Positions 1 to 64,000 of a stretch of DNA of 64,000 nt are shown here, one piece after another; the first letter of the stretch is position 1; the number at the start of each line of letters is the position of its first letter. The notes under the pieces are model-generated. The model had not been told where the DNA came from and did not search any database. It saw only the letters and a program-made list of their open reading frames with translations. Where the stretch lies: assembly GCF_014595975.1 (NCBI RefSeq), contig NZ_JABWGQ010000053.1, positions 1-64,000 of the forward strand, given 5' to 3'. Made by a program: the position numbers and the translations under genes. Origin of the DNA: Sphingopyxis sp. LK2115 (lineage in GTDB: Bacteria; Pseudomonadota; Alphaproteobacteria; Sphingomonadales; Sphingomonadaceae).

Positions 1-385
1 CCGGCGTCAGCCGGACAGATAAGGTGGGACGATTCTGTTGCCCGGCTCGTCCCCAGCCGCTGGTATCCGATTCTGTTGCCCGGTTCGGTCCGAACCGCGT
101 TCTATTTGTCTAACCTTAGGCCGCGAGGCTTATCGGTTAGGCAGCAAGAGCGAGTGCTTCGTTATCGTTAGCACTTATTGGTTTTGAGCCTTGAACGGGT
201 TACTCAGCCCGGAAGAAAGCATCGTCTTTGAACACACGTCGATCCTGGTTCGGCCCCGTCAGAAACCCGCGCACCCTTGCGAAAACGCGGGTTTGTGGTG
301 GAGCCGCCGGGTACTGCCCCCGGGTCCGCTGTGTCTATTCCACGACACCATTTATCCTCATAGTCGGCCGAAACCGACGCCCCCC
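1..385 (-). ncRNA. ssrA: Two-piece (permuted) transfer-messenger RNA
   Basis: tmRNA rescues stalled ribosomes and tags the unfinished protein. On the minus strand the acceptor piece comes first and ends in CCA at 296. The coding piece starts near 257 with GGGGCCG, which pairs with CGGCTCC just before that CCA (7 bp, one wobble), as expected for the circularly permuted alphaproteobacterial gene. The tag frame runs from 172 down to 137 and reads ANDNEALALAA then TAA. The spacer of about 38 nt between the pieces would be removed. The 5' end of the acceptor piece (about 350-390) and the 3' end of the coding piece (at or just before base 1) are not certain. Confidence 0.93.
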
Positions 386-456
386 ATATAGGAAACCGGC
401 CCGCCTATGGGAAGGGGGTCTCCATGCTCCCATCCGCGGCTATCCGGGGGAAAGGA

Positions 457-879
457 TTATTTCCGTCGCAATTCGTCGCGGATTTCGGTGAGCAGATCGA
501 CCTCGCTCGGCCCCGCGGGCGCAGCCTCCGCCTCCTGTTTTCGGATCACCCGGTTCACCCAGCGAACGAGCAGGAAGATGATGAAGGCGAGGATCAGGAA
601 ATTGATCACTGCGGTGATAAAGGCGCCATAGCCGATCATCGCCACGCCCGCCTCTTTCAGCGCGGCATAGTCGGTTGCGGGCACCCCGTCGGGCACGCGG
701 CCGAGCAGGATGAACTGGCTCGAAAAATCGACCCCGCCAAAGATCGCGCCGACCAGCGGCATGATGACATCTTCGGTCAGCGAGCCGGTGATCGTCGCAA
801 AGGCGCCGCCGATGATGACCCCCACCGCCAGGTCGATGACATTGCCCTTGGCGATGAATTGCCTGAACTCTCCCAGCAT
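457..879 (-). CDS. mscL: Large-conductance mechanosensitive channel MscL
   Basis: MscL forms a homopentameric inner-membrane pore that opens under membrane tension and releases solutes during hypo-osmotic shock. The 140-residue product has the family's usual length and its N-terminal signature ([17 protein letters not shown], residues 8-24), followed by the first transmembrane helix, a periplasmic loop, a second hydrophobic helix (about 83-105) and a charged C-terminal helix ending RDELRRK. It is transcribed towards the tmRNA gene and divergently from the lemA-like gene. Identification is secure from the N-terminal signature and the two-helix layout. Confidence 0.96.
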
Positions 880-996
880 GTTGGCGCTCCCCGAAAACCC
901 GAACCTGGCCGCAAAGCGTGCCGCGGCGATTGCACAAAGGCAAGCGCCTTCCTATTATGTGTATTGTTGCGGCAAAACGCCGCCGGAGGGAGCCTG

Positions 997-1599
997 ATGA
1001 CCATGACCTATCGCAACGCCCGCTGGTTGATCCTGCCCGTCGCCGCGATGAGCCTGTCCGCGTGCGGCATCAACAGCGTGCCGACCAAGGAAGAGGCCGC
1101 CAAGGCCAAATGGGCCAATGTCGAGGCCGCTTATCAGCGGCGCGCCGACCTGATCCCCAACCTCGTCGAAACCGCCAGGGGCGCCGCGCAGATCGAACAA
1201 TCGACGCTCGAAGGCGTGATCCAGGCGCGCGCGTCGGCGACGCAGGTCAAGCTCAGCACCGACGACCTGGACGATCCCGCCAAGGTGCAGGCGTTCCAGC
1301 AGGCGCAGGGTAACGTGTCGAGCGCGCTCAGCCGCCTGCTCGCCACCGTCGAATCCTATCCGACGCTCGCCAGCCAGCAGCGTTTCGCCGACCTGATGAC
1401 CCAGCTTGAGGGCACCGAAAATCGCATCAACGTGTCGGTGCAGGATTATAACGCCGCGGTGCAGGACTATAATACGACGATCCGCACCTTCCCCGACATC
1501 ATCGGCGCCAAGATCGTCCATGGCGCCCGGCCGATGACGCCGTATCGCGCGGTGACGCCCAACGCCAACCAGGCGCCAAAGGTCGATTTCGGACAATAA
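997..1599 (+). CDS. LemA family lipoprotein
   Basis: LemA-family proteins are membrane-anchored helical proteins of uncertain biochemical role. The start at 997 follows a strong GGAGGG site at 985-990. The 200-residue product opens with a signal sequence ending in a lipobox (LSAC, Cys about residue 20), so it should be a lipoprotein. It then carries the LemA hallmark RRADLIPNLVETARG and long helices rich in Gln and Ala. The TPM gene starts one base after its stop, which makes a three-gene operon with the two TPM-domain genes. LemA plus glycine-tailed TPM proteins is a recurrent bacterial pairing; the function of the set is not established. Confidence 0.9.
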   Translation: MTMTYRNARWLILPVAAMSLSACGINSVPTKEEAAKAKWANVEAAYQRRADLIPNLVETARGAAQIEQSTLEGVIQARASATQVKLSTDDLDDPAKVQAFQQAQGNVSSALSRLLATVESYPTLASQQRFADLMTQLEGTENRINVSVQDYNAAVQDYNTTIRTFPDIIGAKIVHGARPMTPYRAVTPNANQAPKVDFGQ

Positions 1600-1600
1600 G

Positions 1601-2428
1601 GTGGGCACACCCGCCTTTCTCCGTTCGCTGGCGGAAGCGGCCCTTTCCGGGCTGCTGCTTTTTGCCGTGCCCGCAACCGCGCAGACCTTTCCCAAGCTTG
1701 CGGGCCAACCCGTCGTCGATCAGGCGGACATCATTCCCGCGGCTGAAGAAGCCGCGCTCAATGCGCAGCTGCTCGACCTCGAAAAACGCACGGGGCACCA
1801 GCTTGTCGTTGCGACGGTCAGCGATCTGGAAGGCCGCGATGTGGCCGATTACGGTTATCGCCTCGGCCGCGAATGGGGGATCGGCGATGCCGAGCGTGAC
1901 GATGGCGTCGTCTTCCTGATCGCCCCGAACGAGCGGCGGATGCACATCGCGGTCGGGCTGGGGCTCGAACCCGTGCTGACCGATGCGATGTCGGGCCGGA
2001 TCATCCGCGATACCATTACCCCGCATTTCAAGAAGGGCGACTATCCCGGCGGCATCCAGGCCGGGGTGAACGCCATCGCCGAACAGATCGAGCTGCCGCC
2101 CGAGGAAGCCGCTGCGCGGGCGCAAGCGGCAGCAGCGCAGGAGCGCGACCGCGCCGACGACGGCAATTTCGGCGGGCTGTTCTTCCTCGGCTTCATCATC
2201 CTCATCTTTTTCGTCATCCCCTGGCTGACGAGCCGCGGGCGCGGCAAGAAACGGCGGCGGCGCCGCGACAGCCCATGGGGCGCGGCGCCCATCATCATCT
2301 GGGGCGACGATGACGATTGGGGCGGCTGGGGCGGCGGCGGATCGTCGTGGGGCGGTGGCGGCGGCTGGGGCGGCTTTTCGGGCGGGGGCGGCAGCTTCGG
2401 CGGCGGCGGCGCGTCGGGCGGCTGGTAG
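1601..2428 (+). CDS. TPM-domain membrane protein with glycine-rich tail (YgcG family)
   Basis: The product (275 aa) has an N-terminal signal peptide (about residues 10-28), a TPM_phosphatase domain (about 35-160, with VVDQADIIP and the conserved HQLVVATV strand), a Gln/Ala-rich linker, one transmembrane helix (FLGFIILIFFVIPWL, about 193-208), a basic stretch and a tail almost wholly made of Gly, Ser, Trp and Phe. That matches YgcG-type proteins, which are inner-membrane proteins with an extracytoplasmic TPM domain. The start is GTG at 1601, directly after the lemA-like stop. Some TPM domains have been assigned phosphatase activity, but that cannot be read from the sequence here. Confidence 0.88.
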   Translation: MGTPAFLRSLAEAALSGLLLFAVPATAQTFPKLAGQPVVDQADIIPAAEEAALNAQLLDLEKRTGHQLVVATVSDLEGRDVADYGYRLGREWGIGDAERDDGVVFLIAPNERRMHIAVGLGLEPVLTDAMSGRIIRDTITPHFKKGDYPGGIQAGVNAIAEQIELPPEEAAARAQAAAAQERDRADDGNFGGLFFLGFIILIFFVIPWLTSRGRGKKRRRRRDSPWGAAPIIIWGDDDDWGGWGGGGSSWGGGGGWGGFSGGGGSFGGGGASGGW

Positions 2429-2440
2429 GGAACGAAAAAC

Positions 2441-3127
2441 ATGCCACGCAAAGTCCATCATGTGAACGCCGAGGACCATCGCATCGTCACCGCTGCGGTC
2501 GCGGCCGCCGAGCGCGCCACCGACGGCGAGATCGTCACGATCATCGCCGCACGGTCGAGCGATTATGACGATGTCGCGCTCGTCTGGGCCAGCGTCGGCG
2601 CATTCCTCGCCATGTCGCTCGTCGCGCTGTTCCCCGATTTCTTTCGCGGCCTTTACGATGCCTTGCGCGGCGGCTGGGGGCATGAACCGACCGCGAACGA
2701 ATGGCTGGGCACGATCATCGCCTTTGGCGTCGTCAAGTGGATCGGCATCTGGCTGATCCTGCTCTGGCGCCCGCTGCGGCTCGCGCTGACGCCGCGGTCG
2801 ATCAAGGCCGCACGCGCCCGCGACCGCGCGATCGACCTGTTCAAGGTCGGAACCGAGGCAAAGACGGTCGGCCGCACCGGCGTCCTCCTCTATGTCAGCC
2901 TTGCCGAGCATCGCGCCGACATCGTCGCCGACGAAGCGATCGCATCGAAGGTGTCGCCCGCCATCTGGGGCGATGCGATGGCCGCGCTGATCGACCGCAT
3001 CCGCGCGGGCCAGCCCGGCGAGGGCATGGCCGAAGCGGTGCGGCAGGTGGGTGCTGTGCTCGCGACCCATTTTCCGAAAAGCGCCGACAATCCCAACGAA
3101 CTCTGCGACCGGTTGATCGAGATTTGA
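2441..3127 (+). CDS. Second TPM-domain membrane protein
   Basis: This 228-residue protein is the third member of the LemA/TPM operon, 12 bp after the previous gene. It lacks a signal peptide and glycine tail. It begins with a short TPM-like segment (TDGEIVTIIAARSSDYDDVA, about 28-47), then two transmembrane helices (about 48-68 and 90-115), and ends with a cytoplasmic-type TPM half (GVLLYVSLAEHRADIVAD about 145-162). The arrangement fits the TPM_phosphatase proteins usually annotated as hypothetical membrane proteins beside LemA. The biochemical role is unknown; membership of the same operon implies the three act together. Confidence 0.82.
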   Translation: MPRKVHHVNAEDHRIVTAAVAAAERATDGEIVTIIAARSSDYDDVALVWASVGAFLAMSLVALFPDFFRGLYDALRGGWGHEPTANEWLGTIIAFGVVKWIGIWLILLWRPLRLALTPRSIKAARARDRAIDLFKVGTEAKTVGRTGVLLYVSLAEHRADIVADEAIASKVSPAIWGDAMAALIDRIRAGQPGEGMAEAVRQVGAVLATHFPKSADNPNELCDRLIEI

Positions 3128-3155
3128 TTTACCGCCTCGGTGCGGGCAAGGCCGT

Positions 3156-3217
3156 GCAATCCGGCACGGTTCACGCGCGTTCTGCGCTGCCGCGCGGCTG
3201 CGCCGCTCGCGATGACG
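3156..3217. repeat. Intergenic palindromic repeat, family A (degenerate copy)
   Basis: This copy begins with GCAATCC and ends with CGCTCGCGATGACG. The same ends occur at 15785-15840 and, in the opposite orientation, at 40058-40138. The middle is GC-rich and self-complementary in parts. It lies between the TPM operon and the Nudix gene. Confidence 0.6.
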
Positions 3218-3231
3218 AAACAGGATGGAAG

Positions 3232-3774
3232 ATGACCCGCCCCGCCCCTGACACGCCGATCGAAACGCGCTGGGAAGGCCGCTTCGTCACGGTCAGGCAG
3301 CAGGGCGATTGGGAATATGTCTCGCGCTCGCGCGGCATCCACGCCGCGGTGATCCTGGCGATCGACGACGCGTCGGATGGACGGCACGTCATCCTTGTCG
3401 AGCAATATCGCGTGCCGCTGAAGCGCAACTGCCTCGAACTGCCCGCGGGGCTGGTCGGCGACGACAGGGCAGGCGAAGCGGCTGAAATCGCCGCCGCGCG
3501 CGAGCTGGAAGAGGAAACCGGCTATCGCGCCGCGACGTGGCGCAACGTCGGCGAGTTCTACAGCTCGCCGGGCATGGTCAGCGAAAGCTTCACGCTGCTG
3601 GTGGCGACCGGATTGACCCGGATCGGCGACGGTGGCGGCGTCGATGGCGAGGACATCATCGTCCATCGCGTCGCGATCCGTGACATCGCCGATTTCGTCG
3701 CGGCGAAACGCGCCGACGGCTGCGGCATCGACGTCCGCGTTGCGATGCTGCTGGCGGGCGGCTGGCTGGCCTGA
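3232..3774 (+). CDS. Nudix hydrolase, ADP-ribose pyrophosphatase type
   Basis: The product (180 aa) hydrolyses a nucleoside diphosphate linked to another group; the length and layout best fit ADP-ribose or nucleotide-sugar pyrophosphatases of the NudF group. The Nudix box is complete: G, five residues, E, seven residues, then RELEEETGY (about residues 75-97), giving the metal-binding glutamates. The SSPGMVSE segment downstream is typical of ADP-ribose pyrophosphatases. The ATG at 3232 is preceded by a purine-rich AGGATGGAAG. It is convergent with the sensor kinase gene. Substrate assignment is inference from family resemblance. Confidence 0.87.
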   Translation: MTRPAPDTPIETRWEGRFVTVRQQGDWEYVSRSRGIHAAVILAIDDASDGRHVILVEQYRVPLKRNCLELPAGLVGDDRAGEAAEIAAARELEEETGYRAATWRNVGEFYSSPGMVSESFTLLVATGLTRIGDGGGVDGEDIIVHRVAIRDIADFVAAKRADGCGIDVRVAMLLAGGWLA

Positions 3775-3804
3775 CGGCGCCTTCCGGTCGAAACGCGGGC
3801 GCGC

Positions 3805-5241
3805 CTATACAGCCGGCAGGCGCAGGCGCACCAGCAGCCCGCCCAGATCCTCGCTCGCTTCCAACGCAATGCCGCCGCCATAGATTTCGGCGACGTCGCG
3901 GACGATCGCCAGCCCCAGGCCGGTGCCCGGCTTGCCGCTGTCGAGCCGCACGCCGCGGTCGAAGATGCGCACACGGTCGGCCGGCGAGATTCCGGGACCG
4001 TCATCCTCGACGATGATTTCCGCCATCGCGCCGTCGCGCCCGATCGTCACGAAAACGCTTCCGCCTCCATATTTCGCTGCATTTTCAAGCAGATTGCCGA
4101 CGAGTTCGTCCAGGTCCTGCCGTTCGACCTGCACGACCAGCGATCGGTCCCCTGCGGCGTCGAGCCGTGTGTCGGGATAAAGGGCGAAGACCGCGCGCGA
4201 CACGCTCTGGACGCTGTCCCACACCACCGCGCGCGCCTGCGCCGCGCCGCGCCGCCCGACCGCGCGCGCGCGCGCAAGATGGTGGTCGACCTGCCGCTGC
4301 ATCGTCGCCGCCTCGCGCCGCACAATGTTCGCAAGCTGCGAATCCGATCCGGTCGCGCTGTTGACGAGCACGGTGAGCGGCGTCTTCAACGCATGCGCAA
4401 GATTGCCGGCGTGCAGCCGCGCCTCCTCCGCTTGCTTTTCATTATGCGCGAGCAGCGCGTTCAGCTCGTCGACCATCGGCTGCACCTCAAGCGGCAGCGG
4501 CGCATCGACGCGGCGGTTATGCCCTCCGCGCATCGCGGCGATCGCGCGCCGGATGTGGCGCAGCGGCCAGAGACCGTAAAAGGTCTGGAGCGCGGCGAGG
4601 ATGATGAGACCGAGCCCCAGCAGCGCGAGACTGGGGATCAGCGTCTTGCGCACCGCGCCGATCTGGGCGTCGAGCGTTTCGCGCGACTGGGCGATCTGAT
4701 AACGCCAGCTGACCTCGCTGCCCGGCAGGATCACATTGCGTTCAAGGATGCGCAGTTCCTCTTCCGGAAACTGGTCGCTGTCATAGGTGTGAAGCTGGTC
4801 GTCGATATGCGGCGTCGGCGCTTTCAATGTGCGTTCCCACAGCGACCGCGAACGATAGGGTTCCTGCCCGCCGCCGCTGATCTGCCAATAAAGCCCGCTA
4901 TAGGGTTCCAGAAACCGCTGGTCGCCCAGCGGCTCGATCAGCCGAACCTCGCCGTCCGGCCCGATCTCGGACGAGCGGATCATCGCGATCAGCACATATT
5001 CAAGGTTCGAGTCGAAATTGCGGGTGATCGCGCTGGTCAGCACGCGGTCGAGCGCGAAACCGCCGCCGATCAGCAGCACCGAAATCCACAGCGCCGCGAT
5101 CGCGATCATCCGTCGCGCCAGCGAGCCGGTCATGCGGCTGGAGGGGGCCGGGCCGTTCGACTGGGAATCCGCGACGGCGACAGCCCCTTCCCGCACGTTT
5201 CGGGTATCCGCTTTGGCTGATTCGTCCTGGTCCATTCTCAT
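3805..5241 (-). CDS. Sensor histidine kinase (PhoQ-like architecture)
   Basis: Membrane sensor of a two-component system, partner of the regulator just upstream. With the start at 5241 it has 478 residues: a hydrophilic N-terminus, first transmembrane helix (about 45-65), a periplasmic sensor region of about 130 residues, a second helix (about 195-215), a HAMP-like linker, the phosphoacceptor box HALKTPLTVL, the N box NLLENAAKYG, and the ATP-binding boxes DDGPGI and GTGLGLAIV. A longer frame back to 5283 would translate an intergenic palindrome, so I prefer 5241; 5235 is also possible and no ribosome site decides it. The signal it senses is unknown. Confidence 0.9.
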   Translation of the reverse strand: MRMDQDESAKADTRNVREGAVAVADSQSNGPAPSSRMTGSLARRMIAIAALWISVLLIGGGFALDRVLTSAITRNFDSNLEYVLIAMIRSSEIGPDGEVRLIEPLGDQRFLEPYSGLYWQISGGGQEPYRSRSLWERTLKAPTPHIDDQLHTYDSDQFPEEELRILERNVILPGSEVSWRYQIAQSRETLDAQIGAVRKTLIPSLALLGLGLIILAALQTFYGLWPLRHIRRAIAAMRGGHNRRVDAPLPLEVQPMVDELNALLAHNEKQAEEARLHAGNLAHALKTPLTVLVNSATGSDSQLANIVRREAATMQRQVDHHLARARAVGRRGAAQARAVVWDSVQSVSRAVFALYPDTRLDAAGDRSLVVQVERQDLDELVGNLLENAAKYGGGSVFVTIGRDGAMAEIIVEDDGPGISPADRVRIFDRGVRLDSGKPGTGLGLAIVRDVAEIYGGGIALEASEDLGGLLVRLRLPAV

Positions 5242-5247
5242 CGAGCC

Positions 5248-5323
5248 GTCATGCTGGCGAAGGCCGGGATCTCGCCGCTGCAATACGAAGCGAGGACGAG
5301 ATGCCGACCTTTGCCGGGATGAC
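5248..5323. repeat. Intergenic palindromic repeat, family B
   Basis: One arm begins GTCAT and contains GGCGAAGGCCGGGATCTCG; the other arm contains CGAGAT and ends GGGATGAC. The arms are imperfect inverted copies. The element sits between the response regulator and kinase genes of one operon. Confidence 0.55.
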
Positions 5324-5364
5324 CGTCAAGGACGGCAAGCTGCTGCATTCCCAACGATCGGGCG

Positions 5365-6030
5365 CTAACCCTGCGGATCGTCGAGCTGGTAGCCGAGGCC
5401 GCGGATGGTGGTGATGATGTCGGCGCCCAATTTTTTTCGGATGCGCGTCACGAACACCTCGATCGTGTTCGAATCGCGGTCGAAATCCTGGTCGTAAATA
5501 TGCTCGATCAGTTCGGTGCGCGACACGACCTTGCCCTTGTGGTGGAGCAGGTAGGAAAGAAGCTTATATTCCTGCGCGGTGAGCTTCACCGGCTCGCCCG
5601 CAAGCGTGACCCGGCCCGATCGCGTGTCAAGACGGACATCGCCCGCCGTCAGCTCGCTCGACGCATTGCCCGACGCGCGGCGGATCAGCGCGCGAAGGCG
5701 CGCGATCAGCTCTTCGGTCTGGAACGGTTTGGCCAGATAATCGTCGGCGCCGGCGTCAAGCCCCGCCACCTTGTCCGACCAGCTGTCGCGCGCGGTCAGC
5801 ACGAGCACCGGGAAATTGCGCTTTTCGCGACGCCAGCGGTCAAGCACGGTCAACCCGTCGATTTCGGGAAGGCCAAGGTCGAGGATCGCGGCGTCATAGG
5901 TTTCGGTCGAACCCAGAAAATGCCCGTCCTCGCCGTCGGTCGCAAGGTCGACGGCATAACCCGCCCCTTCCAGCGTCGCTTTGAGCTGCGGCCCCAGCGT
6001 GGGTTCGTCTTCGACAATCAAGATCCGCAT
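5365..6030 (-). CDS. OmpR/PhoP-family response regulator
   Basis: Cytoplasmic DNA-binding regulator phosphorylated by the downstream kinase. Its 221 residues comprise a receiver domain (residues 1-115; acidic pocket DE near residues 8-9, phosphoacceptor Asp in AAILDLGLPE about residue 51, LVLTARDS, and the KPF lysine about 101) and a winged-helix trans_reg_C domain (about 125-218, with LTAQEYKLLSYLL and a recognition helix near SNTIEVFVTRIRKKLG). It lies between the PepSY gene and the kinase gene, all on the minus strand. Similar PepSY-regulator-kinase sets often resemble PhoP/PhoQ systems. Confidence 0.94.
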   Translation of the reverse strand: MRILIVEDEPTLGPQLKATLEGAGYAVDLATDGEDGHFLGSTETYDAAILDLGLPEIDGLTVLDRWRREKRNFPVLVLTARDSWSDKVAGLDAGADDYLAKPFQTEELIARLRALIRRASGNASSELTAGDVRLDTRSGRVTLAGEPVKLTAQEYKLLSYLLHHKGKVVSRTELIEHIYDQDFDRDSNTIEVFVTRIRKKLGADIITTIRGLGYQLDDPQG

Positions 6031-6145
6031 TCAAACGCCTTTCCTTGGCGCGCCGACCAGCATCGGCGGCATGTTTCGACTGTGTATCAAGTCCGCACGT
6101 TCATCGCAAAAAATGGTTGCGCGTCGGTGCGGTCAGGGTGCGATG

Positions 6146-6454
6146 TCAGGGATTGCGACCGACGATCCGGCCCGTGCGCGCGTCGACATAGACGACGACC
6201 ACCTGGCTGCCGTCCATGAATTTGAGCTTGTAGATCATCCGCCCCGCGTCGAACTGCGGCCCGCCCAGATAGGTCATATCGCTGTAGGGCGGGCGCGAAC
6301 GGACCTCGGCGACCAGCTTGCCCAGCGGCACCACCTGCCCCTCGGCCGCAGCCTGCCGGAGATGTTCATGGTCGCGATCGCCGCGCGCGACCGCGGGCGC
6401 GGCCGCCGAAAGCAGCAACGCAGAGCCGAGCGAAAGGGTCAGGATGCGGAACAT
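6146..6454 (-). CDS. Small secreted PepSY-like protein
   Basis: The 102-residue product has a clear signal peptide (about residues 1-23, cleavage near AVARG) and a mature region that resembles a single PepSY-type domain (helix HEHLRQAAAEGQVVPLGKLV, then strands ending VVVVYVDARTGRIVG). Such proteins are periplasmic and often neighbour two-component systems, where they are thought to modulate the sensor. It is the first gene before the regulator (115 bp gap) and kinase, so co-transcription is likely. The domain call rests on pattern only; no ligand can be inferred. Confidence 0.78.
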   Translation of the reverse strand: MFRILTLSLGSALLLSAAAPAVARGDRDHEHLRQAAAEGQVVPLGKLVAEVRSRPPYSDMTYLGGPQFDAGRMIYKLKFMDGSQVVVVYVDARTGRIVGRNP

Positions 6455-6549
6455 GGCCGTGTCTCTAACGCGAAAGCATTGAATAGCCGATGAATGGCCG
6501 CGTCAGCCGCGGTTCGGGTTCGTGACCGGATGCCATGGCGGCGACGCCA

Positions 6550-6624
6550 TGGTGGGCGCGACAGGGATTGAACCTGTGACCCCACCCGTGTGAAGGGTGT
6601 GCTCTACCGCTGAGCTACGCGCCC
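6550..6624 (-). tRNA. tRNA-Val (anticodon CAC)
   Basis: Minus-strand cloverleaf of 75 nt with encoded CCA. The acceptor stem is GGGCGCG with CGCGCCC. The anticodon stem is CACCC with GGGTG around the loop TTCACAC, giving anticodon CAC. The T arm contains GGTTCAATCC. Confidence 0.95.
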
Positions 6625-6743
6625 GTCCCGGTGCGGACCGTGATCCGCCGTCCGAAAGCCGGACGTCCATAGCCGCTCATGCGGCGAATGCAACGCCCAT
6701 TTGCCTGATCATCGGGTCAACGGAATCGGCCCGGCCGAAACGC

Positions 6744-6775
6744 AAAACGGGCCGCAGCTTGCGCCGCGGCCCGAA
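6744..6775 (-). terminator. Rho-independent terminator of the HU gene
   Basis: Read on the minus strand, a stem GGGCCGC...GCGGCCC (6749-6755 with 6766-6772) is followed by GTTTTGC. It lies 28 bp downstream of the HU stop codon. Confidence 0.75.
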
Positions 6776-6803
6776 ATGTTCATGTCAAAAGGCGCGGGCC
6801 AAC

Positions 6804-7076
6804 TTAGTTGACGGCGTCCTTGAGCGCCTTGCCGGCCTTGAACTTCGGCTGGTTCGACGCCGCGATGGTCATCGTTTCACCGGTGCGCGGGTTGCGGCCG
6901 GTCGACGCCTTGCGCTTGCTGACCGCGAAAGTGCCAAAGCCGACGAGACGGACTTCGCCGCCCTTCTTCAGCGCGCCCGTGATCGCGTCGAAGACGGCTT
7001 CGACGGCCTTGCTGGCATCACCCTTGGTCAGGCCGCTCGAATCGGCGACGGCGGCGATCAGGTCTTGTTTGTTCAT
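6804..7076 (-). CDS. hupB: DNA-binding protein HU
   Basis: HU is a small dimeric nucleoid protein that bends DNA. The 90-residue product starts MNKQDLIAAVA and contains the HU signature: the beta arm with GFGTFAVSKRKASTGRNPRT (about residues 46-65) and the C-terminal helix FKAGKALKDAVN. The length is exactly that of the family. It is a single-gene unit with a promoter-like sequence upstream (7137-7165) and a hairpin terminator downstream, transcribed in the same direction as lon. HU and lon adjacency is common in proteobacteria. Confidence 0.97.
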   Translation of the reverse strand: MNKQDLIAAVADSSGLTKGDASKAVEAVFDAITGALKKGGEVRLVGFGTFAVSKRKASTGRNPRTGETMTIAASNQPKFKAGKALKDAVN

Positions 7077-7136
7077 GCCTAAGGAACCCCTGTATTATGG
7101 TTGGATGATTCTCATGGCCCGAAGCCATGGCGCGTC

Positions 7137-7165
7137 ACTAACGATGTTTAACCCCGGCTTGTCAA
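7137..7165 (-). promoter_or_regulatory. Putative promoter of the HU gene
   Basis: Minus-strand TTGACA at 7165-7160 is a perfect -35 box. After a 17-nt spacer comes GTTAGT, a weak -10 box. It lies about 60-90 bp before the HU start. Confidence 0.45.
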
Positions 7166-7244
7166 AGCAAAAAAGGCAGAAAAACGCCCCAAAACGCCGT
7201 TTCTGCGACGAATTTGGGGCGAAGGGCGGCCTGCGGCCGCCAAC

Positions 7245-9644
7245 TCAGTGGCGAATCGCGCTCTCCGGCTCGTTGCCGGGGCCGTGCGGGGGCGAGGCGG
7301 CAAGCTCGTCGGCCTCGGTCCATTCGATCGGTTCGACCGGCGAAACCAGCGCTTCGGCCAGCACCTGATCGACATGGCTGACCGGGATGATCTTGAGCTT
7401 TTCGGTGATGTTCGCCGGGATTTCGACCAGATCCTTCTCATTCTCTTCGGGGATGAGCACGGTCGAGATTCCGCCGCGCAGCGCCGCGAGCAGCTTTTCC
7501 TTGAGCCCCCCGATCGCGAGCACGCGGCCGCGCAGCGTCACCTCGCCGGTCATCGCGACATCCTTGCGCACCGCGATGCCGGTGAGCGTCGAGACCATCG
7601 CCGTGACCATGCCGACGCCCGCCGACGGGCCGTCCTTGGGCACCGCGCCTTCGGGCAAATGGATATGGATGTCCTTGCGCGCGAACAGGCTGGGCTTGAT
7701 GCCATAAGCGGGTGCGCGCGCCTTCACGAAGGACAGCGCGGCCTGCACCGATTCGGTCATCACTTCGCCGAGCTTGCCGGTCGTCCTGACCTGTCCCTTG
7801 CCCGACGCGGTGACCGCCTCGATCGTCAGCAGCTCGCCGCCGACCTCGGTCCATGCAAGGCCGGTGACCGCGCCGACCTGGTCTTCGCGGTCGCTGACGC
7901 CATGGCGGAACTTCCGCACGCCCGAAAACTCGGAAAGATTTTCAGGCGTGATCGTGATGCTGGCCGCCTTGCCTTCGAGGATCTTGCGCAACGCCTTGCG
8001 CGCCAGCCGCGCGATTTCGCGCTCTAGCGTGCGCACGCCGGCCTCGCGGGTGTAATAACGGATGAGGTCGCGCAGCGCCTCTTCGGTCAGTTCGAACTCG
8101 CCATCCTTCAGACCGTGCGCCTCGACCTGCTTGGCGATGAGGTGGCGCTTCGCGATCTCGACCTTTTCATCCTCGGTATAGCCTTCCAGCCGGATGATCT
8201 CCATGCGGTCGAGCAATGGCTGCGGCAGGTTGAGCGAGTTCGCCGTCGTCACGAACATGATGTCGCTGAGGTCGACGTCGATCTCCAGATAATGATCCTG
8301 AAACTTCATATTCTGTTCGGGGTCGAGCACCTCGAGCAGCGCCGATGCGGGATCGCCGCGGAAATCCTGGCCCAGCTTGTCGATTTCGTCGAGCAGGAAC
8401 AGCGGGTTCATCGTGCCGGCCTTTTTGAGGTTGGTCACGATCTTGCCCGGCAGCGAGCCGATATAGGTGCGGCGATGGCCGCGGATTTCGGCTTCGTCGC
8501 GCACGCCGCCCAGCGACTGGCGCACGAACTCGCGCCCCGTCGCTTTCGCGATGCTGCGGCCGAGCGAGGTCTTGCCGACGCCCGGCGGCCCGACGAGGCA
8601 GAGAATCGGGCCTTTCAGCTTGTTGGTGCGCGCCTGCACCGCAAGATACTCGACGATCCGGTCCTTGACCTTTTCGAGCGCATAATGATCGTCGTCGAGG
8701 ATCGCCTGCGCCTTGGCGATGTCCTTCTTGAGCTTCGACTTCCGGCCCCACGGCAGGCCGATCAGCGCGTCGAGATAGTTGCGCACGACCGTGGCCTCGG
8801 CCGACATGGGCGCCATCGCGCGCAGCTTCTTCAACTCGGCGTTCGCCTTGGCCCTGGCCTCCTTCGACATTTTGAGGCCGTCGATCTTGAGCTGGAGCTC
8901 GGCGAGGTCGTCGCCGCCCTCGCCATTGTCGTTACCCAGTTCGCGCTGGATCGCCTTCAGCTGCTCGTTAAGATAATATTCGCGCTGGCTCTTTTCCATC
9001 TGGCGCTTCACGCGGCCGCGGATCTTCTTTTCGACCTGCAACACGCCAAGTTCGCCTTCCATGAAGGCGAACACCATTTCGAGCCGCTTCGACGGCGCAT
9101 CCTCGACGAGCAAGGCCTGCTTGTCGGCGACCTTGATGTTGAGATTGCCCGCGACCGAGTCGGCAAGGCGCGAGGCGTCGTCGATCTGCGACAGCTGCAC
9201 CGCGGTCTCCGCCGGCATTTTCTTGTTGAGCTTGGCGTAATTTTCAAACTGGTCGACGACCGAGCGCATCAGCGCCGCAGTATCGGCGCTGTCATCGACT
9301 GTATCGGCAATGGGCTTCACGCTCGCCATCACCGCCTTGCCCTCGTCGGCGAGCGACAAAAGCTTCGCGCGCTCCTTGCCCTCGACAAGCACGCGCACGG
9401 TGCCGTCGGGCAGCTTCAAAAGCTGGAGCACGGTGGCGATCACGCCGACATCGTAGAGATCGTCGCGTTGCGGATCGTCCTCGCCCGGATCGAGCTGCGC
9501 AACGAGAAAAATCTCCTTGCCCGTCTCCATCGCGGCTTCGAGCGCGGCGACCGAGCGATCGCGCCCGACGAACAGCGGCACGATCATGTGCGGGAAAACG
9601 ACAATGTCACGCAGCGGAAGAAGGGGATAAGATTGCGTCATCAC
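7245..9644 (-). CDS. lon: ATP-dependent protease Lon
   Basis: Lon degrades misfolded and regulatory proteins in the cytoplasm. The 799-residue product has the normal bacterial LonA layout: the N-terminal substrate-binding domain ([15 protein letters not shown] near the start), a coiled-coil region with [12 protein letters not shown], the AAA+ module (Walker [10 protein letters not shown] about 350, Walker [11 protein letters not shown] about 415) and the C-terminal protease domain with the catalytic serine in KDGPSAG and the catalytic lysine in the following [18 protein letters not shown] segment. A heat-shock-like promoter lies upstream. A GGCGGCC hairpin (7225-7241) sits directly after the stop. 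Confidence 0.98.
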
Positions 9645-9702
9645 GGCTCCTGAACGCGCGCCGCGCCCGGGCGCGCCGTTCTGCTATAGGTTGGTCAACG
9701 CT

Positions 9703-9730
9703 AATATGGCGTAACTTGACCGGCGTTCAA
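9703..9730 (-). promoter_or_regulatory. Candidate heat-shock (sigma-32-type) promoter of lon
   Basis: On the minus strand, TTGAAC (9730-9725) is followed after 15-16 nt by CCATATT. The layout resembles alphaproteobacterial sigma-32 promoters (CTTGAA and CCCATnT type). It lies about 60-85 bp before the lon start. The match is by eye. Confidence 0.4.
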
Positions 9731-9761
9731 TGCACGAGTGCTGAACGAAAGGATCAACGTC

Positions 9762-9781
9762 GCCCCCGCGCAGGCGGGGGT
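9762..9781. repeat. Short GC hairpin, family C intergenic repeat
   Basis: CCCCCGCGCAGGCGGGGG forms a near-perfect stem. Similar C-rich/GAAG/G-rich hairpins occur at 28247-28263 and 43512-43526. This one is between the lon promoter and the ybaB gene. Confidence 0.5.
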
Positions 9782-9852
9782 CGCTGGAAGCTGGGTTGAG
9801 CCTTGCCGGGAAAAACGACGGCGGCCCGCTTGCGCGGGGGCGGCGGTTCAGG

Positions 9853-10184
9853 TCAAAACGGCAGCTTGAAACCCGGCGGCAGCGGCAGGCCGCTCGTCAT
9901 CTTGCTCATCTCCTCGTTGCTCGCGGCATCGGCCTTTTCGCGCGCGTCGTTGAAAGCGGCGGCGAGCAGATCCTCGAGCATCTGCTTGTCAGCGGGGACG
10001 ATCAGGCTGTCGTCGATGTGGATCGCCTTGATCCGCCCCTTGGCGGTTGCCTTGATCTTCACAAGGCCGCCGCCCGACACGCCTTCGACCTCGACGCTGT
10101 CGAGCTTCGCCTGCGCCTCCTGCATCTGCGCCTGCACGGTGGCTGCGGCTTCCTGCGCAGCCTTCATCATTTCTTCGATCGATT

Positions 10185-10188
<4 letters not shown>
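9853..10188 (-). CDS. YbaB/EbfC family nucleoid-associated protein
   Basis: A small DNA-binding dimer of the YbaB/EbfC family. The 111-residue product begins MKSIEEMMKAAQEAAATVQAQMQ, a long amphipathic helix rich in Met, Gln and Ala, then a beta core (VKIKATAKGRIKAIHIDDSL about 45-64) and a second helix with EDLLAAAFNDAREKA. The ATG overlaps the dnaX stop in an ATGA junction. The dnaX-ybaB pair is widely conserved and often continues with recR, which is not here. Confidence 0.93.
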
Positions 10189-11885
<1,697 letters not shown>

Positions 11886-11930
11886 GTCCCCGTCTTAGGG
11901 GGACGCCGCGGTCTTGTCGAAGGGGGAAAT

Positions 11931-12024
11931 GGGTGGGAGCCGGAACGACCCGCAGCGAATTCGTTGCGGCTGCTTCCTTCCGGACCTGACCGGGTTGGCG
12001 AAGACTGCGTCCGCCCGACTCCCG
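11931..12024 (-). ncRNA. ffs: Signal recognition particle RNA (4.5S type)
   Basis: Minus-strand sequence folds as one long hairpin: CGGGAGTCGGGCGG at one end pairs with CCGGCTCCC at the other. The apical SRP domain is present with GGTCAGGTCCGGAAGGAAGC and the partner strand AGCAGCC, the conserved Ffh-binding motif. It is placed upstream of dnaX, a usual alphaproteobacterial position. Ends are accurate to a few bases. Confidence 0.92.
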
Positions 12025-12102
12025 TAGCGCATATGGCGACGGCGGCACGGAAATGCAAGATGCCCGAGCCCGACCAGCCTCCTGCGCGGGCTTACGCGGA
12101 TT

Positions 12103-12534
12103 TCACGGCCGGGGATAAGGCGTGCGATAGTCGAGGGGTTCGACCAATTCTGGAATCAGCACGGTCCCACTATTGCAAGCGATGGGCTGATTTCGCGGCT
12201 TGTCGATATAAATTTTTCCCGTGATGCGATAGCGCGGCGCACCGGATGCAAAGATATCGGGGCCAGCCAGTCCATCCCTGAGTTGAATACACTCGCGCGC
12301 ACGCGCTTGGCGATCACCATAGCCATGCATTCGCATCCCCAAATTGCCCCAGAGTTCAGCTTGCCCGAAGGAATTGACACCATGACCGATTACGGAAACA
12401 TTTTGTCCGCCCAATGCGGCGGCGTTGGTGTTGACGGAGGAAACCGACCTGTCGTTCGACCGTTGTTCATGCATCGCGCAAGACGCCAGCATTGCGACAA
12501 TGACAGCGACATAGATTGATCGATAATCAGCCAT
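12103..12534 (-). CDS. Small hypothetical lipoprotein beside the HExxH protein
   Basis: The 143-residue product begins MADYRSIYVAVIVAMLASC, a lipoprotein signal with lipobox LASC (Cys 19). The mature part has no family I recognise; it contains NVSVIGHGVNSFGQ and a possible disulfide pair in its last half (CIQLRDG and AIACNSG-like spacing). It starts 5 bp after the stop of the metallopeptidase-like gene, so the two are very likely co-transcribed. GC content here is about 50% against 65-68% around it, suggesting joint transfer. A role as inhibitor or partner of the upstream protein is conceivable but not shown. Confidence 0.72.
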   Translation of the reverse strand: MADYRSIYVAVIVAMLASCAMHEQRSNDRSVSSVNTNAAALGGQNVSVIGHGVNSFGQAELWGNLGMRMHGYGDRQARARECIQLRDGLAGPDIFASGAPRYRITGKIYIDKPRNQPIACNSGTVLIPELVEPLDYRTPYPRP

Positions 12535-12539
12535 CGCCT

Positions 12540-13316
12540 TCAACCACCTATATGTTGTTGATGGATTTGAGATGGTTCGACCGGAACTCCACCACCCCCA
12601 ACATCCCACCCTGCATCAAGTCCGGCTTGAGCGACCACCTGATCCTTGAAAGCGTCCGCAAAATATTCCAAATTCTGCGAATAATCTGTAGGCGGCGTAT
12701 AGAATTCGCCTGCTGGCGCACTAGGATTCTCGCTTCTCCAAAAATCGAAACTTGCTCGAAAAAACGCAGTTCCTATTGTGGAAATATGGCCCATTTCGTG
12801 AAGGATAAGGACTGTCAAACCATATTCTATCGGCCACACATCATTGGTATAGCCGTCGAGCAGGGCGTCCATGTTGATTATATCGGAGTTAGGCTGACCA
12901 AGCACGCCGCGCGATGCCGCGCCTACTCCATTATTCTGGAAATCATTCCTGTCGATTATGGTGAAGTCCGTGTTCGCAAGATCGGCCAGGATATCGCCGA
13001 TCGCGTAAGATCGACCAAGAACGTCAATAGCGGCATTGGGATCGGCTCCAGCCAGTTCCTGCATCACATGGGCGATGCCCTGAACCAGCTTGGCCGCCGC
13101 TTCTTCCGCGCGCGCCTGATTCGCCGCATTCTCGACTTTTACGCGCACGACGATCGGCGCCGAGATTGACGGTGCGGGACCGTTCTCATCGACCTCCCGC
13201 GGTGTATAGAAGCGCGACCCCTGATATTCAGCGAAGGTCATCGAATGGATGGCGATCAATTCGCCCGATTCGTTACGCTCTCCGATGACGACAATCTCAT
13301 CGCTTTCATCGGCCAT
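12540..13316 (-). CDS. Putative zinc metallopeptidase with HExxH motif, low-GC gene
   Basis: The 258-residue product has the zinc motif HEMGH at residues 173-177 and, 40 residues later, LEYFADAF (217-223), where Glu 217 or Asp 221 could give the third zinc ligand. This spacing resembles compact gluzincin-type peptidases such as the ImmA/M78 group, but I cannot assign a family. The N-terminus (DEIVVIGER, residues 6-14) is acidic and there is no classical signal peptide. Local GC is 42-45% on several lines (12661-12840) compared with about 68% near 13800. It pairs with the downstream lipoprotein gene. Substrate and location are unknown. Confidence 0.72.
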   Translation of the reverse strand: MADESDEIVVIGERNESGELIAIHSMTFAEYQGSRFYTPREVDENGPAPSISAPIVVRVKVENAANQARAEEAAAKLVQGIAHVMQELAGADPNAAIDVLGRSYAIGDILADLANTDFTIIDRNDFQNNGVGAASRGVLGQPNSDIINMDALLDGYTNDVWPIEYGLTVLILHEMGHISTIGTAFFRASFDFWRSENPSAPAGEFYTPPTDYSQNLEYFADAFKDQVVAQAGLDAGWDVGGGGVPVEPSQIHQQHIGG

Positions 13317-13324
13317 GACCTAAA

Positions 13325-13358
13325 CTCCCCGGAATCCGATCACGGAACGTCCGGGGAG
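13325..13358 (-). terminator. Hairpin after the ferredoxin gene
   Basis: CTCCCCGGA (13325-13333) and TCCGGGGAG (13350-13358) form a perfect 9-bp stem. On the minus strand it is followed by TTTAGG. It separates the ferredoxin gene from the low-GC island. Confidence 0.55.
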
Positions 13359-13424
13359 GATGAAAGTTGCGTTTTCGACTTGATAGACAGCGGGTTAGGA
13401 CTGAAACGCCCCGACCCCTTCCTG

Positions 13425-13754
13425 CTAGCGCTGCATATTGCGGCTTTCGGCCGGGATATGCACGGTCAGCCCGTCGAGGTCGTCGGTCAGCATGATCTGA
13501 CACGACAGGCGGCTCGTCCGCCGCGCCCCCGCCGCAAGGTCGAGCATATCTTCTTCCTCCTCGCTCGCAGGCGGAAGGCGGCCGAAATCCTCTTTCGCCA
13601 CGATGACATGGCAGGTCGAGCAGGCCATCTGACCTTCGCATGTGCCTTCGAGCGGCATCAGATGCGTCTGCGCGACGTCGAGCAATATGTCACCCGGCTG
13701 CGCCTCGGCCTCGGTGCGGCCCTTGCCGTCGGCGTGGACGAAGACGATGCGCAT
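13425..13754 (-). CDS. [2Fe-2S] ferredoxin, adrenodoxin type
   Basis: The 109-residue electron carrier has the vertebrate-type/Isc ferredoxin cluster motif: Cys in EGTCEGQMACSTCHVIV (about residues 39-50) and the fourth Cys in RLSCQIML (about 85). The ATG at 13754 overlaps the cysteine desulfurase stop by one base (TGATG), which fixes the start against a longer upstream frame. The pairing with a NifS-like desulfurase suggests a job in Fe-S assembly or in electron supply to an Fe-S dependent oxygenase. Confidence 0.93.
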   Translation of the reverse strand: MRIVFVHADGKGRTEAEAQPGDILLDVAQTHLMPLEGTCEGQMACSTCHVIVAKEDFGRLPPASEEEEDMLDLAAGARRTSRLSCQIMLTDDLDGLTVHIPAESRNMQR

Positions 13755-14845
13755 CAATCGACCCCCTGCAACCGCGCCGCGGCCCTGATCGCGTTCAAAC
13801 CGTCGCGCAATTCCGCTTCGGTGGTATAGCGTCCCCATCCGAGGCGGATCGAGGCGCGGGCATCAACCTCGCTGACCCCCATCGCGCGCAGCACATGGCT
13901 GACCTTGCCCGACCCGCTGCCGCACGCGCTGCCCAGCGAAAAGGCGATATCGCGCGCATCGGACATCAGCCGCAGACCGTTCACGCCTTCGCGCCGGATA
14001 TTGAGATTGCCGTGATAGCGGCGCTCCGCATCGCCGTTGAGCGACCATTCGGGGAGCATCTCCATCGCGAGCGACCAGAGCCGCTCGACATGTTCGGCAT
14101 CCTTGTCCATCCGCCGGGCCGCGAGCGCCGCCGCCGCGCCAAAGCCTGCACAAAGCGCGGGCGAAACGGTGCCCGAGCGCATCCCCTGTTCCTGCGCGCC
14201 GCCGACCATCAGCGGTTCAAGGTTCACCCCGTCGCGCACCCACAGCGCTCCGACGCCCTTGGGGCCGTGGATCTTGTGCGCCGACACGGCAATCAGATCG
14301 GCGCCTTCGGGAATCGCGATGCGACCAAAGCCCTGGACCGCGTCGCACAGCAGCAAACTGCCCTTCGCATGGGCGGCGGCGGCAAAGTCGGCGACCGGCT
14401 GGATCGTCCCGACCTCATTGTTCACGAGCATTGCCGCGACGATTCCGCCCTCCGGGATCAGCGCGTCATCGGGCGGCAAGGCAAGCCCCTTGCCGTCGAC
14501 CGGAAGGATCGTCGCGTTCAACCGCTCCAGACATTGCAGCGACGCGGCATGTTCGATGCTCAGCCCCGCGACGCCCCCGCTTTGCGCCTGCGCGCCCCGA
14601 AACAGCGCCCAGTTGAGCGCCTCGGTCGCGCCCGACGTGAAATAGACGCGCCCGCCCCTGGGCAGCAGCGCGGCGACCTGGTCGCGGGCGACCTCGACCG
14701 CCGCAGCGGCGGCGCGGCCTGCCTTGTGCGTACTCGACGGATTCGCAAAACCCTCGCCTTCTCCCGGCCCCGCCAGCCAGCGCAGCATCGCCTCGCGCGC
14801 TTCGGGCGCAAGCGGGGTGGTGGCTTGATAATCGAGGTAGATCAT
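13754..14845 (-). CDS. Cysteine desulfurase (NifS/IscS family)
   Basis: PLP enzyme that takes sulfur from cysteine for Fe-S clusters or tRNA thiolation. The 363-residue product starts MIYLDYQATTPLAPEA, typical of the family, and has FTSGATEALN (about 69-78), the PLP-binding lysine in SAHKIHGPKGVG (about 196) and the C-terminal FSLGSACGSGSGKVSHVL whose Cys matches the catalytic cysteine. It is somewhat shorter than IscS (about 400 aa), as in the alphaproteobacterial NifS-like group. It is translationally coupled to the ferredoxin gene. An iron-box-like palindrome lies about 120 bp upstream. Confidence 0.93.
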   Translation of the reverse strand: MIYLDYQATTPLAPEAREAMLRWLAGPGEGEGFANPSSTHKAGRAAAAAVEVARDQVAALLPRGGRVYFTSGATEALNWALFRGAQAQSGGVAGLSIEHAASLQCLERLNATILPVDGKGLALPPDDALIPEGGIVAAMLVNNEVGTIQPVADFAAAAHAKGSLLLCDAVQGFGRIAIPEGADLIAVSAHKIHGPKGVGALWVRDGVNLEPLMVGGAQEQGMRSGTVSPALCAGFGAAAALAARRMDKDAEHVERLWSLAMEMLPEWSLNGDAERRYHGNLNIRREGVNGLRLMSDARDIAFSLGSACGSGSGKVSHVLRAMGVSEVDARASIRLGWGRYTTEAELRDGLNAIRAAARLQGVD

Positions 14846-14967
14846 AGCGGGCTTTGGCCGTCCTCAAAATCCGCTTGTGTCAAGCGAAGCCGAGACACCC
14901 AGCGGAACAGCGGTGGGCATCTCGACTGCGCTCGATGCGAACGGAAAACAAAAAATATCACGCCTTG

Positions 14968-14984
14968 TTGCGAGCGATTCGCAA
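14968..14984. promoter_or_regulatory. Candidate iron-responsive (Fur-type) operator
   Basis: TTGCGAGCGATTCGCAA has perfect 6-bp inverted arms (TTGCGA and TCGCAA). It resembles alphaproteobacterial Fur boxes of the TGCGAATNATTCGCA kind. It lies in the divergent region between the cysteine desulfurase and hydrolase genes. Confidence 0.4.
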
Positions 14985-15086
14985 AAGTTGCAAGTCGAGA
15001 CCCAGTTTCTATATAGGCGCCAATCCCGCTCCGCCACCCCGCCGGTCCGGCGAATCGGGGGCCAGCCCAAGAAATCGAGGTGTCCA

Positions 15087-15743
15087 TTGCCCGACGTCAT
15101 TTTCCCCGGCCCCGAGGGCCGCATCGAAGGCCGTTTTTCTCCGCCGCCGCGTCCGCGCGCGCCGGTCGCGCTGATCCTCCACCCGCACCCGCAGGGCGGT
15201 GGCACGATGAACGACCGCATCACACAGGCGATGTACAAAAGCTTTGTCGCGCGCGGCTTCGCGGTGCTGCGTTTCAACTTCCGCGGTGTCGGCCGCAGCC
15301 AGGGCACTTTCGACAACGGCATCGGCGAACTTTCCGACGCCGCCTCGGCGCTCGACTGGGTGCAGTCGATCCATCCCGAAGCGCAGACCACCTGGGTCGC
15401 GGGGTTCAGCTTCGGCGCGTGGATCGGGATGCAACTGCTTATGCGCCGGCCCGAAATCCGCGGATTCCTGTCGGTGGCGCCGCCGGCGAACATGTATGAC
15501 TTCAGCTTCCTCGCCCCCTGCCCCTCGTCGGGCATCATCGTCGCGGGCGGGCAGGACGAGATCGTGCCGCCGAGCGCGGTGCAGAAACTGGTCGACAAAC
15601 TGCGCACCCAAAAGGGCATCACCATCCATCACGACGAAATCCCGCGCGCGAACCATTTCTTTGAGCATGAGCTCGACCAGCTGATGAAGTCGCTCGACAA
15701 TTATCTGGATATGCGGCTCGCGCCCGATTCGCCGATCCGCTGA
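15087..15743 (+). CDS. Alpha/beta hydrolase (dienelactone-hydrolase-like)
   Basis: The 218-residue cytoplasmic hydrolase shows LILHPHPQGGGTMNDR (oxyanion-hole region, about 29-44), FNFRGVGRSQG, the nucleophile elbow GFSFGAW (Ser about 112), the acid near GGQDEIVPP and the catalytic His in RANHFFEHEL. The best start is TTG at 15087, preceded by GAGG six bases upstream; extension further would translate non-coding sequence and an operator. The family is often annotated as predicted esterase of the YpfH/YtnP-like or CocE-like group; natural substrate unknown. Confidence 0.87.
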   Translation: MPDVIFPGPEGRIEGRFSPPPRPRAPVALILHPHPQGGGTMNDRITQAMYKSFVARGFAVLRFNFRGVGRSQGTFDNGIGELSDAASALDWVQSIHPEAQTTWVAGFSFGAWIGMQLLMRRPEIRGFLSVAPPANMYDFSFLAPCPSSGIIVAGGQDEIVPPSAVQKLVDKLRTQKGITIHHDEIPRANHFFEHELDQLMKSLDNYLDMRLAPDSPIR

Positions 15744-15784
15744 TATTACCGGCTTCGTCATCACGCGAAGCCAAAGGCGGCACG

Positions 15785-15840
15785 GCAATCCAGGGACGGC
15801 GTAAAGCCGTTCTGGATTGCGTCGCTTCGCTCGCGATGAC
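15785..15840. repeat. Intergenic palindromic repeat, family A
   Basis: GCAATCCAG (15785-15793) and CTGGATTGC (15812-15820) are perfect inverted arms, extended by ACGGC and GCCGT around a GTAAA loop. The right flank GTCGCTTCGCTCGCGATGAC is the inverse complement of the arm at 40058-40079 with two differences. Confidence 0.7.
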
Positions 15841-15847
15841 GACAAGG

Positions 15848-16012
15848 CTATTTCACCGGCGCCAGCCACACCGCGACATTGGCGAACATCACCAGCGCCG
15901 CGACCAGCATCAGCAGCGCGCGGCGCCGGTCGCCGCTGCGGAACACATAAGCCGCGCCGCCGGTCAGCGCGACGCCGGTGAGCATCAGGATCGAGATGAT
16001 CGTATCGGACAT
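15848..16012 (-). CDS. Small two-helix membrane protein
   Basis: A 54-residue reading frame from ATG at 16012 to TAG at 15848. It begins MSDTIISILMLTGVALTGGA (first transmembrane helix, residues 4-22), has a short basic loop RSGDRRRA and a second helix (about 31-50), ending LAPVK. Codon use matches neighbouring genes, with G or C in most third positions. It stands alone on the minus strand between the hydrolase and rpiB. I do not recognise a family; small hairpin proteins like this are common in alphaproteobacteria. Confidence 0.65.
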   Translation of the reverse strand: MSDTIISILMLTGVALTGGAAYVFRSGDRRRALLMLVAALVMFANVAVWLAPVK

Positions 16013-16126
16013 GGCGCGGCTTTACCCGCGGCGTCACAAATTTGCCACCTCGCTTATGGCAAAGTCCGGCGCCTTCGCCTAAAGCGCGCTCATCGATTCC
16101 CTTGATCCCTTTGCGGGAGCCGCACC

Positions 16127-16579
16127 ATGCGCATCGCCATCGCCTCCGACCACGCCGCCTTCGAGCTCAAAGCCCTGCTCGCCGACTGGCTGCGCGAACA
16201 GGGACATGCGGTCGAGGATCTCGGCACCAACGGCCCCGAAAGCGTCGATTATCCCGATTATGGCTATCGCCTCGGCGCTGCGATTGCCGAAGGGCGGGCG
16301 GAGCGGGGTGTGGCGCTCTGCGGTTCGGGCATCGGCATTTCGATTTCGGTCAACCGCAATCCCGCCGCACGCTGCGCACTCGTCTGCGAACCGCTGTCGG
16401 CAAAGCTGGCGCGCGAGCATAATGATGCGAACGTCATCGCGATGGGTGCGCGCCTTACCGGCATCGACATGGCCAAGGCGTGCCTCGACGCCTTCCTGAC
16501 CACCGATTTTGCCGGCGACCGTCACGCGCGCCGCGTCGACAAGCTTTCGAATCCGCCTCAACTGGAGACCAGCCGATGA
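16127..16579 (+). CDS. rpiB: Ribose-5-phosphate isomerase B
   Basis: Interconverts ribose 5-phosphate and ribulose 5-phosphate in the pentose phosphate pathway. The 150-residue product matches the RpiB/LacAB family from end to end: [11 protein letters not shown] at residues 5-15, [10 protein letters not shown], the active-site loop [15 protein letters not shown] (catalytic Cys about 65) and [15 protein letters not shown]. The stop overlaps the glyA start (ATGA). Linkage of rpiB to glyA is widespread in alphaproteobacteria. Confidence 0.96.
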
Positions 16580-17883
16580 CTACAGACATGCTCGACAAGC
16601 CCATCAGGTCGGCCGGCTATTTCACCGACGGCGTCGGCGCGGTCGACCCGGCGGTCGCGGCGGCGATGCAGCGCGAACTTGAACGCGAGCAATATCAGAT
16701 CGAACTGATCGCGAGCGAGAATATCGTCTCGAAGGCGGTGCTCGAAGCCCAGGGGTCGGTTTTCACCAACAAATATGCCGAAGGTTATCCCGGTCGCCGC
16801 TATTATCAGGGTTGCGCGCCGTCCGACGAAGTCGAGCAACTGGCGATCGACCGCGCGAAACAGCTGTTCGATTGCGGCTATGCGAACGTCCAGCCGCACT
16901 CGGGCGCACAGGCGAACGGCGCGGTGATGCTGGCGCTGACCAAGCCGGGCGCGACGATCCTCGGAATGAGCCTCGACGCCGGCGGTCATCTGACGCACGG
17001 CGCACCGCCCGCGATGTCGGGCAAATGGTTCAACGCCGTCCAATATGGCGTGCGCGCCGACGACCATCTCGTCGATTTCGACCAGGTCGAAGCATTGGCG
17101 AAAGAACATCGCCCCGCGCTCATCATCGCGGGCGGTTCGGCCTATCCGCGCACGCTCGATTTCGCGCGTTTCCGCAGCATCGCCGACGATGTCGGCGCGC
17201 TGCTGATGGTGGATATGGCACATTTCGCGGGGCTCGTCGCCGGCGGCGCGCACCCTTCGCCGCTGCCGCACGCGCATGTCGTCACCACGACGACGCACAA
17301 GACGCTGCGCGGCCCGCGCGGCGGCATGATCCTGACCAATGACGAAGCGATTGCCAAGCGCATCAACTCGGCGGTCTTTCCCGGCCTGCAGGGCGGCCCG
17401 CTGATGCACGTCATCGCCGCCAAGGCGGTTGCCTTCGGCGAAGCGCTGCGCCCCGAGTTCAAGGACTATGCGAAAGCGACGATCGCCAATGCGCAGGCGC
17501 TGGCGAACCGATTGAAGGCGCGCGGCGCCGACATCGTCGCGGGCGGCACCGACACGCACCTTGCCCTCATCGACCTGCGCCCGCTCGGCATCACCGGCCG
17601 CGACGCCGACGAGGCGCTCGAACGCAGCGCGATCACCTGCAACAAAAATGGCGTGCCCTTCGACCCGCTGCCCCCGGTGAAGACCAGCGGCATCCGCGTC
17701 GGTTCGCCCGCGGGCACGACGCGCGGATTCGGCATCGCCGAGTTCGAGGCCATCGGCGACATGGTGGCCGACGTGCTCGAAGCGCTGCGCGACAAGGGGG
17801 AACATGGCGACGCCGACGTCGAGGCCGATGTCCGCCGCCGCGTGCGCGCGCTTTGCGAACGCTTCCCCATTTATCAGGGATAG
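16576..17883 (+). CDS. glyA: Serine hydroxymethyltransferase
   Basis: PLP enzyme that converts serine and tetrahydrofolate to glycine and methylene-tetrahydrofolate. The 435-residue product has the family's N-terminal [52 protein letters not shown] and the PLP lysine in [15 protein letters not shown]. The start at 16576 overlaps the rpiB stop by 4 bp, indicating coupling; the N-terminal 10 residues are slightly extended relative to the conserved core. Downstream follow a small membrane protein gene, nrdR and trmJ, likely one transcription unit for one-carbon and nucleotide metabolism. Confidence 0.98.
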
Positions 17884-17887
17884 GGTG

Positions 17888-18106
17888 ATGGCGCGCCAGC
17901 ACCCCGAGGAGCCGACGCTGATCGAACTCACGATCGAAGAGGTCAAGGCAATGGGCAGGCAGGGGATGGATCATCCCTCGACGCCCGCGGTGCTGACCGG
18001 CGGCGTGATCGGGGCGGTGGCGGGCGCGGTGCTGCCGGTCGTGACCTGGCCGGTCGGCCTTTTCGCGGGCGCCGCGATCGCGCTTTACGCACGGGTGAAA
18101 CGCTAA
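17888..18106 (+). CDS. Small membrane hairpin protein
   Basis: The 72-residue product starts 4 bp after glyA. Its first half is hydrophilic and acidic ([18 protein letters not shown]), the second half forms a hydrophobic hairpin (about residues 36-68: [20 protein letters not shown], then a turn and a second helix) ending in basic ARVKR. I do not recognise a named family. The position between glyA and nrdR and matching codon use argue that it is real. Confidence 0.72.
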
Positions 18107-18117
18107 GGTTCCGAACG

Positions 18118-18585
18118 ATGCGCTGCCCCTATTGCGGACATGAAGACAGCCAGGTGAAGGACAGCCGTCCGACCGAGGATGGCGCGGCGATCCGTCGCCG
18201 CCGCCAGTGCGAAGATTGCGGCGCGCGCTTCACGACGTTCGAGCGCATCCAGCTGCGCGAAGTCGTGGTGCTCAAGGCAGGCGGGACGCGCGAACCCTTC
18301 GACCGCGAAAAATTGATGCGCAGCGTCCAGATTGCATGCCGAAAGCGCCCGATCGACGGCGCGCGGATCGAACGCCTGGTGTCGGGCATCCAGCGCCAGC
18401 TCGAAACCTCTGGCGAGAGCGAGGTGCAGGCGTCGCAGATCGGCGCGATGGTGATGGAAGCGCTCAAGGGTTTTGACAATGTCGCCTATATCCGCTTCGC
18501 CAGCGTCTATCGCGATTTTACCGAAGCCAGGGATTTCGAGGAGTTCGCATCGTCGATCACCGAAGCGGCGCGGCCGCACAAATGA
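18118..18585 (+). CDS. nrdR: Transcriptional repressor NrdR
   Basis: NrdR represses ribonucleotide reductase genes in response to ATP/dATP. The 155-residue product has the N-terminal zinc ribbon ([18 protein letters not shown] with the second pair in [13 protein letters not shown], Cys 3, 6, 31 and 34) and an ATP-cone domain (about 49-139, [17 protein letters not shown]). The length is standard. It overlaps trmJ by 4 bp (ATGA). Confidence 0.97.
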
Positions 18586-19331
18586 CCGCGGCATCCCCGC
18601 CCCCCGTCATCGTCCTTGTCCGTCCGCAGCTTGGCGAGAATATCGGCAAGACGGCGCGCGCGATGCTGAACTTCGGGCTGACCGAGCTGCGGCTTGTCAG
18701 CCCGCGCGACGGCTGGCCCAATCCCGATGCGGGGCCGGCGTCGGCGGGGGCCGACGTCGTGCTCGCGGGAGCAAGGGTTTTCGGAACGCTCGCCGAAGCC
18801 GTCGCCGACTGCACGACCATCTATGCCACGACGGTGCGCAAGCGCGGCGTCACCAAGCCGGTGCTGACCCCCGAAGCCGCGGCGCGGGAGGTCCACGCAC
18901 GCGCCGGGCGATCGGCCTATGTTTTCGGCCCCGAACGATCGGGACTCGAAACCGATGACGTCGCGCTCGCGCACACGATCGTCACCGTGCCGATCAATCC
19001 TGCCTTCGGTTCGCTCAATCTGGCGCAGGCGGTCATCCTGCTTGCCTACGAATGGTCAAAGCATGTCGCGGGGATCGGCGAGGGCGTTGCCGCGCTTGCC
19101 AGCCCGCCCCAGGTCCCGCTCGATCCGCCCGCGCCGCACGGCGAGCTGGAGGAGTTGATCGGGCATCTGGTGCGCGACCTCGACAAAAGCGGTTATTTCT
19201 TTCCGCCCGAACGCCGCGAGGCGACGCTGCGCGCGCTGCGCACGACGCTGACCAAGACGGGCTGGTCGCACAACGACATCCGCATGATGCACGGGATCAT
19301 TGTGGCTCTTGGCCGCAGCGGAAAAATATAA
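18582..19331 (+). CDS. trmJ: tRNA/rRNA methyltransferase, TrmJ type (SPOUT family)
   Basis: Likely 2'-O-methylates position 32 of tRNAs. The 249-residue protein has the SPOUT knot motifs: [18 protein letters not shown] near the start, [12 protein letters not shown] (about 113-124) and the C-terminal knot IPVNP-like [16 protein letters not shown] (about 134-149), then a C-terminal extension of about 90 residues ending in a motif typical for TrmJ. Coupled to nrdR by a 4-bp overlap. The exact methylation target is inferred from the family. Confidence 0.9.
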
Positions 19332-19370
19332 TAGGCTGGTTCCAATAGATAATTTCAGGAGCCCCTTCCC

Positions 19371-19640
19371 GTGATGACCCTTCTTCTTGCGGCGGCGTTC
19401 GCCGCGTCGGCGCCGACTGACGCCAATGGACAAGCGACCGCGACAACACAGGCCGCGCCCGAAAAGGCCAGGAAACCCAAGCGGGTTTGCAAAAGCGTTC
19501 GGCGGACGGGAAGCAATCTCAGCCGCAGCGTCTGCAAAACCGAACAGGAATGGGCGAATGACGGCGGCGCCGGAATGCAATCGCTCGAATTGATTGATCA
19601 AAGTTACAAGGCACAAACTGGAAACGGCGCGGTCGATTAA
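19371..19640 (+). CDS. Small secreted protein with paired-cysteine motif (copy 1)
   Basis: The 89-residue product has a short hydrophobic start (MTLLLAAAFAASAP) and a mature part with KPKRVCKSVRRTGSNLSRSV followed by CKTEQEW. The two cysteines lie 15 residues apart around a TGS core. The neighbouring gene at 19845 carries the same pattern, so they are paralogues. The start may be GTG at 19371 (9 nt after AGGAG) or ATG at 19374. Similar small sphingomonad proteins with V-C-x5-TGS-x6-V-C-x-T are known to me only as hypothetical. Confidence 0.72.
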   Translation: MMTLLLAAAFAASAPTDANGQATATTQAAPEKARKPKRVCKSVRRTGSNLSRSVCKTEQEWANDGGAGMQSLELIDQSYKAQTGNGAVD

Positions 19641-19844
19641 GCGATACGTCGCCCGCAAAGCATTCCAGGCACACAGCTGTGGTCGGTCCCTGTCGCGGCT
19701 CGATCAATCCGATCCTTCGTGGCTTCGTCCGTCGACAGGCCAACTAGCTTAGAAGTCATTGTCGCCGACCAGAGCGGCGATCACCGGTAAAATCATAATC
19801 GCCGAAGGTCCGTCCGCGTCCCTTCCCCCAGGAGTTTTGTTCGC

Positions 19845-20099
19845 ATGATCAGCCTGTTGCTCGCTCTTTCCCTCGCCACGGCAGCGCCCGAAGCTGCCGC
19901 ATCGCCGACAGCGACCGATGCCGGTCAGCCTGCCAGGCCGGTCAAGTCGGCCAAGCCCAAAAAAGTCTGTCAGAAGGTCGAAATGACCGGCAGTTCCGTG
20001 CCGAAGCGTGTTTGCCGCACGGTAACGGAGCCTGCGACGCCCGTCGGCGACGTGACCCAGGCAGCCGCCGAAAAGGCTGCGGCCGGCAATATGAACTGA
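19845..20099 (+). CDS. Small secreted protein with paired-cysteine motif (copy 2)
   Basis: An 84-residue product with signal-like MISLLLALSLATAAP and a mature region containing KPKKVCQKVEMTGSSVPKRV then CRTVTEP. It matches copy 1 in order and spacing: basic Lys-Pro-Lys, V-C, TGS, basic V-C, T. A GGAG site lies about 10 nt before the ATG. It converges with the chorismate mutase gene, 5 bp apart. Function unknown; the two cysteines probably form a disulfide in the periplasm. Confidence 0.72.
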   Translation: MISLLLALSLATAAPEAAASPTATDAGQPARPVKSAKPKKVCQKVEMTGSSVPKRVCRTVTEPATPVGDVTQAAAEKAAAGNMN

Positions 20100-20104
20100 A
20101 CCGC

Positions 20105-20419
20105 TCAATCGAGCGCGCGCAGGCGGTCCCACCGAACCGCCTCATAGGCGATCGATTGTTCGACAAGTTCGTTCCACACTGCGCGCAGCCGCGCGGGTTC
20201 TAGCCCCGCGACCTCCGCCGCGCGCGCGACATTGTCGAGCACTTCGGCCTTGCGCGCCTCGTCGCGCACGCTGGCGCGGTCGGTCTTGATCCGCGCCGCG
20301 GCGTCCATATAGCCGAAACGCCGGACGAGCAGGGCGACGAGTTCGCGGTCCACCTGATCCACCCCGGCGCGGACGTCGGCCATGGTTTCGCATTGGTGGG
20401 GAAGTTTGGCACTCGTCAT
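20105..20419 (-). CDS. Chorismate mutase (AroQ class)
   Basis: Converts chorismate to prephenate on the way to phenylalanine and tyrosine. The 104-residue all-helical protein fits AroQ monofunctional mutases: helix 1 [19 protein letters not shown] (about 17-35) supplies the Arg and Asp positions, then [20 protein letters not shown] and helix 3 ending [18 protein letters not shown]. Isochorismate-pyruvate lyases of the PchB type share this fold, so that activity cannot be excluded. The start at 20419 (MTSAKLP) was chosen because the longer frame runs into the rpsD promoter region. Confidence 0.85.
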
Positions 20420-20471
20420 GCGCGCAGCCTTTAGCGGCTTTTTCGCCGCTGTCGAGCGGGCGGCGCGGCGC

Positions 20472-20499
20472 TTGACTTTGCGCCCCTTCCCGTCTAACC
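20472..20499 (+). promoter_or_regulatory. Putative rpsD promoter
   Basis: TTGACT at 20472-20477 is followed after 15-17 nt by TCTAAC (20493-20498). This lies about 120-145 bp before the rpsD start and leaves a leader where autoregulation could act. Confidence 0.4.
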
Positions 20500-20618
20500 G
20501 CCCGCCTTCGCAATGGACTCCGCACCCCGGTGAAGCGGCGGTCGCGCACGGGAACGTCCGTGCGGTGCGATCCGGGAAACGCCGAAATCCCTCGGCACAC
20601 AGCATATTGGAGACGCAA

Positions 20619-21230
20619 ATGTCGAAGCGCCAGAGCGCCAAGTATAAACTCGACCGCCGGATGGGCGAAAACATCTGGGGTCGCCCGAAAAGCCCGGTCA
20701 ACCGCCGCGAATATGGCCCCGGCCAGCACGGCCAGCGCCGCAAGGGCAAGATGTCGGACTTCGGCATCCAGCTGCGCGCCAAGCAGAAGCTGAAGGGTTA
20801 TTACGGCGACATCACCGAAAAGCAGTTCAAGAAAAACTATATCGAAGCGTCGCGGATGAAGGGCGATACCGGCCAGAACCTGATCGGCCTGCTCGAACGC
20901 CGCCTCGACGCGGTCGTCTATCGCGCCAAGTTCACGCCGACCATCTTCTCGGCGCGACAGCTCGTCAGCCATGGCCACGTCTATGTCAACGGCGTGAAAT
21001 GCAACATCGCGAGCCGCCTCGTGAAGCCGGGCGACGAAATCACCCTGGGCAAGAAGGCGCAGGAAATGGCGCTGGTCGCCGAAGCGCAGAGCCTGCCCGA
21101 ACGCGATCTGCCCGAATATCTGGCGGTCGACGGCACCAAGGCCACCTATGTCCGCGTGCCCACGCTCGACGAAGTGCCCTATCCGGTGAAGATGGAACCC
21201 AATCTGGTCGTCGAATTCTATTCGCGCTGA
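20619..21230 (+). CDS. rpsD: 30S ribosomal protein S4
   Basis: S4 is a primary 16S rRNA-binding protein. The 203-residue product begins [20 protein letters not shown], typical of alphaproteobacterial S4, and contains [17 protein letters not shown] and the S4 RNA-binding domain (about 93-155, with [14 protein letters not shown] and [14 protein letters not shown]). TTGGAG lies upstream of the ATG at 20619. Monocistronic, with a strong terminator after the stop. Confidence 0.98.
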
Positions 21231-21255
21231 TCGGGCGTTTCATCGCGGAAACAAA

Positions 21256-21284
21256 GGGGCGGTCCGGCAACGGGCCGCCCTTTT
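21256..21284 (+). terminator. Rho-independent terminator of rpsD
   Basis: GGGCGGTCCG and CGGGCCGCCC form a 10-bp stem with a GCAA tetraloop, followed by TTTT. It starts 26 bp after the rpsD stop. Confidence 0.88.
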
Positions 21285-21317
21285 CGGTTCGCGCGGTGCC
21301 GGCGCGCACGCCGCGCT

Positions 21318-22283
21318 TCAGAACCAGAGCTTCACCCCGGCAACGACATTCAGGCTGTCGACATCGTCGCCGTCGGCGCGCGCGAAACGCGCCGTATCCC
21401 CGATCTTGCGCGCCCATTCGATGCCGACATAGGGCGCAAATTCGCGGACGATCTCGTATCGGAGGCGAAGGCCCAGTTCGATGTCGGACAGACCCGCGCC
21501 GATTCCGCTTTCGGGCACATCCTGCGCCGCGAGACCGATCTCGGCCATCGGTTGCACGATCAGCCGCTGGGTGATGCGCTGGTCGTAGCTGCCCTCGATG
21601 CGCGCGGTGAGGTCGCCCTTGTCGGACAGAAAAAGCGCGCCTTCGACCTCGAACCACCACGGCGCCAGTCCTTCGACCCCGATCACCGCGTGGGTGCGAT
21701 CAGGCCCGTGCCCAAAATCCTGTCTCACCCCGGCCTGCGCGTTGAAATAGGGGCCGATCGCGCGGCTGTAGAGAAGTTGCGCCTCGCCCGCCTCGACGCC
21801 CTCGCCGAACGCGGTTTCACCCTCGCTCTTGACCGTCAGCCGATGGATGTCGCCGCCGTACCAGCCCTCGCCTTCCCAGCGAAAGCCGTCGCGACCCTTG
21901 CGGGCCTGATATTCGGCAAGATTGAGGCTGACGAAACCCACCCTCTGACCGCCGTTTTCGACCATCATCGCGTGGCGCGCATGGTCCATCTCGGTTTTCG
22001 GGAAATAGCGGTCGGCATACCAGTCACGCGGCGGCGGCGGCGCGGGGGCGTCGCCGGCAGGCAGATCGGTGCCGCTGCCCGCCGGTGGTTCGGCCGGCCT
22101 GTCGTCAGCCGGGGTGCAATGCCCCATCGCCGCATGATCGGGCGTGCAGGCAGGATCGCCCTGCGCGGCCGGTTTCCTGGGGTCGGTGGTCGGCGCATGG
22201 TGCCCGCCATGGTGCGACTGCGCCGCCGCGGGCACAGCAAAGGCGGCGAACGACATACCGATCAGCAGCAAGGCGCGCGTCAC
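21318..22283 (-). CDS. copB: Outer-membrane copper resistance protein CopB
   Basis: CopB/PcoB proteins are outer-membrane barrels that work with CopA in copper resistance. The 321-residue product has a signal peptide (about 1-21), a His/Met/Pro-rich N-terminal region (SHHGGHHAP, then CTPDHAAMGHCTPAD) and a C-terminal barrel of about 220 residues (from WYADRYFPKTEMDHARHAMM) ending in KLWF with a terminal Phe, as for outer-membrane beta barrels. It overlaps copA by 4 bp, so the pair is coupled. The metal-rich region shares a motif with CopA. Confidence 0.94.
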   Translation of the reverse strand: MTRALLLIGMSFAAFAVPAAAQSHHGGHHAPTTDPRKPAAQGDPACTPDHAAMGHCTPADDRPAEPPAGSGTDLPAGDAPAPPPPRDWYADRYFPKTEMDHARHAMMVENGGQRVGFVSLNLAEYQARKGRDGFRWEGEGWYGGDIHRLTVKSEGETAFGEGVEAGEAQLLYSRAIGPYFNAQAGVRQDFGHGPDRTHAVIGVEGLAPWWFEVEGALFLSDKGDLTARIEGSYDQRITQRLIVQPMAEIGLAAQDVPESGIGAGLSDIELGLRLRYEIVREFAPYVGIEWARKIGDTARFARADGDDVDSLNVVAGVKLWF

Positions 22284-24064
22284 GCCGCATCCCCCTTTGG
22301 ACGCACGCTGACGACGCGCATCATTCCCGCGTGCATATGATAGAGAAGGTGGCAGTGAAACGCCCAGTCGCCCACGGCGTCGGCAGTGAAGTCAAAGGTC
22401 GCGATCCCGCCCGGCTGGACGATCACCGTATGCTTGCGCGGCGCGTGGTCGCCCTTGCCCGTCACCAGCTCGAAAAAATGGCCGTGCAGGTGGATCGGAT
22501 GGCTCATCATCGAATCGTTGATGAGATTCACGCGCACACGCTCTCCCTCGATGAAGGGGATGGGTTCGTGATGGTCCGACATCTTCACCCCGTCGAACGA
22601 CCACATGAAACGTTCCATGTTTCCGGTAAGGTGGATGTCGAGCGACCGCGATGGCGCGCGGACGTCGGGGTTGCGATCGAGCGCGACAAGGTCGTGGTAG
22701 GTGAGCACGCGGTGTCCCACATCTTCAAGCCCCTGCCCCGGTTCGGCCATCCGGTCGACCGGCATGGGGGATATCGACTGGACGCTGGGGTCGCGCTTTA
22801 CCTGCGGCGCAACCGAAAAGTCGCGCATGCTGTGGTCCATGCCGCCATGGCCGACGTGCGCACCCTCGTCCGCCGGGGTGCAATGGCCCATCGCGGCATG
22901 TTCTGCGGTGCAGCCAGCATCGCCATCGCCGCCCTTCCCGTCCGGCATGTCGCCCATGCCCATGTCCTTCATCGTCGCGAGCGGGCGGGCGCGCAGCGCG
23001 GGAACGGGCGCGACCAGCCCGGCCCGCGGCGTCAGCGTCGCGCGCGCCATCCCCGACCGGTCATTGGCCTCGGCGACAAAGCTGTAGGCGCGTTCTTCGA
23101 CCGGGGTGACGATGGCGTCATAGGTTTCGGCGACGCCGATCTGGAACTCGTCGACCGCGACCGGCCGGACGTTCAGCCCGTCAGCCTGCACCACCGTCAT
23201 CGCCAGTCCGGGGATGCGGACGTTGAAGATCGTCATTGCCGAGGCATTGATGATCCGCAGCCGCACACGCTCGCCAGGGCGGAACAGCGCGGTCCAATTG
23301 TCCGCTGGGCCATAGCCGTTGACAAGGAATGTATAGGTCGATCCATTGACGTCGGCGACGTCGGTGGGGTCCATCCGCATCGCGCCCCACGCCAGCCGGT
23401 CCCTGAGCGGCTGGTCCTCGCCCGCCAGCAATCCGGCAAGCGTCTGGCGCTGCATGTTGAAATGGCCCGGATTGACCTTGAGCTTGCGAAAGATTTCGTG
23501 CGGCGACAGGCGGCTGTGATCCGACAGGACGATCACATGTTCACGATCGAAAGCCACGCGATCGGTACCGGCGGGATCGATGACGATCGGGCCATAATGA
23601 CCAAGTTGTTCCTGCAATCCCGAATGGCTGTGATACCAATAGGTGCCCGACTGGACGATGGGAAACTCGTAAACGAAGGTCGAGCGGGGCTTGATGCCGG
23701 GAAAGCTGACCCCCGGAACGCCGTCCATATGGAAGGGCAGGATCAACCCGTGCCAGTGGATCGAACTGTCCTCGTCAAGGTCGTTGACGACGGTGAGCCG
23801 CGCCTGTTGCCCTTCCTTCAGGCGGATGAGCGGCCCCGGCACCGTGCCGTTGATGCCGATCGCGCGCGTGACCCTGCCGTCGACGCGCAGCGTCTGGCGC
23901 GCGATGCGCAGGCGGATGTCGGTTCCCGACACGCTGGGCAGCGGCGGCGCGATGCCCGCCGATACCGGCTGTGCCCATGCCGGATAACAGGCGGCGAGCG
24001 CCGCCAGCGCACCGCCACCGAGCGCCCCGTTCACGAACCCGCGCCTGTCAATCTGCATATCCAT
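22280..24064 (-). CDS. copA: Multicopper oxidase CopA (copper resistance)
   Basis: Periplasmic copper oxidase that handles excess copper. The 594-residue product begins with a Tat signal (DRRGFVNGALGG) and carries all four copper ligand motifs: HWHGLILPFHMDG, WYHSHSGLQEQLGHYG, HPIHLHGHFFEL and AFHCHLLYHMHAGMM. A Met/His-rich insert (MKDMGMGDMPDGKG through HGGMDHSM, about 365-415) is typical of CopA. Start 24064 (or 24058) keeps the twin-arginine signal; a longer frame runs through tRNA-Leu and is not real. No copper regulator gene is in the window. Confidence 0.96.
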   Translation of the reverse strand: MDMQIDRRGFVNGALGGGALAALAACYPAWAQPVSAGIAPPLPSVSGTDIRLRIARQTLRVDGRVTRAIGINGTVPGPLIRLKEGQQARLTVVNDLDEDSSIHWHGLILPFHMDGVPGVSFPGIKPRSTFVYEFPIVQSGTYWYHSHSGLQEQLGHYGPIVIDPAGTDRVAFDREHVIVLSDHSRLSPHEIFRKLKVNPGHFNMQRQTLAGLLAGEDQPLRDRLAWGAMRMDPTDVADVNGSTYTFLVNGYGPADNWTALFRPGERVRLRIINASAMTIFNVRIPGLAMTVVQADGLNVRPVAVDEFQIGVAETYDAIVTPVEERAYSFVAEANDRSGMARATLTPRAGLVAPVPALRARPLATMKDMGMGDMPDGKGGDGDAGCTAEHAAMGHCTPADEGAHVGHGGMDHSMRDFSVAPQVKRDPSVQSISPMPVDRMAEPGQGLEDVGHRVLTYHDLVALDRNPDVRAPSRSLDIHLTGNMERFMWSFDGVKMSDHHEPIPFIEGERVRVNLINDSMMSHPIHLHGHFFELVTGKGDHAPRKHTVIVQPGGIATFDFTADAVGDWAFHCHLLYHMHAGMMRVVSVRPKGDAA

Positions 24065-24105
24065 CCTGGCTTTTGAAATCGCTGGCCGTCGCGTATCGAC
24101 GGCTT

Positions 24106-24190
24106 TGGTGCCCCTGGCCGGACTCGAACCAGCACTCCTTGCGGAACTCGATTTTGAGTCGAGCGCGTCTACCAATTTCACCACAGGGGC
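24106..24190 (-). tRNA. tRNA-Leu (anticodon CAA)
   Basis: Minus-strand 85-nt cloverleaf with encoded CCA. Acceptor stem GCCCCTG with CAGGGGC; anticodon stem CTCGA with TCGAG around loop CTCAAAA, anticodon CAA; long class II variable arm; T arm with GGTTCGAGTCC. Confidence 0.95.
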
Positions 24191-24309
24191 CCGTGGACGG
24201 CGTCGGTGCGGATTGCGATTCCCGCGCGTTTGCCGTTGCCGGGCAGCCGTTGCCACAGAAAGATGCTTTCCGTCTAGTGGATAAGCGGCATCCTGCATAA
24301 GAGAGAGAT

Positions 24310-25404
24310 ATGACCGACAAGAGCAAGGCATCCCCCGCCCGTCCCGCCCCGCCGGCCAAGGCGCCGCCCGCACCCGCTTTCGGTCCCGGCCGCATTGCCA
24401 TGGCGGCGGTGATCGTCATCGCGATCGCCGGCGTCGCATGGCTCGCGGTCAGCCTGACGCGCTTTTTCATGCTGGTGTTCGCCGCCGTCGTACTCGGCGC
24501 GGTGTTCGATGCGATCGCAAGCTGGATCGTGCGCCATGTGCGCGTCGGTCGCGGGATCGCGCTCGCGCTGTCGGTCGCGGGGATGATCGCCGTCTTTGCC
24601 GGGGCCTTCATTCTCTTCGGATCGCAGCTCGCGCGCGAGATCGACACGATCCAGCAGCAGGTTCCGCGCGCCGTGCAGGGGGTCGAGGCCTTTCTCGACC
24701 GCTACGGCCTCGGCGCACGGATGCGCACGCTGGCCGAAGTGGGCAGCGAGGATATTTCGCAGATCATCTCGCAGGCGGGGGGCTATGCGCTCGCCGCGGG
24801 AAGCGGCATCGCCGATTTCGTGCTTGTGCTCGTCGCCGGGATTTTCCTTGCAAGCGATCCCGCCACCTATCGCCGCGGCCTGCTGCTCTTGATGCCCGCA
24901 CGCGCCGAAACGACCGCCGCACTCGCGCTGGACGATGCGGCGCGCGGACTGAAAGGCTGGATGGTCGGACAGGCGGTATCGTCGCTGGTCGTCGCGACGC
25001 TTACCTGGGCGGGGCTGGCGCTGCTGGGCGTGCCTGCGGCGGGCGGTCTCGGCCTCATCGCCGGGCTGCTCGATGTCATCCCGATGATCGGCCCGATCAT
25101 TGCGGGCATTCCCGCGGTACTGCTTGCCTTCACCGTGTCGCCGATGACGGCGCTGTGGACGCTGATCCTGTTCCTCGTCATTCAGCAATTGCAGGGCAAT
25201 TTCCTGCAACCGATGATCCAGAAACAAGCCGTCGACGTGCCGCCGGCGGTGCTTCTGTTCGCGGTCGTGGCCGCAGGATTGCTGTTCGGTTTCCTCGGCG
25301 TGCTGCTCGCCGCGCCGCTGACGGTGGTGGTCTTTGTGCTGGTGCAGCGGGTGTATGTGAAGACGTTGCTGGGGAAAGAGATCAAGATTGCGGGGGCGGA
25401 TTAA
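24310..25404 (+). CDS. AI-2E family transporter (PerM/YdiK type)
   Basis: An integral inner-membrane protein of 364 residues. It has a Pro/Ala-rich N-terminal tail, transmembrane helices at about 30-50, 55-72 and 80-102, an amphipathic region (REIDTIQQQVPRAVQGVEAF), then further helices (160-185, 220-265, 270-300, 315-345) with the family's GLLDVIPMIGPIIAGIPAVL and the C-terminal GVLLAAPLTVVVFVLVQ. The name comes from the E. coli TqsA autoinducer exporter; other members are Na+/H+ antiporters or of unknown role, so the cargo is not predictable. Single gene, convergent with the aldehyde dehydrogenase. Confidence 0.88.
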   Translation: MTDKSKASPARPAPPAKAPPAPAFGPGRIAMAAVIVIAIAGVAWLAVSLTRFFMLVFAAVVLGAVFDAIASWIVRHVRVGRGIALALSVAGMIAVFAGAFILFGSQLAREIDTIQQQVPRAVQGVEAFLDRYGLGARMRTLAEVGSEDISQIISQAGGYALAAGSGIADFVLVLVAGIFLASDPATYRRGLLLLMPARAETTAALALDDAARGLKGWMVGQAVSSLVVATLTWAGLALLGVPAAGGLGLIAGLLDVIPMIGPIIAGIPAVLLAFTVSPMTALWTLILFLVIQQLQGNFLQPMIQKQAVDVPPAVLLFAVVAAGLLFGFLGVLLAAPLTVVVFVLVQRVYVKTLLGKEIKIAGAD

Positions 25405-25437
25405 CGTTGATCGCGCTCGACACGAGCGGAATCGGGC

Positions 25438-26892
25438 CTATTTCTTCAATTCCCTTGCCAGCGTCTTGGCCGTCGCCTTGCCATAGGGCGGCTTGAAACC
25501 CGCAAGACCCGCAACGTCGAGCTTCGGCTGGCGATACACCGCGCGCGCGTGGCTGAAGGTGCGGAAGCCGTCGATCCCGTGATAATTGCCCATGCCCGAC
25601 GGCCCGATGCCGCCAAAGGGCAGATCCTCCATCGCATTGTGGAACAGAACGTCGTTGACCGTGACCCCGCCAGAAATGGTGCGGGTAAGCACACGCTCCT
25701 CCTCGCTCTTGTCCTGCCCGAAATAATAGAGGCCGAGCGGGCGGTCGCGTTCGTTCACATAGTCGATGGCGTCGTCGATATTCCGATAGGTCTTGACCGG
25801 CAGGATGGGGCCGAAAATCTCTTCCTGCATCACCTTCATGTCGTCGGTCGGGTTGCGCACGATGTGGAGCGGCATCTTGTGGCCGTTGGCGCTTGCGAAA
25901 TCCTCCTGCCCCGGATTGACCTCGATCACCTCGGCGCCCTTGTCGCGCGCGTCGGCCAGATAGGATTGCAGCCGGTCATAGTTGCGGCCGTTCACCACCG
26001 AGGTGTAATCGTCGTTGGCGAGCAGCGTCGGATAGAGCGCGGCGGCGCCCCTGGCGACACTGTCGATCACCTCGCGCTCCTGATCGTCGGCGACGAGCAG
26101 ATAGTCGGGCGCAAGGCATATCTGCCCCGCGTTCATCATCTTGCCGAGCGCGACGCGCTGGCCGACCAGATCCTTGTTCGCGCTGCGCCCGATGAAAGTC
26201 GGCGACTTGCCGCCAAGTTCGAGCGTGACGGGCACAAGATTGTCGGCCGCGGCGCGCATGATATGCCGTCCCACGCTGGTCGCGCCGGTGAAGATCATAT
26301 GGTCGAAGGCGAGCTTGGAAAAGGCGATCCCGACCTCGGCATCGCCGGTGAACACCGCCATTTCGCTTTCGTCGAAATATTCGGGCACGAGCCGCGCCAT
26401 CAGGGTCGAGACATTTTCGGTGAACTCGCTCGGCTTCACCATCGCGCGATTGCCCGCCGCCAGGATGCCCGCCATCGGCACGAAAACCATTCCGACGGGA
26501 AAGTTCCATGGGCTCACGACGCCGACAACGCCCTTCGGCTGATAGACCACCTCGGCCTTGGCGCCGAGCAGACCGAGCGGGAAAGTGGGTCGCCGCTTCT
26601 CGCCCTTTGCCCAGTTCGCCATATGCTTCTTCGCGTGCTTCAAGGCGCTGACCGACGGCATGATGTCGGTCATCAGCGTCTGTTCGCGGCTGCGATGGCC
26701 GAAATCCTCGCTCACCGCCTTGGCGAAATCCTCGGCGTGGTCGACGAGCAGCGCGATCGCGCGGTCGATGCGGTCGGCGCGGACGGACAGGCTTTCGGGC
26801 ATCGCCGCGGTAAAGCTTGCCTTTTGCGCCGCAAGCACTGCCTGCATCCGCGCCGTTTCGCCTGCGACGTCCTGCCTGATTGCCGTGGCCAT
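25438..26892 (-). CDS. Aldehyde dehydrogenase, coniferyl aldehyde dehydrogenase type
   Basis: NAD(P)-dependent oxidation of an aldehyde to its acid. The 484-residue product has SPWNFPVGMVFVPMAGILAA (cofactor site), the general base Glu in LELGGKSPTF and the catalytic Cys in NAGQICLAPDYLLV. Short length, lack of a C-terminal membrane anchor and NYHGIDGFRTFSHARAV near the end match the coniferyl aldehyde dehydrogenase subgroup. The ATG at 26892 follows AGGGGAGACAGGTC. It is divergent from the thiolase gene. Physiological substrate is inferred from the subgroup only. Confidence 0.9.
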   Translation of the reverse strand: MATAIRQDVAGETARMQAVLAAQKASFTAAMPESLSVRADRIDRAIALLVDHAEDFAKAVSEDFGHRSREQTLMTDIMPSVSALKHAKKHMANWAKGEKRRPTFPLGLLGAKAEVVYQPKGVVGVVSPWNFPVGMVFVPMAGILAAGNRAMVKPSEFTENVSTLMARLVPEYFDESEMAVFTGDAEVGIAFSKLAFDHMIFTGATSVGRHIMRAAADNLVPVTLELGGKSPTFIGRSANKDLVGQRVALGKMMNAGQICLAPDYLLVADDQEREVIDSVARGAAALYPTLLANDDYTSVVNGRNYDRLQSYLADARDKGAEVIEVNPGQEDFASANGHKMPLHIVRNPTDDMKVMQEEIFGPILPVKTYRNIDDAIDYVNERDRPLGLYYFGQDKSEEERVLTRTISGGVTVNDVLFHNAMEDLPFGGIGPSGMGNYHGIDGFRTFSHARAVYRQPKLDVAGLAGFKPPYGKATAKTLARELKK

Positions 26893-27048
26893 GACCTGTC
26901 TCCCCTGTGCTTTCGCGACGTTTGACCATGGCGCGCGGCGGGTTGCAAGATGAAACGCGCCTCCCATCGGGGCACTGCCCCTTTCGCACGTGCAGCATTT
27001 CCGCTAAGCGAGCCGCCGATGTCGCTTTCCCTTACGGAGTCTCTCGCC

Positions 27049-28236
27049 ATGACCGCCACCGATCCCGTCGTTTTCCTGTCCTTTGCCCGCACCCCGATGG
27101 GCAGCATGCAGGGCAGCCTGTCGGACGCCAGCGCGACCGACCTGGGCGCGACCGCGGTGAAGGCGGCGGTCGAACGCGCCGGCGTTTCGGGCGAGGATGT
27201 CGAGCGTATCTATATGGGCTGCGTGCTGCCCGCCGGGCTGGGCCAGGCGCCCGCGCGGCAGGCGGCGATCAAGGCAGGCCTGCCCAAGTCGGTTCAGGCG
27301 ACGACGGTGAACAAGGTCTGCGGATCGGGGATGCAGACCGTCATCATGGGCGCCGAGGCGCTGGCCGCGGGCAGCGTCGACCTGATCGTCGCGGGCGGCA
27401 TGGAGTCGATGACCAACGCGCCCTATCTGCTCAAAAAGCACCGTTCGGGGGCGCGCATCGGCCACGACACCGTCTATGACCATATGTTCCTCGACGGGCT
27501 GGAGGATGCCTATGACGCGGGCCGCGCGATGGGCACCTTTGCACAGGACACCGCCGACGCCTATCAGCTCAGCCGCCAGGCCATGGACGATTATACGCTG
27601 ACGTCGCTGAGCCGCGCCAAGGCGGCGATCGCCGAGGGCGCCTTCGCCGCCGAAATCGTGCCAGTGACGATCGCGGGCCGCAAGGGCGACGTCGTCGTCG
27701 ACACCGACGAAGCGCCGGGCAAGGCGATGCCCGACAAGATCCCGACGCTCAAGCCCGCCTTTGCCAAGGACGGCACGATCACCGCGGCGACCAGCTCGTC
27801 GATCTCCGACGGTGCCGCCGCGGTTGTGCTGACGCGCCAGTCGGTCGCCGACGCCAAGGGAGCGAAGCCCGTCGCACGCCTGGTCGCGCACGCCGCGCAC
27901 GCACAGGAGCCCAGGGATTTCACGGTCGCCCCCGTCGGTGCGATCAACAAGGTGCTGGCGAAGGCCGGCTGGACGATCGGCGATGTCGACCTGTTCGAGG
28001 TGAACGAAGCCTTTGCCTGCGTCGCGATGTTCGCGATGCACGACCTGGGCATCCCGCACGACAAGATCAACGTCCACGGCGGTGCAACCGCGCTCGGCCA
28101 TCCGATCGGCGCCAGCGGCACGCGGATCATCACGACGCTGATCGCGGCGCTCCGGCGCCATGGCAAGAAACGCGGGATCGCTAGCCTGTGCATCGGCGGC
28201 GGTGAAGCAACCGCCGTGGCGATCGAGCTGGTATAA
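27049..28236 (+). CDS. Acetyl-CoA C-acetyltransferase (thiolase)
   Basis: Condenses or cleaves acetyl-CoA/acetoacetyl-CoA. With the start at 27049 the product has 395 residues and begins MTATDPVVFLSFARTPMGSM, as in the family. Active-site residues are seen in NKVCGSGMQTVIMG (Cys nucleophile, about 92), GGATALGHPIGASGTR (His) and LCIGGGEATAVAIE (second Cys). A frame start at 27019 would add ten residues; GGAG at about 27036 supports 27049. Role could be polyhydroxybutyrate synthesis, ketone use or fatty-acid/amino-acid breakdown. Confidence 0.92.
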   Translation: MTATDPVVFLSFARTPMGSMQGSLSDASATDLGATAVKAAVERAGVSGEDVERIYMGCVLPAGLGQAPARQAAIKAGLPKSVQATTVNKVCGSGMQTVIMGAEALAAGSVDLIVAGGMESMTNAPYLLKKHRSGARIGHDTVYDHMFLDGLEDAYDAGRAMGTFAQDTADAYQLSRQAMDDYTLTSLSRAKAAIAEGAFAAEIVPVTIAGRKGDVVVDTDEAPGKAMPDKIPTLKPAFAKDGTITAATSSSISDGAAAVVLTRQSVADAKGAKPVARLVAHAAHAQEPRDFTVAPVGAINKVLAKAGWTIGDVDLFEVNEAFACVAMFAMHDLGIPHDKINVHGGATALGHPIGASGTRIITTLIAALRRHGKKRGIASLCIGGGEATAVAIELV

Positions 28237-28246
28237 TAACCTGTGC

Positions 28247-28263
28247 CCCTGCGAAAGCAGGGG
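28247..28263. repeat. Short GC hairpin, family C intergenic repeat
   Basis: CCCCTGCGAAAGCAGGGG forms a hairpin just after the thiolase stop. It resembles those at 9762-9781 and 43512-43526 and might act as a terminator, though no T-run follows. Confidence 0.45.
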
Positions 28264-28482
28264 CCGTCTCCGGCCGCTCGCATTTTCATTTGGCGACCGT
28301 TTGGCAATGATGGGTCAGGTGCCGCACACTCCCCACGCCCCATCGCCCTTCCCGCGACAAATTGCGACACTAATGACCTGAAAATAAACGCGGCATTCCG
28401 GGACCGTTCAAGCGGGTGCGCATAATCCTTGTGCTGTCATCGGGCAGATCGCCCACCCCTGACGTTGCAAAGGAATGGCACC

Positions 28483-28950
28483 ATGACGAAGATGCAATAT
28501 CTCGCGGCCGGCCTGATCGCCGCCATGATCGTCCCGACCGCCGCGCAGGCGCAAACGCGCGAAATCCGTGAAGACCGCCGCGACGTGCGCGAGGAGCGCC
28601 GCGAATATCGCGACGCGCTGCGATATGGCGACCGCGACGACATTCGCGAGGAACGCCGCGAATATAATGACGCGCGCCGCGACCTGCGCGACAGCAAGCG
28701 CGACTGGCGCCGCGACGCGCGCTACCAGCATTACCGCGCGCCCTTCCGCTATCAGTCGTTCCGCGTCGGCGCGACGCTGCGCCCCGCCTATTATGCGCCC
28801 GCCTATCGTCCCGCGTGGGACAGCCGCTGGGGCGTGCCGCGCGCGGGCCGCAATCTGGTCTATGTCCGCCACTATAACGACCTGTTGCTGGTCAATGTGC
28901 GCAGCGGCAAGGTGATCCGCGTCTATCGCGACCATTTCCGCTGGCGTTGA
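28483..28950 (+). CDS. RcnB-family periplasmic protein
   Basis: The 155-residue product has a signal peptide (cleavage near AQAQT, about residue 24) and a long charged helix made of repeated Arg/Glu/Asp units (REDRRDVREERREYRDALR and IREERREYNDARRDLRDSKR), then an aromatic Tyr/Arg/Pro-rich segment and a C-terminal RcnB-type strand pair (LVYVRHYNDLLLVNVRSGKV). RcnB is a periplasmic protein linked to nickel/cobalt homeostasis in E. coli; sphingomonads carry many such proteins of unknown role. AAAGGA lies before the ATG. Monocistronic. Confidence 0.82.
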   Translation: MTKMQYLAAGLIAAMIVPTAAQAQTREIREDRRDVREERREYRDALRYGDRDDIREERREYNDARRDLRDSKRDWRRDARYQHYRAPFRYQSFRVGATLRPAYYAPAYRPAWDSRWGVPRAGRNLVYVRHYNDLLLVNVRSGKVIRVYRDHFRWR

Positions 28951-28977
28951 GTCGGCCGAAAAGGCGAATCCATGAAA

Positions 28978-29007
28978 GGGCCGGGCGCGCAGCCGTCCGG
29001 CCCATTT
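28978..29007 (+). terminator. Hairpin terminator after the RcnB-like gene
   Basis: GGGCCGG (28978-28984) and CCGGCCC (28997-29003) form the stem, followed by ATTTCC. The T-run is weak. It begins 28 bp past the stop codon. Confidence 0.6.
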
Positions 29008-29174
29008 CCTGGTCGGCAAGAGAAGGCGGTTCTGGGGTGGACAGTCGGCCTTGACCGATCCGTCATGCCAGCCTTGTTTCACCTTCCATGGCCTGGGCTT
29101 TCGTCGGGCGCGGCGCCGAGTGGCGACGATCGATACGAAGGCTTTCGGCCAAAAGCCCCCGCGACCCGCCGCGG

Positions 29175-29633
29175 TCAATCGCCCCAGATATGGTCGGTCT
29201 GGATCCAACCCTTGCGACCCTTGACGTCGAAGCGGCACCATCCGCCCTGGCAATCGCTGATCCGGCCGATGACGCCCGGCTCGGCGCGATAGGCAACCGC
29301 AGCGGACAGGCTGGGCTCTTCGCGCATCGGGCGGACCGCGCCGGTGACGATCGCGGTGCGCGTGCGGCTCAAAAGCCGCGCCGCCATCCAGCCGCGCGCG
29401 CCGTCGGGGTCCTCGACGCGGCGCCAGTTTTCGTGGCGTGCGATCACCTTTACCGGCAAGTCCTTGCGGCGATATTCCCACAATACGGGCACGTCGATCG
29501 ACGGCCCCTTGCGCATCCGCGCCTCGTCGACGCTGATCGACGCCCAATAGGGCAATTCGGGGTCCGACTGCGCCGATGCCGGTCCCGCGGCGGCAAGGCT
29601 GAACAATATCAGGGCAAGTTTCCGGCTGATCAT
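29175..29633 (-). CDS. Secreted SH3-domain protein
   Basis: The 152-residue product has a signal peptide (about 1-21, cleavage at ASAQS) and two bacterial SH3-like repeats: the first with EARMRKGPSIDVPVLWEYRR and GWMAARLLS, the second with REEPSLSAAVAYRAEPGVIG and GWIQTDHIWG. Proteins of this type are periplasmic and may bind cell-wall peptides. It is divergent from the 2-hydroxyacid dehydrogenase gene. No partner gene is evident. Confidence 0.85.
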   Translation of the reverse strand: MISRKLALILFSLAAAGPASAQSDPELPYWASISVDEARMRKGPSIDVPVLWEYRRKDLPVKVIARHENWRRVEDPDGARGWMAARLLSRTRTAIVTGAVRPMREEPSLSAAVAYRAEPGVIGRISDCQGGWCRFDVKGRKGWIQTDHIWGD

Positions 29634-29759
29634 GGCTTTCCCTTGTCAAAGTCGCCGCCCATTATCAACCGGCCGCATGGCCCACAGGACAGCTCGTCCA
29701 CAGCCTTCGCTCCGCCTGCCCCCTTGACCCCTCCGCGCGGGCGCGCTCTATCGGCGGCC

Positions 29760-30758
29760 ATGCCCGATTCATCCCGCCCCAAACGCCCGCGCGTCATCGT
29801 CACCCGCCAGCTGATGCCGCATGTCGAGGCACGCATGGCCGAATTGTTCGACGTCGCGCTGTCGGCGCACGACCATGCCTTTACCAAGGACGAGCTCAAG
29901 GCCGCGGTCGCCGATTGTGACGTTCTTGTGCCCACGGTGACCGACACGATCGACGCCGAAGTGATCGCAGCGGCGGGCGAGCGGCTGAAGCTGATTGCCA
30001 ATTTCGGCGCCGGGGTCGATCATATCGACCTTGCCGCGGCGCGCGCAAAGGGCATCATGGTGTCGAACACGCCGGGGGTCTTTACCGAAGACACCGCCGA
30101 CATGACGATGGCGCTGATCCTCAGCGTGCCGCGGCGCCTGGCCGAAGGCGAAAAGCTGATGCGGTCGGGCCAATGGGCCGGCTGGGCGCCGAGCGCGATG
30201 CTCGGCCACCGCGTCGGCGGCAAATTGCTGGGCATCATCGGGATGGGACGCATCGGCCTTGCGGTTGCGCACCGCGCGCGCGCGTTCGGCCTGTCGATCC
30301 ATTATCATAACCGCAGGCGCCTGCCCGAAGCCGTCGAAGACGAGCTGGGCGCCAGCTATCACGCCAGTGTCGACACGCTGCTGCGCATCAGCGACGTCGT
30401 GACGATCCACTGCCCGCACACCGCCGAAACGCACGAGATGGTCAATGCGGCACGGATCGGCGCGATGAAGCCGACCGCCTACCTTATCAACACCGCGCGC
30501 GGCGAGATCGTCGATGAAAAGGCGCTGATCGCGGCGCTCCAGACCGGCCGCATCGCCGGTGCCGGGCTGGACGTCTATACCCACGAACCCGCGGTCGATC
30601 CGGCGCTGCTTGCGCTTCAGAATGTCGTGCTGCTGCCGCACCTCGGCTCGGCGACGATCGAGGGACGCGAGGCATCGGGTGAAAAGGTCATCGCCAACAT
30701 CCGCGCCTGGTGCGACGGCCACCGCCCCCCCGATCAGGTGCTGGAGGGGTGGGTGTGA
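29760..30758 (+). CDS. D-2-hydroxyacid dehydrogenase (glyoxylate/hydroxypyruvate reductase-like)
   Basis: NAD(P)H-dependent reduction of a 2-oxoacid. The 332-residue product has the substrate-domain loop NFGAGVDHIDL, the nucleotide-binding motif GKLLGIIGMGRIGLAVAHRA (about 155-174), CPHTAETHEMVNA, the catalytic Arg in NTARGEIVDE, Glu in LDVYTHEP and His in LPHLGSAT. NNRR-type residues after strand 2 (HNRRRLPE) suggest NADPH preference, as in glyoxylate reductases. The start at 29760 leaves ten residues before the conserved RPRVIVTR. Substrate is inference. Confidence 0.92.
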   Translation: MPDSSRPKRPRVIVTRQLMPHVEARMAELFDVALSAHDHAFTKDELKAAVADCDVLVPTVTDTIDAEVIAAAGERLKLIANFGAGVDHIDLAAARAKGIMVSNTPGVFTEDTADMTMALILSVPRRLAEGEKLMRSGQWAGWAPSAMLGHRVGGKLLGIIGMGRIGLAVAHRARAFGLSIHYHNRRRLPEAVEDELGASYHASVDTLLRISDVVTIHCPHTAETHEMVNAARIGAMKPTAYLINTARGEIVDEKALIAALQTGRIAGAGLDVYTHEPAVDPALLALQNVVLLPHLGSATIEGREASGEKVIANIRAWCDGHRPPDQVLEGWV

Positions 30759-30802
30759 TACCAGCCGCTGGCTGGAATCACCCAAAGCCAACCAGGCGCG
30801 CG

Positions 30803-32206
30803 TCAGTCCCCCGTCAGAATCCGGTCGACCAGCTGCTTTACCGTCGGCGTGAAGTTGTTCGAGTAAAAGGGGTCGGTCTTGAAATTGAACGCCGCGTGGC
30901 CCGCGAACATCAGATTCTGTTCGACGTCGCCGCCATGCGCGATGTCCTGCAATGTTTTCTGGATACAGAAGCTGCGCGGATCGGCGAGATAGCCGGTCGA
31001 ATAATCGTCATGGTCCTTCCACGCCGAAAAGCCGCAGTGCGACAGGCAGCCCATGCAGTCGGCCTGGTCCTTGCGGATCAGCGCCTTGTCGGCCTCGGTG
31101 ACGAAAACCACCGTATTGTCGGGGGTCTTCAGCGCCTCGGTATAGCCCTCGGCATACCAGTCGCGCGCGCGGTCGCGGTCGTGCGGAGTGACCCAGAAAT
31201 TCTTGCCCTTCACGCCGACGTCAAGCTGCACGACATGGTCGCCCGCTTCCTGCTTCGAATAGGGAATCTGGCGTTCCGAGCGCGCCTCAAGGTCGCGCAG
31301 GAAGGGGTTGCGCACCGCGCTGGAATAAAATCCCGTCGGCGAAAAACGGTGGAGCAAAACGTCGCCTTCGTCGAGCGTGCGAAGGCGATCCTTCCATGCC
31401 TGCGGGATCGGGCTTTCCTCGGTCAGCAGCGGGCGCGTGCCATATTGGAATGCGATCTGCCCCAGTTCGGGATTGTCGATCCAATCTTCCCAATCGCGCA
31501 GATACCACACGCCGCCCGCCATCACGATCGGCACATCGTCCGATATTCCCTCGGCGCGCATCGTGTCGCGCAGCGCCTTGACGCGCGGATAGGGCGCCTC
31601 GGGCTTCAGCGGATCCTCGGCGTTCGACAGGCCGTTGTGCCCGCCCGCAAGCCAGGGATCCTCATACACCACCGCCGCCATCAGGTCGGCGACCTTGTGA
31701 TAGGCGCGCTTCCACAACGCGCGAAAGGCGCGCGCCGACGAAATGATCGGCAGATAATGGACATTGTGCCGCGCCGCGATCTCGCTGAGCTTATAGGGCA
31801 TCCCCGCGCCGCAGGTGACGCCCGTGACAAGGCCCCTGGCGCGTTCGAGCACGCCTTCCAGCACCTGCTGTGCGCCACCCATTTCCCAGAGCACATTGAT
31901 GTTGATCGCGCCCTTGCCGCCCGCGATGTCGTGCGCGCGCCGGACCTGTTCGACCGCGCCGTCGATCGCATAGGCGACCAGTTCCTCGTGCCGCTCCCTG
32001 CGGGTGAGCGCACGATAGATTTGCGGGATGATCTTGCCTTCGGCGTCATAGCTGTCGGCATTGACAGCCGACACGGTGCCGATGCCGCCCGCCGCGGCCC
32101 AGGCGCCGCTCGACATATGGTTGGTCGCCGACACACCCTTGCCGCCTTCGACCAGCGGCCACACTTCGCGCCCGCCATAAAGGATCGGCTTCAAACCTTT
32201 GAACAC
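30803..32206 (-). CDS. Nitronate monooxygenase-family flavoprotein with C-terminal cysteine region
   Basis: FMN enzyme of the NMO/2-nitropropane dioxygenase TIM-barrel family. The 467-residue protein has GKGVSATNHMSSGAWAAAGG near the start, GVTCGAGMPYKL, PIVMAGGVWYLRD (phosphate-binding region) and FQYGTRPLLTEES. It is about 100-130 residues longer than classical bacterial NMOs. The extra C-terminal part contains CMGCLSHCGFSAW and a fourth Cys in RSFCIQKTL, a pattern that could bind metal or an Fe-S cluster. True substrate unknown. Confidence 0.86.
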   Translation of the reverse strand: MFKGLKPILYGGREVWPLVEGGKGVSATNHMSSGAWAAAGGIGTVSAVNADSYDAEGKIIPQIYRALTRRERHEELVAYAIDGAVEQVRRAHDIAGGKGAININVLWEMGGAQQVLEGVLERARGLVTGVTCGAGMPYKLSEIAARHNVHYLPIISSARAFRALWKRAYHKVADLMAAVVYEDPWLAGGHNGLSNAEDPLKPEAPYPRVKALRDTMRAEGISDDVPIVMAGGVWYLRDWEDWIDNPELGQIAFQYGTRPLLTEESPIPQAWKDRLRTLDEGDVLLHRFSPTGFYSSAVRNPFLRDLEARSERQIPYSKQEAGDHVVQLDVGVKGKNFWVTPHDRDRARDWYAEGYTEALKTPDNTVVFVTEADKALIRKDQADCMGCLSHCGFSAWKDHDDYSTGYLADPRSFCIQKTLQDIAHGGDVEQNLMFAGHAAFNFKTDPFYSNNFTPTVKQLVDRILTGD

Positions 32207-32290
32207 TATAAACCTTCTCTCTCTCCACCGATGCGCGATCGCGGACCGGCCCCATTGCCTTTATGCGTAAGCGGAAATCGGGCCCTTTTG

Positions 32291-33463
32291 TCAATCAATG
32301 CCGATCCGGCGCCCGCTGAACGGGCTGTGGCTTCCAAGCGCACGACCATAGAGCTTTTCATAGGCGGCGGCCATCGTTGATTCGTCGAAGCGCGCTGCCG
32401 CGACCCGACGGTTTTCGTCGCCAACTGTCTGCCGCAGCGCACCATCGCCCGCCACATGGGCCAGCGCGGCGCGAAACGTCCGCTCGTCGCCGGCGATGAA
32501 CGGCCGGTTTGCGTCGGACACCATTGCCGCGACGTCGCCGACCGCCGGGCTGACCACAGGCAGCCCCGCCGCCATGGCCTCGATCACCGTGATCGGCGCC
32601 TGTTCGCTGAGCGACGACAGCGCGAGTAGGTCGAAATGGCCGATCCAGCGCGCCGGTTCCGCCATGAATCCGGCCAAGACGACGCGATCCGCGATCCCGC
32701 ATCGCGACGCCTCGGCCTCGATCGCGCCGCGCTCCGGCCCCTCGCCCACGATCACCAGCCGGACGTGCGGCGGCAGCGTGGCGACCGCGCGCACCAAACG
32801 CGGCAGATCCTTGACCTTGCGCAGCCCGGCGATGCTTCCGATCACCACTTCGCCCCGACGCCGTTCCAGACCCGGAATCGCGACCGACGGCGGGGCTGCA
32901 TAGGATGCCGTGTCGATCCCGTTGGGGATCATCACCGTCTGTTCGCGAGCGCCCCATTCGGCCGCCGCGATGCGCTCCAGCAGGGCCGACGGCACGACAA
33001 GCGCCTCGGCCGTCGGGAGCGCAACCCGGCGAAAGAGGTTCCGCTTCCAGTTGCGCCGGATGCTTTCATCTTCGTTGAAGCCGTCTTCGTGATGGATCAG
33101 CGGGGGCAGGCGCACGAACGGCGCCCACAGGCGACGGGCCATCACCCCGTCCATCGCGCCCCAATTGTAACTGAGCACCAGGTCAAACTTGCCCATATAT
33201 CGCGCAAGCGCGCGATAGCGCGCAGGCCCCGGCTTTCCATGAAGCGGCGGTGCATCCGGCGGAAAATCGACCACAATGACGGGATCGATCGCATCCCGCG
33301 CGCCGAGCGCGTCGGGCACCGCCGACAGGATCGTGTGATGCGCGCGGCCGCCCATCAGGTTCATCAGCCGCACCGCGCGCGCTTCCTTGCCGCCCAGCGA
33401 AAAGCTCGAATGGAGGTGCAGGATGCGGATCGGCCGAAGCGCCTCGGGCTGGTCGGCGCTCAC
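32291..33463 (-). CDS. Glycosyltransferase family 4 protein
   Basis: Retaining glycosyltransferase with GT-B fold. The 390-residue product has an N-terminal LHLHSSFSLGGKEARAVRL (GG-loop), VPSALLERIAAAEWG, IPNGIDTASY (about 203), VVIGSIAGLRKVKDL and the donor-site Glu motif SSLSEQAPITVIEAMAAGLP (about 295-314). The start is GTG at 33463, overlapping the alpha/beta hydrolase stop as GTGA, which excludes a much longer upstream frame. The acceptor is unknown; no polysaccharide cluster surrounds it. Confidence 0.9.
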   Translation of the reverse strand: MSADQPEALRPIRILHLHSSFSLGGKEARAVRLMNLMGGRAHHTILSAVPDALGARDAIDPVIVVDFPPDAPPLHGKPGPARYRALARYMGKFDLVLSYNWGAMDGVMARRLWAPFVRLPPLIHHEDGFNEDESIRRNWKRNLFRRVALPTAEALVVPSALLERIAAAEWGAREQTVMIPNGIDTASYAAPPSVAIPGLERRRGEVVIGSIAGLRKVKDLPRLVRAVATLPPHVRLVIVGEGPERGAIEAEASRCGIADRVVLAGFMAEPARWIGHFDLLALSSLSEQAPITVIEAMAAGLPVVSPAVGDVAAMVSDANRPFIAGDERTFRAALAHVAGDGALRQTVGDENRRVAAARFDESTMAAAYEKLYGRALGSHSPFSGRRIGID

Positions 33464-34356
33464 GCTTGCGGCAGCTCCGCCACCCACGCGTCGATCGCCG
33501 CGCGCGCTTCGGGCTCGTCCAGCGTCGGCGCATGGCCGACCCCCGGCACCTCGACAAAGCGCGCGTGCGCCAGCTCGGCCGCCATTTTTTCCGCCGCGCT
33601 GCGCGCCAATATGTCCGACAGCGCGCCGCGCAGAATAAGCACCGGCGCGGCGCCGAGCGCGCGATAGGCGGGCCACAGGTCGATGCCGGCATCGCCGCCG
33701 TTGGGAACGCGCAGCGGCGCCGCGATCTGCTTGTCGTAATCGGTGACGATCCGCCCCTCTGGCGTCAGCTTGTGCGTCCGCTTGGTGAGCCGCAGCCAGT
33801 CATGAATGCGATAATTCGGATAGATGGCGCCATTGAGTTCGGCAAAGGCGCGCGCCGCGTGCATCCACGTCGGCTGGCTGCCGCCCGCCCCGATATAGTC
33901 GCGGATGCGTTCCAGCCCCGCCGCCTGCAATTCGGGGCCGACATCGTTGAGCACCGCGCCGACGATCCGCCCCGGCAGGCTCGCCGCCATCAGCATCGAC
34001 ACAAGCCCGCCGAGCGAGGTGCCGATCGTCGCGAAGCGCGAAATGCTGAGTTCGTCGAGCAATGCCACGACATCCTGGACATAGGTGAGCGGCACATAGG
34101 TCATCGGATCCTTGGCATAGGCGCTTTCGCCGCGGCCGCGAAACTCGATCACGATTACCTTGCGATATTGCGCCAAATGTGGCGCCAGATCCTCGAAATC
34201 GCGGGCGTTGCGCGCAAGGCCGGGCATGCACAGGATCGGCGGCGCGTCCGCACTGCCTTCGCCCCCCGGATAGACGCGCGCGTGCAGCCGGACGCCGTCG
34301 TGCGACCACCAATAATGGTCGGCCCATTCGCGGCGGCTGTCGTTTCTGGCCAGAAT
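33460..34356 (-). CDS. Alpha/beta hydrolase, probable ATT start
   Basis: The fold shows the oxyanion region ILCMPGLARNARDF, FRGRGESAYAK, the nucleophile elbow GTSLGGL and the catalytic His in GVGHAPTLDEPEA. The only ATG in reach (34227) would delete the first beta strands and cut inside the oxyanion motif. Conserved-looking sequence (WADHYWWSHDGVRLHARVYP) continues upstream in frame to ATT at 34356, placed 7 nt after a perfect AGGAGG, with no ATG, GTG or TTG in between. That gives 298 residues, normal for the family. It is coupled to the glycosyltransferase (GTGA) and divergent from the astD-like gene. Confidence 0.82.
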   Translation of the reverse strand: MLARNDSRREWADHYWWSHDGVRLHARVYPGGEGSADAPPILCMPGLARNARDFEDLAPHLAQYRKVIVIEFRGRGESAYAKDPMTYVPLTYVQDVVALLDELSISRFATIGTSLGGLVSMLMAASLPGRIVGAVLNDVGPELQAAGLERIRDYIGAGGSQPTWMHAARAFAELNGAIYPNYRIHDWLRLTKRTHKLTPEGRIVTDYDKQIAAPLRVPNGGDAGIDLWPAYRALGAAPVLILRGALSDILARSAAEKMAAELAHARFVEVPGVGHAPTLDEPEARAAIDAWVAELPQA

Positions 34357-34509
34357 CGATCGTCCTCCTGGTTTCGCGGAGCCCCGCTTATGCGATGCGG
34401 GAGTCGCGCTCGTCTATCGCCAACGCAGCGCATCGGCGCAAGCCATCCGTCGCGAACGCGCCCACTGTGGTTGCCGCCGCACGCTTTCGCCGATAAGAGC
34501 GGGACGACC

Positions 34510-35955
34510 ATGAGCGAAGAGCTGCTTTCCTTTGAACCCGCCACCGGCGAACAGCTTTGGCGCGGCACGGTGAGCGACGTCGACGCCGAGGTCGAAATTG
34601 CCCGTCGCGCCTGGCCCGAATGGGCGGCGAAACCCGTCACCTTCCGCACCGAAACATTGCGCCGCTTCGCCGACCGGGTGAAGGCAGAGGGCGGGGCGCT
34701 CGCCGATCTGATCGCGCGCGAAACCGGCAAGCCTTTGTGGGAAGCGCGCACCGAGGTCGAATCGGTGGCGAACAAGGTCGACATTTCGGTCAAGGCCTAT
34801 GCCGAACGCACTCCCAATCGCCGCATCGAGGGCGCAATGGGGTTGCGGAGCGCGGTGCGCCATAAACCGCACGGCGCGCTCGCGGTGCTCGGCCCTTATA
34901 ATTTCCCTGCGCATTTGCCGAACGGCCATATCATTCCCGCGCTGATCGCGGGCAATTCGGTCGTTTTCAAGCCGTCCGAAAAAACGCCGGCGGTCGGAGC
35001 AAAGCTTGTCGAACTGTTCCACAGCGCGGGCGTGCCGCAGGAGGCGCTGCGCCTTGTTATCGGCGGCCCCGACACGGGCAAGGCGCTCGCCGCGCACCCC
35101 GGCATCGACGGATTGCTCTTCACCGGATCGGCGCGCACGGGGCTGGCGCTGAGCCGCCAGTTCGCAGGCCAGCCGGGCAAGATGCTGGCGCTCGAAATGG
35201 GCGGCAATAATCCGATCGTCGCGTGGGATACCGCCGACATTCGCACCGCCGCGATCCTCATCGTCCAGTCGGCCTTCCTCAGCGCGGGCCAGCGTTGCAG
35301 CAATGCGCGGCGGCTGATCGTCAAGGACAGCATGGCCGACGCACTGATCGACGAGGTTCGCGAGCTTGCGAACCGCTTGATCGTCGATCATCCGCACGCC
35401 GACCCCGCGCCCTATATGGGTCCGGTGATCGACAATGAGGCAGCCGACGGCCTCACCGAAAGCTTCCTTATCCTCATGTCGAACGGCGGCCAGGTGATCC
35501 GCCACATGACGCGCCCCGTCGCGGGTCGCCCCTTCCTGACTCCCGGCATCATCGACGTCACCGCGATGGCGGAGCGTCCCGACGTCGAGCTGTTCGGCCC
35601 GCTGCTCCAGGTCATCCGCGTCGAAACATTCGAGGCGGCGATTGCCGAAGCGAGCAACACCGCCTTCGGCCTGTCGGCGGCGCTGATCGGCGGCACGCCG
35701 CAGCTTTACGATCAGTTCTGGGCCAATGCGCGCGCCGGCGTCATCAACTGGAACCGTCCGACCAACGGCGCGTCGTCGGCGGCGCCTTTCGGCGGGATCG
35801 GCCTGTCGGGCAATCACCGCCCCAGCGCCTTCTACGCCGCCGACTATTGCGCCTATCCGGTTGCGAGCGCCGAAAGCGACGCCCTGCGCGCCTCGATCGG
35901 CGTAGGTTTGCGCGATCCCGAAGGGTCGCAGCTGGTGACGAAGAAATATCTCTGA
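34510..35955 (+). CDS. astD: Succinylglutamate-semialdehyde dehydrogenase (AstD-like)
   Basis: NAD-dependent oxidation of N-succinylglutamate semialdehyde in the arginine succinyltransferase pathway is the likely reaction. The 481-residue product has VLGPYNFPAHLPNGHIIPAL, characteristic of AstD, the general base in LALEMGGNNPIVAWD and the catalytic Cys in SAGQRCSNARRLIV. NGASSAAPFGGIGLSGNHRP near the end is also typical. Other ast genes are not in the window, so the pathway assignment rests on this protein alone. Confidence 0.88.
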   Translation: MSEELLSFEPATGEQLWRGTVSDVDAEVEIARRAWPEWAAKPVTFRTETLRRFADRVKAEGGALADLIARETGKPLWEARTEVESVANKVDISVKAYAERTPNRRIEGAMGLRSAVRHKPHGALAVLGPYNFPAHLPNGHIIPALIAGNSVVFKPSEKTPAVGAKLVELFHSAGVPQEALRLVIGGPDTGKALAAHPGIDGLLFTGSARTGLALSRQFAGQPGKMLALEMGGNNPIVAWDTADIRTAAILIVQSAFLSAGQRCSNARRLIVKDSMADALIDEVRELANRLIVDHPHADPAPYMGPVIDNEAADGLTESFLILMSNGGQVIRHMTRPVAGRPFLTPGIIDVTAMAERPDVELFGPLLQVIRVETFEAAIAEASNTAFGLSAALIGGTPQLYDQFWANARAGVINWNRPTNGASSAAPFGGIGLSGNHRPSAFYAADYCAYPVASAESDALRASIGVGLRDPEGSQLVTKKYL

Positions 35956-35967
35956 CAAATGCTCGCC

Positions 35968-36036
35968 CCCCGGACTCGATCCGGGGGCCAATTCAGCGAC
36001 GACGTGATGGGCGCTGGATCGAGTCCAGGGGTGAGC
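35968..36036. repeat. Paired inverted hairpins around a GGACTCGATCC core
   Basis: CCCCCGGACTCGATCCGGGG is one hairpin; CTGGATCGAGTCCAGG (36014-36029) is the second. The two cores are inverse copies, so the element can also fold as one long stem from GCTCGCCCC to GGGGTGAGC. Confidence 0.65.
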
Positions 36037-36117
36037 AAGTGTGGGGCAATTTTACCTACACCCCCGTCAACAAAGCCTGCTTTGCGCTTTTCCAGCGTGC
36101 GAACCATGTTCACCGGC

Positions 36118-36906
36118 ATGGAACAATCTCTCATCCCCGCGGGCAAGCTGTGGCTCGTCGGCGCCGGTCCCGGCGACCCCGACCTGCTGACGCTGCGCGC
36201 TGCGCGGCTGCTCGGATCCGCCGATCTCGTTGTCCATGATGGCCTTGTCGGCGAAGGCGTGCTCGCACTGATTCCGCCGCATATCGAACGGATCAGCGTC
36301 GCCAAGCAGCGCAGCCGCCACATGATGAGGCAGGATCTGATCAACGCACTGCTCGTGCGCGAGACGCGGGCCGGAAAGCAGGTCGTACGGCTGAAGGGCG
36401 GCGATCCGTTCATCTTCGGGCGCGGCGGCGAGGAACTCGACGCCGCGCGCGATGCCGGGATCGCGGTCGAGGTCGTCCCCGGCATCACCGCCGCCGCGGG
36501 CTGCGCCGCGCAGGCGGGGCTTCCCCTCACCCACCGCGAGGACGCAAGCGCCGTCAGCTTCGTCGCGGGCCAGTGCAAGGATCTGACCGATCAGGACTGG
36601 TCGGGACTGGCGGGACACGGCCGCACGCTCGTCATCTATATGGGCCTCGCGACGGCACCCGCCATCGCCGACAAGCTGATCGCCGACGGCGTTTCGCCCG
36701 GCCTTCCCGTCGCGGTGGTTGAACGCGGCACCGCGGCCGACGCGCGCGTGCTGCGCACCCTGCTCGCCGACCTCGGCGACCTTGTCGCGCGCGAGAAGGT
36801 GCAAAGCCCGGCGCTGATCATCGTCGGCAAGGTCGCGGCGCGCGCCGACGCGCTCGACTGCCTCGGCGCGCCGGGCGTCGCCGCTCAAATAAGGGACTTT
36901 ACATGA
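36118..36906 (+). CDS. cobA: Uroporphyrinogen-III C-methyltransferase
   Basis: Methylates uroporphyrinogen III twice to precorrin-2, here for the siroheme of sulfite reductase. The 262-residue product shows LWLVGAGPGDPDLLTLRAAR at the start, the SAM-binding RLKGGDPFIFGRGGEE (about 84-99), VVPGITAAAGCAA and GRTLVIYMG. No CysG dehydrogenase/chelatase half is fused, so that step must be elsewhere. Start may be 36106 or 36118. It overlaps the DUF2849 gene by 4 bp and heads the sulfite-reduction operon. Confidence 0.95.
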   Translation: MEQSLIPAGKLWLVGAGPGDPDLLTLRAARLLGSADLVVHDGLVGEGVLALIPPHIERISVAKQRSRHMMRQDLINALLVRETRAGKQVVRLKGGDPFIFGRGGEELDAARDAGIAVEVVPGITAAAGCAAQAGLPLTHREDASAVSFVAGQCKDLTDQDWSGLAGHGRTLVIYMGLATAPAIADKLIADGVSPGLPVAVVERGTAADARVLRTLLADLGDLVAREKVQSPALIIVGKVAARADALDCLGAPGVAAQIRDFT

Positions 36907-37199
36907 AACTGCTCACGGGCAACGACCTGAAAAGCGGCGCCGTCATCTGGTGGACGGGCGCCGACTGGTCGATCCATATCGAGGATGCCGTCGATGTCGA
37001 CGAACAGGGCGAGGCGATCCTCGCCGTCGAGGAAGCCGCACGCCGCGTCAACGCGCCCTATATCATCGCTGGCGAAATGACCCCCGACGGCCCGCGTCCC
37101 GCGCATATCAAGGATCGCATCCGCGCGCTTGGCCCGACCGTGCGCCCCGACCTGACGTTGAAACCCGCCGATCCGACGGCGGGCGACTGGGTGATCTGA
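36903..37199 (+). CDS. DUF2849 protein of the sulfite-reductase operon
   Basis: The 98-residue product (starts MKLLTGNDLKSGAVIWWTG) belongs to DUF2849, small proteins found between cobA and cysI in alphaproteobacteria. It is predicted to be soluble, with a beta-rich first half (AVIWWTGADWSIHIEDAV) and a helix VEEAARRVNAPYIIAGEM. It is coupled to cobA by ATGA and ends one base before cysI. Its conserved place suggests help in sulfite reductase assembly or electron supply; the biochemical role is not known. Confidence 0.9.
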   Translation: MKLLTGNDLKSGAVIWWTGADWSIHIEDAVDVDEQGEAILAVEEAARRVNAPYIIAGEMTPDGPRPAHIKDRIRALGPTVRPDLTLKPADPTAGDWVI

Positions 37200-37200
37200 C

Positions 37201-38832
37201 ATGTATCAATATGACGAATATGACCAGGCGATGGTCGAGGCGCGCGTCGCCGAGTTCAGCGACCAGGTGCGCCGTCGCCTCGCGGGCGAAATCACCGAGG
37301 ACCAGTTCAAGCCGTTGCGGCTGATGAACGGCCTCTATCTCCAGCTTCACGCCTATATGCTGCGCGTCGCGGTGCCCTATGGAACGCTCGACAGCCGGCA
37401 GATGCGGATGCTGGCGCATATCGCGCGCAAATATGACCGCGATTACGGCCATTTCACCACCCGCCAGAATATCCAGTATAACTGGATCAAGCTGGAGGAC
37501 GCGCCGGCGATCCTTGCCGACCTGGCGTCGGTCGAAATGCACGCGATCCAGACCAGCGGCAATTGCATCCGCAACATCAGTTCGGACCAGTGGGCCGGCG
37601 CCGCCGCCGACGAGATCACCGATCCGCGTCCCTGGGCCGAGCTGCTGCGCCAATGGTCAAGCTTTCACCCCGAATTCAGCTATCTGCCGCGCAAGTTCAA
37701 GATCGCGGTGATCGCCGCCGACGAGGATCGCGCCGCGATGCGGCTCCACGACATCGGCATCCAGATCGTCGAAAAGGACGGGCAGCATGGCGCCGCCTTC
37801 TATGTCGGAGGCGGCATGGGCCGCACCCCGATGATCGCGCCGCTGATCAAGGATTTCGTGCCGCTCGAAGACCTGCTCAGCTACACCGAGGCGTGCCTGC
37901 GCGTCTACAATCGCTATGGCCGCCGCGACAATATCTACAAGGCGCGGATCAAGATCCTGATCCACGAGCTGGGCGCCGACGAATATCGCCGCCAGGTCGA
38001 GGAAGAGTTCGTCCATGTGAAATCGCTCGGCATCGACCCCCCGAAGGCCGAGTTCGACCGCATCGCCGCGCAGTTCGCAATGCCGCCGCTCGACGCATCG
38101 GCGCCCGACGCGATCGACCGCAGCGACCCCGATTTCGCGCTGTGGGTCGACCGGCAAGTCGCCGCGCACAAGATGCCGGGTCACGCGATCGTCAATATCA
38201 GCCTGAAACCCGTTGGCGGCATCCCCGGCGATGCCAGCTCGGCGCAGATCGATCTGATGGCCGACCTCGCCGAACGCTACAGCCACGACGAACTGCGCGT
38301 CACGCACGCGCAGAATATCGTGTTGCCGCACGTCCGCAAGGCCGACCTCTACGCCATCTGGCAAAAGCTTGACGAAGCGGGGCTGGCGACGCCGAACCTT
38401 GACCTGATCAGCGACATCATCGCCTGCCCCGGCCTCGATTATTGCAGCCTCGCCAATGCGCGATCGATCCCGGTCGCGCAGAAGATCGCGACGCGCTTTG
38501 CCGACCTCGACCGCCAGAAGGAACTGGGCGAACTCAAGCTCAAGATTTCGGGCTGCATCAACGCGTGCGGGCACCACCATGCGGGCCACATCGGCATCCT
38601 GGGGGTCGACCGCAAGGGCACCGAAAATTACCAGCTGCTGCTCGGCGGATCGGGCGCCGAGGACGTATCGCTCGGCACGATCACCGGCCCCGGCTTCGAC
38701 GAGGACGGCATCGTCGATGCGATCGAGCGCGTCACCGACAAATATCTCGCCGAACGCGCCGAGGGCGAACGTTTCCTCGACACCTATCGCCGCGTCGGCA
38801 TGGCCCCGTTCAAGGAGGCGATCTATGGTTGA
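37201..38832 (+). CDS. cysI: Nitrite/sulfite reductase hemoprotein, CysI-type
   Basis: Reduces sulfite to sulfide with siroheme and a [4Fe-4S] cluster. The 543-residue product has the ferredoxin-like half domain near FTTRQNIQYNWIKLED, the substrate Arg/Lys region, and the cluster cysteines in ACPGLDYCSLA and ISGCINACGHHHAGHIG (C-x5-C and C-x3-C, about 410-460). Gene context with cysH and cobA favours sulfite over nitrite. It overlaps the DUF934 gene by 8 bp. No flavoprotein CysJ gene is near, so electrons probably come from ferredoxin. Confidence 0.95.
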   Translation: MYQYDEYDQAMVEARVAEFSDQVRRRLAGEITEDQFKPLRLMNGLYLQLHAYMLRVAVPYGTLDSRQMRMLAHIARKYDRDYGHFTTRQNIQYNWIKLEDAPAILADLASVEMHAIQTSGNCIRNISSDQWAGAAADEITDPRPWAELLRQWSSFHPEFSYLPRKFKIAVIAADEDRAAMRLHDIGIQIVEKDGQHGAAFYVGGGMGRTPMIAPLIKDFVPLEDLLSYTEACLRVYNRYGRRDNIYKARIKILIHELGADEYRRQVEEEFVHVKSLGIDPPKAEFDRIAAQFAMPPLDASAPDAIDRSDPDFALWVDRQVAAHKMPGHAIVNISLKPVGGIPGDASSAQIDLMADLAERYSHDELRVTHAQNIVLPHVRKADLYAIWQKLDEAGLATPNLDLISDIIACPGLDYCSLANARSIPVAQKIATRFADLDRQKELGELKLKISGCINACGHHHAGHIGILGVDRKGTENYQLLLGGSGAEDVSLGTITGPGFDEDGIVDAIERVTDKYLAERAEGERFLDTYRRVGMAPFKEAIYG

Positions 38833-39238
38833 GCATCTGCATAGCGACGGCGAGGAACCCTGCGTCACGCTCGACGCATTTCTTGAACAATCGAACGCGA
38901 CCGCCGTGCGGCTTGAACCCGACGAGGATGCACGCGCGCTGATCCCCTATCTCGACCGATTGAAGCTGATCGAGGTGGCCTTTCCGGCGTTTCGCGACGG
39001 CCGCGGCTATTCGTCGGCGCGCATATTGCGCGAGGCGGGGTTTACGGGCGAACTGCGCGCGCAGGGCGACGTGCTTGTCGATCAGATCGCCTATATGAAG
39101 CGCTGCGGCTTTGACAGCTTCGCACCCGAAAAGGCGCTCAATCCCGCCGACGTCGAAGCGGCGCTGACGCGCTGGCCCCAACATTATCAGACCGCCGCCG
39201 ACGGCGCGGTGCCGATATGGAAATTAAGGCATGGCTGA
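38825..39238 (+). CDS. DUF934 protein of the sulfite-reductase operon
   Basis: A 137-residue soluble protein. RLKLIEVAFPAFRDGRGYSS (about 51-70), ILREAGFTGELRAQGDVLVDQI and the KRCGFDSFA segment are hallmarks of DUF934, found beside cysI and cysH in proteobacteria. It overlaps cysI by 8 bp and cysH by 8 bp, so translation of all three is coupled. Function is unknown; it may help sulfite reductase maturation. Confidence 0.92.
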   Translation: MVEHLHSDGEEPCVTLDAFLEQSNATAVRLEPDEDARALIPYLDRLKLIEVAFPAFRDGRGYSSARILREAGFTGELRAQGDVLVDQIAYMKRCGFDSFAPEKALNPADVEAALTRWPQHYQTAADGAVPIWKLRHG

Positions 39239-40034
39239 CGTGAAACATTCGCTCCCCAAAGCCGACGAAGACCGCTCCCGCGACCGGATTGACGTCGCGC
39301 CGCGTTTTACGCAGGCCGATGTCATCCGCCTCAACAACCTGTTCCGTGGTCAGGACGCGGCGGAGGTCGTCGCGAGCGTGATCGGCGCCGGGCTGCTCGG
39401 TGAAACGGCGATCGTGTCGAGCTTTGGCGCCGAAAGCGCGGTGCTGCTCCACCTGGTTTCGCGCGTGGCACCCGACATGCCCGTCCTGTTCCTCGACACC
39501 GGCAAGCATTTCCCCGAAACTTTGGCCTATCGCGACGAGCTGGCCGCGAAGCTCAGGCTCAATGTCGTCAACCTGACCCCCGATGCCGACGAGCTGGCGA
39601 AAAAGGACGCGACCGAACTGCGCTGGTCCTACGACCCCGATGGATGCTGCGAAATCCGCAAGGTGAAGCCGCTCGAAAAGGCGCTGGCCGATTTCGATAC
39701 CTCGATCACCGGGCGCAAGGGGTTCCAGTCGGCGACGCGGCAGGGCCTGCCGCGCTTCGAGCTCGACGGCAATACCGGCCGCCTCAAGTTCAACCCGCTC
39801 GCCAACTGGACGCGCGAGATGCTCGACGATTATTTCGCGGCGCACGACCTGCCGCGGCACCCGCTGGAAGCAAAGGGCTACCCGTCGATCGGCTGCTCGC
39901 CCTGCACGTCGAAGGTCAAGCCGGGCGAAGACCCGCGGTCGGGCCGCTGGCGCGGCTGGGACAAGACCGAATGCGGCATCCACGAAGCGGTGACGCCATT
40001 GGACGACGATCCGGCGAACGATCCGGCGTTTTGA
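39231..40034 (+). CDS. cysH: Adenylyl-sulfate (APS/PAPS) reductase
   Basis: Reduces activated sulfate to sulfite. The 267-residue product has SSFGAESAVLLHLVS (P-loop-like), LDTGKHFPETLAYRDEL, the Cys pair in DPDGCCEIRKVKPL and the second pair in IGCSPCTSKV, plus the catalytic Cys in KTECGIH near the end. The CC and CxxC pairs indicate the [4Fe-4S] plant/bacterial APS-reducing type rather than the enteric PAPS type. Last gene of the operon; a family A palindrome follows. Confidence 0.95.
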   Translation: MADVKHSLPKADEDRSRDRIDVAPRFTQADVIRLNNLFRGQDAAEVVASVIGAGLLGETAIVSSFGAESAVLLHLVSRVAPDMPVLFLDTGKHFPETLAYRDELAAKLRLNVVNLTPDADELAKKDATELRWSYDPDGCCEIRKVKPLEKALADFDTSITGRKGFQSATRQGLPRFELDGNTGRLKFNPLANWTREMLDDYFAAHDLPRHPLEAKGYPSIGCSPCTSKVKPGEDPRSGRWRGWDKTECGIHEAVTPLDDDPANDPAF

Positions 40035-40057
40035 CCTGACGCATCGGAGAAAGTTTC

Positions 40058-40138
40058 GTCATTGCGAGCGAAGCGAAGCAATCCGAAACGCCTTACGTCA
40101 ATGCCGGATTGCCGCGTTGTTTCCTCCCTCGCAATGAC
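40058..40138. repeat. Intergenic palindromic repeat, family A
   Basis: GTCATTGCGAG (40058-40068) and CTCGCAATGAC (40128-40138) are perfect 11-nt inverted ends. The left arm continues CGAAGCGAAGCAATCC, shared with the copy at 15785-15840. It separates cysH and dnaB, which converge. Confidence 0.75.
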
Positions 40139-40156
40139 AAGGTTGCCGGGCAACCC

Positions 40157-41668
40157 TTACTCATAATCCTCATACGCCATGCTGTCGTCGGCCAGGTCGC
40201 TGAACTTGGTCGTCTTCGCCTCGAAGTGCAGGCGGACCTTGCCGGTCGACCCGTGGCGCGATTTGGCGACGATGACTTCGGCCAGACCGAAGACACGCTC
40301 CATCTCGGCCGCCCATTCCTCGTGCGCCGCGTGGATCTTCACATCGTCGCCCTCGATCGGGCGTTTCGGCTCGCGCGCCGCGACATAATAATCCTCGCGG
40401 AACACGAAAAGGACCATGTCGGCGTCCTGTTCGATCGAGCCCGATTCGCGCAGGTCGGAAAGCTGCGGGCGCTTGTCCTCGCGGCTTTCGACCTGGCGGC
40501 TGAGCTGCGACAGCGCCATCACCGGGACATTGAGTTCCTTCGCCAGCGTCTTTAAACCGCGCGAGATTTCGGAAATCTCCTGCACGCGATTATCGCCGCT
40601 CCGCGACGACCCCTGCAAGAGCTGAAGATAGTCGACGATGATAAAGCCGATGCCGTGGCGGCGCTGGAGCCGCCGCGCGCGTGTCCGCAGTCCGGCGATC
40701 GTCAGGCCGGGGGTGTCGTCGATATAGAGCGGAAGCGTCTGGAGCGTCTGCGCGGCACGCGAGAGCTGCTGAAACTGCTCCTTGCTGATCTTGCCCATGC
40801 GCAGCGCCTCGCCCGACACCCCCGACTGTTCGGCGAGCACGCGCGTCGCCAGCTGGTCGGCCGACATTTCGAGGCTGAAGAATGCGACCTTGGCGCCCAT
40901 ATTCTTTTCGGGCGGAATGCCGTCCTCCTCGTCGCGGCGCCAGCGTTCGGCGGCGTTATAGGCGATGTTGGTCGCGAGCGACGTCTTGCCCATGCCGGGA
41001 CGCCCGGCGAGGATCATCAGGTCGCTGTTGTGCATCCCGCCGATCTTGGCGTTGAGACTGGCGATTCCGGTGGTGATCCCCGACAGATGCCCTCCCGAAT
41101 TGAGTGCGCGTTCGGCCGCCTGCAGCGCGGTGAGGCTTGCCTGGCTGAAGCTTTTGACCGACCCCATTTCGGCCTCGCCCCCCGCAACGCGATAGAGTGC
41201 GGTTTCGGCCTCCTCGATCTGCGCCTGCGGGTCGACGCGCTCGCTGGTGTCGAGCGCGCTTTCGACCAGCGCGCGCCCGACCCCGGCCAGCTCGCGGAGC
41301 AGCGCCAGGTCGTAAATCTGCCTGGCAAAGTCGCGCGCGCCGATAAGCCCCGCGCCGCTGCCCGTCAGCTGCGCCAGATAACCGACGCCGCCGACCGCTT
41401 TCATCGCCTCATCAGCCTCGAAAAAGGGTTTGAGCGTTACCGGGGTCGCGATGCTGTTGCGCTCGATCAGCGCCATCGCCTGCTGAAAGATGCGGCCATG
41501 CAGCGGCTCGAAAAAATGCGCGGGCGCAAGCTGGACGGGCAGATCCTCGACGACTCGATTGTCGATCAGGACCGCGCCCAGAAACGCGGCCTCGGCCTCG
41601 ATATTGCGGGGCAATTGACGCTCGTCCCCGGCGGTTGCCGGGGTCGGGATAAGGGCTAATTCGGGCAT
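40157..41668 (-). CDS. dnaB: Replicative DNA helicase DnaB
   Basis: Hexameric 5'-3' helicase of the replication fork. The 503-residue product (start MPELALIPTP at 41668, with GAAGG five bases upstream) has the N-terminal DnaB domain (LPRNIEAEAAFLGAVLIDN, about 18-36), linker helix, and the RecA-like ATPase domain with LMILAGRPGMGKTSLATNIA (Walker A about 215), DYLQLLQG (Walker B) and LSDLRESGSIEQDADMVLF. A start at 41680 (MKVAMPEL) is the alternative. Divergent from the UPF0262 gene. Confidence 0.96.
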   Translation of the reverse strand: MPELALIPTPATAGDERQLPRNIEAEAAFLGAVLIDNRVVEDLPVQLAPAHFFEPLHGRIFQQAMALIERNSIATPVTLKPFFEADEAMKAVGGVGYLAQLTGSGAGLIGARDFARQIYDLALLRELAGVGRALVESALDTSERVDPQAQIEEAETALYRVAGGEAEMGSVKSFSQASLTALQAAERALNSGGHLSGITTGIASLNAKIGGMHNSDLMILAGRPGMGKTSLATNIAYNAAERWRRDEEDGIPPEKNMGAKVAFFSLEMSADQLATRVLAEQSGVSGEALRMGKISKEQFQQLSRAAQTLQTLPLYIDDTPGLTIAGLRTRARRLQRRHGIGFIIVDYLQLLQGSSRSGDNRVQEISEISRGLKTLAKELNVPVMALSQLSRQVESREDKRPQLSDLRESGSIEQDADMVLFVFREDYYVAAREPKRPIEGDDVKIHAAHEEWAAEMERVFGLAEVIVAKSRHGSTGKVRLHFEAKTTKFSDLADDSMAYEDYE

Positions 41669-41799
41669 GGCGACCTTCATGCGGCGGTCGCCCCGCAGGC
41701 GCAACCGCCGATGTCGGCAGGCATATCATAACTGTGGAATGCTGTGAATAAGTCGCCCCCCTTGCCCTTCGCTACAGCCCAAGTAGAAGCACGGTCAAC

Positions 41800-42297
41800 A
41801 TGTCCGACGCCGATCCCTCCAAGCAGCGCATCATTTCGGTCGAGCTTGACGAAAGTTCGATCGTCTGGCGCAATCCCGACGTCGAGCAGGAACGGCGCGT
41901 CGCGATCTTCGACCTCATCGAAGAAAACAAGTTCGTGCCGCAGCGCGGCCATCCCGACGGTTATGCCGGCCCTTACCGGTTGAAGCTGCGTGTCGAAGAC
42001 GGCCGCCTGATCTTTGAAATATCGCGCGAAGACGGTTCGCCGCTGGAAGCGATCATCCTCGGCCTCGGCCGGTTTCGCCGCCCGATCCGCGACTATTTCG
42101 CAATCTGTGATTCCTATTATCAGGCGATCAAGACCGCGACCGCGCAGCAGATCGAGACGGTCGATATGGCACGCCGCGCGCTCCACAACGAGGCGGCCGA
42201 GATGCTGATGGACCGGCTCGACGGGAAAATTGCGGTCGATTTCGACACCGCGCGGCGGCTGTTCACGCTGATCTGCGTGCTCCATATCAAAGGCTGA
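41800..42297 (+). CDS. UPF0262 family protein
   Basis: A 165-residue soluble protein of a family restricted to alphaproteobacteria. Recognised by [40 protein letters not shown] and [20 protein letters not shown]. Function unknown. It is two bases upstream of the GH25 gene and heads a run UPF0262-GH25-cdd-dcd. In many alphaproteobacteria this gene sits near hisD or cell-wall genes; that link is not seen here. Confidence 0.92.
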
Positions 42298-42299
42298 CG

Positions 42300-43055
42300 A
42301 TGAAGGCGGGGGCGATCGGAAGCGGACAGGGAGCAAGGCGCGTCAGCGACTGGCGCGGCGCGATCGCACGGTTGCTGCGGCGCGTGGGTGCCGCGGCGGT
42401 GCTGCTGCTGCTCGCTGCGGGTCTTGTGCTCTGGTGGGCGGCGCGCTGGACGCCCGACCGCGCCGTCTATCCTGTGCAGGGAGTCACGATCGACGGCGGC
42501 AATGGCGAGGTTCATTGGGGCTCGATCAAGGCCGCGGGGGCCGATTTCGCCTATATCGTCGCGACCGAAGGCGCCGTCGGGGTCGACGCGCATTTTGCGC
42601 GCAACCTGCCCGGCGCGCGCGACGCCGGAATACAGGTCGGCGCGATCCACCGTTACAGCCTCTGCCACCTTGCGACCGACCAGGCCGCCAATTTCATCCG
42701 CCACGTGCCGCGCCGCGCCGACATGCTGCCCGCGGTCGTCTGGCTCGACTATGACGACCGCTGCCCCGACCGGCCGACGCGCGCGCTGCTTCTGTCCGAA
42801 CTCGCGACCTTCCTCGCGCAGATCGAGGCGCATATGGGCAAGCAGAGCCTGATCGCGCCCGGCCCGGCGTTCGAGGCCGATTATCGTGTGACGCGCGGCA
42901 TCGCGCGCACGACCTGGCTGCGGCGCGATTTCTTTGAGCCCGGCTATGGGACACACCCCTGGGCGATGTGGCAGGCGAACGACTATGTCCGCCTGTCGGG
43001 CGCCGACGGCACCGTCGGCTGGAATGTGCTCGCCGCGCGAGGAGAGACAAGATGA
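42300..43055 (+). CDS. Membrane-anchored GH25-family lysozyme-like protein
   Basis: Predicted muramidase of glycoside hydrolase family 25. The 251-residue product has a cytoplasmic basic start, one transmembrane helix ([20 protein letters not shown], about 29-48) and a periplasmic domain with [29 protein letters not shown] and WAMWQANDY. The second acidic motif reads WLDYDD where GH25 enzymes usually have D-x-E, so the catalytic glutamate may be replaced by aspartate. The stop overlaps the cytidine deaminase start (ATGA). Confidence 0.83.
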
Positions 43056-43507
43056 CCGACACGACGACCCGCGACGCGCTGATCGCCGCCGCGCGCGACG
43101 CCGCAAGCCGCGCCTATGCCCCCTATTCCGGCTTTCATGTCGGTGCGGCGCTGCTGCTCAAGAATGGCGACATCGTGACCGGCGCCAATGTCGAAAATGC
43201 GAGCTATGGCCTCACGCTCTGCGCCGAAACCGCCGCGGTGGCGAAAATCGCGAACGAAGGCTGGATCGGCGAGCTGACTGCGGTGGCCATCATCGGCGGC
43301 CGTCCCGATGGCGCTGTGCTGACCGGCAGCGATCCCGTCCACCCCTGCGGGCGCTGCCGCCAGATATTGAACGAGGCGGCCGAACGGTCGCGGGCCGACA
43401 TAATGGTGCATTGCGCGTCGGGGGATGGCCACGCGGTGAAAAGCTACAGGCTCAGCGAACTGCTTCCCGCGTCTTTCGGGCCAAAGGATCTGGGATTGAT
43501 CGGTTAG
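43052..43507 (+). CDS. cdd: Cytidine deaminase
   Basis: Deaminates cytidine and deoxycytidine in pyrimidine salvage. The 151-residue tetrameric-type enzyme has [37 protein letters not shown] (zinc Cys and catalytic Glu in C-A-E) and [12 protein letters not shown] (zinc cysteines). The length is that of the short homotetrameric class. It overlaps the GH25 gene by 4 bp. Confidence 0.95.
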
Positions 43508-43511
43508 GCGA

Positions 43512-43526
43512 CCCTGCCCGTGCGAA
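43512..43526. repeat. Short GC hairpin, family C intergenic repeat
   Basis: CCCGTGCGAAGACGGGGG lies just after the cytidine deaminase stop and matches the C-rich/GAAG/G-rich layout of 9762-9781 and 28247-28263. Confidence 0.4.
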
Positions 43527-43587
43527 GACGGGGGCACGCCATAAACATCGGCTTGCGCAAAATGCGCAGGCCTTACAAGAGACAGGC

Positions 43588-44142
43588 ATGGCCATACTCT
43601 CCGACCGCTGGATTCGCGAAGCCGCCCGCACGCAGGGCATGATCGAACCCTTTGTGGAGGCGCAGCGACGCGATGGCTGCATCAGCTATGGCCTTTCCTC
43701 CTATGGCTATGACGCGCGCGTCGCGCCCGAGTTCAAGATTTTCACCAATGTCGACAGCGCCGTCGTCGATCCCAAGGATTTCGCCGCGAACAGTTTTGTC
43801 GATCGCGAAACCGACGTCTGCATCATCCCGCCGAACAGCTTTGCCCTGGCGCGGACGGTGGAGTATTTCCGTATCCCGCGCGACGTTCTTGTCATCTGCC
43901 TTGGCAAATCGACCTATGCACGGTGCGGCATCATCGTGAATGTCACCCCGCTCGAACCGGGCTGGGAGGGGCATGTCACGCTGGAGTTTTCCAACACCAC
44001 CCCCCTGCCCGCCAAGATTTATGCCAATGAGGGGGCGTGCCAGTTCCTGTTCCTCAAGGGCAACGAACCGTGCGAGACGAGCTACGCCGACCGCGCGGGC
44101 AAATATATGGGACAGAAGGGCGTGACGCTGCCCAAGCTGTAA
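43588..44142 (+). CDS. dcd: dCTP deaminase
   Basis: Converts dCTP to dUTP for thymidylate synthesis. The 184-residue product is typical: [13 protein letters not shown] start, [40 protein letters not shown] (active site), [22 protein letters not shown] with the catalytic Glu and [20 protein letters not shown]. It is 80 bp after cdd and with it forms a pyrimidine-salvage pair. Confidence 0.97.
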
Positions 44143-44298
44143 CCGCGATCCGTGGCAATGGATGGCGGCTCCGGGACGGGAAGCGTAGGAAGCGCGATCA
44201 AACCCCGCGCCTTCGGACGAGGGGCAAGGAAGACCTTGCAGCTTGCTTGCCTGGTCCCCACCCCAAGCCAGCGTCAGCCAAAGCGTCCCCCGGACGGT

Positions 44299-44325
44299 TC
44301 AGGTCATGCCGGGGGCATGACCTGA
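44299..44325. repeat. Perfect 12-bp hairpin in a gene-free stretch (44143-44449)
   Basis: TCAGGTCATGCC and GGCATGACCTGA form a perfect stem around a GGG loop. No T-run follows, so a terminator role is uncertain. The surrounding 307 bp hold no convincing gene; the upstream part is GC-rich and low in coding character. Confidence 0.7.
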
Positions 44326-44421
44326 CGCGCCCGAAGGAAAGGGGCCTTATGCCGCTTCCGGTCGAAACCTGCCCTTCCCTCACCCCTTGGCACCGCCCCC
44401 CATCTGCGCTAGCGTGCCGAC

Positions 44422-44438
44422 TTGACGTTTACGTAAAG
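44422..44438. promoter_or_regulatory. Candidate operator with TTTACGTAAA palindrome
   Basis: TTGACGTTTACGTAAAG lies 11-27 bp before the reductase start and contains the perfect palindrome TTTACGTAAA (44428-44437). Sites of this look are recognised by MerR-type LiuR regulators of branched-chain and fatty acid breakdown. TTGACG could also be a -35 box. Confidence 0.4.
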
Positions 44439-44449
44439 AGAGAGGGTCG

Positions 44450-45622
44450 ATGGCCAACGCGCGCGATCTCGACATCATCATCTATGGCGCAACGGGTTTC
44501 ACCGGCCGCCTCGTCGCCGAATATCTCGCCCACCAATACAAGGGCCGCACGGACGCGCCCAGATGGGCGATGGCGGGGCGCAGCGCCGCCAAGCTTGCCG
44601 AGGTGCGCGACCTGATCGACGCGCCCGGCGACACGCCGCTGATCGTCGCCGACGCCGACGACCCCGCGAGCCTCGACGCGATGGCGGCGCGGACGGCGGT
44701 GGTGCTCACCACCGTCGGCCCGTATCAGCTTTACGGCAGCGGCCTCGTCGCCGCCTGCGTCCGCGCGGGCACCGCCTATGCGGACCTTTGCGGCGAACCC
44801 GGCTGGATGCGCGAGATGATCGACACGCACGAAGATGCGGCAAAGGCGTCGGGCGCGCGGATCACCTTCAGTTGCGGTTTCGATTCCATCCCCTTCGACC
44901 TTGGCGTGCTGTTCCTGCAGGCCGAAGCGGTCAGGCGCCACGGCAAGCCCGCGCCGCGGGTCAAGGGCCGCGTGCGCAAGATGGCGGGCGGCGCGTCGGG
45001 CGGAACGATCGCCAGCCTCACCGAAACGCTGAAGGCCGTCGCGAAAAAGCCCTCGCTCGCGCTGCTGCTCAAATCATCCTTCGCGCTGACCCCCGGCTTC
45101 GAGGGGCCGACGCAGCCCACCGGGCTGATCCCCGAATATGACGGGGCGACCGGCACCTGGACCGCCCCCTTCGTCATGGCGCCGATCAACACCAAGAATG
45201 TCCACCGCACCAACTATCTGCTCGGCCATCCATGGGGCACCGACCTTGTCTATGACGAAATGGTGATGACGACGATCGGCGATGCCGGCAAGGCAATGGC
45301 CGAAGCGATGGCCAAGGCCAATCCGTTCGGCGACAGCAAACTCCAGCCCGGCGAAGGGCCGAGCAAGGAAGAGCGCGATAACGGCTTTTACGACATCCTT
45401 TTCATCGGCGAATATCCCGACGGCACCACCGTGCGCGCAAGCGTGCAGGGCGACCGCGATCCCGGCTATGGCTCGACGTCGAAGATGCTCGCCGAAACGG
45501 GCATGGCGCTCCTTGAAAACAAGGGCGCGGGCGGCGTGTGGACGCCGGGGGCGCTGCTGGGGGATACGCTGATCCAGCGGCTGACGGCGAATGCCGGCCT
45601 GACCTTTCGGATTGAGGAATAA
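44450..45622 (+). CDS. Saccharopine-dehydrogenase-like reductase (trans-acting enoyl reductase type)
   Basis: A 390-residue oxidoreductase with an N-terminal Rossmann motif DIIIYGATGFTGRLVAEYL (about 9-27), the segment VVLTTVGPYQLYGSGLVAAC and CGFDSIPFDLGVLFLQ. The family includes mycobacterial trans-acting enoyl reductases for lipids and true saccharopine dehydrogenases; the TGFTGRLVAEYL form favours the first. Followed 7 bp later by a thioesterase gene, which suggests acyl-CoA or lipid metabolism. Substrate unknown. Confidence 0.86.
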   Translation: MANARDLDIIIYGATGFTGRLVAEYLAHQYKGRTDAPRWAMAGRSAAKLAEVRDLIDAPGDTPLIVADADDPASLDAMAARTAVVLTTVGPYQLYGSGLVAACVRAGTAYADLCGEPGWMREMIDTHEDAAKASGARITFSCGFDSIPFDLGVLFLQAEAVRRHGKPAPRVKGRVRKMAGGASGGTIASLTETLKAVAKKPSLALLLKSSFALTPGFEGPTQPTGLIPEYDGATGTWTAPFVMAPINTKNVHRTNYLLGHPWGTDLVYDEMVMTTIGDAGKAMAEAMAKANPFGDSKLQPGEGPSKEERDNGFYDILFIGEYPDGTTVRASVQGDRDPGYGSTSKMLAETGMALLENKGAGGVWTPGALLGDTLIQRLTANAGLTFRIEE

Positions 45623-45629
45623 GAACAGG

Positions 45630-46430
45630 ATGACCCCCTCTCCCAGCGCGCTCGACGTGCTGCTCGCAACGTTGCGCACCGAAGAGGGCGTGGCAAAGGT
45701 GCATATCGACGAAGGCTGGATGCAGGGCCGCACCGCCTATGGCGGGATCAGCTCGGCGGTCGCGCTCGCGGGCGCGATGGCGCTTCACCCGACCCAGGTG
45801 CCGCTGCGCTATGCGCAGATCAGCTTCGTCGGCCCCGTCGGCGGCGACTGCACGGTCGAAACGCGCGTGCTGCGCCAGTCGAAATCCTCCCTGTTCATCG
45901 AGACCGGCGTATCGAGCGACATGGGGTTCGGCACCGCGGCGGTTTTCGCCTTTTCCCCCGACCGGCCAAGCCATGTCGACCATGACCGGCTGGCGATGCC
46001 CGACGCGCCCGCCCCCGAAACGCTGGCGCCGGTGCCCGAACATCACGCACGCCCCGCCTTTACGCGCCATTTCGACATGCGCCCGACAACGGGACCGCGC
46101 TTTGCATGGAAAAGCGAGGTCGGCGAATATCTGACCTGGGTGCGCTTCGTCCAGGAACCGGCGTGCCATCCCGCGGTTGCGCTGCTCGCGATGGGCGACG
46201 CGCTGCCCCCTGCGGCGATGGCCCTGTTCAGCCAGTTCGGGCCGATCAGCTCGATGAACTGGACGGTCAACATGCTGACGGCCGCGCCCGCCACCGACGA
46301 TGGCTGGTGGCTGCTCTCGGCCAGGACCGGCTATGCGCGTCACGGCCTGTCGGTGCAGGACATGATGCTGTGGAACCGCGCGGGTCAGCCGATCCTCAGC
46401 GGCAGCCAGGCAATTGCAATCTACGTCTGA
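45630..46430 (+). CDS. Acyl-CoA thioesterase family protein (double hotdog)
   Basis: The 266-residue product looks like a TesB-like thioesterase-superfamily protein with two hotdog domains: DEGWMQGRTAYGGISSAVAL (about 27-46) in the first, PTTGPRFAWKSEVGEYLTWV in the middle, and SSMNWTVNMLTA with LSVQDMMLWNRAGQPILSGS-type ending in the second (Asp/Gln/Ser/Thr positions typical of TesB). It is adjacent to the reductase gene and probably co-transcribed. It should hydrolyse an acyl-CoA; chain length not predictable. Confidence 0.88.
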   Translation: MTPSPSALDVLLATLRTEEGVAKVHIDEGWMQGRTAYGGISSAVALAGAMALHPTQVPLRYAQISFVGPVGGDCTVETRVLRQSKSSLFIETGVSSDMGFGTAAVFAFSPDRPSHVDHDRLAMPDAPAPETLAPVPEHHARPAFTRHFDMRPTTGPRFAWKSEVGEYLTWVRFVQEPACHPAVALLAMGDALPPAAMALFSQFGPISSMNWTVNMLTAAPATDDGWWLLSARTGYARHGLSVQDMMLWNRAGQPILSGSQAIAIYV

Positions 46431-46611
46431 TTGGGGTCGATTGCGACTGTTTGCATCCCCCCCTCGGAACGGGGGGCGGACGACCGCGAAGCGGTGGTGG
46501 AGAGGGCGGGCGCACAGGGCTGACCTGTCCTGAACCCTGGAATGGCTACGCGGTCGCTGCACCCGCCGGTCCCAAGGCCGGACCGACATGACCGACAACG
46601 GCAACAGCCGT

Positions 46612-47958
46612 TCAGCCCCGAACCGGCAACGCGATCACCGCATCCAGTCCGCCGCCCGCGCGATTGGCGAGCGTCAGCGTCCCGCCTTCGTTCTCGGCGA
46701 TCTCGCGCGCGATCGACAGGCCCAGCCCCGCGCCGCCCGTCGCGCGGTTGCGCGACTGTTCGCCGCGCGCAAAAGGCTCGACCAGCGTGCCGATCTGTTC
46801 ATCGGTCAGGCCGGGGCCGTCGTCGGACACGATGATCCGCGCCTCGCCGCCTTCGATCGCCACCGACAGCCGCGCGCGCACACCATAGGCCACCGCATTG
46901 TCGATGAGGTTGCGGATCGCCCGCTTCAGCAGCATCGGCCTTGCCCGTACCGCCGCATCGGCCAGCGCGCCCGCCGCGACATCCTTGCCGCGCTCGCGGT
47001 AATCGGCCGCCAGTTCACCGACCAGTTCGCGCAGCGAAACCACCTCGACCGCCTCGGTCCCCGCGCCCGATCGTGCGAGCGCCAATATGTCAGCCAGCAT
47101 CGCGGTCATCTCGTCGATGCTCGCGATCATCTTGTCGCGCAGTCGGTCGTCGTCGACCTGCTCGACGCGCACCCGCAGGCTGGCGAGCGGCGTGCGCAGG
47201 TCGTGCCCCACCGCGCCGAGCATCCGGTCCTTGTCCGACAGCATCGCCGCGATGCGCGCCCGATAGGCGTTGAAGGCGGCGATCAGGTCGCGCACGTCCG
47301 ACGGCCCCGCCTCATCGAGCGGCACCGCTTCGTGCAGTGCGGGACTGGCGCGCGCCGCGCGCGTAAGCTCGCGCAGCGGCGCGGCGACGCGCCACGCAAT
47401 CACCAGGATCGGGATGAGCAGCAAGAGGTAGAGCGACAGCGTCTGCCAGATCAGAAAACCCTGCAAGCGTCGGCCATCGGGCGCGACCCGCGTGCGGACG
47501 CCGTAAAAGCGCCCGCCCACCTCTGCAACGACGAGCACGGTGCGGCCGGGCAGTGGCGTCCGCCCCAACCGCGGTCGCTGCGGCAAGGCCCATGCGGTCA
47601 CGCGCGTGGCGTCGACCGCCGCCTCGGCGAGCAGGTCGTGGACATAGTCGGCCATCGTCGGCATGGCGACCGCGCGATCGGGCACCGGCGGCGGGCTGGT
47701 GCCGACCCATAGCTTCGGGATGCGCGCACGGCCGGGGCGTTGGCGGCGCTCGGGCATCGCCGCGATCCGGCCGCTTTCATAGCGGTCGACCGCGTCGATG
47801 ATCCGCGCCACCGCCATGCCGCCACCGTGCGCCAGCACCTGCTGTTTCTGTCCGCGCACGAGCAGCGCAAAATTGACCGCCTGCGCGACGAACAACATCA
47901 CCGCGACCGCGAACACGAGCTGGCCGATCAGGCTGCGGGGCCAGAGCCGCAACGTCAC
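46612..47958 (-). CDS. Sensor histidine kinase
   Basis: Membrane kinase paired with the regulator at 47955-48689. With GTG start at 47958 it has 448 residues: helix 1 (about 8-32), a periplasmic region of about 115 residues rich in Arg/Pro, helix 2 (LIWQTLSLYLLLLIPILVIA, about 155-174), a HAMP domain, H box GHDLRTPLASLRV, N box NLIDNAVAYG, and ATP-lid boxes DDGPGL and GAGLGLSIA. The GTGA overlap with the regulator stop fixes the start. Resembles EnvZ/RstB-type sensors; signal unknown. Confidence 0.92.
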   Translation of the reverse strand: MTLRLWPRSLIGQLVFAVAVMLFVAQAVNFALLVRGQKQQVLAHGGGMAVARIIDAVDRYESGRIAAMPERRQRPGRARIPKLWVGTSPPPVPDRAVAMPTMADYVHDLLAEAAVDATRVTAWALPQRPRLGRTPLPGRTVLVVAEVGGRFYGVRTRVAPDGRRLQGFLIWQTLSLYLLLLIPILVIAWRVAAPLRELTRAARASPALHEAVPLDEAGPSDVRDLIAAFNAYRARIAAMLSDKDRMLGAVGHDLRTPLASLRVRVEQVDDDRLRDKMIASIDEMTAMLADILALARSGAGTEAVEVVSLRELVGELAADYRERGKDVAAGALADAAVRARPMLLKRAIRNLIDNAVAYGVRARLSVAIEGGEARIIVSDDGPGLTDEQIGTLVEPFARGEQSRNRATGGAGLGLSIAREIAENEGGTLTLANRAGGGLDAVIALPVRG

Positions 47959-48689
47959 GCGGCCGGTCCCAGCCGCTTCACCTCGCAGGCCAGCGTATAA
48001 CCCCCGCCCCACACGGTTTTGACAATCTGCGGGCGCGCGGGATCGGTCTCGATCTTCTTGCGCAATCGGCTGACCAGATTGTCGATTGCGCGGTCGAAAA
48101 TATCGGCCTCGCGACCGCGAACCAGGTCAAGCAGCCGGTCGCGGCTCATCACCTGTCGGGGGTGGCGCACGAGCGCGTGAAGCAGGTGATATTCGCCGGA
48201 TGACAGCGCGACCTCCCTGCCTTCGCCATCGACCAGAACACGCTCGACTTCGCGCAGCACCCAGTCGCCAAAGGCATAGCAGGTGCCGCCCGCATCGAGC
48301 GCCCGCCCGCCCTGCTGCGTCCGGCGGAGCACGGTGCGGATGCGCGCGACCAGTTCGCGCGGGTTAAAGGGTTTGACGACATAATCGTCGGCGCCGATCT
48401 CCAGCCCGATGATCCGTTCGGTATCCTCGGCGCGCGCGGTCAGCAGGATGACCGGGATGCTGCTCGTCTCGCGCAGGTGACGCGTCAGCGAAAGCCCGTC
48501 CTCGCCCGGCATCATGATGTCGCTGACGACGAGGTCGACCGCTTTGGCGCGCAGCACCGATCGCGCCTCGGCCGCGCTCGCGGCGTCGGTGACCGCAAAA
48601 CCCTGGGCGGTCAGATATTCGCCCAGCGGTTCGCGAATCGAAGGCTCATCGTCGATCAGCAGGATGCGCGGCATGTCGCTGTCGGTCAT
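47955..48689 (-). CDS. OmpR-family response regulator
   Basis: Transcription regulator of the kinase pair. The 244-residue product has a receiver domain (MPRILLIDDEPSIREPLGE start, phosphoacceptor Asp in LVVSDIMMPGEDGL about 58, LLTARAEDTE, VVKPFNPRELV) and a winged-helix output domain ending IVKTVWGGGYTLACEV. The ATG at 48689 precedes MTDSDMPRIL; a frame extending through a 12-G run upstream is unlikely. It lies between the EF-hand gene and the kinase, all minus strand. Confidence 0.93.
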   Translation of the reverse strand: MTDSDMPRILLIDDEPSIREPLGEYLTAQGFAVTDAASAAEARSVLRAKAVDLVVSDIMMPGEDGLSLTRHLRETSSIPVILLTARAEDTERIIGLEIGADDYVVKPFNPRELVARIRTVLRRTQQGGRALDAGGTCYAFGDWVLREVERVLVDGEGREVALSSGEYHLLHALVRHPRQVMSRDRLLDLVRGREADIFDRAIDNLVSRLRKKIETDPARPQIVKTVWGGGYTLACEVKRLGPAA

Positions 48690-48782
48690 CGGCTTTCCGT
48701 CGCTCGAAATGGCTCGCCCACCGGCCGCGAACGGCCGGTGGGCGATAGCTGGCAGGGACCGGCGACAAAGGCAATGCCGGGA

Positions 48783-48794
48783 GGGGGGGGGGGG
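48783..48794. repeat. 12-bp homopolymeric G tract
   Basis: Twelve consecutive G residues lie between the EF-hand stop (48832) and the regulator start (48689). Such tracts vary in length by slippage and could change spacing of regulatory elements. Confidence 0.9.
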
Positions 48795-48831
48795 AGAAGG
48801 CATCGCGCCGCCGGTCGCCCCTGCCGATTGG

Positions 48832-49422
48832 CTATTCGCCGGTCGCGGCGGCCGCGCGCTTGGCGCGCCATTCGGCGCGTTTCGCCGCGCGGACAGCCTG
48901 GCGTTCCTCGGCGGTCACCTGGCCGTCCTGATTGGCGTCGGCGGCGCCGAAACGCGCCAGCGCTGCCGCCTGGAACTCGGCCTGGCTGATCGCCTTGTCG
49001 CCGTCGGTATCGGCCTTGCCCATCATCATCGCATGATGGCCGCCACGCTTGCCGCGATGACCCAGCATCGCGTGGCGCTTGCCCTTGCGACCCTCGCCAG
49101 CTTCGGCACGCTTGGCTGCGCGTTCGGCGCCATGCTGGTCCCATTCGGCGCGGCTGATATTGCCGTCCTTGTCGGCGTCGATCCGCTCGAACATCTTTGC
49201 CTGCATTTCGGCGCGCCTCTCGGCGCGGTCGGCGGCGTCAAGCCGACCGTCCCTGTTCGTATCCATCCGCGCGAACATCTGTGCCGCATGCGCCTCGGCC
49301 TCGGCGCGCGTCAGCGTGCCATTGCCATCGGCGTCGCCGCGCGCGCCGTCGCCGGGGGCGGCGAGGACCGGCACCGCGATCAGCGCGGCGCCCAGCGTCA
49401 GTAAACCGATCTTCCTGTTCAC
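48832..49422 (-). CDS. Secreted EF-hand calcium-binding protein, five loops
   Basis: The 196-residue product has a signal peptide (about 1-21, cleavage after VLAA) and five EF-hand loops with D-x-D/N-x-D/N-G spacing: residues 30-41, 54-65, 82-93, 138-149 (DTDGDKAISQAE, with Lys replacing the usual Gly) and 162-173. A basic His-rich stretch (KGKRHAMLGHRGKRGGHHAM) separates loops 3 and 4. Start is GTG at 49422, eight bases after AAGGAG. It is upstream of a two-component system on the same strand. Confidence 0.88.
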   Translation of the reverse strand: MNRKIGLLTLGAALIAVPVLAAPGDGARGDADGNGTLTRAEAEAHAAQMFARMDTNRDGRLDAADRAERRAEMQAKMFERIDADKDGNISRAEWDQHGAERAAKRAEAGEGRKGKRHAMLGHRGKRGGHHAMMMGKADTDGDKAISQAEFQAAALARFGAADANQDGQVTAEERQAVRAAKRAEWRAKRAAAATGE

Positions 49423-49520
49423 GTCGCAAACTCCTTCATGGCGATGCGGCGGGGTCGCCGCGCTTCCAGTAAAGGCCATTTACGCGCGATTTGTCCCAAC
49501 GCCGTGCCGGGTTGCCGAAA

Positions 49521-49540
49521 AATTGTCGCAAATTGTCGCA
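49521..49540 (-). promoter_or_regulatory. Perfect tandem 10-bp direct repeat, candidate regulator box
   Basis: AATTGTCGCA is repeated twice in tandem (minus strand TGCGACAATT twice). OmpR-family regulators bind direct repeats with about one-turn spacing. It lies about 100-120 bp before the EF-hand start. Confidence 0.5.
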
Positions 49541-49630
49541 GCGCCGCGCCCTTGTTCATGGCAGCGCAAGCGAAACAGCCGGCTGCGCAGCTTCGCAGCC
49601 CGTCGTTGCCGCCTGTCGCGGCGCGTGTTG

Positions 49631-49858
49631 TCAGGGGCTGACGGGCGAATCCTCGTCATTCTCGGCAACCAGGACAATCGCGGTGATACCGGCCATCAGG
49701 CCGATCAGCCCGATGACCCAGCTTGCATTGCCTTCGAGCTGGCTCGTCCCGCTCGTCGCCGATGCGGCGCGCACGCCGCTCGCTGCCGACGCGGCGACGG
49801 GCGCCGCGACGACCGACAATGCCGCCAGCGAAATCGCGGCTTTTCCGGCCATGCTCAT
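49631..49858 (-). CDS. Small membrane protein, 75 residues
   Basis: The product has a signal-like N-terminus (GKAAISLAALSVVAAPVAAS), a short Ser/Ala linker and one transmembrane helix (WVIGLIGLMAGITAIVLVA, about 47-65), ending in an acidic tail ENDEDSPVSP. If the first segment is cleaved, it would be a type I membrane protein with a cytoplasmic acidic tail. Similar small proteins are widespread in Sphingomonadales as hypotheticals. Stands between the EF-hand gene and tRNA-Gly. Confidence 0.68.
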   Translation of the reverse strand: MSMAGKAAISLAALSVVAAPVAASAASGVRAASATSGTSQLEGNASWVIGLIGLMAGITAIVLVAENDEDSPVSP

Positions 49859-50041
49859 ATCAATCTCCGTCGAATATATTGCACTAGTCCTTGAGAAACC
49901 GCCACAATCCCCGTTCGATGCGCATCAGCCCACCGCTCGTCGCGAACGCGCGGCGGCTTATCCGATCGCGGGGAGGGGCAGAGCATGGCGGGCGACAAGG
50001 ACAAGGCCCGAAATCACGAGCAGCGACAGATATGCTGTCGA

Positions 50042-50115
50042 TGGAGCGGGTAGCGGGAATCGAACCCGCCTAGCTAGCTTGGAAGGCTAGAGCATTACCA
50101 CTATGCTATACCCGC
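50042..50115 (-). tRNA. tRNA-Gly (anticodon TCC)
   Basis: Minus-strand 74-nt cloverleaf with encoded CCA. Acceptor stem GCGGGTA with TACCCGC; anticodon stem CTAGC with GCTAG around loop CTTCCAA, anticodon TCC; T arm GCGGGTTCGATTCCCGC. Confidence 0.96.
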
Positions 50116-50215
50116 GTCGCCAAGGCCGCGGCGATTGCCATTTTGATCGGCCCCCGTCAAGCGTGGCGTCGAGCCTGCCATTGAGAACATCGTGGCAACA
50201 TGATAGAATTGCGCC

Positions 50216-51346
50216 GTGGACGATCGCGACGATCAAAGGCCCGGTGACGGCGCGGACACCCCCGTCCGCAAGATCATCCATGTCGACATGGATGCCTTTT
50301 ACGCCTCGGTCGAGCAGCGCGACGCCCCCTCGCTGCGTGGAAAGCCCGTTGCGGTCGGCGGATCGTCGCGGCGCGGGGTGGTCGCAGCGGCGAGTTATGA
50401 GGCGCGCAGGTTCGGCGTCCGGTCGGCGATGCCCAGCGTCACCGCAAAGCGGCAGTGCCCCGGCCTTATCTTCGTGCCCCCGCGCTTCGAGGTCTATCGC
50501 GACATTTCGTACCAGATCCGCGCGATCTTCCGCGACTATGCCGACGAGGTCGAGCCGCTGTCGCTTGACGAGGCCTATCTCGACGTCAGCGCCGACAAGG
50601 CGGGATTGGGCAGCGCGACCGCGGCGGCGCGGCTGATCCGCCGCCGCATCCGCGAAGAAACGGGCCTGACCGCATCGGCCGGCGTTTCCTACAACAAGTT
50701 CATCGCCAAGCTGGCGTCAGACCAGAACAAGCCCGACGGGCTGACCGTCATCCCGCCGGGCAAGGGGGCCGCCTTTGTTCAGGCGCTCTCGATCCGCCGT
50801 TTCCACGGCATCGGCCCGGTCACCGCGGCAAAGATGGAAGGGCTCGGCATCTTTTCGGGCGCCGATCTTGCGGCGAAAGATCGGCTTTGGCTTGCGACCC
50901 ATTTCGGCAACAGCGCCGAATGGCTCTATAACCTCGCCCGCGGCATCGACCATCGGCGGGTCAAGTCCAACCGGCCGCTGAAGTCGCTGGGCGGCGAGCG
51001 AACCTTTTTCAACGACCTCATCTCCGACACCGAAATCCGCGAGGCGCTGGCGCATGTCTGCACCGTCGTGTGGGACCGCGCGGCGAAGAGGGGCGCGCGC
51101 GGGCGCACCGTGACGGTGAAGCTGCGCTATGCCGATTTCCGGACGATCACGCGTGCGAAGTCGGTGGCCACGCCGATCCTCGACGGCGCAAGCCTGCTCG
51201 CCGCAGGCGAAGCGATCCTGGCCCCCTTGCTGCCCACCGAACAGGGCATCCGCCTGCTCGGCGTGACCCTGAGCAGGTTCGAGGGGGAGCAGGAAGAGGA
51301 GCGGGAGGAGCAGGCCGGGTCGGCCGATCTGCTCAGCCTGATCTGA
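50216..51346 (+). CDS. dinB: DNA polymerase IV (Y-family)
   Basis: Error-prone polymerase for lesion bypass. The 376-residue product has the catalytic motifs HVDMDAFYASVEQRD (about 23-37), SYEARRFGVRSAMP, PLSLDEAYLDVS (catalytic acidic pair), VSYNKFIAKLASDQNKPDG, the helix-hairpin-helix HGIGPVTAAKMEGLGI and the little-finger domain. It starts with GTG at 50216. The last residues SADLLSLI might be a weak clamp-binding tail. No LexA box was recognised upstream. Convergent with prfC, 3 bp apart. Confidence 0.95.
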   Translation: MDDRDDQRPGDGADTPVRKIIHVDMDAFYASVEQRDAPSLRGKPVAVGGSSRRGVVAAASYEARRFGVRSAMPSVTAKRQCPGLIFVPPRFEVYRDISYQIRAIFRDYADEVEPLSLDEAYLDVSADKAGLGSATAAARLIRRRIREETGLTASAGVSYNKFIAKLASDQNKPDGLTVIPPGKGAAFVQALSIRRFHGIGPVTAAKMEGLGIFSGADLAAKDRLWLATHFGNSAEWLYNLARGIDHRRVKSNRPLKSLGGERTFFNDLISDTEIREALAHVCTVVWDRAAKRGARGRTVTVKLRYADFRTITRAKSVATPILDGASLLAAGEAILAPLLPTEQGIRLLGVTLSRFEGEQEEEREEQAGSADLLSLI

Positions 51347-51349
51347 GGA

Positions 51350-52951
51350 TCACGATGGTCGGTTCGCCGCCGCGAACACCCGTTCCTTGGTCGCGCTAAA
51401 TCGGATCGAGGGATTGCGCTGCGTCACATAGCCGACCTCCCACGCGTCCTTCGCCATGAACACCGGCGCGCCGTCGCGGTCGGTCGCCGCGCCGGCGCGA
51501 TTGTCGGCCTGGAACGCCTTGAGCGCCGCGGCATCGTCGCTCGCGATCCAGCGCGCGGTCTCCCACGGCGACTGTTCGAGCTTCGCCTCGACCTTATATT
51601 CGGCATCCAGGCGGCTGATGAGCACGTCGAGTTGCAGTTGACCGACGACGCCGACGATCATGTTCGCGCCGATTTCGGGATAGAAGACCTGGATGATCCC
51701 CTCCTCCGCCATGTCGTCGAGCGCTTTCCTCAGCTGCTTGGTCTTGGTCGGGTCGACGAGCGCGACGCGGCGCAGGATTTCGGGCGCAAAGTTCGGCAGG
51801 CCGGTGATGGTCACATCGCTGCGTTCGGACAGCGTATCGCCGACGCGCAGCGTGCCGTGATTGGGGATGCCGATGATATCGCCGGGGAAGGCCTGCTCGG
51901 CCATTTCGCGGTCCTGCGCGAGGAACAGCATCGGGCGGCTGATCGCGATCGCCTTGCCCGTGCCGCCCTGCATCAACCGCATCCCGCGCTCGAACCTGCC
52001 CGAACAGAGCCGCATGAAGGCGATGCGGTCGCGGTGCGCGGGGTTCATGTTCGCCTGCACCTTGAACACGAATCCGGTCACGGCATCGTCGCCCGGCTGC
52101 ACCGGTGCGGGCTCGGCGGGCTGCGGCTGCGGACCCGGCGCATGGTCGGCCAGACCGGCGAGCAGGTCGACGACGCCAAACTCCTTGAGCGCCGAACCGA
52201 AAAACACTGGCGTCAGGTCACCATTGCGATAGGCCGCGGCATCGAACGGCGCGTAGCACGCCGACGCCAGCTCGGTTTCCTCCTTCAGCAGCGCCAGCCG
52301 GTCGGCGCTGACCCGGTCGGCGAGCCTGGGGTCGTCCAGCCCCTCGACCGCGATGCGTTCGCCCTCATACATGCGCGACGCATCGCCGCCCGGCACCATC
52401 AGCGCGGGATCGGCAAGGTCGTAGAGTCCCTCGAACTGCCCGCCCATGCCGACCGGCCAGTTCATCGGGCACACGTCGAGCGCGAGCCGGTCGGCGACCT
52501 CGTCGAGCAGCTCGAACGGCGTCCGCCCTTCGCGGTCGACCTTGTTGACAAAGGTGATGATGGGCACCGAGCGCAGCCGGCACACTTCGAACAGCTTGAG
52601 CGTCTGCGGCTCGATGCCCTTGGCCGCGTCGATCACCATCACCGCGCTGTCGACCGCGGTGAGCGTGCGATAGGTGTCTTCGCTGAAATCCTCGTGCCCC
52701 GGCGTGTCGAGCAGGTTGAAGATCAACCCCCGATGTTCAAAGGTCATTACCGACGAGGTCACGGAAATGCCGCGCTGCTGCTCGATCTTCATCCAGTCCG
52801 AGCGCGCGCGCCGCGCGGCCCCGCGCGCCTTCACCTCGCCCGCGATATGGATCGCGCCGCCCGCGACGAGCAATTTTTCGGTCAGCGTCGTCTTGCCCGC
52901 GTCGGGGTGCGAGATGATGGCGAAGGTTCGGCGTTCGAGGTGCTTGGACAT
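51350..52951 (-). CDS. prfC: Peptide chain release factor 3
   Basis: GTPase that recycles RF1/RF2 after termination. The 533-residue product has the G domain motifs ISHPDAGKTTLTEKLL (G1), RGISVTSSVM (G2), LLDTPGHEDFSEDTYR (G3) and FVNKVDREGRTP (G4), followed by domain 2 (GFVFKVQANMNPAHRDRIAF) and the C-terminal RF3-specific domain (VVGQLQLDVLISRLDAEYKV). The length is typical of RF3. Monocistronic. Confidence 0.97.
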   Translation of the reverse strand: MSKHLERRTFAIISHPDAGKTTLTEKLLVAGGAIHIAGEVKARGAARRARSDWMKIEQQRGISVTSSVMTFEHRGLIFNLLDTPGHEDFSEDTYRTLTAVDSAVMVIDAAKGIEPQTLKLFEVCRLRSVPIITFVNKVDREGRTPFELLDEVADRLALDVCPMNWPVGMGGQFEGLYDLADPALMVPGGDASRMYEGERIAVEGLDDPRLADRVSADRLALLKEETELASACYAPFDAAAYRNGDLTPVFFGSALKEFGVVDLLAGLADHAPGPQPQPAEPAPVQPGDDAVTGFVFKVQANMNPAHRDRIAFMRLCSGRFERGMRLMQGGTGKAIAISRPMLFLAQDREMAEQAFPGDIIGIPNHGTLRVGDTLSERSDVTITGLPNFAPEILRRVALVDPTKTKQLRKALDDMAEEGIIQVFYPEIGANMIVGVVGQLQLDVLISRLDAEYKVEAKLEQSPWETARWIASDDAAALKAFQADNRAGAATDRDGAPVFMAKDAWEVGYVTQRNPSIRFSATKERVFAAANRPS

Positions 52952-53325
52952 GGCGGCGGCGCCTAGCAGGGGGCGCGCCGTGTGGAAAGGGGTCGGCGCG
53001 TTGCCGCGAAGGCTGATTCAGCGTCGCGCCACGAGCCGCAGTGCGTTGCGCGCCGCAACGGCAAGCGACGGGAAAAGAGCGGCTGCATTGCGCCAAGGGA
53101 TTCCCGCCATCATTCTATCGGTTGTCGCGGCGCGGGCCGGATGCCGATGAAGCCTGTATCGGAAACCGCTCATTCCTTACATCGGCCGCACCCCATTTCG
53201 GGACGCCTATACTCGCTTCATCGTATCTCAGGCACGGTTTGTCAGCCGTGGCGTAGCCCTTGCCCGCTCATGCGCGTTCAAGCTTTGTCGTTCCAATCCC
53301 GATTAGCTCAAGGAGACCGTAAGCG
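52952..53325. other. Gene-free 374-bp stretch before the PRC-like repeat protein
   Basis: I see no convincing gene on either strand. It must hold the divergent promoters of prfC and the following gene. AAGGAGACCG at 53310-53319 is the ribosome site of the next gene. GC is lower in the right half (53150-53300). Confidence 0.5.
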
Positions 53326-54123
53326 ATGCGGAAACTCGCAGGCTTTGTTGCAACCCTCTCTCTTTCCATGGCGGCCGCCACCGCGGCGCCCGCGCTTGCG
53401 CAGAATGCCGCCGCTGCGGCCGTCGAACTTTCCGTCGGCACCAGGGTTTTCGATTCCGAAGGCGCCGAACTGGGCACGGTGACCAGCGTGCAAGGCCCCA
53501 ATGTCGTCGTCGATCTTGGTGACAGCAAGCAGATCGCGCTTCCCAGCGCATCGTTCGGCATGCTGGAAAAAGGCCCGACGATCGGCGCCACCAAGGCACA
53601 GGTCGTCGCCGCGGTCGATCAGGCGGCGGCGGCCAATGAAGCAAAGCTGACCGCGGCGCTTGTGCCCGGCGCCGATGTGCGCGGCGTGAACGGCGACGCC
53701 GTGCTGGGCCAAGTCAAGCTTGCGATGGCCGATGGCGTGGTGCTGACGACCCCGACCGGTGAAGTCAAACTGCCGCGCAATGCCTTTTTCATGGGCCAGG
53801 CCGGGCTTCAGACCAGCTTTACGCCCGAACAGTTCGCCGAGGCGATGAAGGAAGTGAAGACCGCCGCCGCGGCCGATGACGCGGCGGTCGCCGCCGCGCT
53901 TGTCGCGGGCGCCGAAGTGCGCAGCCTCAAGGGCAGCGCAGTGCTCGGCAAGGTCAAGTCGGCGGGCGCCGACGCCGTGGTCGTCACCACCCCGGCGGGC
54001 GAGGACGTCAGCCTGCCGCGCAGCGCTTTCCTGATGTCACCCGCGGGGCTTGCCGCGGCCTACACTGCCGAACAATTCGCCGCCGCGGTGGCCAAGGCAA
54101 CGGGCACCCAGCCGACCAGCTGA
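53326..54123 (+). CDS. Secreted protein with three PRC-barrel-like repeats
   Basis: The 265-residue product has a signal peptide (about 1-26, ending ALAQN) and three tandem repeats of about 65-80 residues. Each has G-x-x-V-x-(D/S)-x-x-G-x-x-(L)G-x-V, a strand with VV, then LP-x-x-(A/S)F. Repeat 1 starts at SVGTRVFDSEGAELG, repeat 2 at VPGADVRGVNGDAVLG, repeat 3 at VAGAEVRSLKGSAVLG; repeats 2 and 3 also share FTPEQFAEA/YTAEQFAAA ends. Repeats 2 and 3 are closest, implying recent duplication. Function unknown. AAGGAG precedes the ATG. Confidence 0.8.
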   Translation: MRKLAGFVATLSLSMAAATAAPALAQNAAAAAVELSVGTRVFDSEGAELGTVTSVQGPNVVVDLGDSKQIALPSASFGMLEKGPTIGATKAQVVAAVDQAAAANEAKLTAALVPGADVRGVNGDAVLGQVKLAMADGVVLTTPTGEVKLPRNAFFMGQAGLQTSFTPEQFAEAMKEVKTAAAADDAAVAAALVAGAEVRSLKGSAVLGKVKSAGADAVVVTTPAGEDVSLPRSAFLMSPAGLAAAYTAEQFAAAVAKATGTQPTS

Positions 54124-54153
54124 GGCAATTCGCAACGCCGCATGGCGATCCAG

Positions 54154-54184
54154 GGCGCGGGAGCATCGCTTCCGCGCCTTTTTT
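54154..54184 (+). terminator. Rho-independent terminator
   Basis: GGCGCGG (54154-54160) and CCGCGCC (54172-54178) form the main stem, extended by AGC and GCT across a short mismatch, followed by six T residues. Confidence 0.9.
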
Positions 54185-54195
54185 CCATCCGGCGC

Positions 54196-55980
54196 TTACG
54201 CCGCGCGCCCCATCCGGTTGCGACCTTCGCGTTTCGCGACATAGAGCGCCTGGTCGGCGCGGTGCAGCAATTGCTCGACGTCGGGTTCGCCGTCATAAAC
54301 CGCCAGCCCGATGCTGATCGTGGCCTGCGGCAGCCCATCGCCCTCGCCGACCCCGCTCTCGACCGCCTTGCGCACGCGCTCGGCGACGATCTCGGCCGCG
54401 CGTGCGCTCGACCGCTGGAGGATGCAAACAAACTCGTCGCCACCGATCCGGCCCAGCAGATCCTCGTCGCGAAGGGCGGCTTTGGCACGCTGCGCGACGC
54501 GCCGGATCACGCGGTCCCCCGTTGCATGGCCGTGCGTGTCATTGATCCGCTTGAAATGGTCGATGTCAAAGATTGCCACCGCCAGCGGCGCGCCATGCGC
54601 GCGTGCGCCCGCCATCGCCTGGTCCAGAAAGGACAGCGTGTGTCGGCGGTTGGGCAAACCCGTCAGCATGTCCGTGTTCGCGATGCGCTCGGCGGCGCTG
54701 CGCGCGGCCTCCAGGATGCGTGCATTTTCGACGGTTTCGGTCACATCCTGCACCGTTCCGAAAATGCCCGTCGCGCGTCCGCCGCGGTCCCTTTCGATCG
54801 ACCCGTGCGATTTGACGTGACGGATTTTGCCATCGGCGCGCCGGATGCGGCCCTGGAACTCGAACGGCTCGCCCGTCCGCACCGCGGTTTCGAGCACCTT
54901 GCGCACTTTGGCGCGATCCTCCGCCAGATATTGCTGGACGCTATATTCGACGTCGACGGGCGTGCCGGGTTCCAGTCCGTGAACCCGATAGGTCTGGTCG
55001 GACCAGTAGATTGTCCAGTCGACCAGATCGACGCGCCAGTGGCCGACGAGCGCTGCCGCCTCGGCCTGGAGCAGCCAGCGATTGCTCTGTTCCAGCCTTT
55101 TGGCCAGCCGCTGGCGTCCGATGGTCAGCGCGGCCAGCGGCAGCGCCACAAGCAGCAGCGACAACAGATAGAATTGCAGGAACAGCACCTTGACCTTCGG
55201 GTCGCTGTCGATCGCCGCCATCGGGCCATAGCCCTGCCCCGACAGAAGCGACACGATGATCGTCACGATCAGCATCCCCGCAGCCGCGCCGAAAGGGCCC
55301 AGCCGATAGGCCGCCGCGACCACCGCGATGCACGGCAGGAAGGTCGCCGGGAAATGCGACTGCGAAAAGACGACGATCGTGACAAAGCCCGCGCCGGTCA
55401 GGATTGCCGTCGCCTCGACCAGCATCGCGCGCGGCACCTTGCCGAACGCCTTCAATCCCGTCATGCGCGCCAGCATCACGATCGGCGGCGTCACGATCAA
55501 CATGCCGAGCAGCACAGTGGTCGACCAGGACAGGAAAAAGCCGACCCCTCCCCCGGCGAGCAGCGTCGCCAGCCCCGCACTGATCAGGCTGGCGGTCATT
55601 GCCGCGATGCAAAAGCTGATGACCGCGCGCGGCGCCATGAACGATAATTCGCTCGGCTCGCGGCGTCGGATCAGCCACAGCGCGACGATGGCCTCGACCA
55701 TATTGGCGAAGGTGAAGGCCAGGCTTGTCCACAAGGGCGTCGTCGCACCCAGATTGGCGGCAACGCTGGCCAATCCCATCCCCGCAAAGGCAGCGAGGCG
55801 CGCCCGCGCGGGCATCAGCAGCAACAGCGCGAGCATATATCCGCTCGCCGGCCAGACCGCGGCGATGCCGTCGCCCCCCTGCGTCGCGTAGAGCGACAGG
55901 CTGGCGAGCAGATAATAGCCCGTGCCGGTCAACAGGAGCCAAAAGACCGCTTCGACTCGGGGGGACAGCGACCGGGTCAT
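54196..55980 (-). CDS. Membrane diguanylate cyclase (MASE1-PAS-GGDEF)
   Basis: Synthesises cyclic di-GMP. The 594-residue product starts MTRSLSPRVEAVF; about eight transmembrane helices (residues 12-290) match a MASE1 sensory region (AAVWPASGYMLALLLL and SLAFTFANMVEAIVALWL). A PAS domain follows (about 320-430, GHWRVDLVDWTIYWSDQTYR), then the GGDEF domain (about 435-590) with intact signature IGGDEF and, five residues before it, RDED, the inhibitory-site pattern RxxD. So it should be active and product-inhibited. Monocistronic. Confidence 0.94.
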   Translation of the reverse strand: MTRSLSPRVEAVFWLLLTGTGYYLLASLSLYATQGGDGIAAVWPASGYMLALLLLMPARARLAAFAGMGLASVAANLGATTPLWTSLAFTFANMVEAIVALWLIRRREPSELSFMAPRAVISFCIAAMTASLISAGLATLLAGGGVGFFLSWSTTVLLGMLIVTPPIVMLARMTGLKAFGKVPRAMLVEATAILTGAGFVTIVVFSQSHFPATFLPCIAVVAAAYRLGPFGAAAGMLIVTIIVSLLSGQGYGPMAAIDSDPKVKVLFLQFYLLSLLLVALPLAALTIGRQRLAKRLEQSNRWLLQAEAAALVGHWRVDLVDWTIYWSDQTYRVHGLEPGTPVDVEYSVQQYLAEDRAKVRKVLETAVRTGEPFEFQGRIRRADGKIRHVKSHGSIERDRGGRATGIFGTVQDVTETVENARILEAARSAAERIANTDMLTGLPNRRHTLSFLDQAMAGARAHGAPLAVAIFDIDHFKRINDTHGHATGDRVIRRVAQRAKAALRDEDLLGRIGGDEFVCILQRSSARAAEIVAERVRKAVESGVGEGDGLPQATISIGLAVYDGEPDVEQLLHRADQALYVAKREGRNRMGRAA

Positions 55981-56041
55981 GCGACCAAATAGCCGGAAAC
56001 AGGAAAATAAACCGCTAAGATCGTCGCGTTTCTTCGGCGCT

Positions 56042-56650
56042 TCACCCCACGCCGCCAAAGGTCAGCCCGACGACCTCGGCGACGCGGGCTTCGTCCCACT
56101 CGATCCGTCGATCGAGGATCAGCATCGCGAGGCCGTGGACGAGCGCCCAGGCATGGAGCGCCGCCGTGTCGGGGTCCGCCGTCCCGGGCAGCGCCTCGCC
56201 GACCCCGGCGCGCAGCAGATTATACGCCACCTCGCCGCCGTCGCCGCCCGCGCTTCGCTCGGCCATCTGGCGCGTGAAGCTCAGCCGGAACAGCGCCGGT
56301 TCGTCGTGCGCGAAGCGGACATAGGCAATGCCCGTCGCCTTGAATCCCGCGACACCCCCGCCAGCCTTCAGCCACGCCTGCGCCTGGAGCGCGCCCAGCC
56401 GTCGCAACCCTTCGTCGGCGAGCGCGTCGAGCAGCGCCTCCTTGTCGGGGAAATGGCGGTAAAGCGCGGTCGCGCTGACCCCGACATCCCGCGCCAGCGC
56501 ACGCAGCCCCAGCTCGCCGCCATCATCCTCGGCAAGCCGTTTGAGCCCGGCGGCGATCACCGCCGCGCGCAGGTCGCCATGGTGGTAAGCGCCGCCTGTC
56601 CTGGCGCCGCGCTCTTTTATGTTGACACTGTCATCTTTGCTGGGCATCAT
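56042..56650 (-). CDS. TetR-family regulator
   Basis: The 202-residue product has an N-terminal TetR helix-turn-helix (GLRALARDVGVSATALYRHF, about 48-67, with FPDKEALLDALADEG) and a C-terminal ligand domain with LHAWALVHGLAMLILD, typical of the WHG/TetR_C_33 group. It is divergent from the small membrane gene and carotenoid oxygenase genes, and palindromes lie over its start codon, so it probably represses itself and them. Start may be 56650 or 56647. Confidence 0.92.
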   Translation of the reverse strand: MMPSKDDSVNIKERGARTGGAYHHGDLRAAVIAAGLKRLAEDDGGELGLRALARDVGVSATALYRHFPDKEALLDALADEGLRRLGALQAQAWLKAGGGVAGFKATGIAYVRFAHDEPALFRLSFTRQMAERSAGGDGGEVAYNLLRAGVGEALPGTADPDTAALHAWALVHGLAMLILDRRIEWDEARVAEVVGLTFGGVG

Positions 56651-56667
56651 GTTTCCGCTGTAAACAT
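56649..56667. promoter_or_regulatory. Candidate TetR operator
   Basis: ATGTTT and AAACAT are perfect inverted arms separated by seven bases, in the 50-bp gap and over the regulator start. A second perfect palindrome, TGACACTGTCA, lies just inside the gene at 56623-56633. Confidence 0.5.
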
Positions 56668-56700
56668 TTCGAGTCGCTCAGGCAAGGTTGGAGTTCCCGA

Positions 56701-57069
56701 ATGATCGCATGGTCGGCCATCGCCGCGGGTTTAGCCGTAATTGTCGCGCTTGCCCATTCCGTGATCAGCGAACGCGTGATCCTGCGGCCGCTGTTCCGGC
56801 AACCGGCACAGGGCATTCTCGATACGGCGCCCGGCCGCAACATCGTTCGCGCCATATTCCATATGCCCTCGGTCGCCTGGGCGGCGCTCGGCCTGGGCGT
56901 ATGGTTCAACCGGCTTCAGGACGGTCCCGATCTGATCGCGGTCATCGCGATGATCGTGTTCGCTTCGTCGGCGATCGGCAATCTGGTCGCCCTGCGCCGT
57001 CCGCATCCCGGCGGAGTGCTGCTTTTGCTCGCGACCGCCGCAACGGCAACCGACCTTTTCGTCAACTGA
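56701..57069 (+). CDS. Four-helix membrane protein
   Basis: The 122-residue product has hydrophobic segments at about 3-22, 52-68, 77-96 and 103-119, with basic loops (SERVILRPLFRQPAQG; RRPHPG). I do not recognise its family. It starts 50 bp from the TetR gene and ends 16 bp before the carotenoid oxygenase gene, so the two are likely co-transcribed under the TetR regulator. It could help import or position a hydrophobic substrate, which is inference. Confidence 0.75.
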   Translation: MIAWSAIAAGLAVIVALAHSVISERVILRPLFRQPAQGILDTAPGRNIVRAIFHMPSVAWAALGLGVWFNRLQDGPDLIAVIAMIVFASSAIGNLVALRRPHPGGVLLLLATAATATDLFVN

Positions 57070-57085
57070 CCGGAAGGAAAAGACC

Positions 57086-58528
57086 ATGGCAAGCAATGTC
57101 GAAACGCTGATCCGCGGCGCTGTCGTCAAAACCATCGGCAAGGTCGCCGATTTCAACCGCCGCCGCCTTCCCCGTCCCACCGACGCCCATCCCTTCCTTA
57201 CCGGCATTCACAAGCCGATGACCGAGGAACTGACGATCGAGACGCTGCGCGTCGATGGCGAAATCCCCGCCGCGCTCAGCGGCCGCTATCTGCGCAACGG
57301 CCCCAATCCGGCCGCGGCGCCCGATCCTGCCAGCTATCACTGGTTCATCGGCGCCGGCATGGTCCACGGCATCCGCATCGAAGGCGGCACGGCAGTCTGG
57401 TACCGCAACCGCTGGGTCCGCGGCGCCGAGGCGTGCGCCGCGCTCGGCGAAGACCTGCCGCCCGGCCCACGCGAAGACCGCAATGACGCGCCGAACACCA
57501 ATGTCGTGGGTGTTGCGGGGCGGACCTTCGCAATCGTCGAAGCGGGGGGCAAGCCGGTCGAACTCGATTATGAACTCGGCACGATCGCGCACAATCCCTT
57601 CGACGGCACACTCGCAGGCCCCTATACCGCGCATCCGCATGTCGATCCCTTCACCGGCGAAATGCATGCGATCACCTATCGCGGCGACGAACCGAACAAG
57701 GTATGGCACGTCGTCCTCGACGAAGGGGCGCATGTGGTGCGTGAAGAGCCGATTGCGGTCAGCGACGGCCCCTCGATCCACGACTGCGCGATCACCGAAA
57801 ATTACGTGCTCGTCCTTGACCTGCCCGTCACTTTTTCGATGAAGATGCTGCTCGCGGGATATCGCTTTCCCTATGCGTGGAACGAAAATCACCCGGCGCG
57901 TGTCGGCCTGCTCCCCCGGCAGGGCCGCGGCGACGCGATCATGTGGGTGCCGGTCGATCCCTGCTATGTCTTCCACACCGCCAACGCTTACGAAAGCGCC
58001 GACGGCAAGGTGATCGTCGATGTCGTCGCGCACGACACGATGTTCGCCAGCTCGAAACGCGGCCCCGACAGCGAAAAGTCGCGCATGGAGCGCTGGACGA
58101 TCGACCCCGCCGCGCGCACGACGACGCGCGCCGTTATCCACGATCACGCGCAGGAGTTTCCGCGCTATGATGAACGGCTGACGACGCGGCCCTATCGCTA
58201 TGTCTATTCGGTCGCGCTGCCCGACCGGGCGACGACTGAAATGGAAATCGCCGACACCCGGCTATTCCGCCACGATCTGGAAACGGTCACGACCGCCATT
58301 CACGATTTCGGGCCAGGCCGCCACCCCGGCGAGTTCGTCTTTGTGCCGCGCAGCGCGGCGGGGGCGGAAGATGACGGCTGGCTGATCGGCCTCGTCGTCG
58401 ACATGAACGACGAGACCACCGACCTCGTCATCCTGAATGCCGATGATTTCAGCGGGTCGCCGCAAGCCGTCGTCCATCTGCCGCACCGCGTTCCGCCTGG
58501 GTTCCACGGGAACTGGATCGCGGACTGA
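57086..58528 (+). CDS. Carotenoid oxygenase (RPE65 family)
   Basis: Iron-dependent enzyme that cleaves carbon double bonds in carotenoids, apocarotenoids or stilbene-like lignin fragments. The 480-residue product has the four expected iron histidines: in YTAHPHVDP, SIHDCAITENYV, YVFHTANAYE and the last in PPGFHGNWIAD near the C-terminus. YLRNGPNPAAAPDP near residue 70 is typical. Its 3' end overlaps the convergent nucleotidyltransferase gene by 80 bp. Control by the adjacent TetR is likely. Substrate cannot be told from sequence. Confidence 0.93.
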   Translation: MASNVETLIRGAVVKTIGKVADFNRRRLPRPTDAHPFLTGIHKPMTEELTIETLRVDGEIPAALSGRYLRNGPNPAAAPDPASYHWFIGAGMVHGIRIEGGTAVWYRNRWVRGAEACAALGEDLPPGPREDRNDAPNTNVVGVAGRTFAIVEAGGKPVELDYELGTIAHNPFDGTLAGPYTAHPHVDPFTGEMHAITYRGDEPNKVWHVVLDEGAHVVREEPIAVSDGPSIHDCAITENYVLVLDLPVTFSMKMLLAGYRFPYAWNENHPARVGLLPRQGRGDAIMWVPVDPCYVFHTANAYESADGKVIVDVVAHDTMFASSKRGPDSEKSRMERWTIDPAARTTTRAVIHDHAQEFPRYDERLTTRPYRYVYSVALPDRATTEMEIADTRLFRHDLETVTTAIHDFGPGRHPGEFVFVPRSAAGAEDDGWLIGLVVDMNDETTDLVILNADDFSGSPQAVVHLPHRVPPGFHGNWIAD

Positions 58529-59309
58529 CCGACGCGGCGCGCTGCATCAGCGCCTCGGTCACGCGCAACGACCGTTCATTGTCGACGTCGATCGCCGTCG
58601 CCCCGTCGCTCACCAGCAGCGGGGCGACCTCAACCCCCATGTGGCGCGAAATGCGCCCGAAAATATGGTGGATCGGCCCCAGTCCGAAACGGAAGCGCAG
58701 CAGGTTCACGAAACCGAAAGCCTGCATCACGCGCAGCGGTTTCTTGACGAACTGCCCGCCGCCGCGAAACGCCTCGGCCGCCTTGAGCGCGCCGCGATGG
58801 CCGATCCAATAGGCGTTGCAGTTCGACACGGCGACGTCGGAAAACTCGTAGAAGCGCCGCTGGCCTTGCGGGTGAACCCTGAGCACATCCTCGCGCCGCG
58901 CCAGCGCGACCCCCGCTTCGCACCCTAGCCGCGCCGCTTCGCGGCCGATCTCGTCGATCGTCGCCGGCCTGAGCAGGCAATTGTCGGCCGTCGTGATAAA
59001 GAGCGGAAATGCCGCACGATCGGCAACGCCGAGCACCGAATCGGCCAGATTGTCGGCCGCCGGAACGACGACCAGCCGCTCGCCCAGCCGATCCACCACC
59101 GGATCGGCCAGCTCGCCCAACAGGCTTTCATGGTGCGTCGAGACGAAAATCGGCATCGCCGCCGTCGCCGCCGCGCTATCGAGCACATGTGCGATCATCG
59201 GCCGCCCGGCGACGGGGACCAGGCATTTGTCGGCGACGCCATGCGCCTGCGCGAGCGCGTCGACCGCGCCCGGCCGCCGACCCGCAAGGATCAGGATCGA
59301 CCCGCTCAC
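58449..59309 (-). CDS. MobA-like nucleotidyltransferase
   Basis: The 286-residue protein has the NTP-transferase fold: ILILAGRRPGAVDAL (a variant of the GxGxR loop), DKCLVPVAGRPMIAHVLDS (Lys 28 in place of the usual P-K), FVSTHHESLLGEL and ITTADNCLL with Asp 109 for the metal. Family members activate sugars, alcohols or cofactors with NTPs. It is coupled to the ATP-grasp gene by a 4-bp overlap. The C-terminal 100 residues (GLGPIHHIFGRISRHMGVEV) are unlike common family members. Product unknown. Confidence 0.82.
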   Translation of the reverse strand: MSGSILILAGRRPGAVDALAQAHGVADKCLVPVAGRPMIAHVLDSAAATAAMPIFVSTHHESLLGELADPVVDRLGERLVVVPAADNLADSVLGVADRAAFPLFITTADNCLLRPATIDEIGREAARLGCEAGVALARREDVLRVHPQGQRRFYEFSDVAVSNCNAYWIGHRGALKAAEAFRGGGQFVKKPLRVMQAFGFVNLLRFRFGLGPIHHIFGRISRHMGVEVAPLLVSDGATAIDVDNERSLRVTEALMQRAASVSPRSSSRGTQAERGAADGRRLAATR

Positions 59310-60334
59310 GCCGCATCCTTGCGCGCAAAACCGACGAGCTGGCGAATCATGCTTTCGGCGACGATCGTTTCAATCAGCTCGGCCTGGGTGAAACCCGCCG
59401 CCACCGCCGCCCGCCCGAACACTTTTTCGGACCACAGGTTGCAGTTGAGATTGACCTCGAGCAGCCGGATCTCTCCGGTCGCGAAATCGACGCGAAACTC
59501 GAACCGGCCATAATCGAAGGGGCGGAAAACATCGGCCATCCGGGCGGTATAGTCGATCAGGCGCGCGGCCATCGCCGCATCGTCGAACAGTTTCAGGCTG
59601 TATTTCTGGCTGCGGTCGACCAGGTCGCGCTTTTCCTGATAGGTGCGCAAATGGCCGGGATCGGCCTGTTCAAAAATCATCATCGGGAGCATGGCGGGCG
59701 CGCCGCGCAACGTGATGAGGGGCACCTCGACGTCGCTGCCCTCGATAAAGGGTTCGACGAGCGCGTCATGGTCAAGCGCGTGAACTTCGGCTACCGCGCG
59801 CGCCAGCTCGTTCCGGTCGTGCGCGTCGCGCAGCCCCCACGACGCCGAGCTGTTGTTCGGCTTGACGACCCAGCGCCGCGCGGGCGGGCAGCCCGACACG
59901 TCGACCGGCGCGCCGCGGCGGAACAGCGTCCAGCGCGCGGTCGGGACGCCGCGCGCGGCCGCTTCCAGCTTGGTCAGATGCTTGTCGTCGGACAGGCCGC
60001 GCACGATCGGCGAGGCACCGACATACGGAAGGCCGAGCCGGTTGCACAGCAGCGGCAGCAGCATTTCCGAGTTGAAAAAGCCGCCGCGATTGAGCAGCGG
60101 AAAGACAAAGTCGGCGTCCGGCCGCTCGAACAGCGCCTCATAGCGGTCGGCGACGAGCAACGGCATTCCCAGGCCTTCGAGTATCTCGCGCGTTTCGCGG
60201 TGATAGACGGCGTGATTGCCATCCTCCGGGTGAAGTCCGCCGGTCCATTTGGCATGTTTGGCGACAAACAAAAGCCGCTGCGTCGCGCGCAGGCGGTCGG
60301 GCAGCCTTGTGGGCTCAAGATGATCGGTCTGCAT
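59306..60334 (-). CDS. ATP-grasp ligase (D-Ala-D-Ala-ligase-like)
   Basis: Predicted to join a carboxylate and an amine using ATP. The 342-residue protein has RRWVVKPNNSSASWGL (ATP-binding loop, about 155-170), VEPFIEGSDVEVPLI (about 194-208) and the magnesium region RFEFRVDF through RLLEVNLNCNLW (about 285-305, Glu and Asn ligands). The N-terminus (FVAKHAKWTGG) lacks the usual Ddl start, so it is not the cell-wall enzyme. It overlaps the nucleotidyltransferase gene (ATGA) and is divergent from the PLP gene, 130 bp apart. Confidence 0.82.
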   Translation of the reverse strand: MQTDHLEPTRLPDRLRATQRLLFVAKHAKWTGGLHPEDGNHAVYHRETREILEGLGMPLLVADRYEALFERPDADFVFPLLNRGGFFNSEMLLPLLCNRLGLPYVGASPIVRGLSDDKHLTKLEAAARGVPTARWTLFRRGAPVDVSGCPPARRWVVKPNNSSASWGLRDAHDRNELARAVAEVHALDHDALVEPFIEGSDVEVPLITLRGAPAMLPMMIFEQADPGHLRTYQEKRDLVDRSQKYSLKLFDDAAMAARLIDYTARMADVFRPFDYGRFEFRVDFATGEIRLLEVNLNCNLWSEKVFGRAAVAAGFTQAELIETIVAESMIRQLVGFARKDAA

Positions 60335-60463
60335 GGCGCCGCGACACCATATCGCGGTTACACCGCGATGACCTTTTGATGACGGCGCTGCAACGCAAAC
60401 GCAAAATCTTTGTCATGCTTTCGCGGTAAACCGGCCGCGCTCTCCCCCTTCGCAGGATGTTCG

Positions 60464-61981
60464 ATGCGCCTCTCTCCCAAAGGTTTCGACACCCGCGCCC
60501 GACACCCCGACGGGCGCGACGCGGCGCGATTGACCCAGATTCTGGTGAGCGGCGGCGACCGGCGCATCCGGCTCGACGCCGCGGGGCGCAACCAATATCA
60601 CGCCAGCGCCGCGCCCAGCGACGCGCTTGCCTATGGATCATCGACGATCAGCAGCATTTCCGATCACGCCTTCGCGTCCTTGCTGCGCCGTTGGCGTCCC
60701 CGGCTGGACCGCCCCGTCGCAGCGGACGATTATGCGCGCGGACTCGATGCGATCCGCGCCGGGGTGGCCCACTATTTCGGGCTCGAAGACCGGACCGCGA
60801 TCGTCTTTGCCGCATCGGGGACCGACCTGGAATATGTCGGTCTTGCTGCCGCCCATGACGGGCGCCCGCTGACCGCGATCCTGCTCGGCCGCGACGAGGT
60901 GGGCAGCGGCTGCGTCCACAGCGCTGCGGGGCGCTTCTTTGCCGAAGAGACGGCGATTGGCGCGCGCGTCGTCGCGCAGGCGGCGATCGATCCCGTCTTC
61001 GCGGGCACCGAACTGGTCGACGTGCCCGTCCGCAACGACAGCGGCGAGCCGCGCGCATCGGCCGCTGTCGCCGACGAGCTTTCGCGGCATGTCGCGCGCG
61101 CGCGCGCCGGGGGGCGCCGCGCGGTCGTCCATGTCGTCCACGGATCGAAATCGGGCCTGACGCTTCCGGCGCTGCCCGATGTCGAGCGGCTGGTCGCGGC
61201 GCATGGCGACGCCATGACGGTCGTGGTCGACGCCTGCCAGCTGCGCATCGCGCCCGCGGGCGTGCGTCGCTATCTCGATCTGGGCTGCATCGTGATGCTC
61301 ACCGGATCGAAGTTCGCGGGCGGCCCGCCGTTCAGCGGCTTCGCGCTCGTCCCCGCGGCGATCCGTGCGCGCGTCCGCCCCTTGCCGCCGGGGCTGCGCC
61401 GGATCGCCTATCGCGCCGAATGGCCCGCCGACTGGCCAGGCGCCGATGCGCTCGACGCGCGCGGCAATTTGGGCCTGCTGCTGCGGCTCGAAGCCGCGCT
61501 GATCGAAATCGGGCGTTTCGCCGGCTTGCCATCCGACCGCATCGCGGCGGTATCGGCGCGCTTTTGCCGGCATGTTACGGACCTGTCGCATCGCCTCGGC
61601 GTGACCGAAGTGCCCGGCGCGGGCGGCGTGTCATGCCTCGCGACGCAAACGCTGCGCACGATCGACCTCTCGGCGCGATGGCCGGACTGCGACCTCGACG
61701 CCGCCCGCGCACTCCACACGCATATCGCCCGGCACGCGCGCCGCGACACGGGCCGCGAAATCCGCCTCGGCCAGCCGGTCAGGACACATCGCCTCCCCGA
61801 CGGGCGCAGCGCGGGAACGCTCCGCGTGTCGCTGTCGATGCCGCTGATCGCCGAACTCGCGGCCCTCGCGCCCGCAGCGCTCGAAGGGCGGCTCGGCGAC
61901 GATATGGCGCTGATCGAACGGGCGATTGCCGCTGCGGCCGACGTCACGCTCGATCGCAGGACTCCCGTCGCGCTCGCCTGA
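60464..61981 (+). CDS. PLP-dependent enzyme of fold type I
   Basis: The 505-residue protein has a class V aminotransferase/cysteine-desulfurase-like core: AAGRNQYHASAAPSDALAYG and SSTISSIS near the N-terminus, FAASGTDLEYVGL (about 115-127, cofactor phosphate), VVVDACQLR (Asp 256, Gln 259) and TGSKFAGGPPFSGF with Lys 283 as the likely Schiff-base lysine. It does not match any named class I know. AGGAT lies before ATG 60464. Divergent from the ATP-grasp pair; the shared 130-bp gap probably holds back-to-back promoters. Confidence 0.8.
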   Translation: MRLSPKGFDTRARHPDGRDAARLTQILVSGGDRRIRLDAAGRNQYHASAAPSDALAYGSSTISSISDHAFASLLRRWRPRLDRPVAADDYARGLDAIRAGVAHYFGLEDRTAIVFAASGTDLEYVGLAAAHDGRPLTAILLGRDEVGSGCVHSAAGRFFAEETAIGARVVAQAAIDPVFAGTELVDVPVRNDSGEPRASAAVADELSRHVARARAGGRRAVVHVVHGSKSGLTLPALPDVERLVAAHGDAMTVVVDACQLRIAPAGVRRYLDLGCIVMLTGSKFAGGPPFSGFALVPAAIRARVRPLPPGLRRIAYRAEWPADWPGADALDARGNLGLLLRLEAALIEIGRFAGLPSDRIAAVSARFCRHVTDLSHRLGVTEVPGAGGVSCLATQTLRTIDLSARWPDCDLDAARALHTHIARHARRDTGREIRLGQPVRTHRLPDGRSAGTLRVSLSMPLIAELAALAPAALEGRLGDDMALIERAIAAAADVTLDRRTPVALA

Positions 61982-62096
61982 TTGCGCAGCCCGAATCGGA
62001 ACCTGAACGTCGCCCGGCCGTCGTGCCGCCACGGCTCGTCGCGGAAAATCGCGGCGTTGGGCAGCGTTGTGCGCCGCGCGCTCGTTCATTGTCCCT

Positions 62097-63122
62097 ATGA
62101 CGAAGACGATCGCCCTCTTTCGCCCCGCCACGAGCGCGATTGCCGCGTTCCTGGTCCTGTCCACACCCGCCGCTTTCGCGCAGGAAGCGCCGATATCCAT
62201 GACATCGCCGGTCGCGGCTCCGGCGCCCCACACGACACCGCGGGCACCCGAAACCGGCCCGGCAATGGTCCCGCCCCCTGCCGTGCAGCCCCCCGCCGCG
62301 CAGTCGACGCCGCCCGCCGCGTCGCCGCCGGTGATCCGCGTCCCGCTCGACATCGCCCCGGCCGCACCCGCCCCGGCCAAAGCCGAAGCGGCGCCTTCCG
62401 CCAAGCGGTCCCAGGCACAGGCACGCAGCGCGCAGACCGCGCGGCAGGCTCCGGCGACGCCCGCCGCCGCACCCGGCGCAACCACGTCGACCGCTGAACC
62501 GCCGCGCAGCGTTCCGATCGCCGGAACGGCGAACGCTACGTCGTCCACGATCGCGCCGTCCGCCGCGACGGTGACGCCCGCGGGTTCCGCCGCCGCACCG
62601 CCAGCGTCCGGCGACTTCCCATGGGAGATCGTTGGCGCCGCCGCCGCGCTGATCGCGCTTGGCGGTGCAAGCCTGGTCCTTGCGCGCCGTCGCCGCATCG
62701 CAGTCGGCGCAGCCCAAAACCCCGGACCGCAGGCATTGACGATGCCCGCCCCCCGGACGCCCGATCAGCCATGGGTTACGCCTGATTATGCCGCGGCCCC
62801 GATGCGCTTGCCCCCGACCTTCGTGGCGGCGCCAAGCGGCAGCATGGGCCGTCACGAAGCGATGGCGATGGCGGGTCCGACGCCCGACAACCCGTTCCTC
62901 ACCCTATCGAAGCGGCTGAAGCGCGCGCGCTTTTTCGACCGGCAGGAACGCCTTGCCTATGCCGAAACGCTCGGTGCGCAGAAGGACAGGATGCGCAAGC
63001 CCGTCGGCGCGTGGGGGATTTCGCCGTGCGACAACCCCGCCGCGCCGCAGGAGCAGGAGGTCGCCCGTCCCGCGCCGACGCGCGGACACCGCGCCCTCCA
63101 CCCCGGCTTCTCGCGCTTCTGA
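62097..63122 (+). CDS. Hypothetical Pro/Ala-rich membrane protein with conserved C-terminal motif
   Basis: The 341-residue product has a signal peptide (about 1-26), a long low-complexity Ala/Pro/Thr region (about 30-165), a single transmembrane helix (EIVGAAAALIALGGASLVLA, about 178-197) followed by RRRR, and a C-terminal motif TPDNPFLTLSKRLKRARFFD with QERLAYAETLG. The low-complexity part probably spans the periplasm or is O-modified-like filler. Related proteins with the same tail motif occur in sphingomonads as hypotheticals. Function unknown. Confidence 0.7.
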   Translation: MTKTIALFRPATSAIAAFLVLSTPAAFAQEAPISMTSPVAAPAPHTTPRAPETGPAMVPPPAVQPPAAQSTPPAASPPVIRVPLDIAPAAPAPAKAEAAPSAKRSQAQARSAQTARQAPATPAAAPGATTSTAEPPRSVPIAGTANATSSTIAPSAATVTPAGSAAAPPASGDFPWEIVGAAAALIALGGASLVLARRRRIAVGAAQNPGPQALTMPAPRTPDQPWVTPDYAAAPMRLPPTFVAAPSGSMGRHEAMAMAGPTPDNPFLTLSKRLKRARFFDRQERLAYAETLGAQKDRMRKPVGAWGISPCDNPAAPQEQEVARPAPTRGHRALHPGFSRF

Positions 63123-63143
63123 CCCCCGGCCCGGCGGGCAACG

Positions 63144-63177
63144 AAAAAGGGCGGCGCCTTGCGGCACCGCCCTTTTC
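63144..63177. terminator. Bidirectional terminator between the hypothetical gene and rplL
   Basis: AAAAAGGGCGG...CCGCCCTTTT with an inner GCC/GGC pairing forms a stem that ends in T-runs on both strands. It serves rplL on the minus strand and the hypothetical gene on the plus strand. Confidence 0.88.
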
Positions 63178-63222
63178 CTTTTCGTCGCAACGCGGCGGGA
63201 AAGTCCGCCGCAGGCGAACAAA

Positions 63223-63606
63223 TTACTTCAGTTCGACGGTCGCACCGGCCGCTTCGAGCTTCTTCTTCAGCTCTTCGGCTTCGGCCTTGCTGGCGCCTTC
63301 CTTGACCGCCTTCGGCGCGCCTTCGACCAGCGCCTTGGCTTCGCCAAGACCCAGGCCGGTGATCGCGCGGACTTCCTTGATCACGTTGATCTTGTTGCCG
63401 CCGTCGCCCGTCAGGATGACGTCGAACTCGTCCTTTTCTTCGGCGGCGGGAGCAGCGGCGCCCGCGCCACCCGGCGCGGCAACCGCGACGGCGGCGGCGG
63501 CCGAAACGCCCCACTTTTCTTCGAGCATCTTCGAAAGCTCGGCGGCTTCCAGAACGGTCAGCGCCGACAGGTCTTCAACGATCTTTGCAAGATCAGCCAT
63601 TTTCAT
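63223..63606 (-). CDS. rplL: 50S ribosomal protein L7/L12
   Basis: Stalk protein that recruits translation factors. The 127-residue product has the N-terminal dimerisation domain ([20 protein letters not shown]-like start after MK), the flexible Ala/Gly hinge [20 protein letters not shown] and the C-terminal domain [20 protein letters not shown] to [12 protein letters not shown]. It begins 53 bp after rplJ on the same strand. Confidence 0.98.
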
Positions 63607-63659
63607 TCTCCATCAGAACCGGGAAAGCCCGGTAAATTGTTTCGGGGTAGGTAAAAGTC

Positions 63660-64000
63660 TTATGCCGCTTCCTTGGCGCCATAAGCGCCAAAGACCCGCG
63701 CCAGCTGACCGGCCGGAGCCGCCGCAATCTGGGCGACCTTGGTTGCCGGAGCCTGGAGCAGGCCGACAAGCTTGCCGCGCAGTTCGTCGAGCGACGGCAG
63801 CGCCGCAAGCGCCTTCACGCCTTCCACGTCGAGGACCATTTCCCCCATGCCGCCGCCAACGATTTCAAGCTTGTCGTTGGTCTTGGCAAACTCCACCGCG
63901 ATCTTTGCCGCAGCCACCGGGTCGGTGGACGAAGCGATTGCGGTGGGGCCGGTCAGCAGGTCGCTGATGCCGGTGTAGGAAGTGCCATCGAGCGCGATCT
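63660..64000 (-). CDS. rplJ: 50S ribosomal protein L10, partial (5' end outside window)
   Basis: Base of the ribosomal stalk, binding L7/L12. Only the C-terminal 112 or so residues are in the window; the frame is open to the right edge. Conserved features are [20 protein letters not shown] and [20 protein letters not shown], followed by [15 protein letters not shown]. The upstream rplK/rplA side lies beyond 64000. Confidence 0.95.

Follow-up and report, generated by a model that had tools for sequence, protein, structure and literature searches.

An NT and ATP-grasp ligase locus with an optional PLP enzyme in Sphingopyxis sp. LK2115 and its possible role in building an envelope head group

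Results and Discussion

The window, a stretch of 64,000 nucleotides from Sphingopyxis sp. LK2115 (contig NZ_JABWGQ010000053.1), carries genes for a MobA-like nucleotidyltransferase (NT) and a Ddl-fold ATP-grasp ligase (ATPG) and, diverging from them, a gene for a fold-type I PLP enzyme (Table 1). The first-pass annotation had placed three open reading frames here, and all three were confirmed at their coordinates, each with a conserved family of its own. It had also described NT and ATPG as coupled by ATGA and the divergent genes as sharing a 130-bp region; the coupling and the divergence were found, but the 4-bp overlap reads GTGA and the shared region is 1 bp shorter. An alternative upstream start of the PLP gene is possible at a TTG (60410).

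Table 1. Features of the locus and their positions in the window
Feature	Position	Strand	Remarks
NT, MobA-like nucleotidyltransferase	58449..59309	-	286 aa, GTG start; Pfam PF12804 1.3e-9
ATPG, Ddl-fold ATP-grasp ligase	59306..60334	-	342 aa; PF07478 2.3e-14
Divergent intergenic region, 129 bp	60335..60463	.	from sequence; putative shared promoter
Fold-type I PLP enzyme, unnamed family	60464..61981	+	505 aa counted from ATG

The PLP and ATPG genes were divergent neighbours in 84 of the 87 loci found through the PLP enzyme, a raw count that includes at least two duplicates (L048 of L013 and L091 of L016). The gene order is thus conserved in relatives, and the objection that it might not be, raised with the first annotation, fails. 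Two of the three exceptions (L055 and L083) run off the contig, and the third (L071) does not. NT was on the same strand as ATPG and abutted it in 37 of the 87 loci; these tallies, and those given below for loci outside Sphingomonadales and for ceramide genes, come from six-frame searches, used in place of a simple gene caller that missed genes.

The distribution of the genes was determined by profile searches of 147 Sphingomonadales genomes, which revealed ATPG in 34 and PLP in 8. A single-sequence search gave PLP in nine; the match in the ninth (G112) is weak and short, contains a stop and was missed by the profile. NT at E<=1e-50 was present in 33 of the 34 ATPG genomes versus 23 of the 113 others (counts uncorrected for kinship), and an NT lay within 1 kb of ATPG in 23 of the 34 (coordinates picked by eye). 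All eight PLP genomes had ATPG; on the other hand, the PLP gene was absent at the same locus in a congener, and one genome (G059) carried PLP and ATPG with an NT of the ceramide type only. These counts indicate that NT and ATPG are the core and that PLP is an add-on, gained or lost. The earlier view of an uncharacterised unit of several enzymes, in which activation by nucleotidyl transfer is combined with ligase and PLP chemistry, therefore stands, but that of a fixed three-gene pathway does not, PLP being optional and a flippase joining as a further partner in some lineages.

The AlphaFold model of ATPG (pLDDT 88.9) had E. coli DdlB (1iow) as its best Foldseek match (4e-19) and aligned with it over 323 columns (TM 0.72/0.80), showing a Ddl-type ATP-grasp fold over nearly the full length. 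The claim that the ligase lacks the Ddl N-terminus was therefore wrong at the level of the fold, although the substrate motifs of Ddl have been lost. These defining motifs, HGxxGEDG and EVNTxPGMTxxS, were not found in the ATPG family, which conserves other residues instead, and ATPG fell short of the NCBIfam TIGR01205 cut-off (75.8 versus 245.65 bits). Another Ddl-like protein of the genome, 25% identical to ATPG and encoded elsewhere beside a MurB-like gene (read by eye), has LHG..GEDG and NTxPGMTxxS where ATPG has LLNRxGFxNSEM and NLNCNLWSxKV. With the usual motifs carried by that other Ddl-like protein, ATPG was rejected as the housekeeping Ddl.

The PLP protein of the window gave no match at E<=1 in Pfam or NCBIfam, and so did not reach the PF00266 gathering score. 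Its family was aligned as 57 sequences (alignment A3: 55 of 78 ORFs retained after requiring at least 440 aa and cutting at 75% identity, plus the window protein and L018 added by hand); rows for ATPG (18 of 78) and NT (18 of 38) were chosen in the same way. The best relevant Pfam match among these members was Aminotran_5, at 0.0092 and in 2 of the 57, and the best NCBIfam match reached only 0.045. The predicted structure has the class V aminotransferase/NifS fold of fold-type I, and K283 and D256 are invariant across the 57 sequences; from fold and motif, K283 would be the catalytic lysine and D256 the PLP-binding aspartate. Compared with class V enzymes (alanine:glyoxylate aminotransferase, NifS/SufS and Egt2-type carbon-sulfoxide lyase), the protein is 8-20% identical, longer than most matches and outside Pfam and NCBIfam membership. 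The statement that it is unlike named families was thus borne out, its likeness to them being one of class V fold.

Matches to the PLP family in the phylum beyond the window's own family were also retrieved (15 of 18). Among 19 loci outside Sphingomonadales, the PLP family was accompanied by a PF00282-type decarboxylase in 16 and by a RimK-like ATP-grasp protein in 14 (12 of these in alignment A6), and none of the 19 had an NT or flippase by our profiles at 1e-5. Profile comparison did not support kinship between the Ddl-type and RimK-like ATP-grasp families (probability 1.3), and they were therefore handled as separate lineages.

Among solved structures, the one nearest to NT in sequence was TTHA0179 (PDB 2dpw; 1.7e-16 with the family profile), a MobA-like nucleotidyltransferase deposited as a hypothetical protein, so that it names no function. 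NT is also homologous to a nucleotidyltransferase of ceramide clusters (30% identity, 6e-22), with which it shares PF12804. The window-type NTs form a clade apart from the ceramide-cluster ones (branch 100/100), although one long-branched NT near ATPG (L172_6799) groups among the latter. The sister NT was followed in 12 neighbourhoods, read from 11 of the 19 matched genomes other than the window's own. It adjoined a CerS-like GNAT gene in nine, all nine also with LptF/LptG; the remaining three (L195-L197) carry other NT types. Elsewhere in the genome of the window lies a cluster of this ceramide kind (L153), which also includes a gene for a HIT-domain protein.

In Caulobacter, according to PMC11324152, CC_1153, which adjoins cerS, is needed for ceramide diphosphoglycerate (CPG2), and PMC12275187 reports that CpgD produces CDP-glycerate; the parallel numbering of genes in these two papers suggests that CC_1152 is ccna_01210 (CpgD). 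This CPG2 pathway, with its nucleotidyltransferases CC_1152/CC_1153, is among the known systems closest to the locus, NT being homologous to the type found beside CerS-like genes. Unlike the window locus, the pathway has neither an ATP-grasp ligase nor a PLP enzyme in the excerpted part of its published gene list.

The PLP loci, in contrast with the sister NT neighbourhoods (9 of 12), had no NT adjoining a ceramide synthase gene (0 of 87). Homologues of CerS, SPT, LptF/G, CDP-alcohol transferase, CpgD and glycerophosphotransferase were likewise missing from the 87 flanks at 1e-10, and a lipid-kinase-like match occurred in two flanks only (L068 and L082).

In 11 loci a MOP flippase, one member of which was checked for PF01943, neighboured PLP or NT, and in five genomes in which NT is apart from ATPG (L154, L155, L167, L169 and L171) the flippase came immediately after NT. 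The recurrent flippase profile matched 31 of the 147 genomes, and in 22 of these, by hand count, the flippase was within 10 kb of an NT, seven of window type and 15 lower-scoring ones, which were taken as ceramide type (5 of 5 checked were so). Similar flippases flank window-type and ceramide-type NTs alike, and some lineages have the MOP flippase as a recurrent fourth partner. In the window's own genome this profile found none at 1e-20.

The connection to the neighbouring carotenoid oxygenase suggested by the first-pass annotation was rejected, because this gene, an 8'-apo-carotenoid 13,14-cleaving dioxygenase of known type that scores above cut-off, adjoins just 21 of the 87 loci, and these 21 all belong to close relatives of the window. 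A UbiE-like methyltransferase gene occurs in 23 loci (domain checked in L014); with the SdhB/RNase E neighbours it was read as lineage-specific surroundings. Neighbour names (CerS, flagellar in L127-L129, MurB-like, rfb-like and several others) were assigned by sequence reading or clustering.

It is probable that NT and ATPG serve one pathway. As to its product, we tentatively propose a polar head group for the envelope that bears an amide and is activated with a nucleotide; a branch pathway would assemble and export it, and its acceptor would most likely be a lipid of the sphingolipid type. In genomes that have it, the PLP enzyme would use an amino acid and so supply or modify an amine. ATPG with ATP would convert a carboxylate to an acyl phosphate and couple this to the amine, forming an amide. 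NT with an NTP would turn a phosphorylated partner (a sugar, a polyol or a phospho-acid such as glycerate) into an NDP derivative. The head group would then be placed on a membrane lipid, which the MOP flippase would move across the inner membrane. What the data show are the genes, the folds of PLP and ATPG, the conserved active sites, the co-occurrence of NT and ATPG, the optional PLP, the flippase linkage of some lineages and the homology of NT to its counterpart in phosphosphingolipid clusters; we infer all the substrates, the order of the steps and the lipid acceptor. The link to lipids depends on the paralogy of NT. Against it stand the separation of the window-type NTs from the ceramide-cluster ones, the flanks of the 87 PLP loci, the missing recurrent flippase in the window's genome, G059 with its ceramide-type NT and the placement of L172_6799. 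Confidence in the whole is lower than in the shared pathway because a sphingolipid-like acceptor is included; the lack of ceramide genes at the 87 PLP loci lowered it slightly. SPT was uninformative as a discriminator, an SPT-like protein being present in 141 of the 147 genomes.

A surface glycopolymer (capsule, O-antigen or teichoic-like) is a possible, though doubtful, alternative product: NT would form an NDP-sugar or CDP-polyol, ATPG would attach an amino acid to it through an amide, and export of lipid-linked units would fall to the flippase as a Wzx-type exporter. The flippase does match PF01943, 'Polysaccharide biosynthesis protein'; next to the paralogous NT and flippase there is repeatedly a TagB-like glycerophosphotransferase (PF04464 in L168; homologues in L205-L209); and a 'sugar-transfer associated' ATP-grasp protein (PF14397) adjoins ATPG in L170, with a homologue in L166. 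However, among the neighbour families inspected the recurrence of a glycosyltransferase-like gene is confined to L013, L048 and L071, two of which are one place, and no initiating transferase or polymerase was noticed among the annotated ones. Between these two acceptors the lipid is slightly favoured. A small soluble product (an amide metabolite, an osmolyte, a signal or a secondary metabolite), with an incidental flippase linkage, is unlikely, since the repeated linkage of NT and flippase in Sphingomonadales points to the envelope; still, the decarboxylase and RimK-like ATP-grasp found outside the order would suffice for a small amide, no recurrent flippase is present in the window's genome, and the lack of ceramide genes raised this estimate a little.

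Two further explanations were judged far less probable. In a phosphonate pathway NT and PLP would have roles like those of the cytidylyltransferase and transaminase of 2-aminoethylphosphonate activation (PntC), and 2-aminoethylphosphonate transaminases are among the fold matches of PLP. PEP mutase (TIGR02320), however, was above cut-off in only 2 of the 10 genomes tested (G035 and G065), and that of the window (G000) gave 27.2 bits against 319.55, making a phosphonate pathway barely credible there. It is also improbable that the locus serves to decorate a protein or a surface filament, flagellin for example, with a glycan that carries an amino acid. An operon of PLP, ATP-grasp and decarboxylase genes does lie amid flagellin and hook genes in four genomes of one genus (L107 and L127-L129), but the same operon occurs elsewhere (L131 and L139) without such neighbours, as judged by eye. 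The Shewanella sfm flagellin cluster was not equated with these operons; the excerpted text of PMC3765264 includes an ATP-grasp protein and does not mention a decarboxylase, PLP or pyridoxal.

Conclusions

Returning to the lipid head group, a bolder version can be put forward with considerable reserve and is rather unlikely as it stands: the outer membrane of Sphingomonadales would contain sphingolipid head groups of a new class, bearing amides or amino acids and made by a paralogue of the machinery for ceramide diphosphoglycerate. The PLP family would then be a portable amine-handling partner of ATP-grasp ligases: a Ddl-type ligase here, a RimK-like ligase with a decarboxylase elsewhere (in one genus within flagellar clusters) and a sugar-transfer ATP-grasp in one genome. 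The lack of ceramide genes at the PLP loci took a little from this version as well. The titles and abstract openings in the literature searched included none describing an NT-ATPG-PLP gene set.

The family of the PLP enzyme is widespread, has no model in Pfam or NCBIfam and shows repeated coupling to ATP-grasp ligases. Sphingolipids are important to the outer membranes of bacteria of this kind; the enzymes completing their phosphorylated head groups are only now being assigned, in Caulobacter. The conserved NT-ligase set, a distant relation of that machinery with optional PLP enzyme and flippase, occurs (counted by ATPG) in 34 of the 147 genomes and would be a defined and deletable target for finding an envelope molecule.

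Organization of the locus

The three ORFs of the first-pass annotation, encoding a MobA-like nucleotidyltransferase (NT), a Ddl-fold ATP-grasp ligase (ATPG) and a fold-type I PLP enzyme (PLP), are all intact in the window sequence. The ATPG stop and the NT start overlap as claimed, although through GTGA rather than ATGA, and PLP is indeed divergent from ATPG, the gap being 129 bp and not 130. The closest loci for the PLP gene were mostly from Sphingopyxis (best 86%, next about 66-75%). The ORF of an 8'-apo-carotenoid 13,14-cleaving dioxygenase (NF052295, 782 bits against a cut-off of 675) converges on the NT ORF, the two sharing 80 bp at their 3' ends.

Coordinates of the features described
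Feature	Position	Strand
NT	58449-59309	-
ATPG	59306-60334	-
PLP	60464-61981	+
Dioxygenase	57086-58528	
Dioxygenase/NT overlap	58449-58528	
PLP/ATPG pair with flanking genes	L013:5867-12195	
Decarboxylase/ATP-grasp ORF	L105:10624-13278	
Extended PLP-family ORF	L106:8605-10809	
PEP mutase	G035:C1:815308	
PEP mutase	G065:C1:1067532	
Second-NT cluster (L153)	G000:C33:24000-38000	

Conservation in Sphingomonadales

The PLP scan gave 120 stretches with an encoded relative, from which 80 loci were retained, mostly labelled Sphingomonadales (L035 is labelled Chloroflexi; L043, L045, L080, L081, L088 and L093 just Alphaproteobacteria, Proteobacteria or Pseudomonadota), and 7 further neighbourhoods brought the set to 87. 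ATPG was divergent from PLP in 84/87 loci; NT was present in 40 and adjoined ATPG on the same strand in 37. Since every locus was found via PLP, the frequency of ATPG without PLP cannot be read from this set, and each profile was therefore run separately against a single set of 147 genomes from the order.

PLP matched in 8 of these genomes, ATPG in 34 (at 1e-30) and NT in 95 (at 1e-8, paralogues included). All 8 PLP genomes contained ATPG. NT at 1e-50 or better occurred in 33/34 genomes with ATPG versus 23/113 without it, figures uncorrected for kinship of the genomes and inflated by it, and lay within 1 kb of ATPG in 23 of the 34. The neighbourhood of G035 (L162), a genome of the window's genus, is collinear with the window throughout (rplL, 62067-type gene [50%], ATPG [79%], NT [77%], carotenoid oxygenase [88%], TetR, GGDEF) minus PLP, which the profile search did not find anywhere in that genome; there the 62067-type gene adjoins ATPG, with a 145-bp gap by called ORF. 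The occurrence of PLP in 8 genomes against 34 for ATPG, together with its absence from collinear G035, indicates that PLP is accessory, gained or lost, and L162 offers a natural comparison for PLP function. G035 and G065 may be phosphonate producers, since each has a PEP mutase (TIGR02320) above cut-off.

In one genome (L013) the PLP/ATPG pair has lipid-type neighbours: a PF13444 GNAT and, by eye, a phosphoesterase and PlsC-like and glycosyltransferase-like genes. NTs adjoin an MmgE/PrpD gene in L159, L160, L172, L195 and L196 (domain confirmed in L160, the other cases resting on clustering or inspection by eye), and ATPG lies between two NTs in L159 and L160.

The PLP family outside the order

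The PLP profile matched 6/385 genomes of Alphaproteobacteria and 23/349 of Pseudomonadota, two and three of them, respectively, in Sphingomonadaceae. In nineteen neighbourhoods from outside the order (L138 ended by its contig), searches at 1e-5 found neither the ATPG of Sphingomonadales nor its NT and flippase partners; a decarboxylase occurred in 16 (PF00282 confirmed in L131 and L129) and a different, RimK-like ATP-grasp in 14 (3vpd, 4.3e-5; TIGR00768, 8e-4, far under cut-off). In L130 the ATP-grasp next to PLP is instead of the PF14397 type; L132 and L133 have a decarboxylase without ATP-grasp, and L106 has neither. In one genus (L107, L127, L128, L129) the PLP/ATP-grasp/decarboxylase operon lies amid flagellin and hook genes (domains confirmed in L107, L127-L129 by clustering) and adjoins a protein of 258-277 aa, without Pfam match in L107. 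In L105 decarboxylase and RimK-like ATP-grasp read as a single 884-aa ORF; the family member of L106 carries a long N-terminal extension, its ORF reaching 734 aa, and lies near sugar-nucleotide-type genes (by eye), with no ATP-grasp matching the profiles used. The theme common to both settings, PLP enzyme plus ligase, speaks for a step from amine to amide and is little guide to what is finally made.

Possible product and sphingolipid connection

In the most likely scheme PLP would prepare an amine, ATPG would join it to a carboxylate, NT would activate a phosphorylated partner and a flippase would export the lipid-borne product; the sequence of these steps is conjectural. Genomes with ATPG and NT but no PLP would have to draw the amine from general metabolism.

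The window's genome encodes a second NT, 30% identical to the first, clustered (L153) with a metallophosphoesterase, a second NTP transferase, a HIT protein, a CDP-alcohol transferase, a TagB-like glycerophosphotransferase homologue and another flippase. In 9/12 neighbourhoods from elsewhere in the class its relatives adjoin a GNAT gene, a putative ceramide synthase (CerS), always with LptF/LptG and a fatty-acid-hydroxylase homologue (domains confirmed in L190, where serine palmitoyltransferase [SPT] exceeded its curated cut-off); the other three (L195-L197) hold other NT types. These clusters resemble Caulobacter CC_1152-CC_1162, in which CC_1154 is cerS and ceramide diphosphoglycerate needs CC_1153 (PMC11324152); CDP-glycerate is made by CpgD (PMC12275187). 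In a tree of 48 NTs, a 100/100 branch set ATPG-linked NTs and L195-L197 apart from ceramide-cluster NTs, the exceptions, L172_6799 (long branch, near ATPG) and G059's sole NT, falling on the ceramide side.

On homology, a lipid product of the locus is the tentative first choice, less likely than not and only slightly ahead of a glycopolymer. Against it, none of the 87 PLP loci is flanked by a homologue of CerS, SPT, LptF/G, CDP-alcohol transferase, CpgD or glycerophosphotransferase, an absence not fatal to a lipid product since PMC11324152 describes such genes as scattered in Sphingomonadales.

Clustering places a MOP-superfamily flippase (PF01943 in the one member tested) beside PLP or NT in 11 loci, the profile search in 12, and a homologue directly follows NTs located elsewhere in the genome (L154, L155, L167, L169, L171). 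Its profile matched 31/147 genomes of the order and not the window's own, so that the L153-cluster flippase would have to serve, or export differs. Built from window-type partners, the profile also matches near ceramide-type NTs, and all five such neighbourhoods checked had NT, flippase and glycerophosphotransferase homologue. The recurrence of ceramide-type NT, MOP flippase and TagB-like homologue as a group in L153 and L205-L209 suggests a glycerophosphate-type extension of phosphosphingolipids in Sphingomonadaceae.
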